IMG/VR virus record: IMGVR_UViG_3300025013_000002
Location: 1-64,000 of that record
Direction: 5' to 3' (one strand)
Source: a virus
Length of the DNA stretch: 64,000 nt
A program made the position numbers and the translations under genes. Position 1 is the first letter of the stretch, and the number at the start of each line of letters is the position of its first letter. Shown here piece after piece: positions 1 to 64,000 of this stretch. The notes beneath the pieces are model-generated. The model saw only the letters and a list, made by a program, of their open reading frames with translations, was not told the origin of the DNA and ran no database searches.

Positions 1-206
1 AACGCTACCGTGGAGCGCATGTGGTTGATCAGGCCAAGAGGCTGAAGCCTGCTCTGCGGAGGGTGGTATTTTCCTGTAGATGAACTGGCTACCTGAGTCA
101 GGTACGCGGGCGCCTTCATCAGCGTATAGGCCACGAAATCCTGGATCAGCGGATTCTTGATTTGCTTCAGTTCGGCTTCAACTAATTCGATAATTTCTTC
201 GCTCAA
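1..206 (-). CDS. HD-domain protein, N-terminal fragment
   Basis: The gene runs off the left edge, so only about 68 codons are visible. It starts with TTG, which overlaps the stop of the upstream gene as TTGA, about 10 bases after an AAGGAG site. The visible part ends in a stretch resembling the lead-in to an HD phosphohydrolase domain (GKYHPPQSRLQPLGLINHMR), with two histidines placed as in that family. HD proteins are metal-dependent phosphohydrolases acting on nucleotides. The HD assignment is inference from a short fragment. Confidence 0.6.
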   Translation of the reverse strand, partial: MSEEIIELVEAELKQIKNPLIQDFVAYTLMKAPAYLTQVASSSTGKYHPPQSRLQPLGLINHMRSTVA

Positions 207-424
207 TTCTTTTCTGTCTCCTTCACCTCAGCGATCCCGCTGATGAAATCTCGGTTTAGACAAGTGGTTCGCCCGGAGGGAGTTTCGATGGTCACCCACT
301 CGACCGAAATCCCTTTCAGGATTCCTTCGTGTGGGATCTGGGCGCCGTACTTGTCGATCAATTTTACTGTCTTGCCAAACAAGGCTTCGACTCCGGTTGC
401 CTCTGGCTTCTTTCTAGGTGGCAT
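203..424 (-). CDS. Small protein, unknown function
   Basis: About 73 residues. I place the start at the ATG at 424, which overlaps the end of the upstream gene and follows a GAGGACGAGG site; longer readings run through that neighbour's codons and lack a ribosome site. The basic N-terminus is followed by a likely beta-rich fold (residues such as GKTVKLIDKYG, IPHEGILKGI). I do not recognise the family. It overlaps the next gene by TTGA, so the two are probably translationally coupled. Confidence 0.7.
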   Translation of the reverse strand: MPPRKKPEATGVEALFGKTVKLIDKYGAQIPHEGILKGISVEWVTIETPSGRTTCLNRDFISGIAEVKETEKN

Positions 425-641
425 CCTCGTCCTCGTAGTCATCATCCCCTGCATTCTCGTAGGCTTCGTCCTCGAACTGGCGGATGTAGCCCTCAAGTTT
501 TTCTGCGGCAGTTACGAATGCACTCCGGAGGCGGTGAAATTCGGGGTCCTCAATCTCAGACCAATCGCTGTATTCGCGGAGCGCGTAGTCAAAGCCTTCG
601 TAGTCGATCTTGTAAAACAGGTTGGTAAATTCGTTGCTCAT
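414..641 (-). CDS. Small acidic protein, unknown function
   Basis: 75 residues with a strong GAGGAGG site before its ATG. It has aromatic-rich repeats of YDY type and a very acidic tail (GDDDYEDEDAT). Such acidic small proteins are common in phage accessory operons, sometimes as DNA mimics, but nothing here proves that. It overlaps both neighbours. Confidence 0.75.
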   Translation of the reverse strand: MSNEFTNLFYKIDYEGFDYALREYSDWSEIEDPEFHRLRSAFVTAAEKLEGYIRQFEDEAYENAGDDDYEDEDAT

Positions 642-768
642 CCTCTTCCTCCTCAGGTTCCCAGCACCAGGCGTCTTCAGGAATCACCTGGTCCGATTTC
701 AGTTCACACTCGCCCCCGCCGTAATCGACGGGGGCTATTCTTGTGTACGGGCAATGCGAGTAGCACAT
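589..768 (-). CDS. Small cysteine-containing phage protein
   Basis: 59 residues; the ATG directly abuts the TAG of the upstream gene. The N-terminus MCYSHCPYTR followed by GGECEL matches a small cysteine-motif protein seen in phages, probably binding zinc. The C-terminal third overlaps the next gene by about 50 bases in another frame, unusually long for this compact operon, so the functional part is likely the first 40 residues. Function unknown. Confidence 0.6.
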   Translation of the reverse strand: MCYSHCPYTRIAPVDYGGGECELKSDQVIPEDAWCWEPEEEEDEQRIYQPVLQDRLRRL

Positions 769-1056
769 CTACTTCACGGCCCTCCACTCGATTACTTTGA
801 CCTCGACAGGTTCGACTTCGGTGACCTCAACTTCTTCAGGCCACCACTCGCTGTCGTAATCCCAGTCAGTGAAAGCACTCCCTGACCGGGACTCGACGAG
901 GCTGTAGTGCTTGTCTTCGAACTTGAATACGATTTCCCTGCATTGGTACTTGTAGTCTTGAATCCACTCGCCTTCTTCAACGATCTCGAATCCTTCAGGA
1001 GTATCTTCTTCAGTGATGGCGATCATCAGGTCTTTTGCGAATTTTCTAGTTTTCAT
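769..1056 (-). CDS. Paralogue 1 of a three-gene tandem family
   Basis: 95 residues, ATG after GAAGGAG. It shares a layout with the next two upstream genes: basic start (TRKFAKD), a D/N-PEGFEI-type segment near residue 20, then an EIVFKFEDKHYSL-type beta strand pair. Its tail ends with the pattern EVEPVEVKVIEW, a signature I recognise from uncharacterised phage proteins. No catalytic motif is visible. It overlaps the upstream paralogue by 11 bases. Confidence 0.8.
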   Translation of the reverse strand: MKTRKFAKDLMIAITEEDTPEGFEIVEEGEWIQDYKYQCREIVFKFEDKHYSLVESRSGSAFTDWDYDSEWWPEEVEVTEVEPVEVKVIEWRAVK

Positions 1057-1324
1057 CTCTCAACTCCTTCCACTTGAAATTGCCTTCGTCCCAGTAGACT
1101 TCGTAAGCCGGAACATCCCCTTCCCAGTTTGCCAAAAGCCCTTTCGGTCTCCCACCGCCATTCCAACCAGAGAACTGATAAAACCTGCCTCCTACCCGGA
1201 AGACGACGCTGGTGCCCTTACCGTCGTCCCACGACAACTTCAACTCAAGAAGTTCATACCCCTCAGGAACGATCTGACCCGCGAGCGCGATGATGTCGTC
1301 CTTGGGAAAATATTTAGTTGGCAA
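1046..1324 (-). CDS. Paralogue 2 of a three-gene tandem family
   Basis: 92 residues. The start is TTG, chosen because GGGAGG lies nine bases upstream. The head (TKYFPKDDIIAL), the PEGYELLE segment and the VVFRVGGRFYQF strand line up with both neighbours. The tail keeps an EVYWDEG...WKEL version of the family ending. Tandem duplication is the likely origin. Function unknown. Confidence 0.8.
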   Translation of the reverse strand: MPTKYFPKDDIIALAGQIVPEGYELLELKLSWDDGKGTSVVFRVGGRFYQFSGWNGGGRPKGLLANWEGDVPAYEVYWDEGNFKWKELRDEN

Positions 1325-1613
1325 TGGGTAGTACCTCCCAACCAGGCCTACAGAATTCGTGATGAACCACTTCGTGTGCGCTCATCCCTGCGACCCCAAA
1401 ATCCAGTACAGAGACTTTCTCCCAGCCTTCCACCAGGTCGTACATGAATACGTAGTGCTTGCCCTCGAAACCAAAGACGACTTCTTTGAACTGCATTCTG
1501 CCTGCAGCAGGTGTGATCTTGTGGTGGTTAGCCTCCAAGATCTCATAGCCGGTGGGGGCAGCCCCGTTGATCAGAGAAATCAGCGTTTCCTTGTTGAATT
1601 TTCTAGTTCCCAA
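1314..1613 (-). CDS. Paralogue 3 of a three-gene tandem family
   Basis: 99 residues, TTG start six bases after AGGAG. The head TRKFNKETLISL, the PTGYEILE segment and the EVVFGFEGKHYVF strand match the two downstream copies. The tail is diverged (HEVVHHEFCRPGWEV). Three copies in a row suggest selection for dose or for divergence of a small binding protein. Confidence 0.8.
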   Translation of the reverse strand: MGTRKFNKETLISLINGAAPTGYEILEANHHKITPAAGRMQFKEVVFGFEGKHYVFMYDLVEGWEKVSVLDFGVAGMSAHEVVHHEFCRPGWEVLPIAN

Positions 1614-1622
1614 TTTTTTCTC

Positions 1623-2561
1623 CTAATACATCTGCAGGAGTCGCTCTAGCGCGATCTCCTCAACGTCGTAGCGGCCCGGAGCCCAGTGAGTCAGAATAGC
1701 GAGCCCTCTCCAGTAAGCGTTCAGGCCTCCGTAGGCGTAGGCATCAACATGAGAAAAGAACGCCCCTAGCATACTGATTTGGGTGATGGTGTCTGACCCG
1801 TGGCGGTAGTAATTCACGCTCTCGCGACGGTGTGAATGACCGTAGACCACTGATTTAGCCGTTTGCTCAGCAGCCCGGTGAATCGCGTATTTCCCGGTAA
1901 CCGGTTGATTCGCGGCATTCTGGGGTGCGTGCGTAAAGAGAACGCCTTCGATCTCGATGTTCTCTCGGTACTCCACCACGGAAGTAACGCCCAACTCAGG
2001 AAGCCCAAGGTCCTTCACAAGGTCTAGGTGCTCTTTCAGTTCAGGCTTGGTTTCGAGGTAACGGTCTAGCCTGGAACAATGGTTGCCTTTTATGAAGACC
2101 ACTTCCGGGCGGTAACCCGCGATCTTCTTGCTGGGCTCCAGCAAAAGTCGAAGTGCCTCCTTCCCCGCTTCCATGTCCTCTTTGTACCTGCGCCCCTCCA
2201 TGACTCCGGATTTGGTCAGGTCCCAGTTACTCAAGGATTCAAGGCTGACCCAATCCCCCAAGGTGATTACTCGATCCGGCCTGCGTTCAGCCATAAGCTG
2301 ACCCGCCTTCTCGAATCGGGTAAGATCCTGGCCCGGACCCACGTGAGCATCGGGGATGACCAAGGAAGTGCTCCAGCCCTTGTCCGACTTCTTCCCCAAG
2401 TACTCCTCTTTCGCAGCGCTCCACCCGCCGAAGACGCGCATGAAGGGGTCCTCGGTAACTCCGAATTCCGCGCGCATTTCTCTTCGAGTGGGCATCTTGT
2501 CGTGCCTCTCTTCGAACTGACCTAGCAATTCGAGGAGCTGTTCTTTCGTGTAACTACTCAA
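1623..2561 (-). CDS. Calcineurin-like metallophosphoesterase
   Basis: 312 residues, TTG start after GGAG. The N-terminal 55 residues resemble a DNA-associated repeat found with homing nucleases (MRVFGGWSAAKEEYL). The rest carries the metallophosphoesterase signature in order: VIPDAH, TLGDWVS, FIKGNH, FTHAP and VVYGHSH, which supply the His/Asp/Asn ligands of a two-metal centre. The family hydrolyses phosphodiesters of nucleic acids or nucleotides. This protein is separate from the SbcD nuclease at 7.9-8.9 kb. The actual substrate is unknown. Confidence 0.88.
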   Translation of the reverse strand: MSSYTKEQLLELLGQFEERHDKMPTRREMRAEFGVTEDPFMRVFGGWSAAKEEYLGKKSDKGWSTSLVIPDAHVGPGQDLTRFEKAGQLMAERRPDRVITLGDWVSLESLSNWDLTKSGVMEGRRYKEDMEAGKEALRLLLEPSKKIAGYRPEVVFIKGNHCSRLDRYLETKPELKEHLDLVKDLGLPELGVTSVVEYRENIEIEGVLFTHAPQNAANQPVTGKYAIHRAAEQTAKSVVYGHSHRRESVNYYRHGSDTITQISMLGAFFSHVDAYAYGGLNAYWRGLAILTHWAPGRYDVEEIALERLLQMY

Positions 2562-2569
2562 TTTGACTC

Positions 2570-2992
2570 CTATTCAGATGTGAATTCATCTGGGCGAAAT
2601 TCAGAAATAATAAGTTCCGCCCTTGGGTTTTCCTTGTCGATTCCGCCGAACTTGTACTCGATCTGAGGGATGAACGTATAATTGTCGTCCTCCAGGAGTT
2701 TCAGTTCAATCAGCGCGTCGTCTGCGAATTTCTGAACCACCGCCCCGATGTTCGCCAGATCGAACAGCCGCTTCGTCGAGTAGAAAATCGTGTAGGTGAA
2801 TTTGTACGGTGGCTTGCCTAGGTCACCTTCGGCCTTCTCGACTGCCTTAGCTACGATTTCCTTGTACAGGATCTTCAGCGCGTTGCTCTCATGGTGCTGC
2901 CAGTTGCGGTAATTGTTGAGGGTCAAGTAATACTTCGGCCCATCCTTCGTCTTCCTCGGGATGGTCACTGTCAGGGGCAGACTAATCTTCAA
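2570..2992 (-). CDS. RusA-like Holliday junction resolvase
   Basis: 140 residues. It has the RusA-type layout: N-terminal YYLTLNNYRNWQHHESNALK, then a Phe-Asp-Leu-Ala-Asn segment followed by VVQKFADDAL, corresponding to the metal-binding aspartates of RusA. RusA enzymes cut four-way DNA junctions made during recombination and replication restart. The context next to nucleases and helicases agrees. The stop codon lies within an ATTCA-N4-TGAAT palindrome that precedes the next gene. Confidence 0.75.
   Translation of the reverse strand: MKISLPLTVTIPRKTKDGPKYYLTLNNYRNWQHHESNALKILYKEIVAKAVEKAEGDLGKPPYKFTYTIFYSTKRLFDLANIGAVVQKFADDALIELKLLEDDNYTFIPQIEYKFGGIDKENPRAELIISEFRPDEFTSE
2572..2585. repeat. 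ATTCA-N4-TGAAT palindrome
   Basis: Copy ATTCAGATGTGAAT, spanning the stop codon of the resolvase gene and abutting the ribosome site of the phosphoesterase gene. One of about 20 copies in the window. Confidence 0.8.
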
Positions 2993-3194
2993 GGTATGCC
3001 TTCAGTTGGTCTGCGATGTCCCCACAAAGGTTGTCGGTGACACTCCACGTGGTTCCTTGCTTGGTGACGCAGTTACCTTTTCCGATTTCAGTGAAGTCGC
3101 CGTAGATACGCTCCAGTTCTTCCCTGCTCTCAATCACGAAGTTCACCATAATCGGCTTGAACTCCGCTTCCTCCCTCGTCACTTCCACTTTCAT
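2982..3194 (-). CDS. Small protein, unknown function
   Basis: 70 residues. I use the ATG at 3194, which has AAGGAG six bases upstream; longer readings run deep into the upstream gene. The sequence has a VNFVIESREELERIYGDF segment followed by a polar region. The first 65 bases overlap the end of the ligase-like gene in another frame, and the end overlaps the resolvase start by 11 bases. Confidence 0.7.
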   Translation of the reverse strand: MKVEVTREEAEFKPIMVNFVIESREELERIYGDFTEIGKGNCVTKQGTTWSVTDNLCGDIADQLKAYLED

Positions 3195-4716
3195 CTTCAT
3201 CTCCTTTTCCCGTTTCAACTGGCAAAAATCGCCAGCATCCGTCTTCTCTTGCTTCGATCCGGTGCCCCTTATAATGATAAGGGACCATCTCAAGCATCTC
3301 AGGTTCCCACGACGATTTCCGCCGCTTCTTGGTCATCACGCCCTTAGCTACGATCCAGTTCCCAACTCCGTTGTGCGAAAAATAATACCTCATGCTTTTG
3401 TCGCAGATGGAGCAGATCCCCGCGCCGTGCGACGGAGCATTCGTGCCTCCGCAAAGGGTACATTTTTCAACTCGGGTGTGTTTTCCGTGCAGCCTGTATC
3501 TGCGCCAAGGGGCCTTGTCCCAGAGGATTTTCCTGCCAACGCCAATCTTAGTCCCTCCCACTTTCAAGTAGAGGAATTCCAAGAGTTTGCCCTTCACCGG
3601 CTTGATGTTGTTGAGTAGGGCGTTGTCCCTCCCCGCGAAGCTGAAAGCTACCCGGAAGAGATCCCCGTTGAACCAAACTAAAAACCCTTTGGCGTTCCCA
3701 CCTACGTGCCAGAATCGTTCGACGATTCCCACGGTCACCCTGACCTCGACCACATGAGACTCGCCGGTTCTGGCGGTATCCTGGTCGGTCAGAGTGAGGT
3801 ACTCGCAATCCGAGTGCTCCATGACCTTGACGACTTCGCCCAAAACTTCCTCTTCCTGAAATGCGAGGCCCACATAATTGGGCGTGATCTGCGTGAGTAG
3901 GTTGTTATCCTGAAATTTTCGCAGCTTCTCTACTCGCTCGGGAAACGGGGTTGTGGGGTTGCCGTTGAGGGTCAAGGCAAACTCCTTCAGATTGTCGAAG
4001 TAATCAACTGGGTGAAACACGATCCTTCCTGAGGACACCCGCCCCGCGTAGCCCGTCAGGGTAAATCGTGGAGTGCCGATGTACTGAAGATCAACCGGCA
4101 GAAGTGGTTTCACAGGAACCAATTTTCCTGCATCGCACATAAACGACCTACTTGATCTAGGCTCCCTAGAGACCACCCCTAGCCTCATATCATCAGCCAT
4201 GACAGCGGAGATAGCGACCGGGTAGTTCAACGCAGCGAAGCTTGTCTGGAGGGCCTCAGGTGCCTTATAAATTTCGAAGGTGTTAACCACACCAAGGTCG
4301 AGCGAGGTCTGAATCTCCATGACGGGCAATCCTTTGGTAAAACTTTTTGAAACTAGGGCTAAATAAAATTCCCTGTCGATTTTACAGGTCTTCGCTAGAA
4401 ATCGAATTAACTCCGACTCCCTCGTGCAGGTCACAGCTTTCCGGTTGAAGAACCTGACGACTTCCAGAAAACCCTCAAAGCTCGCTTCGGAGATTTCTAG
4501 TTCCGGGACTGAGTGGTACCTGGATTCGTCGATGGCCTTGAACCGAAAATTCGACATACAGAACCAGCAGGCGAACGTGAGGAGCCATTCGGATTCTTCT
4601 GGGAGCTTCAGGACCCCCGCAGCGAATTGCTTTCTCTTTTCCTTGGGTGACCTGAGTTCTACTAGCGAATTCCTGAAGTTCAAAACTTCTTCGATGTTGG
4701 AAAGTTCGATTTTCAT
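3130..4716 (-). CDS. DNA ligase-like protein, catalytic lysine lost, C-terminal zinc ribbon
   Basis: 528 residues. By eye it follows the layout of the phage's own ATP-dependent ligase at 17.3-18.7 kb: a helical N-terminal domain (residues 1-150), then a LNYPVAIS segment leading to MADDMR at residues 173-178 where ligases have KxDGxR. The nucleotide-accepting lysine is methionine. The DGE motif III is also not kept (TLTGYAG), nor the EGxVxK motif IV. A C-terminal OB-like region (residues 320-405) is followed by a four-cysteine zinc ribbon (C419, C422, C435, C438) absent from ordinary ligases. It is probably a non-catalytic DNA-binding or nick-sensing protein. Homology is inferred from my alignment only. 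Confidence 0.55.
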   Translation of the reverse strand: MKIELSNIEEVLNFRNSLVELRSPKEKRKQFAAGVLKLPEESEWLLTFACWFCMSNFRFKAIDESRYHSVPELEISEASFEGFLEVVRFFNRKAVTCTRESELIRFLAKTCKIDREFYLALVSKSFTKGLPVMEIQTSLDLGVVNTFEIYKAPEALQTSFAALNYPVAISAVMADDMRLGVVSREPRSSRSFMCDAGKLVPVKPLLPVDLQYIGTPRFTLTGYAGRVSSGRIVFHPVDYFDNLKEFALTLNGNPTTPFPERVEKLRKFQDNNLLTQITPNYVGLAFQEEEVLGEVVKVMEHSDCEYLTLTDQDTARTGESHVVEVRVTVGIVERFWHVGGNAKGFLVWFNGDLFRVAFSFAGRDNALLNNIKPVKGKLLEFLYLKVGGTKIGVGRKILWDKAPWRRYRLHGKHTRVEKCTLCGGTNAPSHGAGICSICDKSMRYYFSHNGVGNWIVAKGVMTKKRRKSSWEPEMLEMVPYHYKGHRIEAREDGCWRFLPVETGKGDEDESGSDEGGSGVQADYGELRD

Positions 4717-5363
4717 CAGACTCCGATTTTTCCCGTATACCTCTCCATAGGCGAGATCTGCGTTACGTTATCCTTTTTACCATCCTTGTGCTCCTGCGCG
4801 TAATCCAGAAGGTACCGCTGTACCGACTGGTACCAGCCCTTTGCAGTCACTTGATTGAGGTTCATGTGGCCGTGCTTTCCATCTGGCGCAGAACTCCGCA
4901 TATATTCTTTCAGTTCACCAGATGCCCAAGCCCTTGGTAGGTACAACCACCAAGGCTCCAAGGCCACTGCCAACTTATCGGCCATACATAACCTGGAGGG
5001 CTCATCACCGTTTCTTTTAGCTAAGAACCGTGAATGGTTTAAGCAGAAGAAGTACCAACGAGCACCGTCGTAATTACCAGACAAATACCGCAAGAAACGT
5101 AGAGGATTCCAACTCCAGAGATCCTTATGGTGGTAATCAAACAACCAGTGCATAATCTTAGCCCCAGCATAGGGATGAAGTTCTCCTTTAGGACCATCCA
5201 TCTCAGGACAGCCCCAGTAGCCCCAATCATGTACCAGGAACGCCACCCACAGGCGCGGGTCCCACGGGAACCCATAGAGCTTCCACCACGCCAAGGCCAC
5301 AACAAAAGGATGCCACCACCAGAGATGCACTCCGAACAATAAAGATTTAGTTCCTACCTTCAA
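4716..5363 (-). CDS. HD-domain hydrolase-like protein
   Basis: 215 residues, TTG start after GAGGAG. HD hallmarks are visible: WWWHPFVVALAW, then FLVHDWGYWG carrying the paired His-Asp, a later LNHSR, and MADKLAVAL with the distal metal aspartate. The protein is tryptophan-rich. HD enzymes are metal-dependent phosphohydrolases of nucleotides or nucleic acids; substrate unknown. Its ATG neighbour downstream overlaps by one base. Confidence 0.75.
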   Translation of the reverse strand: MKVGTKSLLFGVHLWWWHPFVVALAWWKLYGFPWDPRLWVAFLVHDWGYWGCPEMDGPKGELHPYAGAKIMHWLFDYHHKDLWSWNPLRFLRYLSGNYDGARWYFFCLNHSRFLAKRNGDEPSRLCMADKLAVALEPWWLYLPRAWASGELKEYMRSSAPDGKHGHMNLNQVTAKGWYQSVQRYLLDYAQEHKDGKKDNVTQISPMERYTGKIGV

Positions 5364-5372
5364 ATACTCCTC

Positions 5373-7607
5373 CTATTGCTGAATTGATGTCGTTCCGTCC
5401 TCGTGTTTAGTTGCTCTGATCACGCTGTCGTAGGTCATCGCCAAGGCCAACTCGCTGTGGGCTATGGTGAATAGAGCCTTGTTCTGGCCTCTCAGATGAT
5501 CCAGCACCGCAAAAAGTCCAGCCTTCCCCTCTTCATCCAACGACCCGAAGATTTCATCGAGGCAGAGAACGTTGAAGGAAGAGGAGCCCGTGGCTTCCAA
5601 AATTTCCAACGTAGCGAAGAGGCAGGACATCTTGACTCGCGCCTTCTCGCCCTCCGACCAGTTCGCCCACTTGACCGTCTTGTGGGAATCGGTGACCGTG
5701 AATTGGACCTCGCCGTCTTCATCGAGATAGAATACGCACGCGATTCTGCCCGAGGTGATCATCTCCGAATATTTTCGGATCAGGATGTTGAAACTCCTCA
5801 AGAACCTGTCGATTTTCCTGACTCGGTAGCCTTTCGGCCCGAGGATTCCCAACCAATTCCTGATGTCCTCCAAGGTGCTTTCTGCGTTGGACAACTCATT
5901 TCTTGAGGCGGCTAACCTCAATAAAAGGTCGCGGTTGTTTTCCTCGACTTGGCGGTTGAGTTCCTTCCGGGCTCTTGATAAAGCATTGTGGTCCTTCGCC
6001 TTGGTGACTTCAGTATCAATTTGGGAAACCTCGTTTTTTACTGAAATCAACTGCGAAGCGACTTCGCCCAGCTTCAGGTCAAGCCCAGCCAGAACCAGAG
6101 GATCAGCCTCGACCACAGGACCAACTTCAGCCCTCAACCGGTTCAACTCGTTCTGCTTCTGCTCGAACAGCAGGTGCTCCATCCCGATCCCAACGGCTTC
6201 CTGGAGATTCTCCGAGATTCGCCGTTTGCGATCTGCGAATGTGCTGACATCAAGCTGAGCCTGGTTCCCGTCGATCTTGGTGTCAGGATTGGCTTCGAGC
6301 TTTTCAAGCTCCTGCGTTTTCCTGGTGATTTCCTGCCAAGCCTTTTGAACGGCTCGGTACTTCGAGAGGGAATCGGAGCACTTGTTCAGGATCTCGTAGC
6401 CGGTTTCGATCTGGCTGAAAAGCTCCGCGATTTGTCCTTCGAACTGCGTCGGGTCAACTCCATGACCACAGGTAGGACAGGCGCCAGATTCAGATGATTT
6501 TTGAAGGCTCAGTCGTTCGGTCTCGCGCTGGCTTACGTTCGCCTGGGTCTTCGTCCGGAGATTTTCGATTTTGCTGATCTGCTCCTCAGCGAACTCCAGT
6601 TCAACTTCAGGAGTCTCCAATCCAGCCAGCTCCTCCCTCAAGGGAACCAGCCGGTCAATCTGCGGCTTGGCACTTTGGTACCTAGCCAAGACCCCTTGAG
6701 CCTCTTGCAGCAAAGACTCCGTGGTTCTGAGTTCTTCCTGAAGCTTAGTTGCTCTGCTTTGTGCGTCCTCCTTGGCTAAGGCAGGAACTTGGAAATCCTT
6801 CAGTTCCTTCTCAAGTTCCTGAATCTTGCTCTGGGTTGCTTGGTTCGCCTCGGCTGTTTTCAGCTTCTCCGCAAGTTCCAAGCGGTCCCTGGAAAGTTCC
6901 AATTGCTGCGCTTTCAAACTATCAACTTCAACCCAAAGCAGCTTCAGTTTGGATTCAAGCTCAGCAACCTCGACTTCCTCCAGTTCAGGCTGAGGATGAA
7001 CCACGCCCTGCTCCATCAACTCGATGTTTTTCTGGAGCATCAGAATCTTGCCGTGCTTTCCTGCGAGGCCCTTTTCCTTCTCCTTCATCCGGTCGAATTC
7101 TGCGTCGAGTTCATCCAGGCGATTAACGCGGGAGATGAATTTTTTCCTCTCTCCGTCTGAGGAGGATTCGAGAAGATTCAGGGAGCTTTTAGGGCTCTGG
7201 TAGACGAGGTCCACGAAAGTCGAATAGTCGGTTTCGAGGACCTCTTCGATGAACTTCAGATTGTCCGGGATTCTTTTCAGATGCCGCTTGTGCTTCGCTC
7301 CGTTGACCTCTTCATAAATCTCGATCTCGCCGGTTTTCTTCGAGTTCTTGACGTGCCACTCGGAAGCGCCCTTGGTGAACCAGATTTCAATCTCGTAGGG
7401 CTGGCCCGTGATCTCGTTATTCACGTCAGCGATCTTGGTGCCCTTCGGGTTCTGGTTGAAGAGGCCCTGGATCAACGTCAGGAAAAGGCTCGTCTTGCTG
7501 GCGCCGTTGTTCCCGATGACCGAGTGAATCCCATTCTCGAACCTGAAGTCGAGGTACTTGTAGGCGAAGCAGTCTCTGGCAACGACTCGGGTGAAATTGA
7601 CTACCAC
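5373..7607 (-). CDS. sbcC: SbcC/Rad50/gp46-like recombination ATPase
   Basis: 744 residues, close to phage gp46 and SbcC lengths for a shortened coiled coil. Walker A at residues 32-39 reads GNNGASKT, with serine where most P-loops have the last glycine. Long coiled-coil arms meet at a CPTCGHG zinc hook in the middle. The C-terminus has the ABC signature WSEGEKARV and Walker B NVLCLDEIFGSLDEE. It should pair with the SbcD-like nuclease encoded just upstream to process DNA ends for recombination-dependent replication. The start overlaps the small gene upstream by seven bases. Confidence 0.93.
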   Translation of the reverse strand: MVVNFTRVVARDCFAYKYLDFRFENGIHSVIGNNGASKTSLFLTLIQGLFNQNPKGTKIADVNNEITGQPYEIEIWFTKGASEWHVKNSKKTGEIEIYEEVNGAKHKRHLKRIPDNLKFIEEVLETDYSTFVDLVYQSPKSSLNLLESSSDGERKKFISRVNRLDELDAEFDRMKEKEKGLAGKHGKILMLQKNIELMEQGVVHPQPELEEVEVAELESKLKLLWVEVDSLKAQQLELSRDRLELAEKLKTAEANQATQSKIQELEKELKDFQVPALAKEDAQSRATKLQEELRTTESLLQEAQGVLARYQSAKPQIDRLVPLREELAGLETPEVELEFAEEQISKIENLRTKTQANVSQRETERLSLQKSSESGACPTCGHGVDPTQFEGQIAELFSQIETGYEILNKCSDSLSKYRAVQKAWQEITRKTQELEKLEANPDTKIDGNQAQLDVSTFADRKRRISENLQEAVGIGMEHLLFEQKQNELNRLRAEVGPVVEADPLVLAGLDLKLGEVASQLISVKNEVSQIDTEVTKAKDHNALSRARKELNRQVEENNRDLLLRLAASRNELSNAESTLEDIRNWLGILGPKGYRVRKIDRFLRSFNILIRKYSEMITSGRIACVFYLDEDGEVQFTVTDSHKTVKWANWSEGEKARVKMSCLFATLEILEATGSSSFNVLCLDEIFGSLDEEGKAGLFAVLDHLRGQNKALFTIAHSELALAMTYDSVIRATKHEDGTTSIQQ

Positions 7608-7861
7608 TCCTCTTCCTCCATGCTCCGGCTTGGAGGGTACAATACTTCGTCTTGGTACCTGCCGATGAAGAGGCCGACGAAAAGCGTCTGGAAGGCGAAC
7701 CCTCGGAGCGACGGGAGGAACATGAAGGGGAAAACCATATCATCCAGGTAGCCCATCAGGGAGAACTCAACGTCGATGCCGAAGAGCCTTAAACGGAGTG
7801 AGATCGTTCTGTTGGGCTTGTTGAGTGAGCCGTCGATATCGAATAAATCTTTGAGTTTCAA
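7601..7861 (-). CDS. Small hydrophobic protein between SbcC and SbcD genes
   Basis: 86 residues, TTG start after GGAGG. Middle residues 34-68 (MGYLDDMVFPFMFLPSLRGF and onward) are hydrophobic and aromatic but polar enough that a membrane segment is uncertain. The tail is acidic (MEEEEW). It overlaps both recombination genes, so it may be produced with, and act with, the SbcCD pair. No family recognised. Confidence 0.7.
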   Translation of the reverse strand: MKLKDLFDIDGSLNKPNRTISLRLRLFGIDVEFSLMGYLDDMVFPFMFLPSLRGFAFQTLFVGLFIGRYQDEVLYPPSRSMEEEEW

Positions 7862-8871
7862 GCTGCCTCCTTCCAGACCGTCATCATCCGGTCGATTTTA
7901 TTTTCGTCGTACCCAAGCTCGCCAAGGTACAAAGCCAGTTCCTCGTCGAGCGACCGGTTGGCAATTTCTTCCTGCTCTCCATTTTCCTGAACCAGAACCT
8001 GCAAAGCTTCAGGAACCTTCACCAGCTTGACGTTGGCCTGAGGCGCTGAGATGGTCTTCAACTCAGGAACGGTGCCAGTGACCTCGATCCGGTAGAAGTC
8101 GGTGTCGTTCAGAGCGGGGAATTCTTCATCCGCTCGAATTCGGATCTGAATTAGTGAAGGCAAATTTGTGGCTAGACGCTCGTACTTCGCGGTGCCTTTG
8201 TCAATGGTCAGGAGGAGAACTCCGGTATCGACCGAGGATTGAAACTCCTTGTTGATCGGGTGGTTCGTGTAGACTAGCTTGCCTAGTTCGTACCTGCTGT
8301 GAATGTCCCCTACGACCGCAAGATCGAAAGGCTCCAGCAAATGATCGACATCAATTTCCTCCTTGACGAACTGATTGTAGTTGCAGCGGAAATGCGAGAT
8401 CAGGATGTTTGTGTGCCCTTCTTGAAACTCGAACTGGACTCCTGCGGGTGGAATTTCCTTTGGCAGGTTGCAGTGGTTCATGAAGTGGAGCGAGAAACGG
8501 TCGTCAGGAAAATGAGCACTCCAATCGGTGCTTCTGTAATTAACTTGGATCGTTTTGTCCTTGCCCATGTCTAGGTGCTTGAAGGTATCCTTGCCAGGCC
8601 CAATCGTACAATGATTCCCGGAGACTAAGTAAACTTCGACCCCCGCCTCACGACACATTCTGAAGAAAATTAATGCAAGCTCCTGCTCATCTAGGTCAGG
8701 CTCACATCTCTCAAAAACATCACCTGCGACAATAAGCTCTGCGTGATGGTGAAGGCAGGCTTCAATTAAATAGTCGAAGAGGCAAAAATAGCGTTCGATT
8801 TGCCAGGTTGTAGGAGCCTCTCGCCTGAGCCAGATGTGCCAATCTGCGGTACAGATAAATTTTTTAGGCAA
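7858..8871 (-). CDS. sbcD: SbcD/Mre11/gp47-like nuclease
   Basis: 337 residues, TTG start. Motifs of the Mre11 family appear in order: CTADWHIW, VAGDVFE, LVSGNHC, ILISHFR and VVGDIHSR, giving the metal-binding Asp/His/Asn set. The partner of the SbcC-like ATPase; together they trim and resect DNA ends. The start lies within the end of an HNH endonuclease gene, which appears to have inserted just upstream. Confidence 0.93.
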   Translation of the reverse strand: MPKKFICTADWHIWLRREAPTTWQIERYFCLFDYLIEACLHHHAELIVAGDVFERCEPDLDEQELALIFFRMCREAGVEVYLVSGNHCTIGPGKDTFKHLDMGKDKTIQVNYRSTDWSAHFPDDRFSLHFMNHCNLPKEIPPAGVQFEFQEGHTNILISHFRCNYNQFVKEEIDVDHLLEPFDLAVVGDIHSRYELGKLVYTNHPINKEFQSSVDTGVLLLTIDKGTAKYERLATNLPSLIQIRIRADEEFPALNDTDFYRIEVTGTVPELKTISAPQANVKLVKVPEALQVLVQENGEQEEIANRSLDEELALYLGELGYDENKIDRMMTVWKEAA

Positions 8872-9403
8872 CTAGCGCCTCCTCGCTAAAAGGTTGATGA
8901 ACACTTCTGGCTTTCTTGGCTACAACCTCTGCTTCCGCAATTGTGTCAAATCTTCCGAAGTACATATAAGGGCCTCCTCCTGGCTCCTTGACTCGGACCG
9001 TCCATTTGCCAGATCTAGCACATTGGGACACCCCACGCACCCCTGACTTACTTCTTTTAGTGGCACCTTTTCTGTTCTGTCCATTTTCAGATTTTGTTGC
9101 CAACCTCAAGTTGCTCTTCCTGTTGTCACACGGGTTGTGGTTAATGTGGTCTACGTCGAAGCCTTTTGGTGCGTCTAACAAAAATCTTGACATGACAACA
9201 CGACTACTGGTACCCGACACCTTGCCATACACGACTACATAGCCGCCGCGTACCGTTAAACACCAATGCAGCCCACACTCTTTTAGTCGAGCAACATCTT
9301 CCGTGTCTACCAGAACTACCGCTATATGATTTCGCCCTTTTATCGTTAGTTCCGTAGTTTTGTCATTAATTTCTTCATATTCGTTGGTTACCCTACGACG
9401 CAT
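8864..9403 (-). CDS. HNH homing endonuclease with AP2 DNA-binding domain
   Basis: 179 residues. The central HNH motif is DVDHINHNPCDNRKSNLR, followed by an AP2-type domain (GVRGVSQCARSGKWTVRV ... YFGRFDTIAEAE). This is the standard layout of free-standing phage homing endonucleases, which cut a related DNA site and spread by repair. It lies between the SbcD-like gene and an unknown gene with only short overlaps, so it has not obviously broken either. GGAG lies eight bases before the ATG. Confidence 0.93.
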   Translation of the reverse strand: MRRRVTNEYEEINDKTTELTIKGRNHIAVVLVDTEDVARLKECGLHWCLTVRGGYVVVYGKVSGTSSRVVMSRFLLDAPKGFDVDHINHNPCDNRKSNLRLATKSENGQNRKGATKRSKSGVRGVSQCARSGKWTVRVKEPGGGPYMYFGRFDTIAEAEVVAKKARSVHQPFSEEALVA

Positions 9404-9795
9404 TTCTTGAACTCCATTTCCCTCAAGGGTGTCAGGCTCGAATCGCTAGGCTTGTCGGTGAGGCCGAAGCAGACCAGCTTCACGTCGGTGCTAATAAATC
9501 TACATCCCTTGAACAGGGAATGGCTATTTTCTCGAACCTGATACCCAGGAACCACGTAGCCTTCCGTTCTGGATTTGGGCACGTAAGAGCCAAGGATATC
9601 CCCTTCAATTATCAGCTTGTTATCCACGACCTTCGCGGAGTCCACAAATCCAACATTGAGGTGCTGATTGAAATCCCCAAGAATCGGAATCTCCTTCCCT
9701 TGTATGGCCTCAGCCATCTGGTAGAGAGCTTCGGGCGCGAATCTTTCTTGCCTCAAGTCAACTTCAGTCGAAGCGGCTTCTGCGATGAATCTCAT
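9388..9795 (-). CDS. Unknown protein with beta-barrel-like segment
   Basis: 135 residues. The middle (IPILGDFNQHLNVGFVDSAK, then KLIIEGDIL) weakly recalls the N-terminal barrel of HK97-type head maturation proteases, where a change-tolerant 'GxV' strand precedes the catalytic part, but no protease triad is visible and no capsid genes are near. Left as unknown. Start ATG directly follows the stop of the upstream gene. Confidence 0.7.
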   Translation of the reverse strand: MRFIAEAASTEVDLRQERFAPEALYQMAEAIQGKEIPILGDFNQHLNVGFVDSAKVVDNKLIIEGDILGSYVPKSRTEGYVVPGYQVRENSHSLFKGCRFISTDVKLVCFGLTDKPSDSSLTPLREMEFKKCVVG

Positions 9796-10029
9796 TTAGG
9801 CCACCTCGTCTTCCGGGTCCTTGTCGCATCCGAACAAGGTGTCCATCCCGTACTCCTCGTTGGCTTCACAGGCAATGCCGTGGAGGATCAGATCAATCTC
9901 TTCGAGGGCATCGGTGTCGATCTCGTCGAAATTGCGAAGGCCGCAGAGACGATCAAGCACGTAGGCGCGAGCCTCTTTGAGTCGCTCCGGGTTGATTGCT
10001 AGGTGATAAATTTTGAATTCTTCGTTCAT
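9796..10029 (-). CDS. Small acidic protein, unknown function
   Basis: 77 residues with AAGGAG before the ATG. Helical N-terminal half (INPERLKEARAYVLDRL), acidic C-terminus. It is the first gene transcribed after the tRNA region on this strand. Family not recognised. Confidence 0.75.
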   Translation of the reverse strand: MNEEFKIYHLAINPERLKEARAYVLDRLCGLRNFDEIDTDALEEIDLILHGIACEANEEYGMDTLFGCDKDPEDEVA

Positions 10030-10048
10030 TTTGGATCTCCTTAACTCG

Positions 10049-10124
10049 TGGAGCCACTGACAGGAATCGAACCCGCAACATCTTGGTTACAAGCCAAGCG
10101 TTCTTCCATTTGAACTACAGCGGC
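10049..10124 (-). tRNA. tRNA-Thr(UGU)
   Basis: Reads as a full cloverleaf on the minus strand: acceptor GCCGCTG pairs CAGTGGC, D arm GTTC...GAAC, anticodon stem CTTGG/CCAAG with loop CTTGTAA giving anticodon TGT, and T loop TTCGATT. The CCA end is encoded. Phages carry tRNAs to match their codon use or to replace cleaved host tRNAs. This is the only tRNA found in the window. Confidence 0.95.
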
Positions 10125-10129
10125 TTAAA

Positions 10130-10640
10130 TTAGTGTCCCGTATGAGGCCGGGACCACGCCTACTCCTGACTCACCCAGCACGTCTACCGGCCACCTCTGG
10201 AGTGTGGTGGTTGGCCTCGGACTTTCGCCTGCTAAGACGCTTAAGTTTCCGAGGCGCCATAAGTGTCCCTCACGGGACGTAGATTTCCGGTTCCCTCATT
10301 ACTACTCAACTGCACCGGAAGGTCGTTGAGCTATCCCCATAACCAGCAGGTCTCTGGAGCAGACTTCCACGCGGTCTGCCAGCGCTGCCTGAATAACTAC
10401 CGTAGAGTACAGGCTCCTCCCCTTTCACACGTTTCAGGTCGCTCATGTTAGGCTTGGGTACAACCACCGAGAACACAGGTTTGAGCTTCAAGCGCCTAGC
10501 AACTAGGCACCTCAGAGGCTTGCGCTCCAACTTCGCTGTACCAGCTACCAGCCTTAGCCAAATAAGGCCATGCCCTCAATGACGTGCTACTCGTCCGCGT
10601 CTACACCTCCTGTTCTGAGGGAGAAAAGTGAGCGGGGTTA
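10130..10640 (-). ncRNA. Large structured non-coding RNA candidate next to the tRNA
   Basis: About 500 bases have no convincing gene on either strand but are rich in self-complementary arms. On the minus strand I can pair GCCTTA/TAAGGC, a GTGCCTAG/CTAGGCGC hairpin with a three-base loop, GCAGAC/GTCTGC, a 5-bp stem closed by a GTGA (GNRA) tetraloop, GCCTCGGA/TCCGAGGC, and GTCCCG/CGGGAC. CTCAAC/GTTGAG plus TTCCGGT/ACCGGAA form an H-type pseudoknot. GNRA loops favour the minus strand, the tRNA's strand. Size, position beside a tRNA and complexity recall the ROOL/GOLLD class of large phage RNAs, but I cannot assign a family. Confidence 0.6.
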
Positions 10641-10644
10641 TTTC

Positions 10645-10854
10645 CTACAGAAACGCCTGCTTCATTTTCTCAGCGAGCCTGGTTGCTTCCAGACTTTCAC
10701 CAAGGTGCTTCTCGCGAGCATTCATCAGATCCGAAATCTTGGCTTCGATGCCTTCTGCGGCAGTGTCGTGCTTCGAGGAATGGGCCTCAAGTTCACGGAT
10801 GGCCTTCTGGAAGGTACCCATGATTTGGTCGATGGTTTTACATTTGAGGAACAA
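10645..10854 (-). CDS. Small coiled-coil protein
   Basis: 69 residues, mostly helical with heptad-like spacing (IDQIMGTFQKAIRELEAH, then KISDLMNAREKHLGESLEAT). Clear GGAG-type site upstream of the ATG. It ends five bases before the structured RNA region. Function unknown. Confidence 0.75.
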   Translation of the reverse strand: MFLKCKTIDQIMGTFQKAIRELEAHSSKHDTAAEGIEAKISDLMNAREKHLGESLEATRLAEKMKQAFL

Positions 10855-10879
10855 TTTATTCTCCTTTTAGTTTTTGGTT

Positions 10880-11083
10880 TTAGTCCTTAATCACGTCCAC
10901 GGTCTCCTGCATGAAGAACGTGGTCACTGAGCTGATCCAAATCAGGGCGAACATCGTCCCTACAACTCCCCAGACCCAACCTGCTGCCTGTAGCCGGTCC
11001 AGGAGGAGCCAAGCAACAATAGTCGGTACGGTTGGGATTCGCACAGGGATCTGCTTGTAGCTGATAACTTTTACTGATTTCAT
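10880..11083 (-). CDS. Small membrane protein
   Basis: 67 residues with a basic N-terminus, a hydrophobic stretch around residues 18-30 (PTIVAWLLLDRL) and a clear membrane segment GWVWGVVGTMFALIWISSV. One or two membrane passes are likely. Function unknown; the position downstream of a strongly structured hairpin suggests read-through expression from the binding-protein gene. Confidence 0.75.
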   Translation of the reverse strand: MKSVKVISYKQIPVRIPTVPTIVAWLLLDRLQAAGWVWGVVGTMFALIWISSVTTFFMQETVDVIKD

Positions 11084-11096
11084 TTTGTCTCCAGAA

Positions 11097-11136
11097 CAAC
11101 TCCGCAGGCCAGGGAGGGCCTATACCTGCGGAGTTG
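11097..11136. terminator. 12-bp stem-loop after the binding-protein gene
   Basis: CAACTCCGCAGG pairs with CCTGCGGAGTTG around a 16-base loop that itself contains GGCC/GGCC. It lies nine bases after the stop of the gene at 11,145. There is no U-run on the minus strand (there is one on the plus strand, CTTTTT), so it may instead be an RNA-stability hairpin. Confidence 0.5.
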
Positions 11137-11144
11137 CTCACTTT

Positions 11145-12071
11145 TTAGAATACGATGTTGTCGAAGTCGGCGTCTTGTGCTCCTGCACCCAGGCCACCAG
11201 AATTGCCAGCCCCTTTACCCTCGATGCTCATTCCGGGAGGAAGAGATTTCTGCGCTTCTTCCTTGCGGGTAGCCGAGATCAACTTGCGCTGGGACTCGAA
11301 GCCCCTTACGGACTCGTCAACCGCCTTAACGGTCTCGGTCAGCAGCTTGCGCTCTTCGAGGGGATACGGGCGATCCTTCTGGAGAACCGGAGTGATGATC
11401 CAGTAGACGTTGGTGCCGTTGATCTGCTGCTCGGTGGTCAAGAGGGTCGGGAAGAAGTAGAGGGGAAATTTCCCCGCCGAGTCCAGGTACTGTTTGAAGG
11501 GCAGGAAGCTGGTACCCTTGAAGTACATGATCGCCCCTTTGGTCTCCTCACCTACCTTGACCTGCACGAAAACCTGATATTGACACGTACACTTTTCGTC
11601 CTTGAGCACGTTCTTCGCACGACGCGGGCAGGTTCTGGACATGCACTCGTGGCCCAAGTTGTCACCTACGGCTTTCTCGCCTGGATCGAGCACGAGTTGG
11701 CTCTGGCAGATGTGCTTCTTGGCGTCCTTGACTTTCTCAGAGTCCGGGAAGAACGAGAACTTGGTCCCGAATTTCACGATGGTGATCTCAGGATTGGCTC
11801 CGCAGTCGATGCCGATGTCCTCGATAATCGTGTTCTTGCCTTCTTGCTTCGTGATCTGGTTGTAGACAAAGTTCCCCATCGGGACGGTGTTGCCTTTGGT
11901 GTCCTTGATCGGGTACTTGTTGACTTTGAGAGTCGGGGTCTTATCGAACGAAGTGTTGGTGGCCTGCCCGGTCGCACCAAGAATTTCCCTGATCTCCTCT
12001 GGAGTCATGCCTTCAAAAAGGTCTGCGAGGTTCACTGTTGCTGCGTTAGTTTTTTCAGTTGCTTTTGCCAT
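11145..12071 (-). CDS. Putative single-stranded DNA-binding protein
   Basis: 308 residues from the ATG at 12,071, which follows AAGGA; longer readings cross the leader. A central cysteine/histidine cluster (KHIC, GHECMSRTC, KCTCQY) could bind zinc as in T4 gp32. Flanking beta strands (FVQVKV, GAIMYFKGTSFLPF) fit an OB-like core. The C-terminus is glycine-rich and ends in DADFDNIVF, like the acidic-aromatic tails by which SSB proteins recruit partners. Position at the head of the replication block and its own terminator suit an abundant protein. Homology is not proven. Confidence 0.5.
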   Translation of the reverse strand: MAKATEKTNAATVNLADLFEGMTPEEIREILGATGQATNTSFDKTPTLKVNKYPIKDTKGNTVPMGNFVYNQITKQEGKNTIIEDIGIDCGANPEITIVKFGTKFSFFPDSEKVKDAKKHICQSQLVLDPGEKAVGDNLGHECMSRTCPRRAKNVLKDEKCTCQYQVFVQVKVGEETKGAIMYFKGTSFLPFKQYLDSAGKFPLYFFPTLLTTEQQINGTNVYWIITPVLQKDRPYPLEERKLLTETVKAVDESVRGFESQRKLISATRKEEAQKSLPPGMSIEGKGAGNSGGLGAGAQDADFDNIVF

Positions 12072-12127
12072 TTTGAGATTTTCCTTAAATAATTTGAGAT
12101 AGTTGGGTTCCCTCCCTGATTTTTTAA

Positions 12128-12141
12128 ATTCATTTGTGAAT
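12128..12141. repeat. ATTCA-N4-TGAAT palindrome
   Basis: Copy ATTCATTTGTGAAT upstream of the binding-protein gene, between a terminator and a TTTAAAA stretch that could serve as a -10 region. Confidence 0.65.
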
Positions 12142-12148
12142 TGTTGGT

Positions 12149-12179
12149 GGAAAAGAGGAGCCCTCTTTGGGAGGGCTCC
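12149..12179 (-). terminator. Rho-independent terminator
   Basis: On the minus strand GGAGCCCTC pairs with GAGGGCTCC around CCAAA, followed by TCTTTTCC. It ends the transcript of the gene stopping at 12,188. Confidence 0.85.
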
Positions 12180-12187
12180 GATCAAAA

Positions 12188-12577
12188 CTACAGCGCATCT
12201 ACCATCGCCCTAAGCTGCTCAAGGGATGCACCTAGGAGCTTCTCGTCTTCCTTCTGCGCGATGATCGACATGAGCTTCTGCTTCTTCTCCTTGGACTCCT
12301 TGACCTTCTCTGCAGCCTCGGCCTCGTTCAGTCTGACTTCTATCACGCGCTTGATGACCTCGAACTTGAGTTGGAGCACGGCGTCGAGGTTTTTGCTCTT
12401 GACGACGAAGCTCTCGGTGTCGCTGTCCTTCAGCTTGCGATGCAGGTCCTTGGCGATGTTGTCGAGGCAGGCGCCGTTGTTGACTGCGGTGAGCGGGAGG
12501 TCCCACAGGTCCTCGGTGCTGAGGTTGCCCTTGGGAGACTCGAAACGAATTTTCATCCTGCTGGCTTTTTCGAACAT
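12188..12577 (-). CDS. Conserved phage protein, unknown function
   Basis: 129 residues. The opening MFEKASRMKIRFESPKG and the LSTEDLWDLPL segment are a pattern I recognise from many uncharacterised phage proteins. The remainder is helical and charged, ending in a probable coiled coil. Its neighbour upstream encodes the 670-residue protein with a DUF2135-like part; the pair is probably functionally linked. Confidence 0.8.
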   Translation of the reverse strand: MFEKASRMKIRFESPKGNLSTEDLWDLPLTAVNNGACLDNIAKDLHRKLKDSDTESFVVKSKNLDAVLQLKFEVIKRVIEVRLNEAEAAEKVKESKEKKQKLMSIIAQKEDEKLLGASLEQLRAMVDAL

Positions 12578-12588
12578 TTTTCTTCCTC

Positions 12589-14601
12589 CTAGAAGTTGAT
12601 TTTGAGGGTGCGGGTGAAGCTACCCTTGACTCTGCAAAGTACGCTGCTGCGCTGCGTTGAGGAGAACCCGATTCCACTGAGTTGGTTCTCGGACTCCTCG
12701 ACCTTCATCTTGGAGCCTACGACCTCGAAGACCTTCCGGTGCGCGTTCAGTTCCTCGTTCAGGAACTCGTTGTAGAAGCCCCGCGCCTTGCCTTCGTTCA
12801 CGCACTTGTCGAGCATGAAGAAGAAGTGCTTGTTTCCTACGCCATGCCCGTCCCAGTGGTTCGGGGAGTGCATGAGGACGTTGACCTTGTGGAAGGTCTG
12901 CGTCGGGAGGCCCCATACGACCTTCGATGTCTGCGAAGAAGGCAGCGACTTGACGATCTCGAATCCGTCCTTGTGGCTGTACTTGATCTGGGCGACTTCG
13001 ACATAATCCCTGGGGTGCATCACCTTGGGGTACGCGAAGTTGTAGGTGGTCCCAGCGAACTCGATCTCGACTTCGAAACCGAAGTTGTCGCTGTTGCGCT
13101 GGGAGAACTGGTGGACCATCAGCGTATAAACGCCCTCGCGCATCTGGCGCTTGTCGGAGTAGTAAATATTCTCCGCAGGATCGGTCCTCATCCCGTCTGC
13201 GCCGTTTGCGTCCAGGTCGAGGCACCCACCATTCGGAGATAGCCTGCGGCGGTTCGAGTAGTAGATCTTGTGGCCGTTCGGCTCGATCATGTGGAAGTCG
13301 AGGTCGTCGGTATTGTTCCACGCCAGCCTGCAGCAGAGGTCGCCTTCGACCTTCCCACCAGCCTTCTTGACGCGCTCCTTGATCGAGTCCGTCATGTCGC
13401 CTGTGTACGACCACGAGAAGTTGTTCGGCCACTTGAACATGCCCTTGGCGTCAGAGTCGATGGGAGCGATCAGGCTGACCATGTTCCCGGCGTGCTTGTT
13501 CTCAAGCAGGATCTCCAACGACTCCACCTTCGGTAGAACATTGGAGATAAATTCTGCGATCCCGATTTCTTCAACTCGGTCGAAACTTTTCATGTTCTCG
13601 GGAACAGCCCCAGCCAACTCCTCGAACACATTAGTCATCCGCTGCTTGGATTCCCTGTTGGCGAACAGGATGTTGTTCACGGTGATGTCTTCCATGACCG
13701 CGTACCTGCGCTGGAGGGCAGAGGTTAACCCGAGTTCCTCGATTGTCCTCTGCGCCTTCTCGATCATGCCCTTGGTGATCAGAGCGCTGGGGCGCTTGTA
13801 GTTGCTAGGCGCCACCTTTGCCTCGAACGATCCTACAGACGGCTCCAGGTCCTTGCCTTCGGAGAGATCCACCAGCAAAGTCCCGATGACCGTGCCTCGA
13901 ATTTTGGAGACAGACTGGGGCACGCTCTTCACCCGCGACCAGCAGAAGATGTCGTGCTGCGAAGCCGGAAGCTTGGCGAATTCCTTCTTCAGCTTCAAGA
14001 AGCTCTCCACCGCGAACTTGTGTTCCTCGCCCCGGTACAGCGAATTCTGCGCGATCAGCTCCAGCACTGTGTCGATGGAATCCAGAGAGATTTCCTTGAG
14101 GCTCCTCAGGAAAACGTCCTTGGTGCTCCTGGACTCAGACAGTCTGGCGCCGATGTCGAGCCCTTTGACCACTCGGTCGGTCGGGATCTTGATGTAGAAG
14201 TGCTCCCAGGTAAGCATTTCTCCCGAATCCGTCTGCTGGAAGTTTTTGTCAACCCCGGCTACGGACTCAGGGTGGAGGAAGATGTTGCTGATTTCGCTGG
14301 ATTTAACCAGAGTGGAAAGCGCGTCCGAAACTACCTGATAGAAGCCGCCGGGCTGGGCGTCCCAGATACTGACCACTTTCCCGTCGATGATGGCAACTAC
14401 GTCGCCAACCGCTCTGATAAAGGATCGACAGCAGGTGCAATCGTGCTCCGTGCGTTCTTTGTAGATCGGATCGGTGCCTTCTGGGAAGCTGCTGAGGTAG
14501 GTCTCCCAGAGAAGATCCTTGGAAACCTCGGCGCGAAAAAGCTCGTGCTGCTTCATCACATCGAACTGCTTTTGAACCGCTACCTTGAAATCGTTGAACA
14601 T
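12589..14601 (-). CDS. Large phage protein with DUF2135-like domain
   Basis: 670 residues from the ATG at 14,601 with AGGAGG five bases upstream. Residues 1-400 show no motif I recognise except a CTCC pair near residue 50. Residues about 420-560 (CRLAWNNTDDLDFHMIEPNG, NGGCLDLDANG, VYTLMVHQFSQR) resemble the DUF2135/YfaP-type domain, a beta-rich domain with conserved D and N residues. Biochemical role unknown. It has a double-operator promoter and comes right after a small-RNA terminator, so it is a separately regulated unit with the gene at 12,188. Confidence 0.75.
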   Translation of the reverse strand: MFNDFKVAVQKQFDVMKQHELFRAEVSKDLLWETYLSSFPEGTDPIYKERTEHDCTCCRSFIRAVGDVVAIIDGKVVSIWDAQPGGFYQVVSDALSTLVKSSEISNIFLHPESVAGVDKNFQQTDSGEMLTWEHFYIKIPTDRVVKGLDIGARLSESRSTKDVFLRSLKEISLDSIDTVLELIAQNSLYRGEEHKFAVESFLKLKKEFAKLPASQHDIFCWSRVKSVPQSVSKIRGTVIGTLLVDLSEGKDLEPSVGSFEAKVAPSNYKRPSALITKGMIEKAQRTIEELGLTSALQRRYAVMEDITVNNILFANRESKQRMTNVFEELAGAVPENMKSFDRVEEIGIAEFISNVLPKVESLEILLENKHAGNMVSLIAPIDSDAKGMFKWPNNFSWSYTGDMTDSIKERVKKAGGKVEGDLCCRLAWNNTDDLDFHMIEPNGHKIYYSNRRRLSPNGGCLDLDANGADGMRTDPAENIYYSDKRQMREGVYTLMVHQFSQRNSDNFGFEVEIEFAGTTYNFAYPKVMHPRDYVEVAQIKYSHKDGFEIVKSLPSSQTSKVVWGLPTQTFHKVNVLMHSPNHWDGHGVGNKHFFFMLDKCVNEGKARGFYNEFLNEELNAHRKVFEVVGSKMKVEESENQLSGIGFSSTQRSSVLCRVKGSFTRTLKINF

Positions 14602-14639
14602 CTGATCCTCCTTTTGTTTTGTCTTCAATCCATATTTGA

Positions 14640-14668
14640 ATCCTAATTCATTTCTGAATTATTGTCAA
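14640..14668 (-). promoter_or_regulatory. Promoter with palindrome filling the spacer
   Basis: TTGACA (14,663-14,668) and TAGGAT (14,640-14,645) are 17 bp apart, and the spacer contains ATTCAGAAATGAAT at 14,646-14,659. A second copy, ATTCAGAAGTGAAT, lies at 14,676-14,689 just upstream. A protein bound to the palindrome would sit between the two polymerase contact sites. Confidence 0.8.
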
Positions 14669-14699
14669 GCTAAAAATTCACTTCTGAATACTTTCTGGT

Positions 14700-14803
14700 G
14701 AAAAAGAGGAGCCCCCTCCTAGCCGAGGGGCTCCTCACAACTTCTGCACCTAGTTTGCGGCTATGCACAGCACTACTGTGTAACCGGGGACCACATGGAC
14801 TTG
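14700..14803 (-). ncRNA. Small RNA gene with own promoter and terminator
   Basis: A promoter (feature at 14,810) is followed by about 100 bases without an ORF. They contain a hairpin (GGTTA-CACAG-TAGTG-CTGTG-CA-TAGCC) and end in a GC-rich terminator, GAGGAGCCCCTC/GAGGGGGCTCCTC plus TTTTT. The next gene has its own promoter beyond the terminator, so this unit makes an independent transcript. No known RNA family is recognised. Confidence 0.6.
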
Positions 14804-14809
14804 AAATTC

Positions 14810-14838
14810 ACAATAATCTACTTCGGCCTAAATGTCAA
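14810..14838 (-). promoter_or_regulatory. Promoter of the small RNA gene
   Basis: TTGACA at 14,833-14,838, 17-bp spacer, TATTGT at 14,810-14,815. The palindrome ATTCAGATGTGAAT lies immediately upstream at 14,846-14,859, the same distance from -35 as at the 14.6 and 58.2 kb promoters. Confidence 0.7.
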
Positions 14839-14861
14839 GCAAAAAATTCACATCTGAATAT

Positions 14862-15953
14862 TTATTTGACGATCATCAATTTTTCTGAAGCACGCGTATA
14901 CGCGGTGTAGCGCCAGCGACGGTGCATTTCCTCATCGTTCCCGAACAATTCCTCAAAGACCATAATTTTCGGCGCCTCTGAGCCCTGAAATTTGTGGCAG
15001 GTCAATGCGTAGCCGAAGTCGAACTGCTCGATGCCTCGCTGGTAATATACAGAACCACCAAGGAAAACCTGATCGTCGATATCGAGACATTCGTAGGCAA
15101 CCCCGTCGTCGTTCGTGAAGTCCAGGTAGCGACCAACCGAGTCATAATTAACGCACGTCCCGAGCATCCCGTTGACGAGCCCCATCTCGTTATTATTTTT
15201 CAGACAGATGAGCTTATCGCCGGGTGCAGGGAGATCGCCTTTAAATCCGAGTAATCCCCTGATTTCCTCGTTTAATTTCCTTCTAGTATTGTTGAACCCG
15301 CAGATCACCTGATCAGCGCTCAATAAAAATTCATCAGCCACGCGGAACCACGGGATCACGAAGCACGTATCTCCGTGCCTCCCGTACCCGATGTCCTCCC
15401 CAATCCGGATCGAGTGAGCCAGGCGAATAATCGGGTTGTCCATCGCCTGGCGGTGGATCGTCTCCAGTCGATAATCTGGGTTGAGCATCAGGTTCGCCTG
15501 ATCCTTGGACACAGGAGGAAGCTGAAAGTGATCACCGATGTAAAGTACCGGAATCCCGTAGCTTTCCAGATCCAACTTGATCGTGCTACTCACCATTGAG
15601 GACTCATCGCAGATGATCAGCTTGACCTTTTCTAGTTCCACGAAGGACCTTCGGCAAAACGTGACTTTTCCTTGATCGTCAATTCGGGGCCGGTAAATCA
15701 ACCCGTGGATCGTCGTAGCTGGCAAGCCTTTTTTACGAAGGACCATCGCCGCTTTGCCTGTGTAGGCGACGTGGCGGATGTCGTGCTCTTCTAGCTTGAG
15801 ATCATCGACGATGAAATTTACTAGCGTCGTTTTGCCGGTGCCTGCGTAACCACCAAGGACGAAGGTTTTGGATGTGGAGTCGATGGACTCGAACCAAGTT
15901 TTAATCGCGGTGACAGCGCCAGCTTGCTCGTCGGTTAGGGTTATTTCGGACAA
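14862..15953 (-). CDS. Dda/RecD-like SF1B DNA helicase
   Basis: 363 residues, TTG start. Walker A is VLGGYAGTGKTTL, Walker B ICDESSMV, followed by YIGDHFQLPPV. Late motifs include FGYALTCHKFQGSE and YTAYTRASEK, typical of the UvrD-C2/RecD end. Length fits T4 Dda. These helicases move 5' to 3' and strip proteins or re-anneal forks early in phage replication. It is followed at once by the exonuclease gene in the same operon. Confidence 0.92.
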   Translation of the reverse strand: MSEITLTDEQAGAVTAIKTWFESIDSTSKTFVLGGYAGTGKTTLVNFIVDDLKLEEHDIRHVAYTGKAAMVLRKKGLPATTIHGLIYRPRIDDQGKVTFCRRSFVELEKVKLIICDESSMVSSTIKLDLESYGIPVLYIGDHFQLPPVSKDQANLMLNPDYRLETIHRQAMDNPIIRLAHSIRIGEDIGYGRHGDTCFVIPWFRVADEFLLSADQVICGFNNTRRKLNEEIRGLLGFKGDLPAPGDKLICLKNNNEMGLVNGMLGTCVNYDSVGRYLDFTNDDGVAYECLDIDDQVFLGGSVYYQRGIEQFDFGYALTCHKFQGSEAPKIMVFEELFGNDEEMHRRWRYTAYTRASEKLMIVK

Positions 15954-16937
15954 TTAGAACCTCCCTGAGAAGGGCTGGAGCCAGAAGTCAGCTTTTTCTG
16001 CAGCAGCGACTTTTCCACATTCGAGGAGCCATTCCTTGACTTCGTGAACGTCAGGAGAATTAGGGTTCCCGAAATCCTCCAGATTCTCCTTCAGGTACAC
16101 GATCCCCTCGACTCCAAAAATCTCCATCTCGACTTCAGGCGTGTGGTGAAGGTCAGCCAGCTTCAGGTTCCTGTAGGCCGTCTCGAAATTCTCCTTGAGC
16201 CCTTCCTTCACCTTCGCAGGCATCCTCGAAATTTGAAGCGAGTCCAATTGCTTCTCGACTTCCTGCATGGTCCCACATTGGCGAATCATCTTCAGGGCGA
16301 AGGTTTCCCCGAGGCCTTTCACGGTCCAGTAACCATCGGAGGTGTCACCCGACAAAGATTTTACGTGAGCGAACTGCCAAGGCTCGATCTCGTACTGCTC
16401 CTGGAAGGCCTTCAGGTTCAACCAGAGTTTGGGCGGGATCTTCTCGCCTTGGCTCAAGGGCATAATCATGGGCTTTGCGTAGCCCGCTTGTGCCACTCCG
16501 GGACGGAGGAGTTGTAGCATGTCCGCGTCGGTGCTCAGGACCATCACATCGAATTCTTCGAGGTCAACGTGGCGAACCACGAAGCTGATCACGTCGTCAG
16601 CCTCCACCCCTTTGACCGAGAGGCAGGGAATCCCCATTTTCCTCGCGAGGTCAACGCAGTCGGGCATCTCCTCGTTCCTGAATCGAGCGTAGCGAGCGAG
16701 TTCAGCCGCGTCCCATTTTTTCCTGGTTTCCTCTCGGTTCGCCTTGTAGCCTTCGTAGATGCCCAGGCGGTACTTGGATTTCCCGCCCTCGCACGCGAAC
16801 ACAACTTTGTGGACCTTGAACTGCTCGACGATCTTTTTGATGTCGCTGAGGAAGCTCCAGGCTTTGTCCGGGTTCTTGAAATGGTACTGGCTGAAGAAGG
16901 AGTTGGCGAAGTCCACAAGGAGGATTCGTTTTTTCAA
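15954..16937 (-). CDS. 5'-3' exonuclease (FEN/RNase H type)
   Basis: 327 residues, TTG start after GGAGG. PIN/FEN signatures: ILLVDFANSFF at the start, VFACEG, KANREETRKKWD, VKGVEADDVISF, VLSTDADMLQL and a helix-hairpin-helix region HVKSLSGDTSDGYWTVKGLG. These match the nuclease part of PolI and T5 D15. It removes RNA primers during Okazaki maturation and lies beside ligase and polymerase genes. The polymerase here lacks such a domain, so this is its separate partner. Confidence 0.92.
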   Translation of the reverse strand: MKKRILLVDFANSFFSQYHFKNPDKAWSFLSDIKKIVEQFKVHKVVFACEGGKSKYRLGIYEGYKANREETRKKWDAAELARYARFRNEEMPDCVDLARKMGIPCLSVKGVEADDVISFVVRHVDLEEFDVMVLSTDADMLQLLRPGVAQAGYAKPMIMPLSQGEKIPPKLWLNLKAFQEQYEIEPWQFAHVKSLSGDTSDGYWTVKGLGETFALKMIRQCGTMQEVEKQLDSLQISRMPAKVKEGLKENFETAYRNLKLADLHHTPEVEMEIFGVEGIVYLKENLEDFGNPNSPDVHEVKEWLLECGKVAAAEKADFWLQPFSGRF

Positions 16938-17299
16938 TTGGACCTCCCCAGCATTTCCTCAGCTTTCTTCCTTCTTGCCAATTCAGCCTCCTTTTCCAGC
17001 ACCAATTCGTGGACCTTCGCGATCACCTTTTCTTCCGAGTAATTCTTGTGGGTCTTGCCACAGCGGAGGCAGACTTTGGATTCTGGTGAACTGGGGATCG
17101 CCCGAGACAACCCACCGTGAAACGGTAGGAACTCGAAGAGCACAATTTCGTCGGACTCCCTTTTCCAATAAAACCAACCATCCTTTTTTTGCTGCCCACC
17201 AAAACCCTCGCGGGTCAAGAAATTACCTACCAATTCCCAGAGCAATGGTGCGTCATTCAGAACCTCCCAGTCATGCCAACCAATTTTACAGAGATTCAT
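16934..17299 (-). CDS. Zinc-ribbon protein
   Basis: 121 residues. N-terminal MNLCKIGWHDWE and later VCLRCGKTH form a split zinc-binding unit of the type seen in small phage proteins. The C-terminal 35 residues are helical and charged. It overlaps the exonuclease start by four bases. Exact role unknown. Confidence 0.75.
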   Translation of the reverse strand: MNLCKIGWHDWEVLNDAPLLWELVGNFLTREGFGGQQKKDGWFYWKRESDEIVLFEFLPFHGGLSRAIPSSPESKVCLRCGKTHKNYSEEKVIAKVHELVLEKEAELARRKKAEEMLGRSN

Positions 17300-17302
17300 T
17301 TT

Positions 17303-18700
17303 CTAGCCCTCGATATTCGTGCTTGTTTTGTCATCCCGCAGCCGCAGCCACACAGGGAACCTCAACGAGCCATCAGCCGTAACTTCCTGGCCTGAGACCT
17401 CGCCTATTAAACCTACGAGGCGCCCACACAAATGCTCCACCCACATTTCGTAGCGTTGAGCGTCATCAAATCCAGTTCCGCAGTCAGTCTTGATAGTCCC
17501 GCAGTCCGACGCCATTTTGACGCCGCCGAGCATTCCTTGGTACTTGCCCTCGCCTTCGTAGGCTCCTACGATTCTCAGGTCTAGGGTGAAAAACTCCTTG
17601 ACCTTGAGCCACCGCCTTGACCTTCCGAAGTCGTAAGGCCCTTCCATCTCCTTGACAATTAATCCCTCGCCAGGGCCACACGAATACTCCACCTCCTTCC
17701 CCTTGGAATTCAGAACTGAATACTTCTCGCCGCCTTTCGTCCTAACGCGGTGGAAAAGCTCCTTCAATTCTGCTTCGTTATTCGCGATAGCGTTCGGCAG
17801 CAGGATCAGGTTGTTGAAGGGCTGCTCCTGGCGCTCGAAGAGGGAGGACAGTTCGAGCTTTCTGTCTGAAAGAGGCGCCGACTTCTTCTGCTCAAAGAAG
17901 GTTTCGACGGGCAACAAATCCCAGCAAAAAAATCCAAGGTACTCCCTCACTTCGGCAGCAGTCGTGGCTTCGTTCTTGAGCAGAGCTTTGCCTCCCTCGT
18001 ACACCCAGTTCCCGTCCTTGCACTTCAAGAAAGTTTTGTTGTCCGGATTGAACCTCTTCGCGAGAATTTCCCCGTCGAGAACAAAATCCGTTCCGGGTCT
18101 CAACTTCAGGATCTCCGCAGCGATCACTCCGCGCTCATCGAATTCATGCCCTTCCCTACTAAAAAACGTCACCTTCTCGTCTTTGCAGACCGCGATACAG
18201 CGAAGGCCGTCGAGCTTCTCTTCTACTAAAACGGGATACTTCAACGTAGGCCAGAGATTCTTCGGCGTCTTGCCTCCTTTGTAGATCGGCTGGGCGAGCA
18301 TCACGTCGAACGTCGGAATCAATTTGGGAAACGCGGCATTGATCGTGGATTCATCAATACCCGCTTTCAGATCCCTCGTGACAATCCGCGAAACCCACAT
18401 CGCCCCGGTTTCGGTACATTTTTTCATCAGATTTCTGATCATATTCTTCGCAGCAGTCGATCCGGTTTCATGCTTCGCAAGTAGAAGGAGAAGCTCCTCC
18501 AGATCCTGCGTGATGTCAGGCTGAACCTCGTTGTAGGACGAGGGGAACTCGATCTGCTTGATTCGGTAGGTGATGAACTTATTGTAGGTCAAGCTCAAGA
18601 GCTTCCTGAGATTCGGAGAATCGTTCCTTTTTAAAATCTCAATCTTCTCGTTTCTTGAAGCAGTTTCTTGGATTTGCTGAAAAACTTCGAACTCTTTCAA
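17303..18700 (-). CDS. ATP-dependent DNA ligase
   Basis: 465 residues, TTG start after GGGAGGA. All ligase motifs are present: VEEKLDGLR (motif I, lysine about residue 162 takes the AMP), LDGEIL (III), GEGLIVKEM (IV) and RRWLKVK (V), then an OB domain ending SLRFPVWLRLRDDK. The N-terminal helical domain is of T4 type. It seals nicks in replication and recombination. A degenerate relative lies at 3.1-4.7 kb. Confidence 0.95.
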   Translation of the reverse strand: MKEFEVFQQIQETASRNEKIEILKRNDSPNLRKLLSLTYNKFITYRIKQIEFPSSYNEVQPDITQDLEELLLLLAKHETGSTAAKNMIRNLMKKCTETGAMWVSRIVTRDLKAGIDESTINAAFPKLIPTFDVMLAQPIYKGGKTPKNLWPTLKYPVLVEEKLDGLRCIAVCKDEKVTFFSREGHEFDERGVIAAEILKLRPGTDFVLDGEILAKRFNPDNKTFLKCKDGNWVYEGGKALLKNEATTAAEVREYLGFFCWDLLPVETFFEQKKSAPLSDRKLELSSLFERQEQPFNNLILLPNAIANNEAELKELFHRVRTKGGEKYSVLNSKGKEVEYSCGPGEGLIVKEMEGPYDFGRSRRWLKVKEFFTLDLRIVGAYEGEGKYQGMLGGVKMASDCGTIKTDCGTGFDDAQRYEMWVEHLCGRLVGLIGEVSGQEVTADGSLRFPVWLRLRDDKTSTNIEG

Positions 18701-18897
18701 ATTTGTTCCTCCCTCTTAACCACCGCTACCTGCTCGGGGAATTTATAGAAGATATCCTCTTCGACACTCGACTTGAGCTTGACCTTGTGAGGGGTAATCC
18801 CTAAAATCTCAGCCACACAAAGCGAATACAGGTAGCCATTTACGTTCGTCACCACTTGTTGCCCGACTTTCAATTCGTTTCCAACTACGTCTTTCAT
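18697..18897 (-). CDS. Small SH3-like protein
   Basis: 66 residues from the ATG at 18,897 with GGAGGAGAAC upstream; a longer in-frame reading runs through the preceding small gene. VGNELKVGQQVVTNVNGYLY and the following strands suggest a small beta-barrel of KOW/SH3 type. Unknown role; overlaps the ligase start. Confidence 0.7.
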   Translation of the reverse strand: MKDVVGNELKVGQQVVTNVNGYLYSLCVAEILGITPHKVKLKSSVEEDIFYKFPEQVAVVKREEQI

Positions 18898-18926
18898 TAA
18901 AAGTTCTCCTCCATAAGCTTCCTCCT

Positions 18927-19070
18927 TTAGCATTCCACGATCACATCCATAATCCGCTCCCAGAACACCGCTTGTCCTGTGTAGGGGCAACAGACTGGAA
19001 GCTCGGGATTTTCGTCGTCTACGTCCAGGACGCAGAGGGCATCACAGCAATCACAGATGAACTCAGTCAT
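18927..19070 (-). CDS. 47-residue zinc-ribbon protein
   Basis: Starts at the ATG directly after the polymerase stop (TAAATG). ICDCCDALC and VCCPYTG give two cysteine pairs that would bind zinc. No function can be assigned. Confidence 0.65.
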   Translation of the reverse strand: MTEFICDCCDALCVLDVDDENPELPVCCPYTGQAVFWERIMDVIVEC

Positions 19071-21596
19071 TTACGCTGCGTCCTCCATGTCGTCCTCAGA
19101 TTCCTCCGAGTCTTCCTCTTCGCTCTCAGCCAAAGCGACCCACTCAAGATCGAACTCCTTCAGGTCTGCCCAGGTCTTGCCTACCTCAGCGTCAGCCTTC
19201 ATCGGGAAGTCCGCAGTCAATCCCTTCGGCCACCTGCTGAGGTGCCTGACGATGAATTCGTGCGCTTCGGAGATCATTGAATCCGGGACTTCCATCTCAC
19301 ACGAATCGTGGATGACGTTGATGATTTTGAAGGGCAACCCACGCTCGTCGATCTCGGCCCACATGTTGACCAGGCTCTGGAGCATCCCGTCACTGGCTAC
19401 CGACTGGATGATAAAGTTGTTGGCTTGGCGTTCAGCCCTAGCCCGCAGCCCTTCGTCCTCGGAGTCGATGTGAGGAACCCGCCGTTTCCTTCCAGAGACT
19501 GCTACCGCGTAGCCGTGCTCCCTAGCGAACATCACATTTTCCTGAAGCATCTGGCGGATGCCGTAGTGCTTCGCGAAATATTCCGCGAGATTCTTCTGGG
19601 CCTCTTCAACGGAGATCCCAGCGTTCTTCGCAATCAAGGCAGGAGCGGCTCCATACAAAGCGGCGAATCCTAAAGTCTTGGCGATCTGGCGGTAATTGTT
19701 GTACTTCTCCTTGACCTCATGGACTTCGCAGTCGAGCTTGAAAACTTCCCGTGCCGTATTCGAGTGAGGATCGAGCCCGTTCTTGAAGCCCTCGACCATC
19801 GCAGGGTCCTTGCTGATTGCTGCGGTGATCCGCAACTCAGCGTTGGAGAGGTCGGCTACGACCAGAGAAGTTCCCTCTTCTGAGATGAAGCATTTTTTGA
19901 GCTTCTGTGCTTCCTCGGAGTGCATGGCGATGTTCTGCATGTTAGGGGCTACGCAGCTTATACGTCCGGTCTTTGGTGAGGCTACACGGAACGAGCAGTG
20001 AATCCTGCTGTCCACCGAGCGGTTGATGATTGCCAGCACGTAGGTGCTGAGCATCTTCTTTAGCCCCTCCATCTCCTTTATGACCCGCAAGGCACCAACA
20101 TCAGGGAATTGTTCGGCCCAAGCCAGGAAGCTCTCTTTGTCCGTCGAGTACTCGCCCTTCTTCGTCTTTTTTATCTGCGGGAACTTCAGCACGTCCTTGA
20201 AGAGGAACCGCTTGTGGTTCACACTGTTCACGAGGAAAACCAGAGGTTTCTTCAGTTCAGTGATCGCGTTCTTGCGCTTGGCGTTCTCCTTCTCAAGCTG
20301 GACTCGGGACAGAAGAGCAACCGCCGTCTGGATCTCAGGCAACGTCTTGAGTTCCTCACCAAGAGATTCGATCCTTTCCTCAAGCTCGGCTTTGTATCGC
20401 TCAGCTTCGGGAAGGTCCACCTTCCAGCCACACTGCTCGATCCTCGCCAGGGCGTAAGCGTAGGTGCTCACGTCCTTGAAAACCTCAACTTGCTCCTCGA
20501 TCTCCAACTGCTTGTCGAAGTAGTCCGCAAGTTGGATCGAGGCATCCACGTCCATGCAACTATAAGGGAACAGGACTTCCAGCGGGATCAAGTCGTAGGT
20601 GAAGTCGGTTTTCTTGATCTTGTGCTCTTTGCAGTACCTGGACTTGAAAAGCTCCAGCGGGGCATCGTAATCCCCGAAGCCATCCAGAAGAGTGGCCGCG
20701 CAGTACTTCAGCGAGTGAGATTCCCTGTTCTCGTCGCAGAGGAAGCTCGCAATTAAAACGTCGTAGACGTTGTGCTTGCAGAGCTTGGTCTTGTACTTGT
20801 ACGCGAGGTGCTTGAAGTCGAAGTAGATGTTGGCCCCGATCTTCATTCTGGAATCGTCGTCGATCAGGTCGTTGCACCCAGTTACGATTTCGGCCCACTC
20901 TTGCGCGGTCCAGTTCCCGTGGTAATCCGGAGTCGGAATGCAGTAGCCGTAGTTAGCCTTGTGCGAGAACTGAATCGTAAGCACTTTTCCTTGATTAAAC
21001 TGCAGCGCAGAAGTCTCAATGTCCAGTGCGTACCGGAAAACGTTCTCCTTGTAGAAGGCGTAGAAGGCCCTGAACTTTTCGATGGTGTCCACGAGCGTAT
21101 AAAATCTAGGCTCGCGTTCTTCCTCGATCAGTTCAGGGAACTGCATTTCCCTCTTAGCCAACTCCAAGCACGTCTTGATCGTCCCTACGATGTCCGGGTT
21201 GTGCTTCACCATCGAGTAGGGTGGAATCGTCAGGGCCTTCGTCTGGTACTTCTCGCACTGGATGATCCTGCCGTAGAACTTCGAGGCACCCTTCGAACCC
21301 ATGCAAAGCTCGAAGGCTTTGGCTGTAGCGAAGAGCAGGAGGTTCGGAGCGTAGGACCCAATGAACTCGTCTACGTACTCGGCCTTCTCCTTGAAACCTG
21401 CTGCCTTTCCGTCTGCGTAATCCGACAGGCAGATGACCGAAACATCTTCCAACTCGATCCCAACTTCGGTGAGGCCCTTCAACAGATCCTTCAGCCCATA
21501 CTTGTTGATAACCCCGCTGTCGATCCAGTCCTGGTGCTGTGGCTGGTCGTAGATGACCAGTACTTTATTATTTGGTGCTTTTCTTGGTGTGATCAA
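19071..21596 (-). CDS. polA: Family A DNA polymerase with 3'-5' exonuclease
   Basis: 841 residues. I take the TTG at 21,596, which overlaps the upstream stop as TTGA behind GGGAGG; a start seven codons earlier is possible. Exonuclease motifs: YALDIETSA, GANIYFDFKH and YSCMDVDAS. Polymerase motifs: VVADLSNAELR (A), RQIAKTLGFAALYGA (B) and NVIHDSCEME (C). No 5' nuclease domain; that is the separate gene at 15,954. An acidic tail (EEEDSEESEDDMEDAA) extends beyond the usual end. Replicative enzyme of the phage. Confidence 0.96.
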   Translation of the reverse strand: MITPRKAPNNKVLVIYDQPQHQDWIDSGVINKYGLKDLLKGLTEVGIELEDVSVICLSDYADGKAAGFKEKAEYVDEFIGSYAPNLLLFATAKAFELCMGSKGASKFYGRIIQCEKYQTKALTIPPYSMVKHNPDIVGTIKTCLELAKREMQFPELIEEEREPRFYTLVDTIEKFRAFYAFYKENVFRYALDIETSALQFNQGKVLTIQFSHKANYGYCIPTPDYHGNWTAQEWAEIVTGCNDLIDDDSRMKIGANIYFDFKHLAYKYKTKLCKHNVYDVLIASFLCDENRESHSLKYCAATLLDGFGDYDAPLELFKSRYCKEHKIKKTDFTYDLIPLEVLFPYSCMDVDASIQLADYFDKQLEIEEQVEVFKDVSTYAYALARIEQCGWKVDLPEAERYKAELEERIESLGEELKTLPEIQTAVALLSRVQLEKENAKRKNAITELKKPLVFLVNSVNHKRFLFKDVLKFPQIKKTKKGEYSTDKESFLAWAEQFPDVGALRVIKEMEGLKKMLSTYVLAIINRSVDSRIHCSFRVASPKTGRISCVAPNMQNIAMHSEEAQKLKKCFISEEGTSLVVADLSNAELRITAAISKDPAMVEGFKNGLDPHSNTAREVFKLDCEVHEVKEKYNNYRQIAKTLGFAALYGAAPALIAKNAGISVEEAQKNLAEYFAKHYGIRQMLQENVMFAREHGYAVAVSGRKRRVPHIDSEDEGLRARAERQANNFIIQSVASDGMLQSLVNMWAEIDERGLPFKIINVIHDSCEMEVPDSMISEAHEFIVRHLSRWPKGLTADFPMKADAEVGKTWADLKEFDLEWVALAESEEEDSEESEDDMEDAA

Positions 21597-21808
21597 ACCT
21601 CGCCATCCTCCCAGCAACTTGCGTGAACCAACTCTTTCCGACTACCAACCCGAAACCTAACCGCCACTTTCCCTGAAATAACTTCCCCTGACTTGCTTCG
21701 ATTCGAGCGACCGCCTGTGACGACCACGAGTGCCCTCACCACGGCTTTGTCCTGCTCCTTGAACGGCTGGTTACAAACCGCGCAGATGTTATGAAATCCT
21801 CCTGCCAT
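21593..21808 (-). CDS. Small zinc-finger protein
   Basis: 71 residues. NICAVCNQPF at the start and VHASCWED at the end give CxxC plus HxxC, likely one zinc site. Between them is a basic, serine-rich loop. It sits directly before the polymerase with coupled translation. Confidence 0.7.
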   Translation of the reverse strand: MAGGFHNICAVCNQPFKEQDKAVVRALVVVTGGRSNRSKSGEVISGKVAVRFRVGSRKELVHASCWEDGEV

Positions 21809-21819
21809 TTCTACCTCCC

Positions 21820-21833
21820 ATTCAGATGTGAAT
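21820..21833. repeat. ATTCA-N4-TGAAT palindrome
   Basis: Copy ATTCAGATGTGAAT directly before the GGGAGG ribosome site of the zinc-finger gene upstream of the polymerase. Confidence 0.8.
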
Positions 21834-21837
21834 TTGT

Positions 21838-22134
21838 TTAGTCGCAGATAAACGTGCCGTCTTTGCGGCCCTCATCCAGGCGAGCCTGCCCTTCCACTTT
21901 GGTCTGCAAGCGAGGCCACCACAGCCCGTCCGGTACAGCCAAGCCGGTCATCATCCCAACTGGGAGAGGCACGATGAAAAGGTAATCCTCGGTGCAGTGC
22001 TCAACGGCCTCTTCCTCGGTCTCGAAGAGCCCTTCCAGCATCCAGCCGTTTACCTGCCCATCGTCTGCGATACCAGCCATGTGCTGACCCACCGCGTACA
22101 TTTTCCTGATCTCAGGATTTTCCCACCATTTCAT
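21838..22134 (-). CDS. Unknown small protein
   Basis: 98 residues, tryptophan-rich N-terminus (MKWWENPEIRKMYAVG). A segment EGLFETEEEAVEHCTEDYLF suggests an alpha/beta fold. Good ribosome site. Family not recognised. Confidence 0.75.
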   Translation of the reverse strand: MKWWENPEIRKMYAVGQHMAGIADDGQVNGWMLEGLFETEEEAVEHCTEDYLFIVPLPVGMMTGLAVPDGLWWPRLQTKVEGQARLDEGRKDGTFICD

Positions 22135-22144
22135 TTTCGTCTCC

Positions 22145-22438
22145 TTAGAAATCCCACGCTTTCTCTTCGATCTGAGCGCCCTTGCTCCGCAGGAACGGAA
22201 TCAGCACGTCCTTGAAGCAATTAGGGCAAATGTCTACGTTCAACTCGGTGCCCCAGCCTCCCTCCGGATAACTGGAGCCGTCCTTCTGGCGAACCGTCAC
22301 TTCTACCTCGACTTCGTTCACCTCCCAGGAAGAAGACTCCCAGTTCCCGCGCTTGGCTACCGCACCGCAGAGATCGCAGGTGGTTTCTGCTAGGTAAGTC
22401 TCAACTCCGGTTCTAGGCCGAGTTTCGTACTTCTTCAT
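22145..22438 (-). CDS. Zinc-ribbon protein of the CDLCG/CPNC type
   Basis: 97 residues: TTCDLCGAVAKRGNW near residue 20 and DICPNCFKDVLIPFL near residue 74 form a classic treble-clef or ribbon pair, with a beta-rich insertion between. I recognise this as a widespread small protein of phages and bacteria without a known role. Confidence 0.75.
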   Translation of the reverse strand: MKKYETRPRTGVETYLAETTCDLCGAVAKRGNWESSSWEVNEVEVEVTVRQKDGSSYPEGGWGTELNVDICPNCFKDVLIPFLRSKGAQIEEKAWDF

Positions 22439-22450
22439 TTTTCGTCTCCT

Positions 22451-22780
22451 TTAGGCGTGAGCCAGCGGCTCCCAACCGAACCGGCTCATCCGCTGCAAGT
22501 ACTCCATCTTGCTCTTGTAGATTTCTAGGCTCGCATAGCAAATCGAATCCCCCAGCATTTCATCCCTGACGAACTTCAACTCGATCTTGTCCCACCAGGC
22601 GCAATCAGTTACGTCGTACTCGCAGCAAAAAACCCTCCCATCCTCCAGGAGCACGTCGATGTCCACTTCTTCAGGGCCATACGAGCAACGAAGAATTTCC
22701 ACCCCACCAAGCTCTCGGATAACCTCTTCAAGCACCGAGGAATACCTCGCACCCTCCGTTGCTTCTACGATGTCGAGCAT
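22451..22780 (-). CDS. Unknown protein
   Basis: 109 residues from the ATG at 22,780 behind GGGAGGAAC. Alternating strands (VDIDVLLEDGRVFCCEYDV) and a C-terminal helix. No motif recognised. Overlap-free and evenly spaced in the pre-polymerase operon. Confidence 0.7.
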   Translation of the reverse strand: MLDIVEATEGARYSSVLEEVIRELGGVEILRCSYGPEEVDIDVLLEDGRVFCCEYDVTDCAWWDKIELKFVRDEMLGDSICYASLEIYKSKMEYLQRMSRFGWEPLAHA

Positions 22781-22781
22781 T

Positions 22782-23204
22782 TTAGTTCCTCCCGAGGAAG
22801 ATGAAAGTTTGGTGCGCGTCTTTGCAGAGGGCACGGTAGAAATCTTCTACGCGAATATCCTTAAACACCAGCCAAGGCTCGTCTACGTAGATTCGGTTGA
22901 ATCTTTCAGTCGGGTAAGGAAGATTTCCTGTGGTCCAGTACACCTGTGCGGGAGTTGCTGAGTACTGAAGGGCTTGCTCGTAACCGCCCACCACAATCAG
23001 ATCCCCTGCCTTCGCTCTGTCCTTGATGCACTCGGTCTTGCCTGCACGTCGGTTAGGGTTCACATGAACCGTAGCAATATCCATCGCGTAACCCACAGGC
23101 CCTAGCACACTGAACCACTTTTCGTCCTTGAAGCGCTCCCGAAACTGCTCATTCGCCTCGACCAGCAAATCCACCGCACAACAAAATTTTTCGTAATGAT
23201 CCAA
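22782..23204 (-). CDS. Degenerate P-loop NTPase-like protein
   Basis: 140 residues, TTG start. PNRRAGKTECI resembles a Walker A loop shortened to xRxxGKT, and RIYVDEPWLVF looks like Walker B. Both spacing and order fit a minimal P-loop fold of the kind seen in other phage proteins, where the first glycine is missing. Whether it binds ATP is unclear. Just downstream of the primase gene. Confidence 0.55.
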   Translation of the reverse strand: MDHYEKFCCAVDLLVEANEQFRERFKDEKWFSVLGPVGYAMDIATVHVNPNRRAGKTECIKDRAKAGDLIVVGGYEQALQYSATPAQVYWTTGNLPYPTERFNRIYVDEPWLVFKDIRVEDFYRALCKDAHQTFIFLGRN

Positions 23205-23207
23205 TTT

Positions 23208-24233
23208 TTATCCCTCCGGTTCGTACAACTCGTTTCCACATTTCCCCTTCGCGTTGAAAGGGCATTTCCATTTTTTGCACTCGGCACCGAACTCGATCTT
23301 GAACTCCCAATTTTCGAGGAGACAGGTGGGGAGCTTGATGGTGCCTCTGCCTGCCAGAGCAAGCTCCAGCCTTTCCCTATCGAGATCCCCAAGATCGTCT
23401 CCGGATTCGTAGTACACCGACAAATCAGCCATCGTCACCTTGAACCACGGAGTCAACGCCGCGCAGATCTTCTGAGCCGCTTGGCACCCAGCTTTGTCGG
23501 GATCTGCGACGTAGCAAATCTCCTCAGCGCCAGTAGAGAGCAGCATCATGATTTTGTTAGCGCTGAAGTTATTTACGCCGAAATAACAAATTGCCGGGAA
23601 CCCCATCGAGTTGGGCTTGATCGCGTGGAACAAGCCCTCACCTAGCAGGATCATCTTCGGCTTTTGTTTCTTGACTAAATCAATTGGAAAAAGCCAATTG
23701 TGCCGACAGGTGCTGCCCTTGTTCCTTAAATAGCGAGGCTGCTCATCTCCAAGCGCCCTGGCATCAACCCCGACGAGCTTCCCGTCAACGTAAATTGGAA
23801 CTGCCAGGCGGTTCGAATACCTTCCCCTTAAAACTTTGACCGCCCCGATCTCCTGGTAGAAGGAAGCAGGAATTCCTCGGTAATCTTCGTCCCAAATTTC
23901 CCCACTCGGAAAAAATATTTCAGGAGCCTCCTCGACAACCGGAACTTCCTCAGTCTTGCTCAGCCTCGACAAAATTCCTCGTAGCCCGAGCCCAAGCTCC
24001 TGCATTTCGTCCAGTTCTTCACCGAGGAGCCATCGGTACATCCCAGCCTGATTTAGCTTAAATCCACAAGACCAGCAGTGGCCCACCTGCTTCTCCAAAT
24101 TAATCTGGAATGAGGGCCTCCCGTCGATTCCGCCTGCGTGGAGGTGCTGGTGAGGACAGGTGATTGAAATCTCCATGCCCCCTTTAGCTTCGTAGTCGAT
24201 GCCCCTACTTTCGAGCAGATCAAGGATTTCCAT
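23208..24233 (-). CDS. DnaG-like primase
   Basis: 341 residues, ATG overlapping the upstream stop (TGATG). The N-terminal zinc site reads CPHQHLH ... CWSCGF, as in the CHC2 domain. A TOPRIM domain follows with ILLGEGLFHAI (glutamate) and CYVADPDKAG (DxD-like). It ends in an extra cysteine cluster (CKKWKCPFNAKGKC). It lays down RNA primers for the DnaB-like helicase encoded upstream. No helicase domain is fused. Confidence 0.9.
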   Translation of the reverse strand: MEILDLLESRGIDYEAKGGMEISITCPHQHLHAGGIDGRPSFQINLEKQVGHCWSCGFKLNQAGMYRWLLGEELDEMQELGLGLRGILSRLSKTEEVPVVEEAPEIFFPSGEIWDEDYRGIPASFYQEIGAVKVLRGRYSNRLAVPIYVDGKLVGVDARALGDEQPRYLRNKGSTCRHNWLFPIDLVKKQKPKMILLGEGLFHAIKPNSMGFPAICYFGVNNFSANKIMMLLSTGAEEICYVADPDKAGCQAAQKICAALTPWFKVTMADLSVYYESGDDLGDLDRERLELALAGRGTIKLPTCLLENWEFKIEFGAECKKWKCPFNAKGKCGNELYEPEG

Positions 24234-24424
24234 CACTCAGGCCGATTAAAGAGGACAAAAAGTTCCTCGGCGTCAAGCTTCTCAAGCGCCTGCTTGTCCC
24301 ATTCCCAGTCATCTTCCCCACAGAATTTTGCTAGTTGCTTTTCCTCCAGCATCGCTGCGTCGGTGGTGCTCAGCATCCCCCTTCCGATTACCGCTGCGAC
24401 CAGCATTTCCTTGATGTCGCTCAC
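24233..24424 (-). CDS. Tandem twin, copy 2
   Basis: 63 residues. The pattern I-x-LV-AAV-x-G-x-LS-x-DA-x-LxE-x-K-x-A-F, then W-W-x-KxAL-x-L-x-E-L is shared with the gene immediately upstream of equal length. Probably a small helical protein arisen by tandem duplication. Function unknown. Confidence 0.75.
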   Translation of the reverse strand: MSDIKEMLVAAVIGRGMLSTTDAAMLEEKQLAKFCGEDDWEWDKQALEKLDAEELFVLFNRPE

Positions 24425-24616
24425 CTAAACCTCCCTCATCCACAGCTCCACCAATTGCTCGGTGCTTAGCGCTCCAAGGGCTTCCTTGTTCCACTTCCAG
24501 GAAAATTTGTCGTTGAAAGTAGCGAAGCCCTTATCCTCCATCAGCCTGGCGTCCTCCACACTCAAGAACGCCTTGCCCATCACCGCGTCTAAAACGAGTT
24601 GCTTGATTTGGTTCAT
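24425..24616 (-). CDS. Tandem twin, copy 1
   Basis: 63 residues, same length and frame spacing as the next gene. Shared landmarks: LSVEDARLMEDKGFATF against LSTTDAAMLEEKQLAKF, and WKWNKEALGALSTEQL against WEWDKQALEKLDAEEL. The ribosome site follows an ATTCA-N4-TGAAT palindrome. Confidence 0.78.
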   Translation of the reverse strand: MNQIKQLVLDAVMGKAFLSVEDARLMEDKGFATFNDKFSWKWNKEALGALSTEQLVELWMREV

Positions 24617-24631
24617 GCGGCCTCCTTTTTA

Positions 24632-24645
24632 ATTCACTTCTGAAT
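24632..24645. repeat. ATTCA-N4-TGAAT palindrome
   Basis: Copy ATTCACTTCTGAAT just upstream of the AAGGAGG site of the twin genes. Confidence 0.8.
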
Positions 24646-24659
24646 TTGTTCAGCCAAAC

Positions 24660-25445
24660 CTAAGACTTCAAATACTTAACTAACTCATCGACCGTCGTAA
24701 TCATCCCCGGATCTTCCCATTTCATAGCAACCCCGTTCAATTCGAAGTACCTCTTCTTGAACTCCACAGGGTCCAAATGCGAGCAAACTAAAGTCGGCTT
24801 GCCTTCCGTCCTTCGGTGCTGGATCAGCATCTGCAAGACGGATTGAGAAAAATCGGTGGTGTACTCCGTCCCGACCATGTACAGGCAAAGCAACTCCGCT
24901 TTGTCGGCTGTGGTTGCTACGTAATTATTCTGATCCCACTTTTTGATCTCTTCGAGGAGCTTCCCGAAACTCACCATCTTCGCATCAACTCCGGACTTGA
25001 TAGCCGCTTTGATAATGTTCGAAGCCGCCTGAAGAGCTGCGGATTCAAACCCCGAGTGGAAGTAGAGGACCAGCGGCTTGTTCAGGATCTTGCCGACAGC
25101 ACCCAGAATCAAATCGTAGGCGTTCACGGTCTTGACCCCAGCGACCGGAGTTTCGTCATTCCGGATGTACGGGACTGGCACTCCGGAGGCTTTCAGCTTT
25201 TTCTCGAAAAACTCTAATTCTTGCATGAGGCTCCAAAGGTGCTGGTCGATTTTCTCAATCAAGCCAGGTAATAAAATTGGGACCTCAGTGAGGTCCCTGT
25301 AATTTTTAACTATAACCCTTAGGTAGGGCAGAGGGATTCTGAGGTGGTGCTTGAAGATTGAATGTTGATTCCATCCGAGGTAACCCAGCGGCTCGATTGG
25401 GGATTTGTTGTAGTTAGCCCCTGCCAAAGTAATTCGCCACAGCAT
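24660..25445 (-). CDS. Helicase-loader-like AAA protein without Walker A
   Basis: 261 residues. The C-terminal half follows the DnaC/DnaI layout: a strand LVLYFHSG, a helix AALQAASNIIKAAI, then YMVGTEYTTDFSQSVLQMLI and GKPTLVCSHLDP, which match the Walker B, sensor and 'TS/N-L' regions of loaders. Where GxxGxGKT is expected the sequence reads HSGFESAA at residues 129-136, so ATP binding is probably lost. It may deliver or hold the DnaB-like helicase without ATP. Genes for primase and helicase flank it. Assignment is by pattern only. Confidence 0.55.
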   Translation of the reverse strand: MLWRITLAGANYNKSPIEPLGYLGWNQHSIFKHHLRIPLPYLRVIVKNYRDLTEVPILLPGLIEKIDQHLWSLMQELEFFEKKLKASGVPVPYIRNDETPVAGVKTVNAYDLILGAVGKILNKPLVLYFHSGFESAALQAASNIIKAAIKSGVDAKMVSFGKLLEEIKKWDQNNYVATTADKAELLCLYMVGTEYTTDFSQSVLQMLIQHRRTEGKPTLVCSHLDPVEFKKRYFELNGVAMKWEDPGMITTVDELVKYLKS

Positions 25446-25695
25446 CCTCTCGGGAGATCTCCAGCATCTTGAGGCAGTGCTTCAGGAGCTTCTCGTCAAC
25501 AACATCTTCCTTCCGGCAGAATTTGCAGGAGGATTCTGCATAGGGGTCTTCTTCGTCCTCGTCTGCCCGAACAAAACCATCCTTCTCAGCACACTCATCG
25601 GAGCACCACACGTTCCCGCAGTCGCAGCATTCAAAGTAACCGCAATCCGGGAACGTCTCGCCACACCTGACACAGGAAAAATAATCAACGCCCAT
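25414..25695 (-). CDS. Cysteine-rich zinc protein
   Basis: 93 residues with about ten cysteines: SCVRCGE, CGYFECCDCGNVWCSDEC and SCKFCRKE. At least two zinc sites are likely. The C-terminal helix overlaps the loader-like gene start. Unknown function. Confidence 0.75.
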   Translation of the reverse strand: MGVDYFSCVRCGETFPDCGYFECCDCGNVWCSDECAEKDGFVRADEDEEDPYAESSCKFCRKEDVVDEKLLKHCLKMLEISREDAVANYFGRG

Positions 25696-25697
25696 CC

Positions 25698-25850
25698 CTA
25701 ACCTCCAAAATTTACTCGCATCGAAGCGAGGAAGTAATCCATCCCGAACGCGCCGACCCCGAGGCTGAGCCCCGCGATCCCATAGAGGATGCAGCAGGCG
25801 ACAATCGAAGTCCCGAGGTCGTTCATGACCTTCCCGATCTTAACCAACAT
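25698..25850 (-). CDS. 50-residue membrane protein
   Basis: ATG seven bases after GGAGGGG. Residues 15-38 (IVACCILYGIAGLSLGVGAF) form one membrane helix. Ends four bases before the next ATG. Small phage membrane proteins often affect the envelope or exclusion, but nothing specific is visible. Confidence 0.65.
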   Translation of the reverse strand: MLVKIGKVMNDLGTSIVACCILYGIAGLSLGVGAFGMDYFLASMRVNFGG

Positions 25851-26067
25851 ATCCCCTCCGCGCTTCCAGAATGTGAGCCAATCCAGGACGAGCCACAGTC
25901 CCAGAATCTCCTACAGGAACCAAGATGCACTTCGGCATGACCCGCTTGAAGCCTTGAGCGTCCGTGATGACGCGAGACTTGTGCATCTGCCTCGCCAGCT
26001 TGATCTCGGCTTTGTCGTTGGAAAGTACTGAGAATCCGCAGTTCTTGCAAAAATAACTAAACTTCAT
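25840..26067 (-). CDS. Zinc-ribbon protein
   Basis: 75 residues from the ATG at 26,067, chosen for its GGAGG site and short overlap with the upstream gene. FCKNCGFSVLS at the start is one half of a zinc site; a single cysteine (PKCILVP) follows. Basic middle. Unknown role. Confidence 0.65.
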   Translation of the reverse strand: MKFSYFCKNCGFSVLSNDKAEIKLARQMHKSRVITDAQGFKRVMPKCILVPVGDSGTVARPGLAHILEARRGYVG

Positions 26068-26326
26068 TCGAGATAACCTCCTCGACCATCCAGTCACTGA
26101 AGTAGAATTCACAGGCATCATCTTCAGCCTCAAACCAAGTGTGGACTTGAGAATCCTCGTCTTCTTCGTGTTCCCACACTTTAAACACGGCCAGTTCCAC
26201 CCCACAGAACTCCCGCATCTCATCAACAAACGAAGGTCCTCTGTTAAGGTTATGGAACTCCGAGTTCTCCTCCAGCAGTTTCTTCCAACTCTTGATCCTA
26301 ACTTTGTCTCCAGCTTTAATTTCCAC
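26057..26326 (-). CDS. Small acidic SH3-like protein
   Basis: 89 residues. MEIKAGDKVRIKSW is a KOW/SH3-like opening shared in style with genes at 30.3, 62.2 and 63.0 kb. The rest is acidic (WEHEEDEDSQVH). Probably a small beta barrel; role unknown. Confidence 0.72.
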   Translation of the reverse strand: MEIKAGDKVRIKSWKKLLEENSEFHNLNRGPSFVDEMREFCGVELAVFKVWEHEEDEDSQVHTWFEAEDDACEFYFSDWMVEEVISNEV

Positions 26327-26338
26327 TTCCTGCCTCCT

Positions 26339-26560
26339 TTAAAATAAGAACCACTTTTTCTTGAAGTCCGGGCAATCCAGATTTCGGTTTTTACTCGGGT
26401 AATCCGCGACGCGCCTCAGGATCTCCTTGCCAGTTCTGGGGTCGTATCCGGTGCCTTCGAAGCAAGACAGGTGGGAGCACCTCTCGCCTCCGAAGTCCCA
26501 CTCCCCAGGAGTTACGAAGTGGCTACATCGCTTGCAGACCACCTTCTCCTTAATTTCCAT
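26339..26560 (-). CDS. Zinc protein
   Basis: 73 residues: VCKRCSHF, ERCSHLSCF and a late single cysteine (NLDCPDF) can form one or two metal sites. Recognisable style of small phage proteins with a 'YDPRTG' turn. Unknown role. Confidence 0.7.
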   Translation of the reverse strand: MEIKEKVVCKRCSHFVTPGEWDFGGERCSHLSCFEGTGYDPRTGKEILRRVADYPSKNRNLDCPDFKKKWFLF

Positions 26561-26801
26561 CTCCTGCCTCCTTAAATGGCCTGAATCCTGTCAGATTCAG
26601 GGTTTGCTTGTAGATTCTTCCGGTCGAATTGCAGTCTTTGCATTCGTAGTAGGTGATCTGGTACTCGTGATGATAGTAATCCACCAACTCCCTGTGCTCG
26701 TTCCTCCCTACTCCTGAACACCTCTTACAAAGCGCAAGCTCCTCTTTGATCAAGCCCTCTAACGTCAGGTGCTTGATCGCTTCACGTAAATCCGTGATCA
26801 A
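26550..26801 (-). CDS. DnaJ-type zinc-ribbon protein
   Basis: 83 residues, TTG start. Two CxxCxGxG-like halves, ALCKRCSGVGR and YECKDCNSTGR, resemble the zinc fold of DnaJ. N-terminal helix. No J-domain, so chaperone function should not be assumed. Confidence 0.7.
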   Translation of the reverse strand: MITDLREAIKHLTLEGLIKEELALCKRCSGVGRNEHRELVDYYHHEYQITYYECKDCNSTGRIYKQTLNLTGFRPFKEAGDGN

Positions 26802-27025
26802 ATCCCAACCCTCCTCTTCCTCTTTTTCCTCAGTGATAACGGCACCACCAATTCAGGCGCCCCATACTTCTCCGTGATTTTTTCCTCAGGCTGAAACTTC
26901 AGAAGTTCCTGGTACTTGCGTGAGTACTCCGCACAGCGCGACTTCGTGCCCGTCTTGCACATGTAGACGCATACGGTTGCATCCTTGGTCCCTCCGCATT
27001 TCAGGAGAGGACATCTCATTTGCAT
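26798..27025 (-). CDS. Small cysteine-rich protein
   Basis: 75 residues: RCPLLKCGG, CVYMCKTG and RCAEY give five cysteines near the start; the rest is basic, ending KKRKRRVGI. A small DNA- or RNA-binding protein is plausible but unproven. Overlaps both neighbours. Confidence 0.65.
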   Translation of the reverse strand: MQMRCPLLKCGGTKDATVCVYMCKTGTKSRCAEYSRKYQELLKFQPEEKITEKYGAPELVVPLSLRKKRKRRVGI

Positions 27026-27177
27026 TGGGTCTCCTCCAGATCAGGCAGTGGGCAATCTTCGGGGAACACGTCCCACTTGATACGATCCCCCGTTTCCACG
27101 CAGTACTCAAAGCCTGACCTCACTTCGCAGCTGGGGCAGAAAAGGCAGTTCAAAATTGAGACGGTGTAGATTTTCAT
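27016..27177 (-). CDS. Cysteine peptide, copy 2 of a tandem pair
   Basis: 53 residues starting MKIYTV with AAGGAGG upstream. NCLFCPSCEV and an ending CPLPDLEETQCK match the gene at 27,273 (CCYNCPN ... CPLPDLEET). Likely zinc-binding. Between the two copies lies a helicase remnant. Confidence 0.65.
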   Translation of the reverse strand: MKIYTVSILNCLFCPSCEVRSGFEYCVETGDRIKWDVFPEDCPLPDLEETQCK

Positions 27178-27189
27178 GTGGCCTCCTTT

Positions 27190-27272
27190 TTAAAAACTTA
27201 TGTCCAAGAATTTAGCTCGGTCGAAAGCCCGAAGCTGCTTGAAGTTAGACAGAATCTTATTGGGTAGGGCAT
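27190..27272 (-). pseudogene. Remnant of a second DnaB-like helicase C-terminus
   Basis: One reading frame here ends SNFKQLRAFDRAKFLDISF followed by TAA. The phage's DnaB-like helicase at 28,154 ends SDFKELKAFDKAKFTKISF and stop. Twelve of the last eighteen residues are identical. There is no start codon or upstream domain in this frame, so only the tail of a lost paralogue remains, fused out of frame to the cysteine peptide gene. Confidence 0.7.
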
Positions 27273-27428
27273 CTAGGTCTCCTCCAAGTCCGGCAGTGGG
27301 CAGTGCCAGGCGATCTCGTTCGTGTTGGGAATGCCCTTTCCACTCGCAGAACAATAATCAGAGCCATAACCTTTGCTCAGATTAGGGCAGTTGTAGCAGC
27401 ACCAAACCTCTTCGGTGTAGATTTTCAC
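27273..27428 (-). CDS. Cysteine peptide, copy 1 of a tandem pair
   Basis: 51 residues, GTG start overlapping the methyltransferase stop as GTGA. MKIYTEEVW, CCYNCPN and the ending HCPLPDLEET match the copy at 27,016. Probably one zinc site; function unknown. Confidence 0.65.
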   Translation of the reverse strand: MKIYTEEVWCCYNCPNLSKGYGSDYCSASGKGIPNTNEIAWHCPLPDLEET

Positions 27429-28135
27429 GCAGCCTCCTCAATTCGCCTCTTGGCGATTTCAAAATAATTCTCATCCAACTCCATCCCGATGAAGTCTCGA
27501 CCCAAGCGCTTGCAGGCGACCCCTGTAGTTCCCGAGCCCATACAGTTGTCCAGCACAAGATCACCTTCATCCGTGTAGGTCCTCAAAAAATATTCCACCA
27601 ACTCAACCGGTTTCTGCGTCGGGTGAACCCCGTTCTTCTCAACAGAGAACCTCAGGACGCTTCGTGGGTACCTTTCCACGCTCCCTCCTCCGGAGGAAAT
27701 GGAATCCGCCTCAGCGTAACAACTGCCCGACCGTCGAGTGTAATAGGAGTTGACCGGCTTGTGCCCCGTGGTCATCTGCGGGTGATATTTTGGCAACTTC
27801 TTGTAGAAAATCAGGATGTTCTCGTGAGCCTTCATCGGAGCTTTCTTCGCATTCAGGTGGCCCGTTGCCGTGCCCTTCTCCCAAATCCATTCGTACCTGA
27901 GCAGCTTCAGGTTGCTGGCTCCGAGCACTTTGTCGAAAGGAGTCTGCGCGTGCAGCGCGATCACTCCTCGATCCTTGATTACTCGTTCGTAGTGCTGCCA
28001 GAGCCGGTCCAGCGGGATTATCGTGTCCCATTTGCACTGGGTCGTTCCGTAGGGAAGATCCGCACAAATCATATCAACGCTTTTGTCTGGGACCGACGAA
28101 AGCAGTTCAAGGCAATCGCCTTGTATCAGGTGAAT
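27425..28135 (-). CDS. Site-specific DNA methyltransferase (amino-MTase, adenine type)
   Basis: About 236 residues. Motifs: ICADLPYGTT (catalytic DPPY variant with Leu), VHPTQKPVELVEYF and NCMGSGTTGVACKRLG (SAM binding). The family start HLIQGDCLELL is encoded upstream of the first ATG, yet no ATG, GTG or TTG lies in frame before it; the best candidate after GGGAGGAGG is ATT at 28,135 or ATC at 28,141. It probably methylates adenine to protect phage DNA or regulate it. Orphan: no restriction partner is near. Confidence 0.85.
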   Translation of the reverse strand: MHLIQGDCLELLSSVPDKSVDMICADLPYGTTQCKWDTIIPLDRLWQHYERVIKDRGVIALHAQTPFDKVLGASNLKLLRYEWIWEKGTATGHLNAKKAPMKAHENILIFYKKLPKYHPQMTTGHKPVNSYYTRRSGSCYAEADSISSGGGSVERYPRSVLRFSVEKNGVHPTQKPVELVEYFLRTYTDEGDLVLDNCMGSGTTGVACKRLGRDFIGMELDENYFEIAKRRIEEAA

Positions 28136-28153
28136 CGTGATAGGCCCTCCTCC

Positions 28154-29497
28154 CTAAAAACTAATTTTCGTGAACTTCGCTTTATCAAAAGCTTTCAACT
28201 CCTTGAAGTCGCTCAGAGGCTCCCCCGGAATCGTTTTGTAATTCCTGAATTTCATGAACTGGTTCGTGACCGTGCCTAGTTCCAGGTCCTCCTTGTCGGT
28301 GACCATCGCGATTGCCAAGTCTGCGTCGTTGATGATGTTCTGAGAAAAGCGAATCTTGCCTTCTTTGGAGTCGAACTGCAGCGGCGTGATGACGATGCAG
28401 TTCCCTCTCCTGGCGAACGTCTTCAAGGCCTTGGACATCTCCAGGTACCTCTCCCAGCTCTGAAGTCCTCGGTGCCCTGCACCAGCCGGGATGATCGTGA
28501 TGTAGTCACAAACATAAATCCGGACGCCCTTAGTGCTCCGCAGCAGTTCCATCTCCACCAAGAGGTCATCGAAGTTTGGAGCGTGGTCATAAATATAAAA
28601 CCCCTCCGGTTTCCGCTCGAATCGCAGAGCCGCTTCCTGGATGAACTCTTCTTCTGATAAACCCGCTTCAAGGCTCTCCTCCACAAAATTCACATCTGAA
28701 TTGATGAAGAGAAATTTCAACTTAGCTGCCCTTAATTTCCCCCGCTCCTCCTTTGTCAATTCATCAGAAATAATGTTGCCGAGATCCACGTCCGATTCAT
28801 GGGACCAGATCCTTGCCATGATCTCTTTCTTGCCCTGCTCCCAGCTCCAGTAGGCGACTCCCTCGCGGTACTTGTTGTACTGGTGGATGCCGATGGAGTG
28901 GGCTCGGGTCGATTTCCCCGTCCCGGTGTCGCCGCAGATCAGAACCAGCGAGCCAAGGGAAATCCCATTTCTTCGGTCGATGTCCGGAACGCCGGTTGTG
29001 CGCCACTCGAAGCTAACATCTGCACCCGCAAGGGTGAGCATGTCGGAATTCAAAATCTCGTTATCGCCCGTCAGTAGGATCTGCTCATGCAACCCGCTAA
29101 AAAGAGCGAAGGCCTTCTCCGTGTCCCTTGCTTCAGCGGCGTGGGCGATATCTTGGAGTCCCAATAAAAGATGACGCATCTTCACCTGGTCCGTCAGCTC
29201 GGTCATTAGCATGTCGTCGGTCAAGCCGTTGATGTCCCGTTCCTGGATCTGATCCAGCAAAGCCATCAGGTATCGCTGCTTGTCCACCGTCGAGCACTTG
29301 GAAGCTACGTTGCTCCTGAGAACGTCCCAGCCGATGAATTGGCCTGTGTCCACGAAGAATCTCTTGACCAAGGTGAAAAGTTTAGCAAGCTCCTCGTTGC
29401 CGAAGTGCCTTGGAGAGAGCCTTACTAGAAGCTCAGGATTTTTGTCTTGAAGCACCTTCTTGAGCGCGTTGAGTTCCAGTTGAACCGAGGCGCTCAA
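28154..29497 (-). CDS. dnaB: DnaB-like replicative helicase
   Basis: 447 residues from TTG at 29,497 (TTGA overlap); a GTG four codons earlier is also possible. An N-terminal helical region is followed by a RecA-type core: Walker A LICGDTGTGKST, an AYWSWEQGKKE segment like the DnaB H1a motif, Walker B IYVCDYITII and VITPLQFDS. It unwinds DNA at the fork, with the primase at 23.2 kb. It ends SDFKELKAFDKAKFTKISF, which recurs in a downstream remnant. An ATTCA-N4-TGAAT match at 28,688 is coding sequence. Confidence 0.93.
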   Translation of the reverse strand: MSASVQLELNALKKVLQDKNPELLVRLSPRHFGNEELAKLFTLVKRFFVDTGQFIGWDVLRSNVASKCSTVDKQRYLMALLDQIQERDINGLTDDMLMTELTDQVKMRHLLLGLQDIAHAAEARDTEKAFALFSGLHEQILLTGDNEILNSDMLTLAGADVSFEWRTTGVPDIDRRNGISLGSLVLICGDTGTGKSTRAHSIGIHQYNKYREGVAYWSWEQGKKEIMARIWSHESDVDLGNIISDELTKEERGKLRAAKLKFLFINSDVNFVEESLEAGLSEEEFIQEAALRFERKPEGFYIYDHAPNFDDLLVEMELLRSTKGVRIYVCDYITIIPAGAGHRGLQSWERYLEMSKALKTFARRGNCIVITPLQFDSKEGKIRFSQNIINDADLAIAMVTDKEDLELGTVTNQFMKFRNYKTIPGEPLSDFKELKAFDKAKFTKISF

Positions 29498-30285
29498 ATT
29501 CGTACCCACCCAGTCGCAGGCGGGACATCAATAGTGTCCTCTGCGAGCTTTTTGAGACCAGTCATAATCGAATCTCCGGTCGTGTGCCTAATCAGAGGCT
29601 CGTCGTAGACGTCTTCGTCTGGCCGGGAACCGAATTTATCTCTGTCGAACCAACCAAGATCGTCCTTGACAGGCTCGTCGTAGGCGTCTTCGAGCCACTT
29701 CTTGGTCAAGGGAAAAACCACTTCCTTCTCGATGTCTTCCACGAGATTTTTAGGCTTGAAATGCTCCCGGATGTAGGCAGGGCAGAGGCTCTCCGGAATC
29801 TCAGCCTTGTCCTCCACAGGTTTCAAGCGGTTGGTTGCACCGAGGTCCAGTTTTTCCTCAGAATCTTGCGTAGTAAGTATCGGGGGAGTAGACTTACTAT
29901 GCTGGTTAAAGTCGGAGCAGTAGACGATATGAGCGTCGCATCCTCCATACTCCCCAAAGAACGGGGGATTTTTGAGGGGAGGAAGTAGCCCTCCAGTCGC
30001 TGGAACATGACTGGTCGATTTGTCTAGCATCTCCTTCATGCAAGCCAAAAAAGCATCTGACTTCTCCACAGCCTCCAAGTTGCTGATCTCCCTCTGCAAA
30101 TACCACAAAGCCTTGCGAAGATCCTCCAGCGTTTTCCCTGAATCCTTCTTCCCCGCTCTCGAAATGTACTTCACGACGTTGCCGAGGCAGAAGCCAAGGT
30201 TCCAATTTTCAATAACTTTAATCGCTTCGTAGGTGTTGTCCTCGCCACCGTAGTGGCTCGGGTGGTTCACTTGCTCTTGGCTCAT
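29494..30285 (-). CDS. DUF3310-type protein with long unique tail
   Basis: 263 residues. The first 90 contain the DUF3310 pattern NHPSHYGG ... AIKVIENWNLGFCLGNVVKY ... EDLRKALWYLQREI, known from many phages and often loosely called nucleotide-kinase-like, though without a P-loop. The following 170 residues are not part of that family and are acidic with two DEP-type repeats (YDEPVKDD, YDEPLIRH). The start overlaps the upstream stop as TAATG. Confidence 0.8.
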   Translation of the reverse strand: MSQEQVNHPSHYGGEDNTYEAIKVIENWNLGFCLGNVVKYISRAGKKDSGKTLEDLRKALWYLQREISNLEAVEKSDAFLACMKEMLDKSTSHVPATGGLLPPLKNPPFFGEYGGCDAHIVYCSDFNQHSKSTPPILTTQDSEEKLDLGATNRLKPVEDKAEIPESLCPAYIREHFKPKNLVEDIEKEVVFPLTKKWLEDAYDEPVKDDLGWFDRDKFGSRPDEDVYDEPLIRHTTGDSIMTGLKKLAEDTIDVPPATGWVRI

Positions 30286-30479
30286 TAGTCCTCCACAAAT
30301 TCGATTTCGTCTTCCGCTACATTGTCCCCGTACAGCTTGAGGCTCAAGACATTGCGAAGCTCGTAGGGGTACTTCACGGCATCCCAGCCCTCGACTACCT
30401 CGCAAACCGTCCCTTCCGGAATTCCGTGATCTTCCGAGCCCTTCACCACAACTACCCGATCTCCTACTTTAAATTTCAT
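30285..30479 (-). CDS. KOW/SH3-like small protein
   Basis: 64 residues. MKFKVGDRVVVVKGSEDHGIPEGTV-type opening fits a small SH3-like barrel with a glycine turn; the end is acidic. It is the first gene behind the promoter at 30,525. Confidence 0.72.
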   Translation of the reverse strand: MKFKVGDRVVVVKGSEDHGIPEGTVCEVVEGWDAVKYPYELRNVLSLKLYGDNVAEDEIEFVED

Positions 30480-30508
30480 CCTGCCTCCAATTCACTTCTT
30501 GATTTTTA

Positions 30509-30522
30509 ATTCACATCTGAAT
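30509..30522. repeat. ATTCA-N4-TGAAT palindrome
   Basis: Copy ATTCACATCTGAAT three bases downstream of the -10 of the 30.5 kb promoter, so it would overlap the transcription start. Confidence 0.8.
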
Positions 30523-30524
30523 TC

Positions 30525-30553
30525 AACTTAGCACGAGCCATGTGGCGTGTCAA
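30525..30553 (-). promoter_or_regulatory. Promoter inside the end of the SF2 helicase gene
   Basis: TTGACA (30,548-30,553), 17-bp spacer, TAAGTT (30,525-30,530). It drives the DUF3310, DnaB and downstream genes and is immediately followed by a palindrome at the expected start point. Confidence 0.7.
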
Positions 30554-31877
30554 GAGAAAAATCAGGGTTGCCAATAATTTTGTATCCAAGTCCTCGGTAC
30601 CACCTCAGCCGATTGCCTGCGAACCTCCAGGCCAAATTGCCTCGGTCGTAGAGGTCGTAGACGATTGGCGTTGGTTTGCCTTCTAGCGCCCTGACGATTC
30701 TGCCTACGAGTTGCGTGACGGTCGCTTCGTTGTTTGTAGGTTTCGAGAGGATCAGGACGTCCAACGAAGGAATGTCTGTGCCTTTGTCCAGCTTCTTGTC
30801 AGCAAAAACCGCCTGCACATTTCCCGAGGCAACCTCGTCCTTCAACGCCTGGTCCTGCTTCAGAGTGGTCGAGCCTACGTAAAGAGTAGCCGAGCAAAAT
30901 TCACTCACCTTCGCATGAAGGTAGGTCAGCGACTCAATCCGGGCGCCCACGAAGAGCACTCGCCTTCCCCGCAGGACCTCCTTTTTTATTAGCTCGATGA
31001 TAAACTCGTTCCGCTTATCGTTCTGCGAAAGCTCGGTCAGGATCTTCGAGAAGTCGTCCGGGTTGTTCGAGCACCAGGCAACGTCCGTGGGTAAAAAATG
31101 GATCTCCGGGATCATCGTGTTGGAGTCCTTCATCTCCACTGAAATGTCCGCGATCAAGTCAGTCAAAACTTCGTTCGAAAATCCCTTCTTCATCAGCGTA
31201 GCTGTGGTCCCAATCCGGTACTTGTTGTTGAGGGACATCAGGACTTTTTTGTAGGTGGTCGCCGCTGAAATCTGCATCTCGTCGCAGACGCAGCAGCCGA
31301 AGAGGTCCTTCATCTTTTTCAGGATCTCGGGGTTTCGATTCAAAAATTGAAATGTAGAAATTACAACATCCGCTTCGAGATCCTTCTCCGACTTCAGGAT
31401 GGCTGCGTCCTTGTTCCAGACCATCTTGAAAGCCTCCTGCCATTGACCGGCGAGGTTGCCTTGGTCCACGAGGATCAGCGTCTTTTTCTGGAGGTGGCCT
31501 GCGACCCAGGTGTTGACACAACTTTTTCCTGCTCCGCATTGTGCCTTGAGCACTCCGTAGAAATTTCTTTGGATGAACCTCAGGAACTCCCCGGAGGGGG
31601 AGGCTTGATGTTCTCGCAGCGTGAAGCCCGCATTCAAAACAAAAGGCTCCTTCAGCCCAGCCCCTTTACTTCTCTCATCAACCAGTTCCTGCCCAGTCAA
31701 CACCGAGACCATCTTCAGCTTGGTTGAATTCAGAGGCAGGAAAGCAACTCCGTCCCGATAAATATAATTTTGGATCACCTCCCCGTTTCGATTTTCGTGG
31801 CTGTACATCTTCAGGACTTCTAATTTTGTTGAGTCCTGAAGTTCAACTCGGGCCAAATTTCTTATCAGGATGGGCAT
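30528..31877 (-). CDS. UvsW-like SF2 helicase
   Basis: 449 residues from the ATG at 31,877 (TGATG overlap). An N-terminal 95-residue domain precedes the helicase core: LKAQCGAGKSC (motif I), ISTFQFL (Ia/Ib), VCDEMQ (II), IGTTATLM (III), then RVLFVGAR, KLDKGTDIPSLDVLIL and QLVGRIVRAL (V-VI). These match T4 UvsW and relatives, which migrate branched DNA and remove R-loops. It would support recombination-dependent replication with the SbcCD and RusA-like genes. Confidence 0.88.
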   Translation of the reverse strand: MPILIRNLARVELQDSTKLEVLKMYSHENRNGEVIQNYIYRDGVAFLPLNSTKLKMVSVLTGQELVDERSKGAGLKEPFVLNAGFTLREHQASPSGEFLRFIQRNFYGVLKAQCGAGKSCVNTWVAGHLQKKTLILVDQGNLAGQWQEAFKMVWNKDAAILKSEKDLEADVVISTFQFLNRNPEILKKMKDLFGCCVCDEMQISAATTYKKVLMSLNNKYRIGTTATLMKKGFSNEVLTDLIADISVEMKDSNTMIPEIHFLPTDVAWCSNNPDDFSKILTELSQNDKRNEFIIELIKKEVLRGRRVLFVGARIESLTYLHAKVSEFCSATLYVGSTTLKQDQALKDEVASGNVQAVFADKKLDKGTDIPSLDVLILSKPTNNEATVTQLVGRIVRALEGKPTPIVYDLYDRGNLAWRFAGNRLRWYRGLGYKIIGNPDFSLDTPHGSC

Positions 31878-32059
31878 CAGTAGGTGGTCACCTTGGTGAG
31901 GGAACTTACTACCAAGGAATCTAACTCTGAACAGGCAAATCCCCTGCCCCACACCTCAATTTTCACTTGCAGCCCAAGCTCCTTGGCCTTCTCCAGCTTC
32001 TGGTTCAACACGAAAATGGCATCTCGGATTTCTTCAGCGAGCTTTTCTTCTTCGTTCAT
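31877..32059 (-). CDS. Small helical protein
   Basis: 60 residues, helical (EEEKLAEEIRDAIFVLNQKL). Translationally coupled to the SF2 helicase by TGATG. Unknown role. Confidence 0.7.
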   Translation of the reverse strand: MNEEEKLAEEIRDAIFVLNQKLEKAKELGLQVKIEVWGRGFACSELDSLVVSSLTKVTTY

Positions 32060-32334
32060 TTTCCCAACTCCTCCCTTTCCTTGTAAGCAGCGACCGAGAC
32101 TTCCAGTGGCACCACCGGGGTGAGCATCTGTGGCGAAAATGGGTAGCCGAAAGTAAGCTGCCCGACCCAGATCTTCCGGTGCTTCATGAGGTCCGCGAGA
32201 TCAGTGTCGTCCAGTTCCCAGCAGGTCCAGACTAACCCCGTTGTGTCCTTGCAAATCAGCGCAGGAAGATCCAGGTACTCGGGCTGATCCTTGCCTAAAA
32301 TTACGTTCTGCCCTTTAAAACTCGTGGGTTTCAC
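32056..32334 (-). CDS. Conserved small phage protein
   Basis: 92 residues. FKGQNVILGKDQPEYLDLPA, TCWEL and VGQLTFGYPFSPQMLTP follow a pattern I recognise across many phages and plasmids; no function is known. Overlaps both neighbours. Confidence 0.8.
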   Translation of the reverse strand: MKPTSFKGQNVILGKDQPEYLDLPALICKDTTGLVWTCWELDDTDLADLMKHRKIWVGQLTFGYPFSPQMLTPVVPLEVSVAAYKEREELGK

Positions 32335-32513
32335 TCCTCAAACTCCTTCGCGATAAAGCTCGCTCTGTAATGTAACTCCAAAAAATTGTTGTCTTCCGGG
32401 TGGTTGAGTACGTGGTCCATCAGCCTGTTTAAAATCTGGCTGAAGATTGGGCCTGGCTTCAGGCCCATCTCAATGAGGTCCGATTCCTTCAAGGCTAAGT
32501 CAGCGAAGTTCAT
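32331..32513 (-). CDS. Small protein like the CCA-enzyme C-terminal motif
   Basis: 60 residues. LIEMGLKPGPIFSQILNRLM and VLNHPEDN resemble the G-x-KPGPxxGxIL helix at the end of tRNA nucleotidyltransferases, but the catalytic nucleotidyltransferase part is absent. Such free-standing modules occur in phages. It might bind tRNA ends; that is inference. Confidence 0.6.
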   Translation of the reverse strand: MNFADLALKESDLIEMGLKPGPIFSQILNRLMDHVLNHPEDNNFLELHYRASFIAKEFEE

Positions 32514-32521
32514 TTCCTCTC

Positions 32522-32680
32522 CTATCCCAAATACCTGTTAGGTGCAGCACCTCTACCCAAATTCATCTGCCATTTCAGGTGGCCTCTGGCCCACCAGTCC
32601 TTCAACTCTTGGAGGGTAAAATTTCCGGCGAAGCACCCAACGCCCTTCTCCCTCAACCACTTGACTCGCTTGCCTCTCAT
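32522..32680 (-). CDS. 52-residue basic protein
   Basis: ATG start with a modest ribosome site. Basic N-terminus (MRGKRVKWLREKG) and tryptophans (ELKDWWARGHLKWQ). Could bind nucleic acid. Fills the only gap between two well-supported genes. Confidence 0.55.
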   Translation of the reverse strand: MRGKRVKWLREKGVGCFAGNFTLQELKDWWARGHLKWQMNLGRGAAPNRYLG

Positions 32681-32684
32681 TTTT

Positions 32685-33077
32685 CTACCTCATGCTCTGC
32701 ACCAAGTTGTGGCTGCAGTAGCCGTTTTTGGCTACGCTGATCGCCTCGCCTGTTGAAATAAAATACCCGCCCAAATCCCAGTCCTTAACCAGGTCTCGCA
32801 AATAACCGTAACTGATTCCTAAAATGTAGGCAGCGTCTTTCCGCGTGTAGCCTTCCGACGCCACTTGAATAACGTCCTCTTTCGAGACGCAGCGGGAGCT
32901 GGCTCTGGTGTGAGGGTACAAGTGGGTCATGCCATTTTTACGAATCACCTCCCCGAAATTCCTTAAGCTAAGCCCCAACCTCTTAGCAGCAGCACGCTGG
33001 TTCAATCCAGCGACTCCAACGCAGTCGGCGTAGGTGATGCCACATTGAGGGAAGAGGATTTTGTTGGTGTTGGTCAA
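32685..33077 (-). CDS. Helix-turn-helix DNA-binding protein
   Basis: 130 residues. I choose TTG at 33,077 because ATGGAGGAAATT just upstream provides GGAGG at the right spacing, whereas the ATG at 33,089 lacks a site. Two helix-turn-helix-like units are visible: NQRAAAKRLGLSLRNFGEVI and YTRKDAAYILGISYGYLRDL. A regulator for one of the palindrome families is an obvious but unproven possibility. An ATTCA-N4-TGAAT palindrome lies directly upstream. Confidence 0.75.
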   Translation of the reverse strand: MTNTNKILFPQCGITYADCVGVAGLNQRAAAKRLGLSLRNFGEVIRKNGMTHLYPHTRASSRCVSKEDVIQVASEGYTRKDAAYILGISYGYLRDLVKDWDLGGYFISTGEAISVAKNGYCSHNLVQSMR

Positions 33078-33093
33078 AATTTCCTCCATTTCT

Positions 33094-33107
33094 ATTCAGA
33101 TGTGAAT
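33094..33107. repeat. ATTCA-N4-TGAAT palindrome
   Basis: Copy ATTCAGATGTGAAT immediately before the helix-turn-helix gene. Confidence 0.8.
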
Positions 33108-33110
33108 TTG

Positions 33111-33380
33111 TTAGGGCAAAAGGATTTCCATGTCGTCATCAGGGTGCAGAGGAGTCACCTTCAAGGCTCCTCTTCCTCCCAAGGTGTCGAGCAAATCCTC
33201 GCACCAGAGCCAACTCCTACGACGGCTTCTATACTCCTTCTCGTACCACGCCACCTCCCTCTCCAACCCTTGGTACGGGTTTTGAATTTTATCGTAGGGA
33301 AGTGGAGGGCGCTGAGCGTGAACATCAGCGACTGCTCTTTCCGCCACCTGTTTTCTTAGCAACCTACCTGCTTTGCCCAT
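33111..33380 (-). CDS. Small basic protein
   Basis: 89 residues, arginine-rich (MGKAGRLLRKQVAERAVAD, YRSRRRSWLWCEDLL). No family recognised. Confidence 0.65.
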   Translation of the reverse strand: MGKAGRLLRKQVAERAVADVHAQRPPLPYDKIQNPYQGLEREVAWYEKEYRSRRRSWLWCEDLLDTLGGRGALKVTPLHPDDDMEILLP

Positions 33381-33394
33381 TTTTTTTTACTCCT

Positions 33395-33700
33395 TTATTT
33401 ATACCTCACGACGGGCTCTGCGGCGTCCTCTTGGCACTTCATTGGCTGACTGGGTTGATCAGGATAACCTCCTTTTTGGTTAACCTGAATCACGGTCACG
33501 TTGTCCTCGAACCCGTAGTTGCCGTTGTCAGAGGTACTCGTGACCGCCAGAAATTGTAAGCCGAATTTGCAGAACGGCCTCACAAAAATTGTGGCTTGTG
33601 TTCCTCCCTTTTCGGTAGGCACGCGTCGAACCTCGGTCCCTGCCTGGGCTGCTCCAGCGCCGAGACACCAAACTATAAAAGCTGCTGCGAAAATTCTCAT
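33395..33700 (-). CDS. Exported protein with signal peptide
   Basis: 101 residues. MRIFAAAFIVWCLGAGAAQA is a typical signal peptide with an AQA cleavage site. The mature part is beta-rich with two cysteines (FCKFG, MKCQED) that could form a disulfide. Exported phage proteins may act in the periplasm in lysis or exclusion. Confidence 0.75.
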   Translation of the reverse strand: MRIFAAAFIVWCLGAGAAQAGTEVRRVPTEKGGTQATIFVRPFCKFGLQFLAVTSTSDNGNYGFEDNVTVIQVNQKGGYPDQPSQPMKCQEDAAEPVVRYK

Positions 33701-33711
33701 TTTTATTTCTC

Positions 33712-34803
33712 CTATTCCGCCGCCTTCACGTTCAATAAAGGCTTGATATGGTCAATCACCCTCACGGTGACTCCCTCCTGCTTTGCCAGCACGTAATTGA
33801 TGTCCTTGTAGGCGGCGGGTGCCTCATCTAGGATCGAACGGTCGGTCGAGCAGATGATCCCGCGCATCCCGTCCTTGAACTCCTGATAATCCAGCGTCTT
33901 CTTCGCCTGATTCCTGCCCATGACCCTACCGCAGCCGTGAGACGCCGAGGAGAGATAATGAGTCTCGCCCAAGCCCTCCGTGATATAAACCCCGTCCCGC
34001 ATGTTGGCGGGGATTACGCCGAGCTGCCCAAGGTCCGCTGGAGTCGCACCTTTGCGGTGCAGGACTCCTTCAGCAGTTACAACGGCGTGATTGTGGTTCT
34101 CGTTGATGAGGTTCTTCATCAGGAGCTTGGAGACCTGAGAAATCCCAAGCACACCCAGAACCGCCTTCATCATCCTCAATCGGTTCTCCAGTGCCCACTC
34201 AAGAGCGAAATTCATGTCCTGAAGGTACGCCTGTCCAAGCTCAGATTCAAGCTGGAACATCCGGCCCTGCTTCATATACCAGCCGCCGATTGTGTGACCT
34301 ACGTTTCTGGAGCCTGAGTGGATCGTGATGCAGAGACTACCGGCTTGGTTCTCGCCCAACTCGATGAAATGATTTCCACCACCTAGCGTTCCGAGTTGAG
34401 TGCCTACTTTAGCCTGGACCTTCTGGAGTGTATTTTTGTCCAGCGCTTCGGACTTGAATTTTCTTGAGTAACTTTTCTCCGAAGCATGTGAGGAGAACCC
34501 CGTAGGGATTACCTTCAGGATGTCGTTGTAGATGCCACGCAGCGTTGTGACCTCAGCAGCGACCATCTGCGTGTCCAAGCAGCACATGCCACACCCGATG
34601 TCGTATCCGACGAAACTCGGAGATATCATCCCATCCAGGAGAGCTACCCCTCCAATCGGCAGGTCGTAACCTGCGTGGACATCAGGCATGATCGCCAGCT
34701 TCTTCAGGCAATCCAATTCCAGTACATCAAAAATCTGCTGCTGAGCGGACTGCTCAATTTCCTCCAGCGGAACCATCGAGAACAACTTGTCGAGCTTACT
34801 CAT
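33712..34803 (-). CDS. rtcB: RtcB-type RNA ligase
   Basis: 363 residues. RtcB motifs in order: MPDVHAGYDLPIG, GYDIGCGM (metal cysteine), GTLGGGNHFIEL, IHSGSRNVG, ENHNHA and SASHGCGRVMGR with the histidine that accepts GMP. RtcB joins 2',3'-cyclic phosphate and 5'-OH RNA ends. In phages it can repair tRNAs cleaved by host defence nucleases, which suits a phage that also carries a tRNA. Shorter than E. coli RtcB (about 408 residues). Confidence 0.95.
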   Translation of the reverse strand: MSKLDKLFSMVPLEEIEQSAQQQIFDVLELDCLKKLAIMPDVHAGYDLPIGGVALLDGMISPSFVGYDIGCGMCCLDTQMVAAEVTTLRGIYNDILKVIPTGFSSHASEKSYSRKFKSEALDKNTLQKVQAKVGTQLGTLGGGNHFIELGENQAGSLCITIHSGSRNVGHTIGGWYMKQGRMFQLESELGQAYLQDMNFALEWALENRLRMMKAVLGVLGISQVSKLLMKNLINENHNHAVVTAEGVLHRKGATPADLGQLGVIPANMRDGVYITEGLGETHYLSSASHGCGRVMGRNQAKKTLDYQEFKDGMRGIICSTDRSILDEAPAAYKDINYVLAKQEGVTVRVIDHIKPLLNVKAAE

Positions 34804-34816
34804 CTCTCCCTCCTAA

Positions 34817-34830
34817 ATTCACTTCCGAAT
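34817..34830. repeat. ATTCA-N4-TGAAT palindrome, one mismatch
   Basis: Copy ATTCACTTCCGAAT just upstream of the GGAGGG site of the rtcB gene. Confidence 0.7.
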
Positions 34831-34839
34831 TCCTACTCC

Positions 34840-34870
34840 AAAAGGAAGCGGCCTCCAAGAAACCGCCTCC
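34840..34870 (-). terminator. Rho-independent terminator
   Basis: On the minus strand GGAGGCGG pairs with CCGCTTCC and is followed by TTTTGG, eight bases beyond the stop of the MarR-like gene. It separates the regulator from rtcB. Confidence 0.75.
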
Positions 34871-34877
34871 CTCCAAA

Positions 34878-35234
34878 TCAACCCTCAATAATATCCGAGA
34901 TCTCCTTCAGCACTTTCTTCCCCTTCGCCGTCAGATAAACCGCGTTCGCCTTTCGGTCATCTACGTCGGGGCGCTGTGCAACCAACTCGTAACCAGCTTT
35001 CGTTTTATTCCCATTGTCGGATTCTACCAGGTAGACCGAAAGTTTTTTGACGTTTCGAGAAACGGTACCTTGGGGCCACCCAAGTTTCTCCGCTATTTTC
35101 GGTTGCGTGATCCCATCCTGCTCAGCGATTGCCAGTAAAAGCATGACGTGCTGCAGGGGAAGTTCTGCGAATATTTTTTCCAGCACATGCTGCGCCTTCT
35201 TGAACTTCACGAGACCACTTGTTAATCCAGCCAT
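34878..35234 (-). CDS. MarR-like winged-helix regulator, copy 2
   Basis: 118 residues. ITQPKIAEKLGWPQGTVSRN is the recognition helix-turn-helix and the wing is followed by VYLTAKGKKVLKEISDI, the usual MarR C-terminal strand and helix. Its neighbour at 35,327 is a diverged paralogue. Between them lies an imperfect palindrome (ATTCACAATCGAAT near 35,290), so self-regulation is likely. Confidence 0.8.
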   Translation of the reverse strand: MAGLTSGLVKFKKAQHVLEKIFAELPLQHVMLLLAIAEQDGITQPKIAEKLGWPQGTVSRNVKKLSVYLVESDNGNKTKAGYELVAQRPDVDDRKANAVYLTAKGKKVLKEISDIIEG

Positions 35235-35326
35235 TTTGTTTTCCTCCTTGTTTTGGTTTTATTTTCTAAGCCAGCAATTCAAATTAGAATTTACATTCGA
35301 TTGTGAATTGCCTAACTCAAAAATTT

Positions 35327-35683
35327 TTAAGCTGAGGATTCCACGATGGACCTCAACTCCTTGAAAATCTGCCTTCCTCTAATCGACAGGACCACTTCTC
35401 GTTCACGGCGGTTCTCCAAGCTGATTCTCAAATTGATCAGCCCGTAGCCCATTTTCACCGTCCTCTTGGAATCTATAGCGACCAAATAAGATGGACCCAG
35501 CAGCCTCAACATATTTGTTAAGGTGGCTCTGCCCAGCTTAGAAAGGTCCTTCAAATCCGAGATTGTGATTCCTTCTTGCTCAGCTACCAGCAAGAATAGG
35601 TTTATCAACGAGGACGAAATGCCTTTAAATCTCTCTCCGTACAACTCCTGGAATCGCTCAGCGTAAGCAGGGTCGAGAGGCAT
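35327..35683 (-). CDS. MarR-like winged-helix regulator, copy 1
   Basis: 118 residues from the ATG at 35,683 with TGGAG upstream. ITISDLKDLSKLGRATLTNM is the helix-turn-helix; VVLSIRGRQIFKELRSIV matches the end of its twin. The segment FKGISSSLINLFLLVAEQEG aligns with LPLQHVMLLLAIAEQDG in copy 2. A strong promoter sits upstream. Confidence 0.78.
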   Translation of the reverse strand: MPLDPAYAERFQELYGERFKGISSSLINLFLLVAEQEGITISDLKDLSKLGRATLTNMLRLLGPSYLVAIDSKRTVKMGYGLINLRISLENRREREVVLSIRGRQIFKELRSIVESSA

Positions 35684-35714
35684 GTCGTCTCCAGTTGGTA
35701 TCCATTTGTGATTA

Positions 35715-35743
35715 AGAATACACATCTGATCCGAGAGTGTCAA
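35715..35743 (-). promoter_or_regulatory. Promoter of the MarR-like pair
   Basis: TTGACA (35,738-35,743), 17-bp spacer, TATTCT (35,715-35,720). The spacer contains ATCAGATGTGTATT, a weakened form of the ATTCA-N4-TGAAT palindrome. Confidence 0.75.
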
Positions 35744-35786
35744 GCGGTTTGACTCAGATTTTCAAAACAAGGAGGTTTGAATTGTT

Positions 35787-36545
35787 CTACTCGGCCACCT
35801 CGATGTCGTCGAAGCAACCAGGAAACCTCGCTTGCATCAACCTGAGAAGCGGCATTGAAACCTCTCGCATTTGCGGATGTGCTGCTTTCGCCGTCCTGAG
35901 TTTGAAGAACAGGCGCCACTCTCGGAGATTTGCGGTCATTACGAGTTCTGTTTTTAGGCTGTTGGGGAGGACCGAACGGGCTTGCTCGGGACGCTCACCA
36001 AGGTGGCGTTGGCGCAAGTAGTTGTCCTCAGCCAGTTGCATTGAATAAAGCCAGCCGGTCATCGGGTCGCCTAATTCTTCCAGCGTGGCTCTTGCTGCGT
36101 CGTCAGTCGCGATGCTTGCTTCGCCCGGCAGCAACTGAGGATACCAAGGCGGTATCATGAACCCCAAGCTCTGAGGTAGCCACTCCGCATCACAAGCAGG
36201 GCAAGTAACCTCCGCGTACCTAGCCTCCATAGACCCACCACAAGCGCCACATACCACTCGTGCGGCGTAATCACAATAGCGAGTCGATTCCTGACTGAAG
36301 CTCGCGATCCGGTGTCGCACAAGCTCGTGCGAGACACCCCGGGCACACACAAACCTAACCGAAGCTGCAGCATGTTCTAAAACAGACTCGTGGCCGCGCT
36401 TCAGGATCATCGCTACGAACTTCTCTGCGGAGTCCTCGGTGATCTTGTCCTCTGACTTGTAGCAGGTCCTGCCTGCGAGTTCGATCAGCTTCAGGGCGTC
36501 CGGGGTGGAGGATATGATTTCTACTGAGGGTTTTATAAGTCTCAC
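35787..36545 (-). CDS. thyX: Flavin-dependent thymidylate synthase ThyX with zinc-ribbon insert
   Basis: 252 residues from GTG at 36,545 (GTGA overlap with the upstream gene). ThyX signature RHRIASFSQESTRY is complete, with later LPNSLKTELVMTANLREW. It makes dTMP from dUMP with folate and FAD. Unusual is an insert right after the signature: VVCGACGGSMEARY and VTCPACDAEW give four cysteines, a zinc ribbon not part of typical ThyX. Confidence 0.93.
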   Translation of the reverse strand: MRLIKPSVEIISSTPDALKLIELAGRTCYKSEDKITEDSAEKFVAMILKRGHESVLEHAAASVRFVCARGVSHELVRHRIASFSQESTRYCDYAARVVCGACGGSMEARYAEVTCPACDAEWLPQSLGFMIPPWYPQLLPGEASIATDDAARATLEELGDPMTGWLYSMQLAEDNYLRQRHLGERPEQARSVLPNSLKTELVMTANLREWRLFFKLRTAKAAHPQMREVSMPLLRLMQARFPGCFDDIEVAE

Positions 36546-36829
36546 GCGGCCATCTCCTCTTCGATCCCCACAGGACTCACCGACCACTCGCGATCATCAG
36601 AGCCGATTTCGTAATTCAGGTCAATCCACTTTTTGAATCTTGCTGCCAAGACTTCTCCAAAGTGGTGCATCAGAATCCGCTGTCCGGTCAGGATCACCGA
36701 ACTGTGGCTGAAGGATCGTCTGATTTCATCCAGCATCCCTGGGGCGTACATCTTTATCTCCCAGTGACAGTTTCCCGCAGCCAAAACTTCCTCGATCTCC
36801 ACAGCGAACTTTTTGATGTCGATAAGCAT
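36542..36829 (-). CDS. Unknown small protein
   Basis: 95 residues, preceding and coupled to thyX. NCHWEIKMYAPGMLDEIRRS and GEVLAARFKKWIDLNYEIG suggest an alpha/beta fold. No motif recognised. Confidence 0.72.
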   Translation of the reverse strand: MLIDIKKFAVEIEEVLAAGNCHWEIKMYAPGMLDEIRRSFSHSSVILTGQRILMHHFGEVLAARFKKWIDLNYEIGSDDREWSVSPVGIEEEMAA

Positions 36830-36843
36830 TTACTTCCTCCTAG

Positions 36844-36857
36844 ATTCAGATGTGAAT
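36844..36857. repeat. ATTCA-N4-TGAAT palindrome
   Basis: Copy ATTCAGATGTGAAT directly before the AGGAGG site of the gene at 36,542. Confidence 0.8.
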
Positions 36858-36865
36858 TCATTGAA

Positions 36866-37471
36866 TTAAAAATGTCGATATTCCCTAGCCAATTTTAAAA
36901 CTTTCCTCACGTATTTCGGATTCCTCTTGCCTCTGCTGAAAGCCCCAGTGCCTAAATTATAAACCTGAAGCCCGTTCCGGACCCCATACTTCGTCACGTA
37001 CTCCTTCAGGATTTCAGCAGAGCACCTGATGTTAACCTCGGGATCGTACTTTTCAGACTCCTTCGTAATTAAGGGGAACCGGTCGGCGTGGGCTTTGAAG
37101 TCCACCTGCCCAGAGCCCTTCGCACCGGTCCTACTTCTAGCGAAGGGGTAGCCCTCGGACTCAGCAGTGATGACCCCGACTAAAAGGCTCAGGTCCAGGC
37201 GTTGCTCTTTCGCCGCAGCAATGGTAGCTGCTGCCTGGTACTCAGCCAGCTCAGGCCAAAGCCGCTCGTTCTTCTCCATGTACCACAGCGTCAGCCGCTG
37301 GGTTGCTGCGTTGACTTCCTGCTTTTTACCTTCGACCAAAACTTGGGCTTTCTGATCCACCTTCTGGACTTCCAAGAGCGCCTTGGTTGCGACCGCAGTT
37401 GCCGCTGCTGTTAAAATCACCAGCACAACTCCGATCTGGGCCAGGTGAGCCACCCGGATTTTAAGCCTCAT
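36866..37471 (-). CDS. Membrane-anchored lytic transglycosylase
   Basis: 201 residues. One membrane segment at residues 12-32 (IGVVLVILTAAATAVATKAL), then a coiled region, then an SLT domain: VGVITAESEGYPFARS with the catalytic glutamate, GAKGSGQVDF and VYNLGTGAFSRGK. It cuts peptidoglycan, for lysis or for local wall opening. The start overlaps the small ribbon-helix-helix gene by 11 bases. Confidence 0.88.
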   Translation of the reverse strand: MRLKIRVAHLAQIGVVLVILTAAATAVATKALLEVQKVDQKAQVLVEGKKQEVNAATQRLTLWYMEKNERLWPELAEYQAAATIAAAKEQRLDLSLLVGVITAESEGYPFARSRTGAKGSGQVDFKAHADRFPLITKESEKYDPEVNIRCSAEILKEYVTKYGVRNGLQVYNLGTGAFSRGKRNPKYVRKVLKLAREYRHF

Positions 37472-37616
37472 TTGCTGCTCCTTTTCTCAAAACGTACTCC
37501 TTGTCGATCAACTCTCTGAGGATCAGGGATTTGTTGGATTTCCCTGTTCCTAATCTGACGAGTTCCTCTAGTTTTTTAGTAGTGTCCTCGTCGAGTGCGA
37601 TGCAGTGCTTGACCAT
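37461..37616 (-). CDS. Ribbon-helix-helix (CopG-like) protein
   Basis: 51 residues from ATG at 37,616 (a GTG sits one codon before) behind AAAAGGAGGTGA. KHCIALDEDTTKKLEELVRL, then KSNKSLILRELIDKEY, is the strand plus two helices of the Arc/MetJ/CopG family. Such dimers bind palindromic operators, so this is a candidate reader of the repeats in this genome; no direct proof. Confidence 0.75.
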   Translation of the reverse strand: MVKHCIALDEDTTKKLEELVRLGTGKSNKSLILRELIDKEYVLRKGAANEA

Positions 37617-37637
37617 CACTTTTTAAATCACCTCCTT

Positions 37638-37817
37638 TTATTTGATATCCTGAGCGGTTCCTACAATTTTTACCCTCGATGTGTCGCCCCACCTAGCGAT
37701 GGCAGATCCGCTTTGCTGAAGGCTCAGTTTAATTTGGTATGCCTCCCAACGCATCCCCAACATAAAAATAATCCCCATCAACGCGGACGATACCACCAAC
37801 ACAAACAAAATTTTCAT
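37638..37817 (-). CDS. 59-residue membrane or exported protein
   Basis: ATG behind GGAGGTGG. MKILFVLVVSSALMGIIFML is a membrane segment or uncleaved signal, followed by a polar domain of 35 residues. It is the first gene behind the 37.85 kb promoter and lies in front of the transglycosylase, so a lysis accessory such as an anti-holin or spanin is conceivable but not shown. Confidence 0.7.
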   Translation of the reverse strand: MKILFVLVVSSALMGIIFMLGMRWEAYQIKLSLQQSGSAIARWGDTSRVKIVGTAQDIK

Positions 37818-37851
37818 TTCAATCCACCTCCTTTATTTAAATTCAGATCTG

Positions 37852-37880
37852 AGTATATACCATCTCACCTACCAAGTCAA
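37852..37880 (-). promoter_or_regulatory. Promoter flanked by palindromes
   Basis: TTGACT (37,875-37,880), 17-bp spacer, TATACT (37,852-37,857). The exact palindrome TCAGATCTGA lies at 37,843-37,852, partly over the -10, and ATTCACTTGTGAAT lies upstream at 37,888-37,901. Confidence 0.8.
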
Positions 37881-37916
37881 GATAAAAATTCACTTGTGAA
37901 TTCCAACCGGAATAGC

Positions 37917-37939
37917 AAGGGCCTCATTAAGAGGCCCTT
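37917..37939 (-). terminator. Stem-loop, possible terminator
   Basis: AAGGGCCTC pairs with GAGGCCCTT around a five-base loop, upstream of the 37.85 kb promoter and downstream of the gene ending at 37,988. No U-run follows on the minus strand. Confidence 0.55.
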
Positions 37940-37987
37940 CAGGAAGCTTGGATATTTAATTGTGGCCCTACTTCAAACAAATGCTAC

Positions 37988-38143
37988 TCACTCCAGGGGA
38001 TCGTTAGGACAGGCGCCGTCTTCGTGATCGTCACACAAGGCAGCTTGCAGCGCGTCCCGGTGATCTTCCGTGAGCATTTCTGCTACGGCTTGGAGTTGGT
38101 TGAGGTGACGAGGGCAATTTTCGCAGTTAGGCAAGTGGGGCAT
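37988..38143 (-). CDS. 51-residue zinc protein
   Basis: ATG with AGGAGAG upstream. NCENCPRHL, LCDDHEDGAC provide three to four metal ligands. A possible promoter, TTGACC-16-TAATTT, lies at 38,193-38,220. Single-gene unit between two stem-loop/AT-rich spacers. Confidence 0.65.
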   Translation of the reverse strand: MPHLPNCENCPRHLNQLQAVAEMLTEDHRDALQAALCDDHEDGACPNDPLE

Positions 38144-38159
38144 TAAATCTCTCCTGTGT

Positions 38160-38459
38160 TCCATGGAATTTGTGGTTGAAAGACCACAACGTAAATTACT
38201 AAAAATAAATGAAAGGTCAATCGGTTTTGCTTTGTTTTTACCTATTCAGAAGCGTATTACTTTTCAGGTGAAAAGGCAAGGGAAAACTTGGGTTCGGAGC
38301 AACTTTTCTTAGCGCTAACTTAAAGATCTAATGATTACTTGGCCTTGCAACAAGACCAGATTAGTGATGTTGAATCTGGATTGTATAGTTGACTAATTTA
38401 CTAAACAACACTCAAATTAAAACCACATCTGAGCGATACAGTATACTCAAACCCACTAA
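38160..38459. other. AT-rich 300-bp spacer beside the serine recombinase
   Basis: No gene. AT-rich compared with neighbours, with one half-degenerate palindrome (ATTCAGAAGCGTAT near 38,250), an AGTATACT palindrome near 38,440, and a TTGACT sequence on the plus strand near 38,395. It lies directly behind the recombinase stop. A recombination site or an origin is possible; nothing decisive is seen. Confidence 0.5.
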
Positions 38460-39143
38460 TTAAACAGGACCAATCCTCACCAAGAGATTCTTGACGCCCT
38501 GCGAGGTCCAAACCTTTTTCTTCCTGGGAGTCTGGATTCCTGCTTCGGTCAATTGCTGAGCCAGCGCCGTTAAAGATGTGATGCCCTGACTCTGAAATTT
38601 GAGGATCTCGGGCTTCAACTTCTCGGCTCTGAGATCCGCCTTTGTTCGGTTTTTCAGGGAGCCTTGGATTCTGCCATCACTGAACTTCTCGGAATCTCTA
38701 TTCAAGTGGCAGGCCTTGCCCAACTGAACTCCCTTCGCCTTAGCCGCTTTCAGGCCGTTCTTGGTCCTCTCCCTGATCCTCTCCAGCTCGTACTCAGCTA
38801 CGCACCCGAGCACGTTCAGGACGAATCTGGAAGCGTTGGGGAAATCGCAGATGATGATCTCGACTCCGGAATCCAGGATCGCCCCGAGAAACGAGAGGCT
38901 TCTGGAGAGACGATCAAGTCTTGCTGTGATCAGCCTGCAGCCGGTCAACTCGCAGTAGTTCAGGGCCTCCTTCAAGACCGGTCTTGAAGGAGGCCCGCCG
39001 GATTCGACTTCTACAAATTCCTTGATGACTACGAGATTGTTCCTAGCAGCATATTCCGCCCGAATAGTCCTCTGCGCGTCAAGGCCATGCCTTTCCGACT
39101 GAGATTTAGTGCTCACCCTATCGTAGCTGACCACGCGCTCCAT
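38460..39143 (-). CDS. Small serine recombinase (resolvase/invertase family)
   Basis: 227 residues from the ATG at 39,143 behind AAGGAGG. SYDRVSTKSQ holds the nucleophilic serine (residue 11), followed by LITARLDRLSRS with the catalytic arginines and a C-terminal recognition region with LTALAQQLTEAGIQTPRKK. Members invert, resolve or integrate DNA. It lacks the large domain of phage integrases, so resolution, inversion or transposition is likelier than phage integration. Confidence 0.9.
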   Translation of the reverse strand: MERVVSYDRVSTKSQSERHGLDAQRTIRAEYAARNNLVVIKEFVEVESGGPPSRPVLKEALNYCELTGCRLITARLDRLSRSLSFLGAILDSGVEIIICDFPNASRFVLNVLGCVAEYELERIRERTKNGLKAAKAKGVQLGKACHLNRDSEKFSDGRIQGSLKNRTKADLRAEKLKPEILKFQSQGITSLTALAQQLTEAGIQTPRKKKVWTSQGVKNLLVRIGPV

Positions 39144-39144
39144 T

Positions 39145-39432
39145 TCAGACCTCCTTGAACTCGCCTTCCTTGGTTCTTGAAATGAATCCATTCTCCAGCA
39201 CAGTGAAGCGCACCTTGGCTCCACTTACAAATTTCAGTACGATGTCGCAGTCATATATCTCAGCATCTCCTAGCGAAAAAGCCGCAGCAAAGTCCCTTTC
39301 AATATCCTCCCGACCCCTTGGGGTATGATCGCTTTCCCAAGTAACCACCCACGCATCCTGCACCAATCCTCCGAAAATTTCATTGGCGGCTTCGAGCAGA
39401 TTCTTGTCCCTTCTGATCAAGTCAAACGACAT
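39145..39432 (-). CDS. Unknown small protein
   Basis: 95 residues from the ATG at 39,432, placed by GGAGGAG. Strands such as AEIYDCDIVLKFVSGAKVRFTV suggest a beta sandwich. No family recognised. Confidence 0.7.
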   Translation of the reverse strand: MSFDLIRRDKNLLEAANEIFGGLVQDAWVVTWESDHTPRGREDIERDFAAAFSLGDAEIYDCDIVLKFVSGAKVRFTVLENGFISRTKEGEFKEV

Positions 39433-39434
39433 TT

Positions 39435-39638
39435 TCACTCCTCCCTGATAAATTTCTGCAGGAGCAACACGATCTGCCCCGCTTGCTCCTTGGTGATCTC
39501 GATGCTGGTTTCAGTGTCGCTATGCCAGTGGTCCGCGCTGTGCTCCGTGTACTCCAGCAAGAGGTGCATAGGGAATACCTCGTATTCATGCAAGACGAAC
39601 GCGCAGGTTGGTATTAATTCAAGCTTGGTTTCTCTCAT
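39435..39638 (-). CDS. Unknown small protein
   Basis: 67 residues, ATG at 39,638 behind GGGAGAAGG. Ends EITKEQAGQIVLLLQKFIREE, an amphipathic helix. Histidine-rich centre (EHSADHWHSD). No function assigned. Confidence 0.7.
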   Translation of the reverse strand: MRETKLELIPTCAFVLHEYEVFPMHLLLEYTEHSADHWHSDTETSIEITKEQAGQIVLLLQKFIREE

Positions 39639-39640
39639 TT

Positions 39641-39832
39641 TTAGGCCCTTCTCCCGTTGAAATAAAGAATCCTGTCTCGGCAACATGGGCACACGATGGT
39701 CGGTACGTAGTCCCTAGCAACCCAAGCGGCGATCTCTGTGTTGATATTTCCGTCTTCGTCCACAATATCTGGCTTCTCGATTCTGCTAAGATCCAGGACC
39801 ACTCCGCAATTCTCGCACGAAATTAGGTTCAT
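39641..39832 (-). CDS. Zinc-ribbon protein
   Basis: 63 residues, start overlapping the upstream stop as ATGA. SCENCGVVLDL and IVCPCCRDRIL form a ribbon. One of a cluster of such genes. Confidence 0.7.
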   Translation of the reverse strand: MNLISCENCGVVLDLSRIEKPDIVDEDGNINTEIAAWVARDYVPTIVCPCCRDRILYFNGRRA

Positions 39833-39993
39833 GATTTGGTTTCCTTGTTCTGGACCGCGCTGACCGTTGGGTACTTCCCATACTCGGCACGCCAATCCTT
39901 AGCAGCTTTATTGATCGCGGCTTCTCTGCCGGATGCCTTCACTTCGTACATCGTTCGGTTGACCTGCTCGAAAAACACCTCATAAGTTTTCAC
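39829..39993 (-). CDS. Small protein, GTG start
   Basis: 54 residues from GTG at 39,993 (GTGA overlap, GGAGGGAGG upstream). KTYEVFFEQVNRTMYEVKAS and an amphipathic helix suggest a ferredoxin-like or ribbon fold. Unknown. Confidence 0.65.
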   Translation of the reverse strand: MKTYEVFFEQVNRTMYEVKASGREAAINKAAKDWRAEYGKYPTVSAVQNKETKS

Positions 39994-40385
39994 TTCTCCT
40001 CCCTCCGTTTCTCCCACCACTCATCAAAGGCTTCGCTCATACTACCTGCAGGGTTGTTGCAGCACCAGCGGAAGAACTCGCAGGCGACTTGTTTGTGGGT
40101 CAATTTGTCAGCGGAGGCAAGTTGATCGGGGTTGGTTATGGCTTCGCGGATATCTTCTTCAATAAGTGTGGCCGTTCTGTCACATGCGTCATCGTAGTGG
40201 CTCTCGCACCGCGCAATCTTGTACCCCGCTGCGATCCGTGCAGCACACTCCATCCCTATTGCCTCTCCGAGGGCAAGGGCCTTGTCCCACGCAGCCCTAG
40301 CTACTTCTTTATGGCTGATTCGCTCGCTGACTGCGAAATCATACTGGTAATTAAAAGCTGCGTACCACTTCTCAAAGTCGTCCAT
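39990..40385 (-). CDS. Helical protein, unknown function
   Basis: 131 residues, mainly helical with aromatic N-terminus (DDFEKWYAAFNYQYDF) and ...FDEWWEKRREEK at the end; both ends contain a D/E-x-W-W/Y motif found in phage 'FExWY' proteins that recur as short tags. No enzyme motif seen. Confidence 0.72.
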   Translation of the reverse strand: MDDFEKWYAAFNYQYDFAVSERISHKEVARAAWDKALALGEAIGMECAARIAAGYKIARCESHYDDACDRTATLIEEDIREAITNPDQLASADKLTHKQVACEFFRWCCNNPAGSMSEAFDEWWEKRREEK

Positions 40386-40386
40386 T

Positions 40387-40560
40387 TTATTTCTCCCTCC
40401 CGCAGTTCAAGCATTCGTATTCAGGTTCCCTCACTCCAGACCCTTCACCGATCACAGCAAACGAGATCAAGGAAGCGGCTACTTGGGTGAAGAACCCGGT
40501 TTTCGGTAATTTTCTGTGGATTGTAGCAGTCTTGCATACGGGGCAGAATTGGGTGGTCAT
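40387..40560 (-). CDS. Zinc-ribbon membrane-type small protein
   Basis: 57 residues: QFCPVCKTATIHRK and YECLNCGREK flank a hydrophobic stretch GFFTQVAASLISFAVIG. The two zinc halves would come together around a hairpin or short membrane segment. Start overlaps upstream stop as ATGA. Confidence 0.68.
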   Translation of the reverse strand: MTTQFCPVCKTATIHRKLPKTGFFTQVAASLISFAVIGEGSGVREPEYECLNCGREK

Positions 40561-41117
40561 TTGGTAGCCCCTCTGAGTTCTTTGCAGTCGTGGCAATTCA
40601 TATCTTGCCTACCGCAGCCTGCTGCTCCACAATCTGGAAACCGAATCATCTCGCGAAGCCTGTTCGTCTCACTGTTGAGCCGGTCCCGTTCAACCTCCAG
40701 CTTCCTGTACTCCTCCGCGTTCGCAGCCAAAGCCCGATCTTTTTGCTCCAGGTGAATCTTGAATCTCACAGCTTCGGCTTTGAGTTCATCTCGCTCGGCC
40801 TCCATAGCGTAGTAGGCGTTCGACCAGTATTTGCGGGTTGCCTCTTCGTCGCGCTCCAGCTCCTTAATCCGCTCCTGCAGTTCACCCCTCTCCTTAACCA
40901 GCCCCTCTACAACTTCAACTAGCCGGTCAACCTGGCACCCTGCTATTTTCTGGATCAGGGCGATGGTAGACTGAGCGGCGGCGAGGTCGGCACGGAGGGT
41001 TGTGAGTTCACTGGTTGACTCGCCAGGGAACTTTGCGTTACATCCCGTACACCAATCTTCGTCAGCGTTAAACATGACAACGCTTGTGCTCCCACACTCA
41101 GGACAATTTCGTCTCAT
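40557..41117 (-). CDS. Coiled-coil protein with zinc sites at both ends
   Basis: 186 residues from the ATG at 41,117 behind GGAGGTGG. N-terminal ribbon (RRNCPECGST ... WCTGCNAKF), then a long coiled coil (residues 50-155), then CGAAGCGRQDMNCHDC. May bridge or tether DNA or proteins; unknown. Confidence 0.72.
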   Translation of the reverse strand: MRRNCPECGSTSVVMFNADEDWCTGCNAKFPGESTSELTTLRADLAAAQSTIALIQKIAGCQVDRLVEVVEGLVKERGELQERIKELERDEEATRKYWSNAYYAMEAERDELKAEAVRFKIHLEQKDRALAANAEEYRKLEVERDRLNSETNRLREMIRFPDCGAAGCGRQDMNCHDCKELRGATK

Positions 41118-41275
41118 TCTCCACCTCCTGCCGCTCTTGCTTTGAGCGCGTAACGCTTGAACCACTGCCATTGAAGGCACAGCCACCCGCCATGTTGCAT
41201 GTACCGGAAGGGTTGCCAGTTGCCTATCGCAAAGTAAACCCAGCCACCTTGCTTTGTGTGAAAAAAGACCTTCAC
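41114..41275 (-). CDS. Tryptophan-rich small protein
   Basis: 53 residues from GTG at 41,275 (GTGA overlap). MKVFFHTKQGGWVYFAIGNW and HGGWLCLQWQWFKR: many aromatic residues in a likely small beta sheet. Unknown. Confidence 0.6.
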   Translation of the reverse strand: MKVFFHTKQGGWVYFAIGNWQPFRYMQHGGWLCLQWQWFKRYALKARAAGGGE

Positions 41276-41415
41276 TCCCCCACCTCCGATGCCGCAGCCC
41301 TTGGCTCCCACCGGCAGGTTGTCTCGCAGCCTCTACACTCCTCAGATTCGCCTTCATCGTGGGCGCAATCATCGCACCCATGCTCATCACAGTTTTTCTT
41401 GTAGCACTCTGTCAT
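41272..41415 (-). CDS. Cysteine-rich protein, relative of the gene at 60,162
   Basis: 47 residues, TAATG overlap with the upstream gene. NCDEHGCDDCAHDEGESEEC ... CETTCRW closely matches the motif order NC-x2-HGC-x-DC-x-HD ... C-x2-C-x4-C-x-W at 60,162 on the other strand. Eight metal ligands suggest two zinc sites. Confidence 0.68.
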   Translation of the reverse strand: MTECYKKNCDEHGCDDCAHDEGESEECRGCETTCRWEPRAAASEVGE

Positions 41416-42002
41416 TACAGCACCTCCGATGCCACAGCGAGGGCGGCTTTTGTCTCGACAAGGGCGCATGAGCATTCGCGGCCCACAAATTCCCCGGTAT
41501 AGCAGGCACAGGATTTCAGATGCCATGCGTAGAACTCCATAGCCTCTAGTGCTCTCTCCCTCAACCCCTTCTCGCGCTGCTCGGATTCTTTAAGAAGATC
41601 CTGTAATTCACCGCACCTTATATCAGTTTCCTGCCAGTGGGCGTAGGCTTCCTTCTCGCGCTGCTCGGCGGATTCAGCGCGGGCTAAGAGTTTCTCCACA
41701 ATCTCCCTCATGTTGGTAACACGATACATTTCACAGCAATGTGCTCGTTGACGCTTCACCTCCTCCCTTGCTTGGGATAGGGCGGATTCGGCTTTCAATC
41801 TCTCCTCGCGTTCATCCTGCCACGCTGTAAACGGAAAGGTCTCTTTCTCCTTGAACAATCTCAGGTCTGCTTTCTCTCTCCCCCGCTCCTCACAGAGTTG
41901 GGTGAGGCGAGTATGTTCTTTTAAGAGTGTCTGCATCATCTTTACCGTGGGTTTGTAATCTTGGGTCATCGCAGCCCTGATATCTTCTATTGATAAATCC
42001 AT
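41415..42002 (-). CDS. Coiled-coil protein
   Basis: 195 residues from the ATG at 42,002 with GGGAGG upstream. Almost wholly charged helix (residues 25-160), ending in a cysteine group (SCACYTGEF, CSCALVETK). Resembles uncharacterised phage coiled-coil proteins with a terminal metal site. Confidence 0.72.
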   Translation of the reverse strand: MDLSIEDIRAAMTQDYKPTVKMMQTLLKEHTRLTQLCEERGREKADLRLFKEKETFPFTAWQDEREERLKAESALSQAREEVKRQRAHCCEMYRVTNMREIVEKLLARAESAEQREKEAYAHWQETDIRCGELQDLLKESEQREKGLRERALEAMEFYAWHLKSCACYTGEFVGRECSCALVETKAALAVASEVL

Positions 42003-42032
42003 CTTCCATCCTCCCTGCGACATTTTAAGTCG

Positions 42033-42719
42033 CTACTTGTTCCAATCCGATAAAACCCCGTGAACAAATCCTTTAAAATAGTCGCCTGAAATCCCACTTC
42101 CAGGTGCCGACATTTCCCTGAGCTTGGACAAAAGTTCCTCGGTGGTCAGGCCAGAGAGTTCAGCAGGAGGAACCTCTTCATCTAAGCCAGCATCACTTTT
42201 GGGCTCCTCAGCCTCAACCACCAAATCCTCCTTCACCGAAACTCCGATGGCTCCCATCTCGCGCATTTTGGTTTCGATGATAGCTAAAAAATCCAGAATA
42301 TCCGACTCCACGACAAACCTCGGATAGAGCGCCTGGAAGACTTTCCAATGAGCAGAACGAGCGCCTCCTCTTTCTTTAAACGGGTCTTTTCCTTTCTTGT
42401 AGGCCACGAGTACACCTTCTCGATAAATGTCCTCTGTAGACCCCTTGAGGGCTTCAGAATCACCTAATGAGAAGATGTAATGGTTGCCTAGAGGATCTCT
42501 GACTTTAGCCAGGATCAATTCCTGGATTGGCTTCGCTTCCATGTCGTACTCCTTCGGGTGCCCAATGTGGTAGCTCCCGCAGATTTCACATTTGTAGGGC
42601 TCAATTCGTTCTCCTGATTTCTCGGAGGATTGCTCCGCTTTCTTCTGAGCAGTCGAGAGCAGTGCGTACTTAATTTTGGGCTTGCACATTCTTAAAGCCC
42701 TTTGTTGGAGTTCGGTCAT
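42033..42719 (-). CDS. Protein with N-terminal zinc finger
   Basis: 228 residues. YKCEICGSYHIGH near residue 43 is a CCHH-like motif. The central part (LGNHYIFSLGDSEALKG) is beta-rich, the C-terminal 60 residues acidic then helical. Family not recognised. Confidence 0.72.
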   Translation of the reverse strand: MTELQQRALRMCKPKIKYALLSTAQKKAEQSSEKSGERIEPYKCEICGSYHIGHPKEYDMEAKPIQELILAKVRDPLGNHYIFSLGDSEALKGSTEDIYREGVLVAYKKGKDPFKERGGARSAHWKVFQALYPRFVVESDILDFLAIIETKMREMGAIGVSVKEDLVVEAEEPKSDAGLDEEVPPAELSGLTTEELLSKLREMSAPGSGISGDYFKGFVHGVLSDWNK

Positions 42720-42907
42720 TTTAGGACTCCTCGTAGGCTGTGCAGGAGAATTATCAGCATGAACATCAGGATTCCGAAGGGGATTCCTAAGAGCCCGTAG
42801 ACACGGTACCCGGAATCAAAGCGAGGAGGCGCCCAATCCTTCTTCGGCTCCTCTTCGAGGCTGCGGTAAATGGCATTAGCTTTTTCGGTCAGTTTAGGGT
42901 TGTTCAT
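42716..42907 (-). CDS. Single-pass membrane protein
   Basis: 63 residues with one membrane helix near the C-terminus (YGLLGIPFGILMFMLIILLH). N-terminus charged, probably cytoplasmic. Unknown. Confidence 0.7.
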   Translation of the reverse strand: MNNPKLTEKANAIYRSLEEEPKKDWAPPRFDSGYRVYGLLGIPFGILMFMLIILLHSLRGVLK

Positions 42908-42908
42908 T

Positions 42909-43208
42909 TTAATTCTCCTTTGGTTCTAAGCCTCGCTCAACCAAGTGAGCGTAGAATGCTAGGTAATCGTCCACTACGTTCGACCTTCCGATCTTCACAA
43001 CCCCGTGATTCTTATGCACTAATATCGCTCCTCCACATGATGCCTTACGCAGGAAGCCTTGCTCGGCAGCGAGTGTTTCAAGTTCCTGAGGATAAACCCC
43101 TGACCTAAAGAACGGATGGGAGCAATTAGGACAGCGCCTAAATGACAGCCTTTCCTGCGGGAGACCTTCCCAGCCACATAAGTAGCAGGTTATTTTAGCT
43201 TCGAACAT
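42909..43208 (-). CDS. Zinc-ribbon protein
   Basis: 99 residues: ITCYLCGWEG and RRCPNCSHPFF form a ribbon. C-terminal part contains GAILVHKNHGVVKIG. Good ribosome site. Unknown role. Confidence 0.73.
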   Translation of the reverse strand: MFEAKITCYLCGWEGLPQERLSFRRCPNCSHPFFRSGVYPQELETLAAEQGFLRKASCGGAILVHKNHGVVKIGRSNVVDDYLAFYAHLVERGLEPKEN

Positions 43209-43220
43209 TTCTTCCTCCTA

Positions 43221-43499
43221 TCAATATTCGCTCGGCCTGAGCACGGTCGTAGAACTCCTGTCCCCTTCCGTCACAATCCACACGACCCCAAACTCCTCCG
43301 ACTTGTAGACCGAGAAGATCCGGTCTCCTCTCCAAAGAGCTGCCTCGTTCATCTCCTTGTCCTCGGCGCAGGTGTCGCCCCAATCTCCGTCGAGGTGCCT
43401 GTGGATGCAAGACTGGACGAAGATTTCAAACTTCGGATTTTCAGTAGATTCCTCAAAGATGCTCCTGGTTTGGACTAGCTGACCCGCTTTGAATTTCAT
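43221..43499 (-). CDS. Conserved phage/plasmid protein
   Basis: 92 residues. HLDGDWGDTCAEDKEMNEAA, GDRIFSVYKS and VWIVTEGDRSSTTVLRPSEY reproduce a pattern widely found on phages and plasmids with no established function. First gene behind the operator-spacer promoter at 43,530. Confidence 0.85.
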   Translation of the reverse strand: MKFKAGQLVQTRSIFEESTENPKFEIFVQSCIHRHLDGDWGDTCAEDKEMNEAALWRGDRIFSVYKSEEFGVVWIVTEGDRSSTTVLRPSEY

Positions 43500-43529
43500 T
43501 TTGAACCCCCATTTCCTAGATTAACGTGG

Positions 43530-43558
43530 ATTTTAATTCACTTCTGAATTTTTGTCAA
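43530..43558 (-). promoter_or_regulatory. Promoter with palindrome filling the spacer
   Basis: TTGACA (43,553-43,558) and TAAAAT (43,530-43,535) are 17 bp apart; ATTCAGAAGTGAAT occupies 43,536-43,549. The -35 lies at the stop codon of the upstream gene. A clear repressor-type layout. Confidence 0.82.
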
Positions 43559-43559
43559 G

Positions 43560-43733
43560 CTAAAAATCCCAGTTCCTACCCTTGTCCTCGTCCAGGACGA
43601 AGAGGATTTCAAGCTCTGCCCCACACTCCGGGCAGTCCTGATCCGCCGAAATGAAGGAGCAATCCGAAGCAAGCTCCAGGTTTATATTAACGTAGTACCA
43701 ATCAATCGCGTGACCGCAGTTAGAGCATTTCAT
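43560..43733 (-). CDS. 57-residue zinc-ribbon protein
   Basis: ATG behind AGGAGG. MKCSNCGHAIDWYYV and DCPECGAELEILFV form a four-cysteine ribbon. Its end carries the -35 of the next operon's promoter. Confidence 0.7.
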   Translation of the reverse strand: MKCSNCGHAIDWYYVNINLELASDCSFISADQDCPECGAELEILFVLDEDKGRNWDF

Positions 43734-43759
43734 ACAACCTCCTGTTTTACTTAGGTTTT

Positions 43760-43777
43760 AAGTGGGATTTCACATTT
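43760..43777. repeat. GTGA-N4-TCAC palindrome, imperfect
   Basis: AAGTGGGATTTCACATTT upstream of the zinc-ribbon gene; the first member of the second palindrome family when moving right. Confidence 0.6.
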
Positions 43778-43809
43778 CACTAAATTAAAGAATTATAATA
43801 AAAAAAGAC

Positions 43810-43930
43810 TTGACAAACTCTTAGAAATCATGGTATCCTAAAACCGGCGCTAGCCGATGAAGTATAGATTAATACCCCAATTAACTAGGTAGGGTTTTAG
43901 GTACCATTTTGGCTGATAATAGTTGACTAG
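43810..43930 (+). ncRNA. Plus-strand small RNA gene A
   Basis: Against the minus-strand operon, TTGACA (43,810) and TATCCT (43,834) form a promoter. The transcript would begin with a CGGC-GCTA-GCCG hairpin and continue into TATAGATTAATACCCC ... CTAGGTAGGGTTT, a core shared with gene B at 45.0 kb. No plus-strand gene follows, so an independent small RNA is likely. The 3' end is not obvious. Confidence 0.55.
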
Positions 43931-43941
43931 AAAGGTAGGGA

Positions 43942-44247
43942 TTAAATCTCAAATTCCTTTCTCGCTGCAGCACCCATCTTGTCCGGATAAACACCCTCCT
44001 CGTCCGATATGACCTCCCAGCCATACTCGAACGATGTTAGGTTTTCGTAATCCTCCCTTGGAGTCTCGGAATTGCCCTCCCAGTCTTCGGTGCCTTCACC
44101 CATTCTGAGACGCCCGATGCAGTCGCTTAGGGTATCTTTGTCAAACTCGAATCCGCTGTGGAAGTAGATGCATTCGCCTGCCTCATTGAAAACTGCCAGA
44201 TGGAGCCCACCGCCATTGTCCTCGATTGCCTGGAACGTCGTTTTCAT
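43942..44247 (-). CDS. Unknown protein
   Basis: 101 residues. The fold seems alpha/beta (GGLHLAVFNEAGECIYFHSG; SCIGRLRM-like helix). This opening is a pattern seen in uncharacterised phage proteins. Unknown function. Confidence 0.75.
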   Translation of the reverse strand: MKTTFQAIEDNGGGLHLAVFNEAGECIYFHSGFEFDKDTLSDCIGRLRMGEGTEDWEGNSETPREDYENLTSFEYGWEVISDEEGVYPDKMGAAARKEFEI

Positions 44248-44265
44248 TTCTTGCCTCCTTTAGTT

Positions 44266-44604
44266 TTAATCCCTCGCTACCGAGTAGCAAACCGATTCCC
44301 AGTTGAAGGTTAATTCGAGTTCCATCGCTCCACTTTCCCAGGTCCAGAACTTGAGCTGGAATCCTCCGACGCCCAGCCGATTGTATGGCAGATGACCCGG
44401 CTCGGCAAGGAGTTCTTTCAGCCTGGAGAACATCGAGCAGCAAGAGGACCTCATCGAGCTGATAGTAGGAACCATGTGCCCCGGACCCTCGTTCGCCCAA
44501 GTCCAACCATTAATCAGCATCAGGGCTCGCACCTTCTCGAAGTCGAATTTCTCCATGATTTCTTGGAAGGTTTCTTCAATATTCTGGAGTTGCGCTGCGT
44601 TCAT
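44266..44604 (-). CDS. Unknown protein
   Basis: 112 residues. FEKVRALMLINGWTWANEGP and GFQLKFWTWE-type segments. I recognise no family; spacing and ribosome site are typical of the operon. Confidence 0.75.
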   Translation of the reverse strand: MNAAQLQNIEETFQEIMEKFDFEKVRALMLINGWTWANEGPGHMVPTISSMRSSCCSMFSRLKELLAEPGHLPYNRLGVGGFQLKFWTWESGAMELELTFNWESVCYSVARD

Positions 44605-44605
44605 G

Positions 44606-44920
44606 CTAGGCCTCCTCAGCTTTTTTGACTGCCTGCTCTGCGATTACCAGCAGGTCCTCGATGGTGTTGGTGCTCATCGGGCCGAAGTGCTTAATACCCG
44701 AAAGCCGGTCGTGAATGTCCTTCAGGGCATCCAAGAGAGCAGGGGCCTGGGAGATCAGCCTGCAATTTGCCTCGTCGATTTCTACTCTCTCCTCTAAGGT
44801 CAGCGTGCATTCCTCGTCCTCAGGGTCCAACTCGATCTGCGCCCCGAGTATTTTGTAGTAGCCGTCTAGGTAGCCAGTCACGTTCCAAGGCCCCTTCGTG
44901 TGCTTCGATTCGATTTTCAT
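44606..44920 (-). CDS. 'HTKGPW' family phage protein, copy 1
   Basis: 104 residues. HTKGPWNVTGYLDGYYKILG near the start and EANCRLISQAPALLDALKDI in the middle define a common phage family of unknown function. Two relatives lie at 46.7 and 47.0 kb; this copy is closest to the latter (DGFYKILGAQIQLDPED). Confidence 0.82.
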   Translation of the reverse strand: MKIESKHTKGPWNVTGYLDGYYKILGAQIELDPEDEECTLTLEERVEIDEANCRLISQAPALLDALKDIHDRLSGIKHFGPMSTNTIEDLLVIAEQAVKKAEEA

Positions 44921-44963
44921 TTCCTACCCCCAATTATTAGAGAAAAATAATTTAATTTACCAC

Positions 44964-45088
44964 TTGACAAATCCCAAAAGTATGGTACACTTAAAATCGC
45001 CGCGAGGCAAAAAGGATTATAGTTAATACCCCTACTATCTAGGTAGGGTTTAGCGAGGATTTGGTTCCTACTAAACCCTACCTTTTTA
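44964..45088 (+). ncRNA. Plus-strand small RNA gene B
   Basis: TTGACA (44,964) and TACACT (44,986) on the plus strand, then a GCC-GCGA-GGC hairpin with a GNRA loop, then TATAGTTAATACCCC ... CTAGGTAGGGTTTAG shared with gene A. It ends in a terminator: GGTAGGGTTTAG pairs CTAAACCCTACC and TTTTT follows. Predicted length about 90 bases. No open frame. Confidence 0.65.
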
Positions 45089-45108
45089 GTGGGACAATTA
45101 TTCCTGGG

Positions 45109-45303
45109 TTAGCCCACCACGTTGAGCCCAATGAAATCCGGCTTAGCCAGCCTCTTTAATTCGTCATACACTTCCTCCGATCCGAACTCATGGGTGAAAA
45201 CAGGCCGACCGAAAAGCTCCTCGGCATAAGCGTGCATGTCTGCGAAGTCTCCGAGCATGAATCCTGTGTAGGCTGAAACGATTGCTGCTTCCCTTTTGGT
45301 CAT
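45109..45303 (-). CDS. Conserved small phage protein
   Basis: 64 residues from the ATG at 45,303 behind AAGGAG. MTKREAAIVSAYTGFMLGDF and LFGRPVFTHEF are a widespread phage pattern without known function. Confidence 0.82.
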   Translation of the reverse strand: MTKREAAIVSAYTGFMLGDFADMHAYAEELFGRPVFTHEFGSEEVYDELKRLAKPDFIGLNVVG

Positions 45304-45366
45304 CTTCAAATCTCCTTTTCCACATCCTCTGTGGATAACTCCTGTTAAATTTGTTAGTAAAGTTAG

Positions 45367-45385
45367 GCGCCCTGTGGTAGGGCGC
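45367..45385 (-). terminator. GC-rich hairpin, possible terminator
   Basis: GCGCCCT/AGGGCGC with a five-base loop, 18 bases after the stop of the gene ending at 45,403. Only a weak T-rich stretch follows on the minus strand. Confidence 0.55.
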
Positions 45386-45402
45386 GGTGAATAGCGGATT
45401 GC

Positions 45403-45771
45403 TTAGGATTTGTGCTTGAGCTTGTCGAGGACCGCCTGAGCCTTATAAACGTGGCAAGTGCAGTAGCGCTCCGGATTAGCGGTACGTTCTCCTCTACACT
45501 TGCAGGCAGGGTGATGAATGGAGGCAGCGGAATGCTCAAGCGCAGCCACCATTTCCTCGTGGTAGTTCAGGGCCAGCGCGATCAACTTGGCTCTCGCTTC
45601 GTCTTGCTCCTCAAGACCGTAGGCCAGCTTGTGCACCGTGGTGTTAGTAGTGGCAACCCAGTCAATCCCGGCTTCCGCAGTCTTGCCAAGCACGGAGTAA
45701 ACGGTGGTCTTATGCGCTGCTACCGGAAACTTGATGTTGGCTTGCTCGATTAATTCGGCGTAGGACTTCAT
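45403..45771 (-). CDS. Unknown protein with zinc-type cysteines
   Basis: 122 residues. Helical first two thirds, then HHPACKCRGER ... RYCTCHVYKAQ, a CxC...CxCH group likely binding metal. Unknown. Confidence 0.75.
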   Translation of the reverse strand: MKSYAELIEQANIKFPVAAHKTTVYSVLGKTAEAGIDWVATTNTTVHKLAYGLEEQDEARAKLIALALNYHEEMVAALEHSAASIHHPACKCRGERTANPERYCTCHVYKAQAVLDKLKHKS

Positions 45772-45772
45772 G

Positions 45773-46069
45773 TTATGCCTCCTTTTTGTTCAGATTCAAA
45801 ACTCCCAGTGTCCGGTCGTAGGTTTTCTGTAGTCCCTCGCCTAGAGGGTGATTCAGCAGGTGGTGGGCGTATTCGTTCAGGAGGCCCAGCAACTCCTCCC
45901 TCTCGTTCACGGCATCGCAGATCGTCTTAGCGATCTCCCTCGTTTCCTCATTCGTCTTGCCCTGGACCTCCGCGATGACTTCCATGTTATCAGTCAGGAT
46001 CTGCGTGGAGTCTACGAGGGTCTCGGCTATCATGACGAAATGAAGCGGCATTGAAATGTGAGATTTCAT
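45773..46069 (-). CDS. Helical protein, unknown function
   Basis: 98 residues from the ATG at 46,069, with AGGAGG 12 bases upstream across an A-run, which is a long spacing. Helical throughout (MEVIAEVQGKTNEETREIAK). A GTGA-N4-TCA(C/T)-type repeat overlaps the start codon (46,054-46,071). Confidence 0.7.
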   Translation of the reverse strand: MKSHISMPLHFVMIAETLVDSTQILTDNMEVIAEVQGKTNEETREIAKTICDAVNEREELLGLLNEYAHHLLNHPLGEGLQKTYDRTLGVLNLNKKEA

Positions 46070-46085
46070 TTTTTTTTTATTCCTC

Positions 46086-46151
46086 CTAGTTGAGCAGGCA
46101 AGCCTGCAAGAGTTCAACCAAAATTCTGAGTTGTTCAGGGTCGAGGTTCAT
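46086..46151 (-). CDS. 21-residue peptide
   Basis: ATG overlaps the upstream stop as ATGA, behind GGGGAG. Encodes MNLDPEQLRILVELLQACLLN. It may be a real micro-protein or a short coupling ORF keeping ribosomes on the message. Confidence 0.4.
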   Translation of the reverse strand: MNLDPEQLRILVELLQACLLN

Positions 46152-46351
46152 TTTTGGATCTCCCCTGTCGAGTAATAAACCTGGCCGTCGATCACGATCT
46201 GGTAGCTTTTGAGACCTTCGGCATCGGCCAGTTGCCTCATGTAAGCCTTAATCTGCTCGGTGCTCGAAATGTTGAACTCTCCACTGAATGGAACCCAGTT
46301 GTACTCACCAGGATCTCCGAGTATTTCGACGTAAGCGTAATGCTTGACCAT
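46148..46351 (-). CDS. Unknown small protein
   Basis: 67 residues from the ATG at 46,351 behind AAAGGAGAG. VKHYAYVEILGDPGEYNWVP is a recognisable phage-type opening; the fold is probably beta-rich. Unknown function. Confidence 0.72.
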   Translation of the reverse strand: MVKHYAYVEILGDPGEYNWVPFSGEFNISSTEQIKAYMRQLADAEGLKSYQIVIDGQVYYSTGEIQK

Positions 46352-46440
46352 TTGGCACTCTCCTTTACCTTGTTCTGAGAGCAAGGCACCCTCTTCCGGG
46401 GCTGTTTATCCACAAGTGAATGGGAATGTATATGTGAATT

Positions 46441-46626
46441 TTAGTTTGGCCTTTGTAGGGCATCCTCGTTCGATTCAGCCCAAATCCTTTGCAGGTCGAA
46501 CCTGCTCCTGTACCAAGCCAGATCCTCGATCCTGGTCATGCTGACTCCGGTGGCTTGGTTCTTCCTCGGTTGATCGTAGACGCAGAGCTTGCCGTCCTCG
46601 ATCTCGTACCAGCGTTGAGCTTTCAT
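46441..46626 (-). CDS. Unknown small protein
   Basis: 61 residues from ATG at 46,626, overlapping the stop of the membrane peptide gene. QRWYEIEDGKLCVYDQPR, then RSRFDLQRIWAES. No family recognised. Confidence 0.68.
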   Translation of the reverse strand: MKAQRWYEIEDGKLCVYDQPRKNQATGVSMTRIEDLAWYRSRFDLQRIWAESNEDALQRPN

Positions 46627-46715
46627 TGATCCTCCCAATCCTGGTACACTTTCCAAAGCGCCCAGAGTGTAGCTGCTACGATGACGAAGAAGATGAGGTG
46701 GATGGTTTGGGTCAT
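46623..46715 (-). CDS. 30-residue membrane peptide
   Basis: Starts by ATGA overlap with the upstream gene and ends by overlap with the next. One membrane helix (IHLIFFVIVAATLWALWKVY). Very short, but both overlaps and AAGGAGG argue for translation. Confidence 0.55.
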   Translation of the reverse strand: MTQTIHLIFFVIVAATLWALWKVYQDWEDQ

Positions 46716-46996
46716 TTCGAGCCCTCCTTGGCTTTTCTGATTGCTTCGCGAGCTTTGCGCCAATCAGATGCTAGAGGCGGGTTGTTCCCGGTGTCCTGCC
46801 AGCGCACCAGATTTTCCAACGCCTCCAGCAATTCCGGAGCAGCCGCCATCAAATCCGCATTTGCCTGATATTCCTCCTCGTAGCGGTTGTAGACCAAGGC
46901 GATGTCGTAATCCCGTTCATCCGAAACGATTCCTTGGCTGTGATCTCCAGCGTGGTTGACTAGGCGCCAAGGACCTGGGGAAAATTTATTTTTCAT
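46712..46996 (-). CDS. 'HTKGPW' family phage protein, copy 3
   Basis: 94 residues. FSPGPWRLVNHAGDHSQGIV at the start and ANADLMAAAPELLEALENLV in the middle fit the family of the genes at 44.6 and 47.0 kb. Most diverged copy. Unknown role. Confidence 0.8.
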   Translation of the reverse strand: MKNKFSPGPWRLVNHAGDHSQGIVSDERDYDIALVYNRYEEEYQANADLMAAAPELLEALENLVRWQDTGNNPPLASDWRKAREAIRKAKEGSK

Positions 46997-47279
46997 TTTG
47001 AACTCCTTTTGCTTTGGCTACGACCCGGCGAGCCTCTTCCCAGGATGCTGTGTCAGGTAAGCCCCAAATCGTGATTAGATCCTCCAGCGCTGCGAGAAGT
47101 TCTGGAGCTGCTGAGATCAAGGCACAATTTGCCTCGTCGATTTCCGTTACCTGCTCACTGGTGAGGTGGGGAAGTACGTCTTCAGGATCGAGTTGAATTT
47201 GGGCTCCAAGAATCTTGTAGAATCCGTCCCTGTAGCCCTCCACGTTCCAGGGCATAGGTGTAAATTTATTGGTGCTCAT
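46986..47279 (-). CDS. 'HTKGPW' family phage protein, copy 2
   Basis: 97 residues from the ATG at 47,279 behind GGGAGG. FTPMPWNVEGYRDGFYKILG and EANCALISAAPELLAALEDL closely match copy 1 at 44.6 kb. Overlaps the 32-residue membrane peptide by ATGA. Confidence 0.82.
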   Translation of the reverse strand: MSTNKFTPMPWNVEGYRDGFYKILGAQIQLDPEDVLPHLTSEQVTEIDEANCALISAAPELLAALEDLITIWGLPDTASWEEARRVVAKAKGVQNEK

Positions 47280-47374
47280 ATCTTCCTCCCAGCCGCTATC
47301 AAAATAAAAGCGGCGAATGCTCCGGTTAATGTTAGAAGCTGCAGGGCTCCGATGGTTTGGTCGAAGAGGGTCAT
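47276..47374 (-). CDS. 32-residue membrane peptide
   Basis: ATG with GGAGG upstream. One membrane helix (LQLLTLTGAFAAFILIAAGR). Like the 30-residue peptide at 46.6 kb it is coupled to a member of the HTKGPW family. Confidence 0.55.
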   Translation of the reverse strand: MTLFDQTIGALQLLTLTGAFAAFILIAAGRKI

Positions 47375-47676
47375 TTTTGGACCTCCAATTCCTTCCTGAT
47401 CCAAGCCGCGAGGTCATCTGGTCTGCAACCAGCGGAAGGCCAATTTTTGACCATCCGGTCGAACTCGCGGATCTTCATTTCTTGGTTTTGCTGGATTACT
47501 TCGCTCGCTTCCAGACCCATCTCCCTATAAATGTGACTGGCGTTGTCGCCAGTGTTCTTGGCACTGACGGATTTGTCTGTGGCCAAATCGGTCCAGGTAA
47601 AGGCCTAATAGCGGTTGCAGTAGGTGTCCGCTTTGGAATTGTAGATGGTGATTTGGGCTTTGATTTGTCGGATCAT
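47371..47676 (-). pseudogene. 101-codon gene interrupted by an amber codon
   Basis: The ATG at 47,676 has a perfect AGGAGG site. Codon 24 is TAG (47,605-47,607), after which the same frame continues for 77 codons to a stop at 47,371 that overlaps the next gene's ATG. The second part alone would need a TTG at 47,586 with no good ribosome site. Either a nonsense mutation, read-through, or an assembly error. Protein unknown. Confidence 0.6.
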
Positions 47677-47692
47677 TTTAGGCCTCCTCTTG

Positions 47693-48337
47693 TTAGTCCC
47701 CGCTCGGAAAGTTCTTGCAAACCTGGATGTGCCTGGTCTTAATCTGTTCGTCTGACATGACTGCTCTTGGTCCGCGACGGTAAATCTGCAGCGCCAAGTT
47801 AAGTGCAGCGCCCCACTGAGATCCAGATAAGCCTAGAGCCTCAATCCGTTTGTTCGCAAATCCTGCAGCTTTAATTTCCTTCTGGTTCCTCTGCCAAGTC
47901 TCTTGGTCCTCCCAGGCTGAATAGTCGTAGCCCCTCTCAAGCAAATGCCTAAGAATCTCAGCGGTTGTAATTTGGATAGCTTGCTCGTACCCAGGACCAA
48001 ACCCTCCCATCGAAATTGACCGGACTGATTTTCCTTTGTCCCATCTGTTCAACCAGTCAGCAGCATCAGTGCCGTAGATCTCGATCTGGCCGTGCTCTTT
48101 GTCCTCTGCTTCGGTGCGATAGAAAACTTTCTTTCCGTCAAGGAACACTCCGCGCACCACAAAGCCTATCCCACGACCGTAGAATCTTATTTCCATACCT
48201 TCCTCTGGAATCACAGGGGAGGAACTAGGGATGAAGAAACCCCACCCGTCATGCTTGGTAATCTCCCATCCATTACCTACGGCGTTAACTTTTTTGATTG
48301 TGGCTACTTCGAACTGCAAGTCATTTTCCGGGAACAT
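47693..48337 (-). CDS. Conserved phage protein
   Basis: 214 residues. TDAADWLNRWDKGKSVRSIS and GGFGPGYEQAIQITTAEILR are a signature I know from many phage proteins of unknown function. The N-terminal half has a beta barrel-like region (EEGMEIRFYGRGIGFVVRGV). Confidence 0.82.
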   Translation of the reverse strand: MFPENDLQFEVATIKKVNAVGNGWEITKHDGWGFFIPSSSPVIPEEGMEIRFYGRGIGFVVRGVFLDGKKVFYRTEAEDKEHGQIEIYGTDAADWLNRWDKGKSVRSISMGGFGPGYEQAIQITTAEILRHLLERGYDYSAWEDQETWQRNQKEIKAAGFANKRIEALGLSGSQWGAALNLALQIYRRGPRAVMSDEQIKTRHIQVCKNFPSGD

Positions 48338-48351
48338 AATTTTTCTCCTTT

Positions 48352-48370
48352 AAATGTGAAATCTCACTTT
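48352..48370. repeat. GTGA-N4-TCAC palindrome
   Basis: AAATGTGAAATCTCACTTT, directly in front of the ribosome site of the gene starting at 48,337, next to a UUCG-loop hairpin (48,374-48,397). Confidence 0.75.
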
Positions 48371-48373
48371 TCT

Positions 48374-48397
48374 GGGAGACTCCCGAAGGAGCCTCCC
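48374..48397 (-). terminator. Hairpin with UUCG loop
   Basis: On the minus strand GGGAGGCTCC pairs GGAGTCTCCC (one mismatch) around TTCG, between the gene ending at 48,409 and the palindrome at 48,352. Possible terminator or stability hairpin; no clear U-run. Confidence 0.55.
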
Positions 48398-48408
48398 TCC
48401 TTCATAAC

Positions 48409-49011
48409 CTACTCCCCGAAGTAGAAGCAGCGGCAGTATTCAAGCACGATCTCTTCCTCCTCGGAAGTCAATTCAAGAGGTTCCCAAGGAGTGAACCAGT
48501 CCTGGTAGAAGATCTCGGCGGACTCGGGCTGGTTCCACTGACCGAGTTCCCCCTCGATCTTAACCGCAGGTCCTCCGGTGCAGAGTAGGATCTGGAACTC
48601 TTCGGCGGAGTGATCCTCCGAGCCGGGGCAATACCAACCCGAGCGGACCTGAACCGAGAGGGGATCTTCGTTGATACGCTGGCGAGCGTCGTCGGCGTCT
48701 TTGCACTCGCCTGCTTCGGCTTCGAGTTCGTCGAGTTCCTCCTGATTTTCTTCTTCCCAATCCGAGAGTGCTTTTTCCGCCTCGTCGTTAGCCTCCTTCA
48801 ATTCGAGGTAGCTGGCAGCCCTGAGGTTGCAGTTGTCCGCGTAATCCTTGAGATCTCTTGCAGCGGTTGTGAGTGTGTCGCGGAGATCCTTCTTCTCCTC
48901 CCTCAACTCCTCCAGCCGATCCCAATCCAAATTCAACGCCGCCACCATTTCCTTAATGGATTCAAACTGCGCTCGGGCCTGGTCTTTCGCTCTTTCGTTG
49001 TCGTTGCTCAT
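48409..49011 (-). CDS. Conserved phage protein with coiled coil
   Basis: 200 residues. An acidic coiled coil (residues 1-100) precedes PLSVQVRSGWYCPGSED, FQILLCTGGPAVKIEGEL and FYQDWFTPWEPL, a signature found in many phage and plasmid proteins of unknown function. The last part is acidic. Confidence 0.82.
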   Translation of the reverse strand: MSNDNERAKDQARAQFESIKEMVAALNLDWDRLEELREEKKDLRDTLTTAARDLKDYADNCNLRAASYLELKEANDEAEKALSDWEEENQEELDELEAEAGECKDADDARQRINEDPLSVQVRSGWYCPGSEDHSAEEFQILLCTGGPAVKIEGELGQWNQPESAEIFYQDWFTPWEPLELTSEEEEIVLEYCRCFYFGE

Positions 49012-49032
49012 TTTGTTGCCTCCTTGTTTAGG

Positions 49033-49051
49033 AAATGTGAAATCTCACTTT
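49033..49051. repeat. GTGA-N4-TCAC palindrome
   Basis: AAATGTGAAATCTCACTTT in front of the gene starting at 49,011. Confidence 0.75.
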
Positions 49052-49094
49052 CCTATTGTTAGAGAAAAATAATGGATATACTCAAAGATTTTAC

Positions 49095-49176
49095 TTGACA
49101 CGGGGCCAGCACTCGTGGTATAATGCGGCTACTTTTCCGAAAGGAAAATAATATATAGTACTTATATAGCCACGAT
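49095..49176 (+). ncRNA. Plus-strand promoter with short hairpin transcript (possible gene C)
   Basis: TTGACA (49,095), 18-bp spacer, a consensus TATAAT (49,119). The transcript begins GCGGCTA, folds TTTTCC-GAAA-GGAAAA, and TAGCC about 40 bases on can pair with the first GGCTA. Genes A and B share the TGGTA before -10 but not the rest. All neighbours are on the other strand. Confidence 0.5.
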
Positions 49177-49293
49177 TTAAGCCTCCCTGATTCCCTCCTC
49201 TTCCTGCTCTAGCAGACACTCCGGACAAATGCAACCTGGATTTTTGGTTGTTTGGTGGAAATGCCTGTCGCATAGGACGCATTCGGTGGTCAT
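49177..49293 (-). CDS. 38-residue zinc protein
   Basis: ATG behind AAGGAGG. ECVLCDRHFH and CICPECLLEQ give four cysteines. Tail acidic. Fits the many zinc ribbons of this region. Confidence 0.6.
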   Translation of the reverse strand: MTTECVLCDRHFHQTTKNPGCICPECLLEQEEEGIREA

Positions 49294-49305
49294 TGGTGGG
49301 CCTCC

Positions 49306-49935
49306 TTATCCCTGATAAATTTTCCCGTCGTCTCCGACGTACAAGTCCACTTCCCCGAATCGCTTAGAAGAAGATGTCAGCCGCTCGCCAGCATCTTTAG
49401 GCCAATCCCCATCCCAGAATCCACAGCCGTGTCCGTTCCGGGTGAGCCAGAAGTCGTGTCCTGCCTTGGTGAAATCCAGGCCGATGTCCTCCCAATTCTC
49501 GTTGATGAAGCGGGCGCAGTCCTCGTCCATTTTTTGAAACGTCTCTGGCGCGAGGTCTGAGATTCCGTAGTTGTAGTCGAGCGGAATGTCCTGGTCGTCT
49601 GTGGAAGACCACAGCGTGGCCTCAATATAAGCCGTTAGAAATTCGTTGATCGAGGGGATCTCCTCCGCATTAGGGAAGATCTCTTTGAATTTCATCCTAG
49701 CCTCATTCCAATCAGCAGCCCTCAAAAATGCCGCCTGCTCCTCGTCGTCTCCATCTCCCCAGGCTACGAAGAGAGGTTCACCACAGCCCCAGTAAGCACC
49801 GCCTGGGTCGTACCCCTCGTGGAGCGGGACCTGCTCGATGTTGATCCGAGTGACGGAATCGGCTTCCTGGAGCGAGTCAGGTCGGCCCATTTGGGCTCCA
49901 GCAGTTGAATATGCTTTCGTGTAGTTGAATTTCAT
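49306..49935 (-). CDS. Conserved phage protein
   Basis: 209 residues. AGHDFWLTRNGHGCGFWDGD and GEVDLYVGDDGKIYQ are a well-known phage/bacterial pattern without established function. The N-terminal half is specific to this phage. GGATGAAATG start overlaps the upstream gene by ATGA. Confidence 0.82.
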   Translation of the reverse strand: MKFNYTKAYSTAGAQMGRPDSLQEADSVTRINIEQVPLHEGYDPGGAYWGCGEPLFVAWGDGDDEEQAAFLRAADWNEARMKFKEIFPNAEEIPSINEFLTAYIEATLWSSTDDQDIPLDYNYGISDLAPETFQKMDEDCARFINENWEDIGLDFTKAGHDFWLTRNGHGCGFWDGDWPKDAGERLTSSSKRFGEVDLYVGDDGKIYQG

Positions 49936-50183
49936 TTCATCCTCCGAAATGTTGTATAGCTTTGTCCGTTCGCATAGCAGCGATGCGAGACAGCGCCGGT
50001 AATGTCATCCCCGCACTTAGGGCAGCAGGCTTTATAGGGAGGCTTCGGTACCTCAACGAAGGAATTTTCGTGGGCGTACCCTGTGTACTCCCGCCCACAG
50101 TAGGAGCAACTTAGTTCTACTGTGACCCCACTGCCCAGGATCACTTTGTCCTCCCGAAGAGGCATTCCGCATTTGCAGGTCAT
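49932..50183 (-). CDS. Zinc-ribbon protein
   Basis: 83 residues with three cysteine pairs: MTCKCGMPL, LSCSYCGREY and CCPKCGDDI. Resembles DksA/rubredoxin-like small metal proteins only in general style. Unknown role. Confidence 0.72.
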   Translation of the reverse strand: MTCKCGMPLREDKVILGSGVTVELSCSYCGREYTGYAHENSFVEVPKPPYKACCPKCGDDITGAVSHRCYANGQSYTTFRRMK

Positions 50184-50187
50184 GGAT

Positions 50188-50649
50188 TTAGTCCTCCCCT
50201 AGTATGGCGAATCGAGTCCTGCTCCCTGCCAAGTAGGTCCCACAGCAGTCGCAGTCACTCGTAGAGAATTCGTCTTCTCCGTGCTCTCTTTCACTGAGTT
50301 CCGCGCTGGAGCAATGAGGGCAACCAGGGACTTCTTCGGGCTCGCTGCAGTCGGAGCACTCCAGCCCTTCCTCTACTTGCCAAGTGCATCCTTCGCAGTC
50401 CGGGTTTTTCACCTTGATCAAGTTGCTCTCCAGCAGGTACTCTCCGCAGTCGTAGCAGGTGAACTCCTTTTCGTCGGTGCAGTCTAAGACTAGGTGAGGG
50501 CCTAGATCCGCCAGTCCTCTGTCGATAGCTTCGATCTTGGCGTCAAGCTCCTTCCCATCCAGGTAATAACCCAAGCCAGAGTAATCGGCGTTGACTGCTA
50601 CCATCGTGCAGTCGGCGCAGAGCCAGATGTCGCGGTGAAGAACTTTCAT
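50188..50649 (-). CDS. Conserved phage zinc protein
   Basis: 153 residues from the ATG at 50,649 with GGAGG upstream. IWLCADCTMVAVNADYSGLG, IEAIDRGLADLGPHLVLD and the final SDCDCCGTYLAGSRTRFAIL match a widespread phage protein family. An insertion with more cysteines (FTCYDCGEYL, CEGC, ECSDC, CPHC) enlarges this member. Confidence 0.82.
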   Translation of the reverse strand: MKVLHRDIWLCADCTMVAVNADYSGLGYYLDGKELDAKIEAIDRGLADLGPHLVLDCTDEKEFTCYDCGEYLLESNLIKVKNPDCEGCTWQVEEGLECSDCSEPEEVPGCPHCSSAELSEREHGEDEFSTSDCDCCGTYLAGSRTRFAILGED

Positions 50650-50664
50650 TTCATCCTCCAAAAA

Positions 50665-50682
50665 AAATGTGAGATTTCACTT
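50665..50682. repeat. GTGA-N4-TCAC palindrome
   Basis: AAATGTGAGATTTCACTT; the TGA stop of the gene ending at 50,681 is inside it, and the ribosome site of the next gene follows. Confidence 0.78.
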
Positions 50683-51214
50683 AGTAGCCAAGCGTCTCTT
50701 CCTCGTCGCCGCCCAAGCACGCTTCTTCGCGCTCGTCCTCTTCCTCCTGGTATTCGCGCTCCTTCTCGGCAGCATCTTCTGCCAACGAATCGGCAGCGTA
50801 GGCCGCGCTAACTTCGTCGTCGTAGATGTGGTCCGTCTCGACGGAAGTAGCCATGCCTTCACCCATCGACCAGCCCACGATAAAACCTCTGTCGTGGTTA
50901 AGCCGGATCACGATTCCTCGGATTTTATCGCTGTCGCCGTACTCGTCGGTGTACCAGCCGGTGTGCCCAATCGAGGCGTCCGCCACCTCATCGCACCATT
51001 TCCAGCGGTGGATAGGATTCGAGAAGTCGCTGTCGAGGTAGCAGGAGAACCCATCGGCGTTAGGCGTCGGCGCCGAGTAATAACCTCCGGTGTGCTTGTA
51101 TCGCTCCTGGCGCTGCTTCTTGGTTCCCTTCGGTAACTCACTCAGGTATTTAGGGAAATTGAATCCGGCGAAGGTGAATTCCGTTTCAAGCTTGCGTTGG
51201 CGTCCTTTTAACAT
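50681..51214 (-). CDS. Conserved phage protein
   Basis: 177 residues from the ATG at 51,214 behind AGGAGG. HTGWYTDEYGDSDKIRGIVI, FIVGWSMGEG and IYDDEVSAAYAADSLAEDAA follow a phage family of unknown function. The tail is acidic. Confidence 0.8.
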   Translation of the reverse strand: MLKGRQRKLETEFTFAGFNFPKYLSELPKGTKKQRQERYKHTGGYYSAPTPNADGFSCYLDSDFSNPIHRWKWCDEVADASIGHTGWYTDEYGDSDKIRGIVIRLNHDRGFIVGWSMGEGMATSVETDHIYDDEVSAAYAADSLAEDAAEKEREYQEEEDEREEACLGGDEEETLGY

Positions 51215-51227
51215 GGGGTGCCTCCTT

Positions 51228-51251
51228 AAATGTGAATATTCACTTCTGAAT
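51228..51251. repeat. Both palindromes fused: GTGA-N4-TCAC overlapping ATTCA-N4-TGAAT
   Basis: AAATGTGAATATTCAC runs into ATTCACTTCTGAAT, sharing ATTCAC. It is the only composite of the two families, placed before the gene starting at 51,214. Confidence 0.7.
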
Positions 51252-51254
51252 TGA

Positions 51255-51431
51255 TTAGCGCCAAACCTGGAGGTCAAATTTTGAATCCTCCGGGAACCTC
51301 TGCTTCATTTTTTGAACTGCCTCTTCCTCCGAAGCGGCGTCGATGTAATACCCTTGTCTTGCTGAAGGATCTTTGTGTCCGGGGCATCCTGGCTCGTAAA
51401 GATCGGGACGGGTTAGGCGGAATTGAGGCAT
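51255..51431 (-). CDS. 58-residue conserved phage protein
   Basis: ATG behind GAAGGAGG. GYYIDAASEEEAVQKMKQRF is a phage-typical strand-helix unit. Starts ten bases after a strong ribosome site. Function unknown. Confidence 0.7.
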   Translation of the reverse strand: MPQFRLTRPDLYEPGCPGHKDPSARQGYYIDAASEEEAVQKMKQRFPEDSKFDLQVWR

Positions 51432-51434
51432 GGT

Positions 51435-51749
51435 TTAGTCCTCCTTCTGGGTGCTCAGTTTGTCAAGTGCTGCACCCCACTTTGTGAGCCTGTCCTCTTC
51501 AACTTTGAGGGATGCCCGCTGCCTTTCGATGCTCTCAGCAGCACTTTTGATTTCTGCCTGAGCCTCAACCAGAGCGGATTCCAGGTCAGGGTGGTACATA
51601 TCAACTCCACAGCGAGCAACCCTACCGTCGCCATATCGAATCTTGAGGGAGGGTAACCTGCATCCCGGCAAAATGCCCTCTTCAAGTACGGTTATCGTTT
51701 CAATCGAGATGGTACCATTGTCGTTAAAATGGATGTCATAGCGTTTCAT
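51435..51749 (-). CDS. Unknown protein
   Basis: 104 residues from the ATG at 51,749 behind GGGAGGAC. N-terminal beta region (RYDIHFNDNGTISIETITV), C-terminal coiled coil. Unknown. Confidence 0.72.
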   Translation of the reverse strand: MKRYDIHFNDNGTISIETITVLEEGILPGCRLPSLKIRYGDGRVARCGVDMYHPDLESALVEAQAEIKSAAESIERQRASLKVEEDRLTKWGAALDKLSTQKED

Positions 51750-51765
51750 CTTGTCCTCCCTCGTA

Positions 51766-51784
51766 AAATGTGATATTTCACTTT
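51766..51784. repeat. GTGA-N4-TCAC palindrome
   Basis: AAATGTGATATTTCACTTT; contains the TGA stop of the gene ending at 51,778. Confidence 0.78.
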
Positions 51785-52161
51785 TTGCTTCGTTCACTCA
51801 ACTCATCGACCGCCAGAATATTGCTGAAGTAATCCCCTTCGTTCCCTGCGGAGGAATACTTCTCGTTCACGAAATCATCCTCCTCAAATCCCTGCTCCAG
51901 AGCGTCCTTCCTGAGTTCCTCGATATAATCCGGATCTGCGAAGTAGCCTTTGTACCCCTTGTCCTTGCAGTAGTCGGCTATGGCGTCGTGGCAGGCGCCT
52001 AGATCCGAGTTCCCGTGAATCAAAAATCCTGCCGAGACATAGCAGCCGGTGTCGAGCCAGATGATGTAGGTATTGGGCCAGAAGTGCTTGTCTGAAGGAT
52101 TCACGTAGTCGATGGATTTGCGGCACTCCCGGAGCCACTTGGCGAATTCAGTTCGTTCCAT
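51778..52161 (-). CDS. Unknown protein
   Basis: 127 residues. TYIIWLDTGCYVSAGFLIHG and CHDAIADYCKDKGYKGYFAD suggest an alpha/beta fold. No motif recognised. Strong ribosome site (AGGAGG). Confidence 0.75.
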   Translation of the reverse strand: MERTEFAKWLRECRKSIDYVNPSDKHFWPNTYIIWLDTGCYVSAGFLIHGNSDLGACHDAIADYCKDKGYKGYFADPDYIEELRKDALEQGFEEDDFVNEKYSSAGNEGDYFSNILAVDELSERSKK

Positions 52162-52176
52162 TTCCTACCTCCTAAA

Positions 52177-52195
52177 AAATGTGAGATTTCACTTT
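52177..52195. repeat. GTGA-N4-TCAC palindrome
   Basis: AAATGTGAGATTTCACTTT before the gene starting at 52,161. Confidence 0.78.
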
Positions 52196-52198
52196 TTA

Positions 52199-52339
52199 CT
52201 ACCTAAACATCCAGCTACACATCACCAAGCCGCAGACAGCAACCAAACAAACCAAGATCCTCCCTACGGCGGCTTCAGTTTCCCTTTTCTGTTCGAATTG
52301 GGCTCTCTGTTTGAGGACGGTGGTGGAGACGTAGTTCAC
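52199..52339 (-). CDS. 46-residue membrane protein
   Basis: GTG start overlapping the upstream stop (GTGA). Polar N-terminus then RILVCLVAVCGLVMCSWMF membrane segment at the end. Tail-anchored topology. Unknown. Confidence 0.6.
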   Translation of the reverse strand: MNYVSTTVLKQRAQFEQKRETEAAVGRILVCLVAVCGLVMCSWMFR

Positions 52340-52476
52340 GAAACCACCTCCACTCTCTCCATCCTGAGATCGACCCAAGCCAATCCATCGTTAAACTGCA
52401 CCAGGACCATATCCGCCAATTCTTCAAGGCAGTGACCAATTCCGGTTCCGATTACGTAAACTTTTTGATTTTTCAT
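52336..52476 (-). CDS. 46-residue protein
   Basis: ATG with GGAGCC upstream. KNQKVYVIGTGIGHCLEELA and WVDLRMERVEVV look like a small beta-alpha-beta unit. Coupled to the membrane protein gene. Confidence 0.6.
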   Translation of the reverse strand: MKNQKVYVIGTGIGHCLEELADMVLVQFNDGLAWVDLRMERVEVVS

Positions 52477-52497
52477 TTTGTGGCTCCTTTTCCCGTA

Positions 52498-52516
52498 AAA
52501 TGTGAGAATTCACTTT
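52498..52516. repeat. GTGA-N4-TCAC palindrome
   Basis: AAATGTGAGAATTCACTTT before the gene starting at 52,476. Confidence 0.78.
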
Positions 52517-52525
52517 TCCATCAAG

Positions 52526-52539
52526 ATTCACTTCTGAAT
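52526..52539. repeat. ATTCA-N4-TGAAT palindrome
   Basis: Copy ATTCACTTCTGAAT ten bases from a GTGA-type palindrome, so both families meet here. Confidence 0.75.
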
Positions 52540-52542
52540 ACC

Positions 52543-52659
52543 TTAAGCCACCAAAATCCTCACCACGTAAGGATGGCCGTAGTTCATGAACCAGTCCCAG
52601 GTCGTTTTGATCCTTCTTGTCTTGCCTGATTTAGTTCTGACTTCGCAGATGATCGTCAT
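52543..52659 (-). CDS. 38-residue basic protein
   Basis: ATG behind AGGAGGAC. CEVRTKSGKTRRIKTTWDWF is basic with a WDWF motif. Function unknown. Confidence 0.58.
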   Translation of the reverse strand: MTIICEVRTKSGKTRRIKTTWDWFMNYGHPYVVRILVA

Positions 52660-52662
52660 GGC

Positions 52663-53079
52663 TTAGTCCTCCTTTTCTGGCGCCGTATTGCGCGCATCGC
52701 AGATTTCCCATTCATTCAAGCTTTCGTCCACCACATGGACCATCTCAGCGACAGCCACCCTTTTCCCGCAGGAGTCGCAGGCTCTCATCGTGGGGTCCTC
52801 TAAATACATCCCTTCCCCACAACAAGGGCAGCGCTCGCCGTTGTCTTCGATTTCCCCTCGCTTAGACTTTTGCTCACAATCGGGGCACTTTATTTCCTCG
52901 CCTCTAGCCTCCCGTTCGATTTCATGCTCGATGTACTCTTCTGCCAGGGTCTCGGAGCGAAATGCGGAAACGTGGCCATACCTACCAAGCAACTCGTTCC
53001 ACCTCTCGACAGCTACCCAGCCAATCCCGGTTTGCCCTGCAGGCACAATTCTGTAAAATGGGATTTTGATGAATTTCAT
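52663..53079 (-). CDS. Zinc protein
   Basis: 138 residues: IKCPDCEQKSK, RCPCCGEGM and RACDSCGKRV make three cysteine pairs after an N-terminal 60-residue domain. Unknown function. Confidence 0.75.
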   Translation of the reverse strand: MKFIKIPFYRIVPAGQTGIGWVAVERWNELLGRYGHVSAFRSETLAEEYIEHEIEREARGEEIKCPDCEQKSKRGEIEDNGERCPCCGEGMYLEDPTMRACDSCGKRVAVAEMVHVVDESLNEWEICDARNTAPEKED

Positions 53080-53097
53080 TTTGTGGCTCCTTTCGTA

Positions 53098-53116
53098 AAA
53101 TGTGAAGTTTCACTTT
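53098..53116. repeat. GTGA-N4-TCAC palindrome
   Basis: AAATGTGAAGTTTCACTTT; includes the TGA stop of the gene ending at 53,110. Confidence 0.78.
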
Positions 53117-53406
53117 TTACCTTTCAGCCATTCCCTAATCCGAATCATCCCCTCGCTGCTAATCTGCCAGACCGGAACTCCACCATCCAGATAAAGGCCC
53201 CTCTCTTGGTCGCCTTCCATTAAAGTGCTTAGGTAGTACCTGGACACGAACTGACCGAAGTCCGTATGATCGTAACGGCAGTCATAGAATTCGACCGTCG
53301 GATCATCTTGGTCGTGCTCCAGGCAGAAATTGAGTCCGTATTTATCACCTTTTTGTACGATCCGGACGAGCCAGATCATTCCTTGGTCGTTGAATATTTT
53401 GATCAT
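53110..53406 (-). CDS. Conserved phage protein
   Basis: 98 residues. VEFYDCRYDHTDFGQFVSRY and LYLDGGVPVWQIS are a phage family signature of unknown function. Confidence 0.82.
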   Translation of the reverse strand: MIKIFNDQGMIWLVRIVQKGDKYGLNFCLEHDQDDPTVEFYDCRYDHTDFGQFVSRYYLSTLMEGDQERGLYLDGGVPVWQISSEGMIRIREWLKGKK

Positions 53407-53542
53407 TTTTGAGCCCTCCTACCGCACCATTTTCGATGAAGAAGTTGTTCGGGTACTTCAGCTCCAGGCAGTAGACGATGGTTTCCAGTGGGAATCCTCT
53501 GTTGACCAGTTGCTGCACGTAGGCTTGCCAAGGCAGTTTCAT
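53345..53542 (-). CDS. Unknown small protein
   Basis: 65 residues from the ATG at 53,542 behind AAGGAGG. KLPWQAYVQQLVNRGFPLET looks helical. Its last third overlaps the next gene by 62 bases, which is unusual here, so the stop region may be non-functional tail. Confidence 0.55.
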   Translation of the reverse strand: MKLPWQAYVQQLVNRGFPLETIVYCLELKYPNNFFIENGAVGGLKNDQNIQRPRNDLARPDRTKR

Positions 53543-53557
53543 TTTTAACCTCCTTCT

Positions 53558-53615
53558 GACCGCAGGTTTCCTCAGGTTGATTGCTTCGCAGGAGAACATG
53601 AGGAAACCTGCGGTC
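53558..53615. repeat. Large stem-loop element, copy 1
   Basis: GACCGCAGGTTTCCTCA pairs its exact complement 24 bases later. The loop (GGTTGATTGCTTCGCAGG ...) is nearly the same as in copy 3. It lies between genes and is not followed by a U-run. Confidence 0.8.
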
Positions 53616-53626
53616 CAACTATCAAG

Positions 53627-53836
53627 CTACTCAGCCCACATTACCAGATCCGAGAAAAGACCCTCGGCCTCTGGGAGTTCCCACAGCCCGTCTTTGTTCC
53701 TGGAGGCTATTATCGTGTCTCCGTCAGGTCCGCTCCTCAGTTCTCCGTAGGTTATTTGCATGTAATCCGAGAAGGGGCCTAAGTCCTCACTCATGGTCGA
53801 GGTAGCAACATTTTCACCGCGTACATAGTAATTCAT
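53627..53836 (-). CDS. Unknown small protein
   Basis: 69 residues from the ATG at 53,836 behind AAAAGGAG; longer readings cross the palindrome and another gene. Acidic, with GPFSDYMQITYGELRSGPDG. Unknown. Confidence 0.68.
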   Translation of the reverse strand: MNYYVRGENVATSTMSEDLGPFSDYMQITYGELRSGPDGDTIIASRNKDGLWELPEAEGLFSDLVMWAE

Positions 53837-53883
53837 TTTATTCTCCTTTTGGTTGATGGTGGTTGAACTCGGTCGATTCAAAT

Positions 53884-53902
53884 AAATGTGAAATTTCACT
53901 TT
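53884..53902. repeat. GTGA-N4-TCAC palindrome
   Basis: AAATGTGAAATTTCACTTT at the stop of the 21-residue peptide gene and upstream of the gene at 53,627. Confidence 0.78.
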
Positions 53903-53967
53903 TACGAAAACCTCAGTAAGATAGCCGTCGCCCAAACAACTCCGAGCCAAACTATAGGTGCCATCAT
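53902..53967 (-). CDS. 21-residue membrane peptide
   Basis: ATG overlaps the upstream stop (ATGATG); GGAGGGAC precedes. Encodes MMAPIVWLGVVWATAILLRFS, a single hydrophobic helix. Real translation is plausible but unproven. Confidence 0.45.
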   Translation of the reverse strand: MMAPIVWLGVVWATAILLRFS

Positions 53968-54260
53968 ATCGTCCCTCCGTGCTTTCGGATAATCTCCCGG
54001 ACAACTTCCAGAGGGACGTATGAATAAACGGGAGAACCTTCGTAGGTATGATAAGGAGCCAAAAGTTCTTCTGGTTTGTTAGGGAACCCAACCTCGACAT
54101 CCGAGTACAAAGCGAGCTTGAAGAAGTCCATTGTCTTAGGACAACAAGCGTGACGATCGCTTGCCTGGACACTCATCATAAACCCGTCTTTGCACACGAT
54201 CTGAGGGAATAAAACTCCCTGGGTCCTTGTGGGAAGTTTGATTTCAATTTTGGTGGACAT
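53964..54260 (-). CDS. Conserved phage protein
   Basis: 98 residues. CKDGFMMSVQASDRHACCPK, VEVGFPNKPEELL and YSYVPLEVVREIIRKHGG fit a phage family with unknown function. First gene behind the promoter at 54,348. Confidence 0.82.
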   Translation of the reverse strand: MSTKIEIKLPTRTQGVLFPQIVCKDGFMMSVQASDRHACCPKTMDFFKLALYSDVEVGFPNKPEELLAPYHTYEGSPVYSYVPLEVVREIIRKHGGTI

Positions 54261-54347
54261 TTGGATCTCCTTTGTAATTACGGGCTATTTCCGAAATGGG
54301 CGGATAGGGATGAGGGGAAAGAACTTTATAAAACCTTTGTCTTGGCG

Positions 54348-54376
54348 TTTATAGCGGGTTTGGATCTTTTCGTCAA
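54348..54376 (-). promoter_or_regulatory. Promoter at the right end of the minus-strand accessory block
   Basis: TTGACG (54,371-54,376), 17-bp spacer, TATAAA (54,348-54,353). Upstream lie AATTCACATGTGTATT and a GTGA-type palindrome (54,408), so both families meet here. Confidence 0.75.
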
Positions 54377-54407
54377 GCATTTTAATTCACATGTGTATTT
54401 AAATTGG

Positions 54408-54425
54408 AATGTGAAACCTCACTTT
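54408..54425. repeat. GTGA-N4-TCAC palindrome
   Basis: AATGTGAAACCTCACTTT, upstream of the 54.35 kb promoter. Confidence 0.7.
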
Positions 54426-54602
54426 TATGGTTTATTTGACGGGCGAATCAGGTAAACTACGCAAACTTTGCATAGCTGGTGTAAAACCTTATTAAATACG
54501 CAGGTTTAGTCAGGTTTCTAGCGGAGCTTGGATATTGAGTTATGCCTGCGGTGGATTAGGGAGGATGCAGGATCAGTCAATTTTCCAGCGAAGCTTTAAT
54601 CA

Positions 54603-54646
54603 TGAGGAAACCTGCGGTTGAATTGGGAGCTTCGCAGGTTTCCTCA
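54603..54646. repeat. Large stem-loop element, copy 2
   Basis: TGAGGAAACCTGCG and CGCAGGTTTCCTCA pair around a 16-base loop, followed by ATTTT on the plus strand. Neighbouring AGCTTCGCA/TGCGAAGCT arms overlap it. Degenerate pieces of the same words occur from 54,490. Could terminate plus-strand transcripts. Confidence 0.75.
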
Positions 54647-54689
54647 ATTTTAATGCGAAGCTGGTTGGCTTGAGGCGGACTGCGAGGTA

Positions 54690-54872
54690 TTAAAGCACTT
54701 CTTTCTCCGTGACGAAGTATTCGCGCTCGAAACCTTCGGGAGCGTTGATCTGCCATTCCTGGCCTTTGGCGTGCGCCTTTTCGCTGGAGGAAAAGAGGAA
54801 GGTTTCAACCCAGCGATCATCCGAGTAGGGCTCAAGGGTGTCTTCAATCTGCGCGAGTTCATAGACGATCAT
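54690..54872 (-). CDS. Unknown small protein
   Basis: 60 residues from the ATG at 54,872 behind AAAGGAG. LAQIEDTLEPYSDDRWVETF and a C-terminal strand pair. Conserved style but unidentified. Confidence 0.7.
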   Translation of the reverse strand: MIVYELAQIEDTLEPYSDDRWVETFLFSSSEKAHAKGQEWQINAPEGFEREYFVTEKEVL

Positions 54873-54976
54873 TTTAATTTCTCCTTTTTCTCGTTTCCCC
54901 AAGTTCCAACGCGTTTCCCTTCCTAGATCAAAAAGGATATACGCGCCGGTCCTGGGGGTTTTTAGGTAGTTCGTTT

Positions 54977-55006
54977 AGGCGCTATGTGAAATTTCACATA
55001 GCGCCT
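54977..55006. repeat. Perfect 30-bp palindrome containing the GTGA-N4-TCAC core
   Basis: The core ATGTGAAATTTCACAT is extended on both sides by AGGCGCT/AGCGCCT, so all 30 bases are symmetric. The longest perfect member of the second family. Confidence 0.85.
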
Positions 55007-55097
55007 CTCAAGGTCGAGCTACGATCCGCGCCCTGGACCTGCAGGGCACCTCTTTTGCTCCATCTAAAGACTGCGAACATCCGTTTGCAGAGTTTAG

Positions 55098-55117
55098 AAA
55101 ATGTGAAATATCACTTT
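55098..55117. repeat. GTGA-N4-TCAC palindrome
   Basis: AAATGTGAAATATCACTTTT in the non-coding region; a weaker relative AAATGTGAATTTTCATATT lies at 55,150. Confidence 0.7.
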
Positions 55118-55178
55118 TATTTGTTCCATTATGTAACACATCCTGGATGAAATGTGAATTTTCATATTTTCTAAATAG

Positions 55179-55214
55179 AGCGGGACCGGCTCGATGCTTT
55201 GGGCCGGTCCCGCT
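55179..55214. terminator. 12-bp GC-rich hairpin
   Basis: AGCGGGACCGGC/GCCGGTCCCGCT with a 12-base loop. Short T-rich tracts follow on both strands (CTTTGTT and CTATTT), so it could act on either. Confidence 0.65.
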
Positions 55215-55227
55215 TTGTTGCCTCAAA

Positions 55228-55246
55228 AATGTGAACTTCACATTTT
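55228..55246. repeat. GTGA-type palindrome, shortened spacer
   Basis: AAATGTGAACTTCACATTT, symmetric around a single central base, next to the 12-bp hairpin. Confidence 0.72.
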
Positions 55247-55679
55247 TAATGAGCTTTTCTTTAACCAGTGAACCGATTGCCTCATGCCTCGCCTTTCTTA
55301 TCAGCGACACAACTATTAGCAGGACGGTCAGTATCTGGCGTTTAAACGGCCCTTCTGTTTAGATGTATGGTAGCACCTCCCCCGCTTCTTATCTCTCGAC
55401 TATAAGGGGATATTCCGCCTTTCCAATCTGTTACCTTGTACCGTCAGGCAGACTCCCATAGTTGGGGCCTCTGTCTGCAGTCATTTGGATTGATACAAGT
55501 CAAGGATCGAACGCGCTAAATCTTGTGCTGATCCTGTCGGCAATAGGTGACAGGTTCTAAGGTTTCGTGCCCTATAGCGGGACACTACTTTCTCCGTTTG
55601 GCATTTTGCTAGAATGCCTGTACAGGTGTCAAGCTGTACACGTCATGCCTCAATAGTCTCAATGAGCGGGGAAATGATA

Positions 55680-55740
55680 CAAGGGTCTTGCTCTGTAGCT
55701 TCTAGATCCTACACCTAGAAGCTACAGAGCAAGACCCTTG
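55680..55740. repeat. Perfect 26-bp inverted repeat
   Basis: Twenty-six bases beginning CAAGGGTCTTGC repeat in inverted form after nine bases. It lies 25 bases beyond the stop of the gene ending at 55,766, so on RNA it would form one of the strongest hairpins in the window. A competing smaller hairpin (AAGGCCCTTGCC/GGCAAGGGTCTT) overlaps its left side on the minus strand. Confidence 0.85.
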
Positions 55741-55765
55741 CCGGTTAGGGCAAGGGCCTTTGGCG

Positions 55766-56200
55766 CTAGGCAGAGGCACCGGCCTTTTTAGCCTCTTTCA
55801 TGGCTTTTTCCAGAGCTGCGAAAAGCCCCTCATTCCCTGCACATTTCGTCATGACGGCCTTAACGTAGCTGTCAACGTTGAACTCTTTGGTGCAGTTGGA
55901 GTTATCACCGCTGTTCCTGATGAAGTCATACAGCCTCTTGAGGAAGCGCCCACACTCGCCTTTGTCCTGAATAGCCTCGGTGTATTTCTCGGGAACGTCG
56001 CGGCCAGCCTGCAGCATGGCGTTGTGTACCGTGTGAACGTAGCCGGTTGCCTTTTCCGGCACGCCGAAGTGCGTTTCGATGGTGGAGATGGTATCCATCA
56101 TGCGGGTCTGTTGCGAGGCGTAGGCTTTGCTCTCTGCGTCAACGGTTTTCAGAATGGCGGTTCTAGCTTTGATACCCATGGACTCGATTTGCTTTTTCAT
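55766..56200 (-). CDS. Unknown helical protein, leftward gene at the switch
   Basis: 144 residues from the ATG at 56,200. Largely helical (IKARTAILKTVDAESKAYAS; ALEKAMKEAKKAGASA). The ribosome site is weak (GGGGTAT) and an 80-base leader with small hairpins separates it from its promoter, so translation may be regulated. Flanking hairpin and sequence style differ from the accessory genes. Function unknown. Confidence 0.7.
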   Translation of the reverse strand: MKKQIESMGIKARTAILKTVDAESKAYASQQTRMMDTISTIETHFGVPEKATGYVHTVHNAMLQAGRDVPEKYTEAIQDKGECGRFLKRLYDFIRNSGDNSNCTKEFNVDSYVKAVMTKCAGNEGLFAALEKAMKEAKKAGASA

Positions 56201-56284
56201 GATATACCCCTTTGGCCTATGGCCGGTTGTGGTGCAAGGCACCGTGTATGCTTCCCAGGTGAGCCGTTCGTTCATGTTGATACA

Positions 56285-56313
56285 GTTATAACAGCTACCT
56301 TGTTTCAAGTCAA
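56285..56313 (-). promoter_or_regulatory. Leftward promoter at the strand switch
   Basis: TTGACT (56,308-56,313), 17-bp spacer, TATAAC (56,285-56,290). No palindrome of either family overlaps it, unlike most other promoters here. Confidence 0.75.
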
Positions 56314-56392
56314 CACTATTTTTCACATTTATTTTAAAATAATTATTCTTGTGTAAAACAAGGTACTTAGGCTGTTAATTCATATTAGGTAG

Positions 56393-56500
56393 CTCCCCTC
56401 GGTCGATCCCTACGACCTCCCCTCGGTCGATCCCTACGACCTCCCCTCGGTCGATCCCTACGACCTCCCCTCGGTCGATCCCTACGACCTCCCCTCGGTC
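56393..56500. repeat. 24-bp tandem repeat, 4.5 copies, at the strand switch
   Basis: The unit CTCCCCTCGGTCGATCCC plus TACGAC is repeated four times without a mismatch and is followed by 12 more bases, then a G-rich tract. It lies between the leftward promoter (56,285) and the rightward promoter (56,596). Identical tandem units of this length are typical of iteron origins or partition sites, but no initiator gene is next to it. Confidence 0.92.
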
Positions 56501-56572
56501 ACTGGGGGCGGGGTGAAAGTTTTAATGAGAGCCAGGCTCCCTTACCCATTCACACACACGCTACGAGTTAAA

Positions 56573-56586
56573 ATTCAGATGTACAT
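56573..56586. repeat. ATTCA-N4-TGAAT half-site
   Basis: ATTCAGATGTACAT, one good half, ten bases before the -35 of the rightward promoter, as at 58.2 kb. Confidence 0.55.
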
Positions 56587-56595
56587 ACTTTTATC

Positions 56596-56624
56596 TTGAC
56601 ACGTAGCGAGTAAAGTGTTAAGGT
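56596..56624 (+). promoter_or_regulatory. Rightward promoter at the strand switch
   Basis: TTGACA (56,596-56,601), 17-bp spacer, TAAGGT (56,619-56,624). Drives the gene at 56,655. Confidence 0.72.
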
Positions 56625-56654
56625 TCAATACAGGCAAAACAAAGGAGAAATAAA

Positions 56655-56981
56655 ATGGAACGAGTAAAAATTGGAGATAAATTTCACGCTTGGACAGTGA
56701 TAGCAGGCCCCATCATGAAGGGCAAAGGTCTCAAGTATTGGACATGCCAATGTGCTTGTGGGACTCAGAAGGAGATCCAGCAGTACTCCCTACTGAATGA
56801 CCGCACCCATAGTTGTGGGTGCCAGAAGGTTTTCTCCGAGGAAACTAGAAAGCTCCTGTCCGAACTCAGGAAACAGCGGCCCGCCCCAAGAGCTAAGGGG
56901 TTCACCCAGACTGAAGAGACGAGGGCGAAGATAAGCCAGGGTGCCAAACAAAGGTGGGAGGAGAGGAAGGCGCAGCCATGA
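56655..56981 (+). CDS. Homing-endonuclease-associated DNA-binding protein
   Basis: 108 residues behind AAAGGAG. VKIGDKFHAWTVIAG and YWTCQCACGTQKE ... SCGCQK form a zinc-type domain that often precedes HNH or AP2 domains in phage proteins. The C-terminus TEETRAKISQGAKQRWEE resembles a NUMOD DNA-binding helix. No nuclease centre is present, so it may be a remnant or a free DNA-binding protein. Confidence 0.7.
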   Translation: MERVKIGDKFHAWTVIAGPIMKGKGLKYWTCQCACGTQKEIQQYSLLNDRTHSCGCQKVFSEETRKLLSELRKQRPAPRAKGFTQTEETRAKISQGAKQRWEERKAQP

Positions 56982-57155
56982 CCCTACCCTACCTGCTTCG
57001 CACTGTTACCAGGGGTTCTACTCAAATTAGCCCACAGGGTTCCTCAATCCAGCCTGCTTCGCACTGATCCTGACCGGTACCTGTGGTCCAACTAGACGAG
57101 CCTGTGGCTGCACCGGGATAAACAAAATACCAGCGCCAACCCAAGAGGAGTTAAA

Positions 57156-57536
57156 ATGAAGACGATCATACGGAATCACCCAGCAACTTCCCAGGAAGCT
57201 ATCCAGTTCACCCAGCACCTCCTCCAGTCCTTCCCCATCACCACCAGAAGGCAGATCACCATCGAGTTCAGGTCTACTAACTCTATTGGGAGGGGGAATT
57301 GGGGCATGGCGCACGATTACAAATTCAACAACACGCTCTTTCTGGAACTGGCCCTTGGGACTTCCAAGGAACGCAGAGATCTCCAGGATCTCCTCCACAC
57401 AATTGCCCACGAGTACTGCCACGCGCTCCAATACGACCAGGAGAAGCCTGCATCCTGCACTGAGGCGGACCTCTTCGGAGACAAAGAGGTGCCCAAGTTT
57501 CTGGAGGAGAACCTGCGGATGAAAAAGGCTGCTTAA
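57156..57536 (+). CDS. Zinc metalloprotease-like protein (HExxH)
   Basis: 126 residues behind AAGAGGAG. LLHTIAHEYCHALQYD carries HExxH and a downstream EADLFGD supplies a likely third ligand. SprT-like or minigluzincin fold; whether it cuts proteins is unknown. The 175 bases upstream hold two copies of CCTGCTTCGCACTG and no gene. Confidence 0.8.
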   Translation: MKTIIRNHPATSQEAIQFTQHLLQSFPITTRRQITIEFRSTNSIGRGNWGMAHDYKFNNTLFLELALGTSKERRDLQDLLHTIAHEYCHALQYDQEKPASCTEADLFGDKEVPKFLEENLRMKKAA

Positions 57537-57555
57537 AATTTAACAGGAGGAACAA

Positions 57556-57735
57556 ATGACCAAAATTTACTACGAGATCGACATCACCAAGGCACCGGTA
57601 GGACCGCCTGTGCGCTTATTTAGGGAAGGCTTCGATACGCGCCGTCTGAATGAAGAGCGCCTGGAGGACTACTACCGGTACATTGAGGAGTTCAAGAGGC
57701 AGCGGGAGTTAGCCCGGTCCAAACCCAGCAGCTAG
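57556..57735 (+). CDS. 59-residue charged protein
   Basis: ATG behind CAGGAGG. EERLEDYYRYIEEFKRQREL is a charged helix. Last gene before a 560-base spacer. Unknown. Confidence 0.65.
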   Translation: MTKIYYEIDITKAPVGPPVRLFREGFDTRRLNEERLEDYYRYIEEFKRQRELARSKPSS

Positions 57736-57770
57736 AGCACCTCTCCCCTATTGTACCTGGGGTAATGCTC

Positions 57771-57829
57771 CATATATGATACGTTAAGCCTAAAAATATG
57801 ACTTAATGATTCATATTTGATACGTTAAG
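57771..57829 (+). repeat. 18-bp direct repeat, two copies
   Basis: CATATATGATACGTTAAG and CATATTTGATACGTTAAG differ at one base and lie 41 bp apart start to start. They may be protein-binding sites. Confidence 0.75.
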
Positions 57830-57980
57830 AGGGCAAAAGTAATGTGGGATTTGAACCGGAGGTTGGATTTTGGGATTGCTAAAATTTTGGGGATGTGGGT
57901 TCAGAAAGGATATACTTTGGGGAAATGCAAAAATGTCAACTAATGGTTTACAAATTTGTGGATTTTCAATTTGTTACCTA

Positions 57981-58044
57981 GCGAACCACAGGTTTCCTCA
58001 GGTGGATCGCTTCGCGGGAGAACATGAGGAAACCTGTGGTTCGC
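57981..58044. repeat. Large stem-loop element, copy 3
   Basis: GCGAACCACAGGTTTCCTCA pairs perfectly over 20 bp. The 24-base loop matches that of copy 1 except at a few positions. Compensating changes in the stem (CCGCAGG here is CCACAGG, and its partner changes too) show the pairing is maintained. Confidence 0.85.
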
Positions 58045-58180
58045 CTAAGCCGTGCTCTTGTGGTCCCAGTAACGTTAAGCAAAATTTACAAAACCTACCT
58101 GAAATGTAAATTTTATTTTACGATAGCCACTTTAAAATTCACGCAGCGAAGCGAAGTGCATTCACATCTGAATTTTTCTC

Positions 58181-58209
58181 TTGACAAATATTCAGAAGTG
58201 AATTACGAT
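58181..58209 (+). promoter_or_regulatory. Rightward promoter with palindrome filling the spacer
   Basis: TTGACA (58,181), 17-bp spacer holding ATTCAGAAGTGAAT (58,190-58,203), TACGAT (58,204). A second palindrome, ATTCACATCTGAAT, is at 58,160-58,173. Same geometry as the 14.6 kb promoter on the other strand. Confidence 0.82.
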
Positions 58210-58222
58210 GCAGTTCAACAAG

Positions 58223-58260
58223 AGGTCTGCCTGCCGCTAACGGGAGAGGCCTTTTGTTTT
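58223..58260 (+). terminator. Leader terminator or attenuator
   Basis: AGGTCT pairs AGGCCT (one G-U) over an inner CCG-CTAA-CGG hairpin, then TTTTGTTTT. It sits just downstream of the 58.2 kb promoter and ahead of the first gene, so transcripts must read through it or be cut short. Confidence 0.75.
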
Positions 58261-58270
58261 AGCAGGACAA

Positions 58271-58284
58271 ATTCAGATGTGAAT
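58271..58284. repeat. ATTCA-N4-TGAAT palindrome
   Basis: Copy ATTCAGATGTGAAT directly before the AAGGAG site of the gene at 58,298; third copy within 125 bases. Confidence 0.8.
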
Positions 58285-58297
58285 TAAGGAGACCATT

Positions 58298-58558
58298 TTG
58301 ACCGTTAAAGAGTTGATCGAGGAACTGAAGGACCTGCCGCAGGACGCTGAGATAATCATGCAGAAAGACACCGAGGGGAATGGCTACAGCCCTTTGTCTG
58401 TAGTTGATCCAGACGCGATTTACGTTCCGGACAGCACCTGGAGCGGAGATGTTTATTCGCTGGATTGGACAGCGGAGGATTGCTGTTTGCAGGAGGACGA
58501 CTGGGAGGAAATGAAGGCCAACCATCCGAGGTGCGTAGTTCTGGCACCAATAAATTAA
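58298..58558 (+). CDS. Conserved small phage protein
   Basis: 86 residues, TTG start behind AAGGAGACC. VKELIEELKDLPQDAEIIMQ, GNGYSPLSVVD, YVPDSTWSGDVY and NHPRCVVLAPIN form a very widespread phage pattern of unknown function. First gene of the rightward accessory operon. Confidence 0.85.
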   Translation: MTVKELIEELKDLPQDAEIIMQKDTEGNGYSPLSVVDPDAIYVPDSTWSGDVYSLDWTAEDCCLQEDDWEEMKANHPRCVVLAPIN

Positions 58559-58568
58559 GGAGAACATT

Positions 58569-59045
58569 TTGACGATCACGATCAAAGAAAGTAAGACAGC
58601 GGATTCCCGGACCTGCGGAGATCCGACGAAGGTGACCAAGGAAATCTTGGTCGCTTCCACAGTGCAGCACATCGAGGACGTAGGGAAGGGCATCGAGTTT
58701 ATTCAGGGAGCCTTAGGCGAGGCCATAAAGTGGCACGACTTCGACAAACTGACCTGCCTCGACCAATTCCACTCCGACTTCCAGACGGGTTTTAGTGAGC
58801 ATAGCTGGTGGGACTCCCACAAGATCTGCTCCAGGCACCATCTTTTAACTGAAGAAGGTGTGCCAGAAGACGTTGACCTGATCGACGTGCTGGAGTTCAT
58901 CGTCGATTGTGTCATGGCGGGGATGGCTCGAAGCGGAGCTGTTTATGACTTGGAGCTTCCAGATGAACTGCTGCAGCGAGCCTTTAGGAACACGGTGGAC
59001 CTTTTAAAGGACGCGGTGGTGGTGGAGGTCTCCGATGAGCCTTAA
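58569..59045 (+). CDS. DUF5662-like phage protein
   Basis: 158 residues, TTG start. A histidine-rich HD-like pattern: KWHDFDKLT, FSEHSWWDSHK and SRHHLL, then LIDVLEFIVDCVMAGMARSG. Similar proteins occur in many phages. Metal-dependent hydrolysis is possible from the histidines but not shown. Confidence 0.8.
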   Translation: MTITIKESKTADSRTCGDPTKVTKEILVASTVQHIEDVGKGIEFIQGALGEAIKWHDFDKLTCLDQFHSDFQTGFSEHSWWDSHKICSRHHLLTEEGVPEDVDLIDVLEFIVDCVMAGMARSGAVYDLELPDELLQRAFRNTVDLLKDAVVVEVSDEP

Positions 59046-59217
59046 GCCCTACTGGGTCAAGCACCCGGTTCAACTTCGTCTAGCAGCATTACTCGCGATC
59101 CTGACTTCACCGCTCGCGGTTTGCTGGTTCGTCTGCGAGAGCATTTGGGAGCAGCGTGGCGGTATTGCTAGAGCCTACAAGGAAGCTTGGGGCTACGTGA
59201 TTAAGGGAGGTGGGTGA
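59035..59217 (+). CDS. Single-pass membrane protein
   Basis: 60 residues; membrane helix at 15-34 (LAALLAILTSPLAVCWFVC). Overlaps the upstream gene by 11 bases. Unknown. Confidence 0.7.
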   Translation: MSLKPYWVKHPVQLRLAALLAILTSPLAVCWFVCESIWEQRGGIARAYKEAWGYVIKGGG

Positions 59218-59349
59218 TGTTTCAATTGGCAGATTTTTTATTTATAACATCGGGCGCCACCATCGTGGGTTTTTGAGACCAACTGGATGCTAGGCATCGC
59301 GACTTGGCTCATAGCAACTGCCTGCAAGTCAGGCAGCAACTACAGATAA
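59217..59349 (+). pseudogene. Small membrane protein gene with apparent frameshift
   Basis: ATG overlaps the upstream stop (TGATG) behind GGGAGG. The first frame ends after 19 residues at TGA, next to a five-T run, but a +1 shift there continues ETNWMLGIATWLIATACKSG to a stop at 59,349, giving a 43-residue protein with two hydrophobic parts. Either a one-base change, a sequencing error, or frameshifting. Confidence 0.45.
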
Positions 59350-59367
59350 AATAAAAGGAGATCAAAA

Positions 59368-59748
59368 ATGGAATGGTATCACGTTTATTTGTTCACGAGG
59401 TTGGATGGTCTGAGTGGTGCGTTTTGTTTTTCTGGGATTTTGTTGGGCGTCATCACGGTGATAGCTTTAGCTTTCCTGCCCATTTTAGCCCACGAGGTGG
59501 AGGACACAGCAATCCTCAAAAAGATTTATGGCGTGCTTGTCGGGACCGCCCTCTTCTTCAGCGCAGGCGCCCTAGCAATCCCAACTCAAAAAGAAGCAGC
59601 CGCGATTTACCTGCTGCCGAAGCTGGCAAAGTCCGAGTTCGCTTCTGAGGCATCGAAGATTCCTACGGACGCTGCTAAGCTTTTGAGGTTGAAGCTGGAG
59701 CAGTACATCGCGGACATCGACCCGGTGAAGGAGGCAGAGAAGAAATGA
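59368..59748 (+). CDS. Two-pass membrane protein
   Basis: 126 residues. Two membrane helices: GAFCFSGILLGVITVIALAF and IYGVLVGTALFFSAGALAI, then a 50-residue polar tail ending PVKEAEKK. This layout recurs in phages without known function. Confidence 0.8.
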   Translation: MEWYHVYLFTRLDGLSGAFCFSGILLGVITVIALAFLPILAHEVEDTAILKKIYGVLVGTALFFSAGALAIPTQKEAAAIYLLPKLAKSEFASEASKIPTDAAKLLRLKLEQYIADIDPVKEAEKK

Positions 59749-59933
59749 TCTGGCTTATAAGATTTGGATTGGGCACGGCTTATTTCGGGTTCGCTTGGTG
59801 CGGAGTAGTTTTTTACCTGGATATGCTCTGCGGCAAATATGGCCTCGCCCTGTCGATGCTTTTGTGCCTCGCAATCAACGCTGTTAATGTCGCGCTGTAC
59901 CACAAGATGTTAGGCGAGGAGGCCCAAAAGTGA
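59745..59933 (+). CDS. Two-pass membrane protein
   Basis: 62 residues with two hydrophobic helices (FGLGTAYFGFAWCGVVFYLD and LALSMLLCLAINAVNVALYH). ATGA overlap with the preceding membrane gene suggests a joint complex. Confidence 0.75.
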   Translation: MIWLIRFGLGTAYFGFAWCGVVFYLDMLCGKYGLALSMLLCLAINAVNVALYHKMLGEEAQK

Positions 59934-60160
59934 CCAAATGTACTTGGGTCGATTGCCTTGCTCAAGGAATCAACCCACAGTTTTCTAAAGATGGCGAAGA
60001 GTGGGCCTGCCTGTGCGACGAGCATCACGAGAAGTTGGAAGGGGTGTTGGAATCGGCGAGGAGAGTAGGTTCGGACGCGGTGCTGCCCACTTGGGCCAAT
60101 ATTTTAGACGTGTGGGCTAAAGCTCAGGGTGGGGCTGCGGAAGCGGCGAGGAGGATTTGA
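59930..60160 (+). CDS. Conserved small zinc protein
   Basis: 76 residues, GTG start (GTGA overlap). KCTWVDCLAQG ... WACLCDEHHEKLE is a CC...CH(H) site seen in a phage family; the ending VWAKAQGGAAEAARRI is also typical. Function unknown. Confidence 0.78.
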   Translation: MTKCTWVDCLAQGINPQFSKDGEEWACLCDEHHEKLEGVLESARRVGSDAVLPTWANILDVWAKAQGGAAEAARRI

Positions 60161-60161
60161 G

Positions 60162-60341
60162 ATGACCCACATCGAAAAAGAAGTAATGGAAAAGATAAAG
60201 GACGAGCCTTGGTTTGAGGGGCGGGATTGTCAGTACGAAAACTGTGCCTCTCACGGGTGTGAAGACTGTACCCACGATAGCAAAGATTACGCAGGCTGCA
60301 CCTACTGCTCTGACGGAATTTGTCAGTGGAAACAAGCATAG
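60162..60341 (+). CDS. Cysteine-rich protein, relative of the gene at 41,272
   Basis: 59 residues from the ATG at 60,162 behind GAGGAGG. NCASHGCEDCTHDSKDYAGC and YCSDGICQW match the ligand order of the minus-strand gene at 41,272. Two zinc sites likely. Confidence 0.72.
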   Translation: MTHIEKEVMEKIKDEPWFEGRDCQYENCASHGCEDCTHDSKDYAGCTYCSDGICQWKQA

Positions 60342-60354
60342 GAGCTAAAAAAAA

Positions 60355-60534
60355 ATGGAACCCCACAATTTCGTCAAGCTCTATCGAAGCATACCTTGGC
60401 TGGTTTGCAGCAAATGTGGGCTCGTAAGACTCAGGAACCCGTTCACCGATTGGTGCGTCCGGAATGGCTGCGATGCAGACGAGAGACCGGACTACAAGAA
60501 AATGCGAGATAAATTAACTCGACAGGAGGTTTAA
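60355..60534 (+). CDS. Conserved phage zinc protein
   Basis: 59 residues. WLVCSKCGLVRLRNPFTDWC ... NGCDADERPDYKK is a known phage pattern with four cysteines. Function unknown. Confidence 0.75.
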   Translation: MEPHNFVKLYRSIPWLVCSKCGLVRLRNPFTDWCVRNGCDADERPDYKKMRDKLTRQEV

Positions 60535-60536
60535 AA

Positions 60537-60836
60537 ATGGAAGTGATTTGTGATCACGGTAAGGAGAGTTGCGGGAGTTGTATACACAGCGCACCGCATG
60601 AAAGGTATATAATTGGTTGCAGTTGCGAGACCTGTGGTAGCACAGGTGAATGGGTCCAATGCATTCCGGTCGAGGCTAAAAAGGACTGCGACAACCTGCT
60701 GGGGAGGCTCAAGGGTCAGATCGAAAAGATAGCCGAGAACACCCCATACAAGAACGAGGTGGATGTAGCGGGGCGCCTGCTGGGGAACCAGATGGTTATC
60801 ATGGAAGCTCTTGTGGCTTTGCTGGAGGCGAGATGA
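60537..60836 (+). CDS. Cysteine-rich protein with helical tail
   Basis: 99 residues: ICDHGKESCGSCIHSAPH and GCSCETCGSTGEWVQC, then a helical region. Metal-binding is likely. Strong CAGGAGG site. Confidence 0.72.
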   Translation: MEVICDHGKESCGSCIHSAPHERYIIGCSCETCGSTGEWVQCIPVEAKKDCDNLLGRLKGQIEKIAENTPYKNEVDVAGRLLGNQMVIMEALVALLEAR

Positions 60837-61099
60837 GTTGGACTGACTGCGTTTGTGTCGAAAACGAGAACCACAACGGTGAATACGCCGAGTGCCTCAT
60901 GTGTGAGATCGAGCGACTAGGTGAATACGCCGAGGACTTGAGTAGTGAGGTCGAGAGGAGTCACGAGGAGAACCGGCTTCTAAGAGACCAGGTTGCTCGG
61001 CTGCAGGCCTCAACAGGTGCATCTGTGATGCGCGGGAAGAACCAGAGGATTGAGGCGTTGGAGGAGCAGATAGAGGAACTCAGGATTCTTGCGTTTTAA
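60833..61099 (+). CDS. Coiled-coil protein with zinc-type start
   Basis: 88 residues. DCVCVENENHNGEYAECLMC is followed by a 60-residue coiled coil. ATGA overlap with the gene before. Confidence 0.7.
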   Translation: MSWTDCVCVENENHNGEYAECLMCEIERLGEYAEDLSSEVERSHEENRLLRDQVARLQASTGASVMRGKNQRIEALEEQIEELRILAF

Positions 61100-61102
61100 C
61101 AA

Positions 61103-61116
61103 ATTCAGATGTGAAT
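61103..61116. repeat. ATTCA-N4-TGAAT palindrome
   Basis: Copy ATTCAGATGTGAAT three bases before the AAAGGAG site of the methyltransferase-like gene; last copy on the right. Confidence 0.8.
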
Positions 61117-61130
61117 TCAAAGGAGATAAT

Positions 61131-61781
61131 TTGAGCAGAGGAGAAAAGCTCCGGGTCTTAGTTGCCTGTGAGTACAGCGGAATTGTTCGCGATGCCTTTA
61201 TCGCAAGAGGACACGACGCAATGAGTTGCGACCTGCTTCCAACTGAGAAGCTCGGTCCACATTACCAAGGAGATGTTCGGGACATTCTCGATCAGGGCTG
61301 GGACCTACTGATCGCCCACCCAGACTGCACGTACATAACCAGCAGCGCGGAGTGGGCCTACGGCGATGGCCCTTACCACCAGAAGGTTAAGCCCGAGACC
61401 TTAGTTGGTGCTGCTAGGAGGGCCGCGAGGGAGGATGCGCTTGATTTCGTCAGGCTGCTTCTCGCTGCGCCGATCTGTATGAAGTGCATCGAGAACCCTG
61501 CACGGGGGGCCATTAATACGAGGGTCAGGAAGCCGGATCAAATCATCCAGCCTTGGCAGTTCGGTCACGACGCGAGCAAGGCGACTGGGCTCTGGCTTGA
61601 GGAGCTTCCTCACTTGTTGCCGACTTGTTTGGTGCTTCCTCGAATGGTAGGGGCGCTCCCGAGGTGGGGCAATCAGACGGACAGTGGGCAGAACAAGCTG
61701 ACTCCGGGAAAAGACAGATGGAAAGAACGAGCCCGCACCTACCAAGGTTGGGCTGACGCTATGGCGGATCAATGGGGATAA
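61131..61781 (+). CDS. Cytosine methyltransferase-like protein
   Basis: 216 residues from TTG at 61,131 behind AAAGGAGATAAT. LRVLVACEYSGIVRDAFIAR resembles SAM motif I of C5 methyltransferases, DLLPTEKLGPHYQGDVRDIL the next strands, and LLIAHPDCTYITSSAEW the PC catalytic loop, here PDC. Members in phages are often annotated as Dcm-like. Catalytic activity is uncertain. Own palindrome in front. Confidence 0.72.
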   Translation: MSRGEKLRVLVACEYSGIVRDAFIARGHDAMSCDLLPTEKLGPHYQGDVRDILDQGWDLLIAHPDCTYITSSAEWAYGDGPYHQKVKPETLVGAARRAAREDALDFVRLLLAAPICMKCIENPARGAINTRVRKPDQIIQPWQFGHDASKATGLWLEELPHLLPTCLVLPRMVGALPRWGNQTDSGQNKLTPGKDRWKERARTYQGWADAMADQWG

Positions 61782-61792
61782 GGAGCTAGAAA

Positions 61793-62185
61793 ATGTCAAG
61801 TTTTACGAAGCAGGGCCTTTCTTTAAACGAAGGTGACAAGGTGAAGTGGGATGGTCTCCCGGCACTGGTTGTAGCGGTAGCTGAGGAGGACACGGAGTGC
61901 CCGTACAGGGTATTCAGCGAAGGACACGAGGTGTCCGGGTGGGTGAGTGGGGAGGTGCTGGAGTTGGTGGAGATGGCTACCTACGAAGAGTTCCTGAACG
62001 AGGAACTTTTAAAGGTCGGGGATTTTGTGCGCACGCGACATGGAAGAGGGGTTTTAATCCAGATAGACCAGGATGACGACAGCATACCCTACTTTGTGGG
62101 CGTGTTTGGCTCAGAAGGGCGCTGGATTGAATATGACGAGGAAATCACCTTCATCTCCCGCCCTGACTACGGGGAGGTGGTTTAG
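61793..62185 (+). CDS. Protein with two small beta-barrel units
   Basis: 130 residues. LNEGDKVKWDGLPALVVAVA and LKVGDFVRTRHGRGVLIQID look like two KOW/SH3-like repeats with acidic linkers. Unknown. Confidence 0.7.
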   Translation: MSSFTKQGLSLNEGDKVKWDGLPALVVAVAEEDTECPYRVFSEGHEVSGWVSGEVLELVEMATYEEFLNEELLKVGDFVRTRHGRGVLIQIDQDDDSIPYFVGVFGSEGRWIEYDEEITFISRPDYGEVV

Positions 62186-62674
62186 ATGAAACCTGAAATT
62201 GGGGATAAGGTTCGGGTAGATGATTGGTCGGGTCAGCACGAAGGGGTCGTGTTCAGGCTCCCGACAGAAACCGTTCCGGAATACTATGTGGGTCGTGAGA
62301 CTGGCTCTGTGATCTATACCAAAGAAGACAAAATCACAGTCCTTTTCAGGCCTCGTTACGAGTACGTCAACCAGAATCCGTTCAAGGTTGGCGACCTGGT
62401 GACTTGGTATGGCGAGAGGTGCTTGGTGGTTGGGCAGGTGGATGAGGGTGAGTGGAACTACCGAGTTTCTCGGCTGAACTACGAAGGGGATTTAACCTCT
62501 GTAAGGGAGCAGGATCTTACGCTGGTTCACGCCGCAGGGCATCCGGAGGAGAAGGTTTCGGTTCAGGACGTTGAGCCTGAAGGTTGGTACGGGTACCCGG
62601 ATGAGGTGCCTGTGGAAGAACCCAGCAAGCCCTTCAATTTTGAGGAGGTGTACGATGAGCCAATCCCATTTTAA
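62186..62674 (+). CDS. Protein with two small beta-barrel units
   Basis: 162 residues. IGDKVRVDDWSGQHEGVVFR and FKVGDLVTWYGERCLVVGQV repeat the same style as the previous gene, suggesting duplication. Acidic, proline-rich tail. Function unknown. Confidence 0.7.
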   Translation: MKPEIGDKVRVDDWSGQHEGVVFRLPTETVPEYYVGRETGSVIYTKEDKITVLFRPRYEYVNQNPFKVGDLVTWYGERCLVVGQVDEGEWNYRVSRLNYEGDLTSVREQDLTLVHAAGHPEEKVSVQDVEPEGWYGYPDEVPVEEPSKPFNFEEVYDEPIPF

Positions 62675-62858
62675 CCTGCTTCCCTGCCCCTTCTGCGGCT
62701 CTCCTGCAGAACTGGATGTGATGGAAGACCACCACGGCGAGTACTTTAACTTGGGTTGCTTGGACAATGGATGCCCCGCTCGCTGGATCTACTACACGAC
62801 CGCCTCTGAGGATATCTCGGTCGAAGAAGCAGTTGCAAAATGGAACGGGAGGGTTTGA
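62655..62858 (+). CDS. Lar-like zinc protein
   Basis: 67 residues from the ATG at 62,655 behind GAGGAGG. LLPCPFCGSPAELDV, GCLDNGCPARW and SVEEAVAKWNGRV fit the Lar restriction-alleviation family (Pfam Lar_restr_allev). Many family members are of unproven function, so anti-restriction is only suggested. Confidence 0.78.
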   Translation: MSQSHFNLLPCPFCGSPAELDVMEDHHGEYFNLGCLDNGCPARWIYYTTASEDISVEEAVAKWNGRV

Positions 62859-63040
62859 TGAGCGGAGACAGATTTTGCAACTGCGACTTCACCATCTCCC
62901 GCCTACAGGCCCAACTGGAGCTGGCTCACAAACGCGAGTCAGAGCTTGAGGAGTTGCTGAGGGAGGCCAAGGAATTAGCAGAAACCTACCGCGTTTTTAC
63001 GCGGAGAACAATTCAGACAAAAGGAGCAGAAAATGTTTAG
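62858..63040 (+). CDS. Small coiled-coil protein
   Basis: 60 residues from the ATG at 62,858 (TGATG overlap). FCNCDFTISRLQAQLELAHK leads into a coiled coil. Unknown. Confidence 0.65.
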   Translation: MSGDRFCNCDFTISRLQAQLELAHKRESELEELLREAKELAETYRVFTRRTIQTKGAENV

Positions 63041-63458
63041 AGATGTGAAAGTAGGAGATCGAGTTTGGGATATCAGATTTGGGTGGGGCACAGTGAGGCA
63101 CGTAAGTCCTCTTGGGTTCTTCCCTCTTCATGTAGAAATGGACCTTCGTGACGAAGGCGAGGCTATTTTTGAGGAGTACACTTGGGAGGGCTACGTGATC
63201 CCGCAGCCACTCAACCCAACCCTCTTCTGGGACGAGATCGTAATCAAGGCGCCTGAGAAGCCTGTGAGGTTGGTCGAGAGAACGTTTGAGGGTTGGGTGA
63301 ATTTGTATGAGGTAGGCGACCCCTGTTTCCATAGTACCAAGAATGGAGCGGACCTTGCTGATTCTGGCAGGCTGGGTGTGTTCAGTGTGTCCTTGGTAAT
63401 CAAAGAAGTGCCTGAATGTGTTGCCCTGTGTCTGGAGGGCTTCAATGAACTCGCGTAA
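63033..63458 (+). CDS. Conserved phage/plasmid protein
   Basis: 141 residues. VKVGDRVWDIRFGWGTVRHV and QPLNPTLFWDEI resemble a common phage and plasmid family with a small barrel, unknown function. The C-terminal half is unrelated. Confidence 0.75.
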   Translation: MFRDVKVGDRVWDIRFGWGTVRHVSPLGFFPLHVEMDLRDEGEAIFEEYTWEGYVIPQPLNPTLFWDEIVIKAPEKPVRLVERTFEGWVNLYEVGDPCFHSTKNGADLADSGRLGVFSVSLVIKEVPECVALCLEGFNELA

Positions 63459-63897
63459 CATCGCAAAATGTGCCATCTGCTGCGACATCATCGAGTCCAC
63501 GTACCGCCACCATTTTATTACCTGCAAGTGTGGCGCGATCAGCCTGGATGGTGGAGATGATTATCAGAGAGGTGTAGGTGAGCCGAAGGATTTCCTTCAG
63601 CTTAGCGAAGAAGAAATCGCTGCGTGGGATTCGGTGCCTACTGGAAGGCTGGAGGATTGGGCTTACGTGGGTGGAGTCATCTACGGGGCCGTCTTCGACG
63701 ACAAGCTGAAGCGTTTTCGTGATGGAACCGAGATCCACACTTCCTCGGTGGCATCACCCGCGAAGGACCGGAAGGAGGGGAAGGTGATCCAGACCAGAGG
63801 TAGCACCTATTTACTAGGCAAAAAGTTCGAGCCGAGGAAGGATTGGACTGCTGAGGTCGTGGAGGTAGCGGCTGAGGTTGGAGTTGGTGCGTTTTAA
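63445..63897 (+). CDS. Conserved phage zinc protein
   Basis: 150 residues from the ATG at 63,445. AKCAICCDIIESTYRHHFIT, CKCGAISLDGGDDYQRGVG is a recognised phage zinc motif (DUF7695-like). The second half (GTEIHTSSVAS, RGSTYLLG) is found in other phage proteins. Last gene of the rightward operon. Confidence 0.78.
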   Translation: MNSRNIAKCAICCDIIESTYRHHFITCKCGAISLDGGDDYQRGVGEPKDFLQLSEEEIAAWDSVPTGRLEDWAYVGGVIYGAVFDDKLKRFRDGTEIHTSSVASPAKDRKEGKVIQTRGSTYLLGKKFEPRKDWTAEVVEVAAEVGVGAF

Positions 63898-63900
63898 ATC

Positions 63901-63930
63901 AAAGCCCTTGGGTCTTCCCAAGGGCTTTTC
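63901..63930. terminator. Bidirectional terminator
   Basis: AAAGCCCTTGGG and CCCAAGGGCTTTT around TCTT, three bases after the last rightward stop. The symmetry (A-run on one side, T-run on the other) suits the convergent genes on both sides. Confidence 0.88.
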
Positions 63931-63932
63931 GT

Positions 63933-64000
63933 TTATTCAAATTGCTCCCCAAATTTATCTGCGTCCTTCCTCTTTTGCTCCCTATCGACGAACGCATATT
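63933..64000 (-). CDS. C-terminal fragment of a leftward gene
   Basis: The minus strand is open from the right edge and ends YAFVDREQKRKDADKFGEQFE at a TAA at 63,933, just before the shared terminator. Only 21 residues are visible; product unknown. Confidence 0.5.
   Translation of the reverse strand, partial: YAFVDREQKRKDADKFGEQFE

Follow-up and report, generated by a model that had tools for sequence, protein, structure and literature searches.

The REP/BIME sequences of enterobacteria are intergenic quasi-palindromes with hundreds of copies and a RAYT/Y1 transposase, and the early mRNA of phage T7 carries similar RNase III hairpins repeated at the gene junctions of the early operon. Clade-specific repeats have also been described in mycobacteriophages. 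The ESAS of Cluster K are imperfect 17-bp inverted repeats with a spacer, whose function is unknown (PMC3203893), while the 17-bp dyad repeats of Cluster O, which are short (7-3-7), number more than 30 across the genome, roughly a third of them within genes (PMC4351075). The repeats reported here look like elements of the ESAS/Cluster O dyad kind that belong to neither family. Judging from sequence, they make up a family of intergenic quasi-palindromes that is specific to one lineage and has been kept vertically, a new family of the phage hairpin-repeat type already described.

The window, i.e. the whole stretch of 64,000 nucleotides that was analyzed (genome G000), is part of a viral contig of 82,561 bases, and the repeats sit at its divergence point. 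On the left, the minus strand encodes replication proteins (family A DNA polymerase, DnaB-like helicase, SMC/SbcC-like); on the right, the plus strand encodes terminase, portal, and head proteins. The repeat unit is ~58 nt long, with arms of 15-17 nt (CCRCAGGTTTCCTCA), a spacer of 23-25 nt, and a central mini-hairpin GCTTCGC or GCTCCGC.

Our scans covered 2.9 million viral contigs and 85,000 prokaryote genomes. Those of the viral contigs with three forms of the whole element, one of which allowed any middle of the arm, return a single clade of uncultured phages: G001, G002, G004, G003, and G005. Since G001 is 99.9% the same as the window and G002 and G004 are one virus, the four distinct genomes compared are G000, G002, G003, and G005; G004 lacks coverage of places A and B. 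When only the 15-nt arm was searched in the viral contigs, single matches also occurred elsewhere, one per contig, which we read as probable chance matches. A host REP family was sought in the prokaryote genomes, where 11 single matches, none of them palindromic, look like chance. No DNA match to 53.5-58.1 kb was found in 50,697 phage records, and a search with the gene at 55766 returned only clade contigs already found. In these collections the element is restricted to a little-known uncultured clade of groundwater-type phages. Searching the whole contig and related phages, as an earlier note on this DNA had proposed, thus located it in one phage clade and at four matching places. The copies of the window, with the orthologues of the first, are the following:

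53558..53615, minus strand: element A, a 20-pair quasi-perfect hairpin of the CCGCAGG flavor
25822-25880 in G002 and 8068-8124 in G003: orthologues of element A, of which G005 has a single arm only
54563..54619 (about), minus strand: element Bi, an intact arm TGAGGAAACCTGCGG and a degenerate arm ATGCAGGATCAGTCA
54630..54688 (about), minus strand: element Bii, an intact arm CGCAGGTTTCCTCA and an arm TGAGGCGGACTGCG, their stem having a 4x4 internal loop
54603..54646, no strand: junction palindrome of 14 bp (copy 2 of the earlier note), made of the facing intact arms of Bi and Bii
57031..57090, plus strand: element C, a degenerate copy CCACAGGGTTCCTCA ... TGACCGGTACCTGTGG between a Zn-finger/NUMOD3 gene and an SprT-like gene
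57981..58044, plus strand: element D, a 22-pair hairpin of the CCACAGG flavor, ~140 bp upstream of a TTGACA promoter-like site

Exact CAGGTTTCCTCA arms occur six times, at 53563(+), 53599(-), 54603(-), 54635(+), 57989(+), and 58025(-), all within 53558-58044, and the 82,561-base contig has no other exact match. The window contains five inverted-repeat centers with 14-bp perfect arms and a loop of at most 40. Such long perfect stems are beyond chance, because 40 random first-order sequences gave none. Fuzzy arms number 18 where 7.8 are expected, a count reached in 0 of 100 shuffles. A (20 pairs) and D (22 pairs) have DNA folding z values of about -6 to -9; they share a loop with a central GCTTCGC and differ by one compensated G:C to A:T stem change, which bears out the earlier statement that these two copies (its first and third) have a common loop and a stem change compensated on both arms; they are the same hairpin. 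The note had further described stems sharing one arm at three sites. The six exact arms agree with this, but its copy 2 has the opposite arm order and a different loop, and alignment with the relatives resolves it into two adjacent degenerate elements with their intact arms facing each other. Its count of three copies holds for A and D, but missed the degenerate fourth element, C (57031-57090), as well as the conservation of four sites in the relatives.

Element A occupies the gap on the upstream side of the leftward gene whose start is at 53541, and its central heptamer is inverted relative to transcription. Bi has the same architecture, with GCGAAGC as its center on the + strand, and its type of degenerate arm is found likewise in G002, G003, and G005. 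The type of internal loop seen in Bii recurs in Bii of G002 and in D of G005. The Bi/Bii junction hairpin is the predicted minimum-energy fold of region B in G000, G002, and G003, not in G005. Bi folds poorly in all genomes, as does C of G000, whose orthologue in G002/G004 is a perfect palindrome. The 17-nt 5' arm of D (AACCACAGGTTTCCTCA) is invariant across the four relatives and is the sole long invariant stretch within 57.0-58.1 kb. A candidate fifth copy at 63987-64047 (TTTCCTCGA/TCGAGGAAA) was rejected as chance: it lies inside the tyrosine-integrase frame and has no heptamer, and G002 and G003 do not conserve its 5' arm.

Each of the four distinct genomes has elements or their remnants at the same four gaps, A and B in the leftward operon and C and D in the rightward one, so that two places flank the divergent control region on either side. 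C always separates the Zn-finger/NUMOD3 gene from the SprT-like gene, behind which D follows. Gene content around A and between A and B varies by genome, with the place of the element retained. Every scored site, in each of the four genomes, is a gap between co-directional genes.

The architecture was defined on an alignment of 19 copies. All 19 have a spacer of 23-25 nt and keep the outer (CxCAG/CTGxG) and inner (CCTCA/TGAGG) helices; columns without variation occur in the heptamer and in both helices, namely C, C, A in the outer one and C, T, C, A with G, A in the inner one. The three to four pairs in the middle differ among copies and often form an internal loop. The pairs of the named hairpin are formed in 81.5% of the cells, compared with 31-39% for slid versions. 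Two-sided changes affect 20 cells versus 10.3 when shuffled, which was reached in 1 of 500 shuffles that ignore relatedness; the number of pairs having such changes is not above shuffles. Left copies are mostly of the CCGCAGG flavor and right ones CCACAGG, and G005 has both on the left. Read along the transcribed direction, the heptamer is GCTTCGC or GCTCCGC (GCTCCAC once) in 16 of the 19 copies, the exceptions being A of G000, A of G002, and D of G005. Its common variants on the opposite strand, GCGAAGC and GCGGAGC, both fall in the d(GCGNAGC) series, a class of very stable mini-hairpins.

In G000, A and D resemble each other (0.88) more than either resembles its orthologues (0.85 and 0.81 at most), and the loop shows this best (0.88, versus at most 0.80 to orthologues). 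In G002, one T-to-C change recurs in the two arms of A and in the B arms that face each other, and in G003 a 69-bp tandem contains three B arms. These three observations point to copying or correction inside the genome, and the near-perfect arms and shared loop are best explained by copying between sites of one genome, to which template-switch correction of the palindrome may perhaps contribute. Correction alone can yield compensated changes, hence covariation is no proof of selection. The retention of places, spacing, helices, and heptamer amid diverging flanks (e.g. the invariant 17-nt arm of D) speaks for it.

Like ESAS, the elements are specific to a phage clade, intergenic, conserved by gene position, and have a left arm nearer to the consensus (PMC3203893). 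However, ESAS are located directly upstream of a 13-bp start-associated sequence, and their spacer varies in length, whereas the elements described here are of unrelated sequence, lack a start tag, and occupy four places on both divergent sides with a fixed spacer and heptamer. By eye, no tag of the 13-bp start-associated type is common to the downstream starts; A is near an RBS, and B, C, and D are not start-proximal in like manner. With the Cluster O dyads they share a clade-specific palindrome that is partly intergenic, for which recombination between copies was proposed and whose function is unknown (PMC4351075), but here the stem is of 14-22 bp, the loop is structured, and the 4-5 elements are all in gene gaps. 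With the RNase III sites of T7 they have in common that similar hairpins recur at gene junctions, the sequences themselves being unrelated, and in our phages the elements are on both divergent operons. The locus adds to the cases in which the control region of a phage has hairpin repeats that are specific to a clade and conserved in position. Here both sides of the divergence point are occupied, and there are enough relatives to define the architecture.

Several other repeats and structures occur nearby. A second palindrome family, AATTCACATCTGAA / TTCACTTCTGAA, is found at 58161, 58191, 58272, and ~18 more sites of the contig (~21 in total), several of which coincide with TTGACA promoter-like sites; it looks like a dispersed, stoperator-like operator of a phage repressor. 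A third repeated palindrome, TGTGAAnnTTCAC, occurs upstream of leftward genes at 53101, 53887, 54985, 55153, and other positions. At 56393-56500 there is an iteron-like 24-bp tandem repeat (CCTCCCCTCGGTCGATCCCTACGA, 4.5 copies); G005 has a near-identical unit, G002 a different unit with the same core CCCTCGGTC, and G003 lacks the core. Finally, a near-perfect hairpin of 27 pairs at 55680-55740 adjoins a conserved non-coding stretch (about 55.1-55.76 kb) with 44-71% invariant columns among the four relatives. This hairpin is a possible structured RNA without an Rfam family: at the gathering threshold the Rfam covariance models matched nothing but a tRNA, and permissive matches occurred only at the 55680 hairpin.

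As to function, the earlier note had raised a common RNA processing or packaging signal. Packaging is unlikely: ~10 kb separate the sites from the terminase genes, and no copy is found in the packaging genes. RNA processing is possible and is our leading reading: we tentatively favor that the elements act as RNA hairpins at the gene junctions of the two divergent operons. They would be transcribed as hairpins in both the leftward and the rightward transcripts, where they could set how the polycistronic mRNA is processed or how stable it is, in the manner of the RNase III-type sites of other phages, a host enzyme presumably acting on them. We lean this way because every copy lies in a gap whose flanking genes run in one direction, most copies are oriented with transcription, and none has a terminator tail. 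However, the orientation bias is also expected from an element directed by the replication fork. Selection for pairing in RNA should leave G.U changes on the transcript strand. The G.U pairs at D and at A of G003 are all sense (10, with 0 antisense), those at B are mostly antisense, and the totals are 16 sense versus 15 antisense. Selection on the RNA strand, as a conclusion from G.U asymmetry, was therefore rejected; such balanced totals give no general RNA-strand signature, and the elements may act as RNA or as DNA.

There are two serious rivals to action as RNA. One of them, which we find rather doubtful, is that of a REP/MITE-like palindrome, selfish or without function, maintained in gene gaps by recombination, gene conversion, and palindrome correction. 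It would account for the degenerate arms, the tandem multiplication in G003, the A-D similarity inside a genome, the flipped centers in A and in D of G005, and the differences among relatives in the genes around A and between A and B. Against it, the four places are kept although their flanks have diverged, the architecture is conserved, and the spacing is fixed; there is no transposase, no empty site, and no copy among the host genomes or other phages scanned. The dispersed palindromic element of the earlier note is indeed a multi-copy intergenic quasi-palindrome, homogenized between sites and in tandem in one relative, but its mobility finds no support. Place B, with two facing elements, is BIME-like; unlike REP/BIME, the family lacks a RAYT/Y1 transposase and hundreds of copies, and host copies were not found. 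The RAYT/Y1_Tnp profile (PF01797) is absent from G000 and its four relatives and matched the control genomes, and the comparison of empty sites proposed as a check of mobility found none among G000, G002, G003, and G005, all four places having at least remnants. Hence, a REP-like mobile nature is unsupported, and the REP/BIME and MITE features that we looked for are absent.

The other serious rival, which we regard as unlikely, is a replication or control element acting in DNA, as a cruciform, a single-strand hairpin, or a pair of protein half-sites, placed symmetrically on both sides of an origin or the divergent promoter region. The half-sites would be CRCAGnnnnCCTCA, about four helical turns apart, and the mini-hairpin would form on the d(GCGNAGC) loop strand. 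The constant spacer of 23-25 nt, the central A to G change that preserves the GNA loop (GCGAAGC, GCGGAGC), and the G.U pairs without overall strand bias fit this. So do a GC-skew minimum at 57,460 and the iteron-like repeats at 56393-56500, although a divergent gene arrangement can by itself produce such a minimum, the iterons are 0.5-2.9 kb from the elements, and G003 keeps the four element places without the iteron core. Also in its favor, the midpoints of A-D and of B-C agree within about 40-60 bp in all four genomes, while distances vary, a coincidence to which we give little weight because the relatives are not independent.

It is quite improbable that the elements are a mirror-symmetric, direction-dependent signal pair for the divergent arms, bound by a phage protein of this clade, be it as origin-flanking single-strand hairpins tipped by d(GCGNAGC) or as a put/nut-like RNA signal common to both operons. 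Terminators or bidirectional attenuators of early operons are very improbable: the stems are long, contain GC, and lie in intergenic gaps, but no copy is followed by a U-tract on the gene strand, as already noted from the sequence, terminator-like matches in the region (6, versus 8.7 expected) are not above shuffles, the only one at the copies, at 54625 (+), being within chance, and a stronger terminator-like hairpin is elsewhere, at 55174-55219.

Because both operons carry equivalent copies, one deletion or one binding assay would be enough to separate an RNA role, a replication role, and no role, a question that equally concerns the mycobacteriophage repeats.

The genes of the phage led to some additional observations. 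A profile search for a single-subunit RNA polymerase (PF00940) gave no match, nor did its positive control. The Zn-finger/NUMOD3 protein (56655-56981, 108 aa), found in all relatives, has a Cys-rich segment and a NUMOD3 motif, apparently without a nuclease domain, and may be a DNA-binding regulator that descends from a homing endonuclease. In G003 and G005, the gene of a 329-aa protein weakly matching Radical SAM (L065 12674-13663) is inserted downstream of D; the window lacks it. The tyrosine integrase gene (PF00589; minus strand, about window position 63,900 to L007 position 1213), opposite to the surrounding genes, suggests that the phage is temperate. A 679-aa phrog_1735 protein (12589-14628) has 54-55% identity to proteins of the Caulobacter phage phiCbK type, in a phage otherwise without close known relatives. 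Finally, 33712-34803 is a phage-borne RtcB RNA ligase gene (PF01139, E 7e-76).

What the first reader, a model, noticed from the sequence alone, without database searches (positions are those of the whole stretch)
56393..56500. Perfect 24-bp tandem repeats at the point where transcription diverges
Seen: four exact copies plus half a copy, between a leftward and a rightward promoter, next to a G-rich tract. Identical copies point to recent expansion or to strong selection. Known: iteron origins and partition sites use such arrays, usually at strand switches. Inference: replication origin, partition site or master regulatory array.
Basis: partly seen in the sequence, partly recalled or inferred. 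Interest (0 to 1): 0.7.

Follow-up and report, generated by a model that had tools for sequence, protein, structure and literature searches.

The report
Candidate iteron-type replication origin in phage
Between two divergent promoters of a large environmental phage lies a stack of identical 24-base repeats next to the most easily melted 60 bases of the available genome; four related phages keep the stack, its spacing and its neighbours while changing its sequence and copy number, which fits a DNA-replication start site best but is not yet proven.

Summary
In detail: 4.5 perfect 24-bp copies at 56393-56500, between divergent genes and next to a G-rich tract. G000 is an 82.6-kb tailed-phage record (replication genes leftward, virion genes rightward). 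Three related lineages carry 24-bp arrays (4.2, 5.8, 7.6 copies) at the same place. Units differ between lineages but are identical, or nearly so, within each, so the arrays are homogenised. The core CCCTnGGTCnnnCCCTAC is kept. Another contig is identical to the window over 23,785 bp except for one extra 24-bp unit, so copy number evolves fast. The array abuts a 36-bp nearly invariant AT block lying in the least stable 60 bp of the record. Reading: iteron-type replication origin (0.45); rival: binding array of a local transcription regulator (0.33). Partition is disfavoured: no ParA/ParB domain was found. The GC-skew minimum lies 1 kb away but follows coding orientation, so it is no evidence for an origin. 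No known initiator was found, so membership among iteron-Rep replicons fails on that feature. Hairpin and co-variation ideas were tested and rejected. By-products: a ~480-nt conserved structured noncoding region next door, and a dyad ATTCAnnnnTGAAT at 37-47 sites per genome.

The parts
56393..56500 (.). 24-bp tandem array, 4.5 perfect copies; core CCCTNGGTCNNNCCCTAC; weak internal 12-bp half period (CCCT every 12 bp)
   Evidence: homologous arrays in L005/G001, L008/G002, L042/G008, L039/G009, L088/G010
56321..56356 (.). AT-rich block TTTCACATTTATTTTAAAATAATTATTNTTGTGTAA, same in four lineages except the N; holds the 14-bp palindrome TTATTTTAAAATAA (56329-56342); candidate DNA unwinding element (could also be an UP element)
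   Evidence: alignment of three lineages and L088; lies in the top-ranked 40- and 60-bp least stable stretch of G000, G009 and G002 and of the 6.3 kb of L088
56319..56327 (+). match to relaxed DnaA-box consensus TTWTNCACA (weak; not kept in G002)
56350..56358 (-). match to relaxed DnaA-box consensus TTWTNCACA (weak; kept in G009 and G002, changed in L088)
56504..56513 (+). G-rich tract GGGGGCGGGG at the array's right edge; length varies between lineages
56501..56596 (.). noncoding block at 93-94% pairwise identity to G009 and G002; unknown role (protein sites or leader)
56285..56313 (-). leftward promoter-like sequence TTGACT-17-TATAAC; TTGACx-17-TATAAC also in G009 and G002
   Evidence: read; not listed by the consensus scan
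56596..56624 (+). rightward promoter-like sequence TTGACA-17-TAAGGT (G002: TTGACA-17-TAGTCT)
   Evidence: read; not listed by the consensus scan
55766..56200 (-). leftward gene, 144 aa, no Pfam or PHROG match; helical, low-confidence model
56655..56981 (+). rightward gene, 108 aa, HNH-endonuclease-associated N-terminal region plus NUMOD3 motif

Best explanation
The array with its AT-rich neighbour is a phage replication origin of the iteron type. A phage-encoded initiator, not identified, binds the 24-bp repeats cooperatively as a stack of direct repeats. The wrapped complex melts the adjacent AT block (about 56317-56386), possibly helped by host DnaA, and the phage DnaC-like loader and DnaB-like helicase enter there and start replication, most likely in both directions. 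The divergent promoters on either side would couple initiation to early transcription. Copy number drifts by slippage or unequal recombination between identical copies, which also homogenises the array. Shown: the array, its conserved position, period and core, its copy-number variation, the unstable AT neighbour, the uniqueness of the locus, and the presence of loader, helicase, primase and polymerase genes. Inferred: the initiator, melting, replication start and promoter activity.
For: (1) Four lineages keep a 24-bp array at the same spot with the same AT block and flanks: 4.5/5.5, 5.8, 4.2 and 7.6 copies, although unit sequences differ (22, 16 and 17 of 24 shared with the window), with 14 core positions kept. 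(2) The block abutting the array lies in the most unstable 40- and 60-bp stretch of the 82.6-kb record, and ranks first in G009 (23 kb) and G002 (28 kb) too and in the 6.3 kb of L088. (3) The core occurs only in this array in G002, G008 and G009 at up to 2 mismatches, and the whole unit only here in G000 at up to 3: one dedicated locus. (4) The phage has its own fork genes: DnaB-like helicase, DnaC-like loader, primase, DNA polymerase. (5) Precedent: iterons plus AT-rich DUE define plasmid and lambda origins (PMC10797057), and the PLE satellite origin lies between divergent operons and needs its repeat (PMC7145576).
Against: No known initiator was found: no Bac_DnaA domain and no Rep_3 domain in G000, G008 or G002; the replication genes lie about 27-37 kb away. 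The GC-skew minimum at 57,460 is explained by coding orientation: fourfold sites do not show it and the minus-strand integrase gene in the right arm follows its own strand. The AT block starts just upstream of the leftward -35, where a promoter UP element would lie. DnaA-box-like matches are weak and not both conserved. Distant relative G005 (DNA polymerase 59% identical) has no tandem array at its divergence point. 24 bp is not a whole number of helical turns.
Confidence: 0.45

Rival explanations
1. The array is the binding site of a local transcription regulator that sets the balance between the two divergent promoters (an early switch or autoregulation), with copy number tuning its strength.
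For: It sits between two divergent promoter-like sequences, about 80 bp from the leftward -35 and 96 bp from the rightward -35; the AT block lies where an UP element would; the 96-bp block up to the rightward -35 is 93-94% identical between lineages; a degenerate copy of the phage-wide dyad lies just before the rightward -35.
Against: The core is not found at any other phage promoter; neither neighbouring gene is a recognisable repressor; unit divergence does not track that of the right-hand protein (89% identity with a 17/24 unit in L088, 42% with a 16/24 unit in G002).
Confidence: 0.33
2. A centromere-like partition site for a plasmid-like prophage state.
For: Tandem direct repeats at a strand switch; the contig map of a relative closes into a circle of 106,462 bp.
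Against: No ParB_N or AAA_31 domain in G000 or G008, with positive controls in 11 and 14 of 14 genomes; an integrase gene is present, pointing to an integrated state. Actin- or tubulin-type partition proteins were not searched.
Confidence: 0.06
3. A selectively neutral minisatellite made by slippage, with no function of its own.
For: Copy number differs by one unit with no other difference in 23,785 bp; in L088 two neighbouring copies share the same variant, the mark of tandem duplication.
Against: Position, period and 14 core positions persist in four lineages while the spacer next to it is only 53-60% identical; a neutral minisatellite would be expected to be lost, drift or move.
Confidence: 0.1
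4. Another DNA transaction site (packaging start or recombination site).
For: Phage packaging sites can hold repeats; terminase and recombinase genes exist; contig G008 begins inside the array.
Against: The terminase genes lie about 11 kb away; other contigs read straight through the array, so the G008 end is best seen as an assembly break.
Confidence: 0.06

Closest known systems
Iteron origins of plasmids (RK2, F, R6K) and phage lambda (four iterons bound by O)
   Same: Perfect or near-perfect direct repeats in a stack, next to an AT-rich unwinding element; helicase and loader genes in the replicon
   Different: 24-bp period (usual iterons about 17-22 bp, from memory); no Rep_3 or DnaA-type initiator found; not inside or beside the replication genes, whereas lambda iterons lie in the O gene
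PLE satellite origin (RepA_N iterons in a noncoding region between divergent operons; PMC7145576, PMC8263062)
   Same: Repeats in a noncoding region between divergent operons; units differ between related elements
   Different: PLE iterons are about 30 bp and semi-palindromic, with repA identified in the same element; here units are direct repeats without a conserved palindrome and no RepA was identified
Partition centromeres with short direct repeats (parC/ParR, tubC/TubR)
   Same: Direct repeats; the weak 12-bp half period recalls 10-12-bp centromere repeats (from memory)
   Different: No ParA or ParB domain; ParM and TubZ not searched

Membership tests
Iteron-type replication origin | Tandem direct repeats of constant length and spacing | tested here: met
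Iteron-type replication origin | Adjacent AT-rich, easily melted segment | tested here: met
   Least stable 40- and 60-bp stretch of the record directly beside the array
Iteron-type replication origin | Cognate initiator (Rep_3, DnaA-like or other) encoded in the replicon | tested here: not met
   PF01051 and PF00308 absent; other or unknown initiator families cannot be excluded, and G000 is a partial record
Iteron-type replication origin | DnaA boxes at the origin | tested here: inconclusive
   Two relaxed matches flank the AT block in the window, but they are not both conserved
Iteron-type replication origin | Replication starts there | not testable with these tools
   Needs infection time-course sequencing; GC skew proved uninformative
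ParABS partition site | ParA and ParB encoded in the element | tested here: not met
ParMRC or TubZRC partition site | ParM or TubZ filament protein encoded in the element | not tested
   No search with these families was run
Operator array of a transcription regulator | A DNA-binding regulator that recognises the unit | not testable with these tools
   No recognisable repressor next to the array; binding needs an experiment

The most novel reading that the evidence does not exclude
The array is the origin of a large environmental phage lineage and is bound by an initiator of a family not yet described, with the unit evolving in concert within each phage so that related phages come to need their own initiator.
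Probability: 0.25. Interest if true: 0.6.

Novelty: new member of a known kind. Interest (0 to 1): 0.45.

Why it matters
Origins of most large phages are unmapped. A compact, recognisable origin candidate conserved in four lineages, with a one-unit copy-number variant on an otherwise identical sequence, would let the initiator be fished out directly and would show how repeat-based origins diverge. If it is regulatory instead, it is the switch at the main strand divergence of these phages.

Tried and rejected
(a) GC skew as evidence for an origin: the cumulative minimum is near the array (57,460; G008 minimum at its array-side end, maximum at 48,672), but the signal sits in codon position 1, is absent or reversed at fourfold sites and follows strand in the integrase gene, so it reflects coding orientation. 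(b) Repeat hairpin GGTCG/CGACC in each window unit: absent from the other units, rejected. (c) Array as coding repeat: no ORF of 30 aa or more crosses it and flanking indels are not multiples of three. (d) Co-variation of the unit with the right-hand zinc-ribbon/NUMOD3 protein: suggested by three lineages, rejected by the fourth. (e) Dam sites (GATC) in each unit: absent from the G002 and L088 units. (f) A general array in the wider lineage: G005 has inverted promoter repeats at its divergence but no tandem array. (g) 12-bp arrays in G008 and G009 a few kb to the left: G008's overlaps an ORF with DSVW-type repeats and looks coding. (h) Structure prediction: left protein too poor (pLDDT 49); right protein gave no significant PDB match. 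(i) No bacterial genome contig carries two adjacent cores, and none encodes the left protein; the host is unknown.

Full report
What was checked. The array is real: four perfect copies and a half of CTCCCCTCGGTCGATCCCTACGAC at 56393-56500, the only tandem array TRF reports in the window, absent elsewhere in the 82,561-bp record at up to 3 mismatches. The record is a tailed phage with replication and recombination genes running mostly left (DNA polymerase, primase, DnaB-like helicase, DnaC-like loader, SbcCD-like, ligase) and terminase, portal, capsid and tape-measure genes running right. Its DNA polymerase is a distant relative of those of T5-like phages, at about 28% identity. The array lies between a leftward 144-aa gene and a rightward 108-aa gene, with promoter-like sequences on both sides that I read by eye; the consensus scan did not list them.

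Relatives. A pattern scan for the unit found contig 3300025309_000054 (G001). It is identical to the window over 23,785 bp apart from one extra 24-bp unit. Copy number is thus the only difference between two assemblies; whether these are two phage variants or an assembly difference cannot be settled from contigs, though arrays of 108 and 132 bp fit within ordinary reads. Protein and core-motif searches found three diverged lineages: G002/G008 (4.2 copies), G009 (5.8 copies) and G010 (7.6 copies), each with a 24-bp array in the same place. Units written in the same register are CCCTCGGTCGATCCCTACGACCTC (window), CCCTCGGTCGATCCCTACGTGCTC (G009), CCCTCGGTCACACCCTACAGCTCG (G002) and CCCTAGGTCACACCCTACGACATG (G010). 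Copies are identical within the window, G001, G002 and G009; in G010 two neighbouring copies share one variant. This is concerted evolution by tandem duplication and loss, with a retained core CCCTnGGTCnnnCCCTAC. A weak 12-bp half period (CCCT every 12 bp) is visible by eye and by TRF in G008.

Neighbourhood. Left of the array is a 36-bp block that is the same in four lineages except for one position. By nearest-neighbour energies the stretch holding it is the least stable 40 and 60 bp of the whole record, and it ranks first in G009 and G002 and in the 6.3 kb held of G010. For 100-bp windows it ranks second in G000 and G002 and first in G009. Right of the array is a 96-bp noncoding block with 93-94% pairwise identity. 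The 30-bp spacer between AT block and array is only 53-60% identical, so conservation is patchy and specific.

Interpretation. Direct repeats of fixed period plus the most easily melted DNA of the record, at a single dedicated locus in a phage that has its own helicase, loader and primase, is the anatomy of an iteron origin (PMC10797057; PLE precedent PMC7145576). I commit to that reading at 0.45. The main weakness is that no initiator was recognised and that an AT block just upstream of a -35 box also suits promoter control; hence 0.33 for a local regulator. Partition is unlikely without ParA or ParB. A neutral minisatellite is unlikely given the conserved core and position.

Skew. The cumulative curve does turn near the array, at 57,460 in G000, and in G008 it runs from a minimum at its array-side end to a maximum at 48,672. 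But the signal comes from codon position 1; fourfold-degenerate sites show the opposite sign in the rightward arm (-0.171 on the plus strand) and almost none in the leftward arm (+0.025), and the minus-strand integrase gene within the rightward arm behaves as its own strand predicts. The skew therefore reports gene orientation and neither supports nor refutes an origin.

Map of a relative. G002 and G008 overlap exactly at both ends (23,084 and 1,068 bp without mismatch), closing a map of 106,462 bp with the array at the G008 end. The genome is therefore circularly permuted or circular in the cell; G000 is probably a fragment of a similar genome.

By-products. The noncoding stretch 55280-55765, just left of the leftward gene, folds far better than column-shuffled controls in a four-lineage alignment (z about -12 on one strand and -14 on the other), with 25-26 compensatory pairs against about 8 in shuffles; without its 26-bp hairpin z is still about -5 to -7. 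It matches no Rfam family at gathering threshold, and only sub-threshold microRNA-type and sRNA models below it. A dyad ATTCAnnnnTGAAT occurs 37 times in G000 and 47 times in G008 at up to one mismatch, against about 2 in mononucleotide shuffles, mostly outside ORFs and often within 10-80 bp of a start codon; it is not enriched in G005-G007.

Noticed in passing
window 55280-55765: About 480-nt conserved noncoding stretch with strong covarying structure in four lineages, including a 26-bp hairpin at about 55681-55740 whose arms co-vary; no Rfam family; strand undecided. Candidate new large phage RNA.
   Followed up: partly
window 2572, 14646, 14676, 21820, 28688, 51238, 58160, 58190, 58271, 61103 and others: Dispersed dyad ATTCAnnnnTGAAT, 37 sites in G000 and 47 in G008 (about 2 expected), mostly intergenic, near ribosome-binding sites or between -35 and -10: likely a phage-wide operator (stoperator-like).
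   Followed up: partly
window 51231, 53101, 53887, 54985, 55153, 55230: Second dyad type TGTGAAnnTTCAC(A/T) within about 4 kb left of the array (the 55230 site has a one-base spacer).
   Followed up: no
window 53559-53614 and 57985-58040: Two about 56-bp inverted-repeat elements around CCACAGGTTTCCTCAGG, about 91% alike, with similar copies in the relatives; L088 565-775 has a 69-bp tandem array of a similar element.
   Followed up: no
window 45316-46414: Three DnaA-box matches (TTTTCCACA, TTATCCACA, TTATCCACA) within 1.1 kb; no such cluster among the G008 matches.
   Followed up: no
L074 11900-12400 (G005 about 91.9-92.4 kb): Distant relative's divergence point has near-identical promoters in inverted orientation (43-nt perfect inverted repeat) instead of a tandem array.
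   Followed up: no
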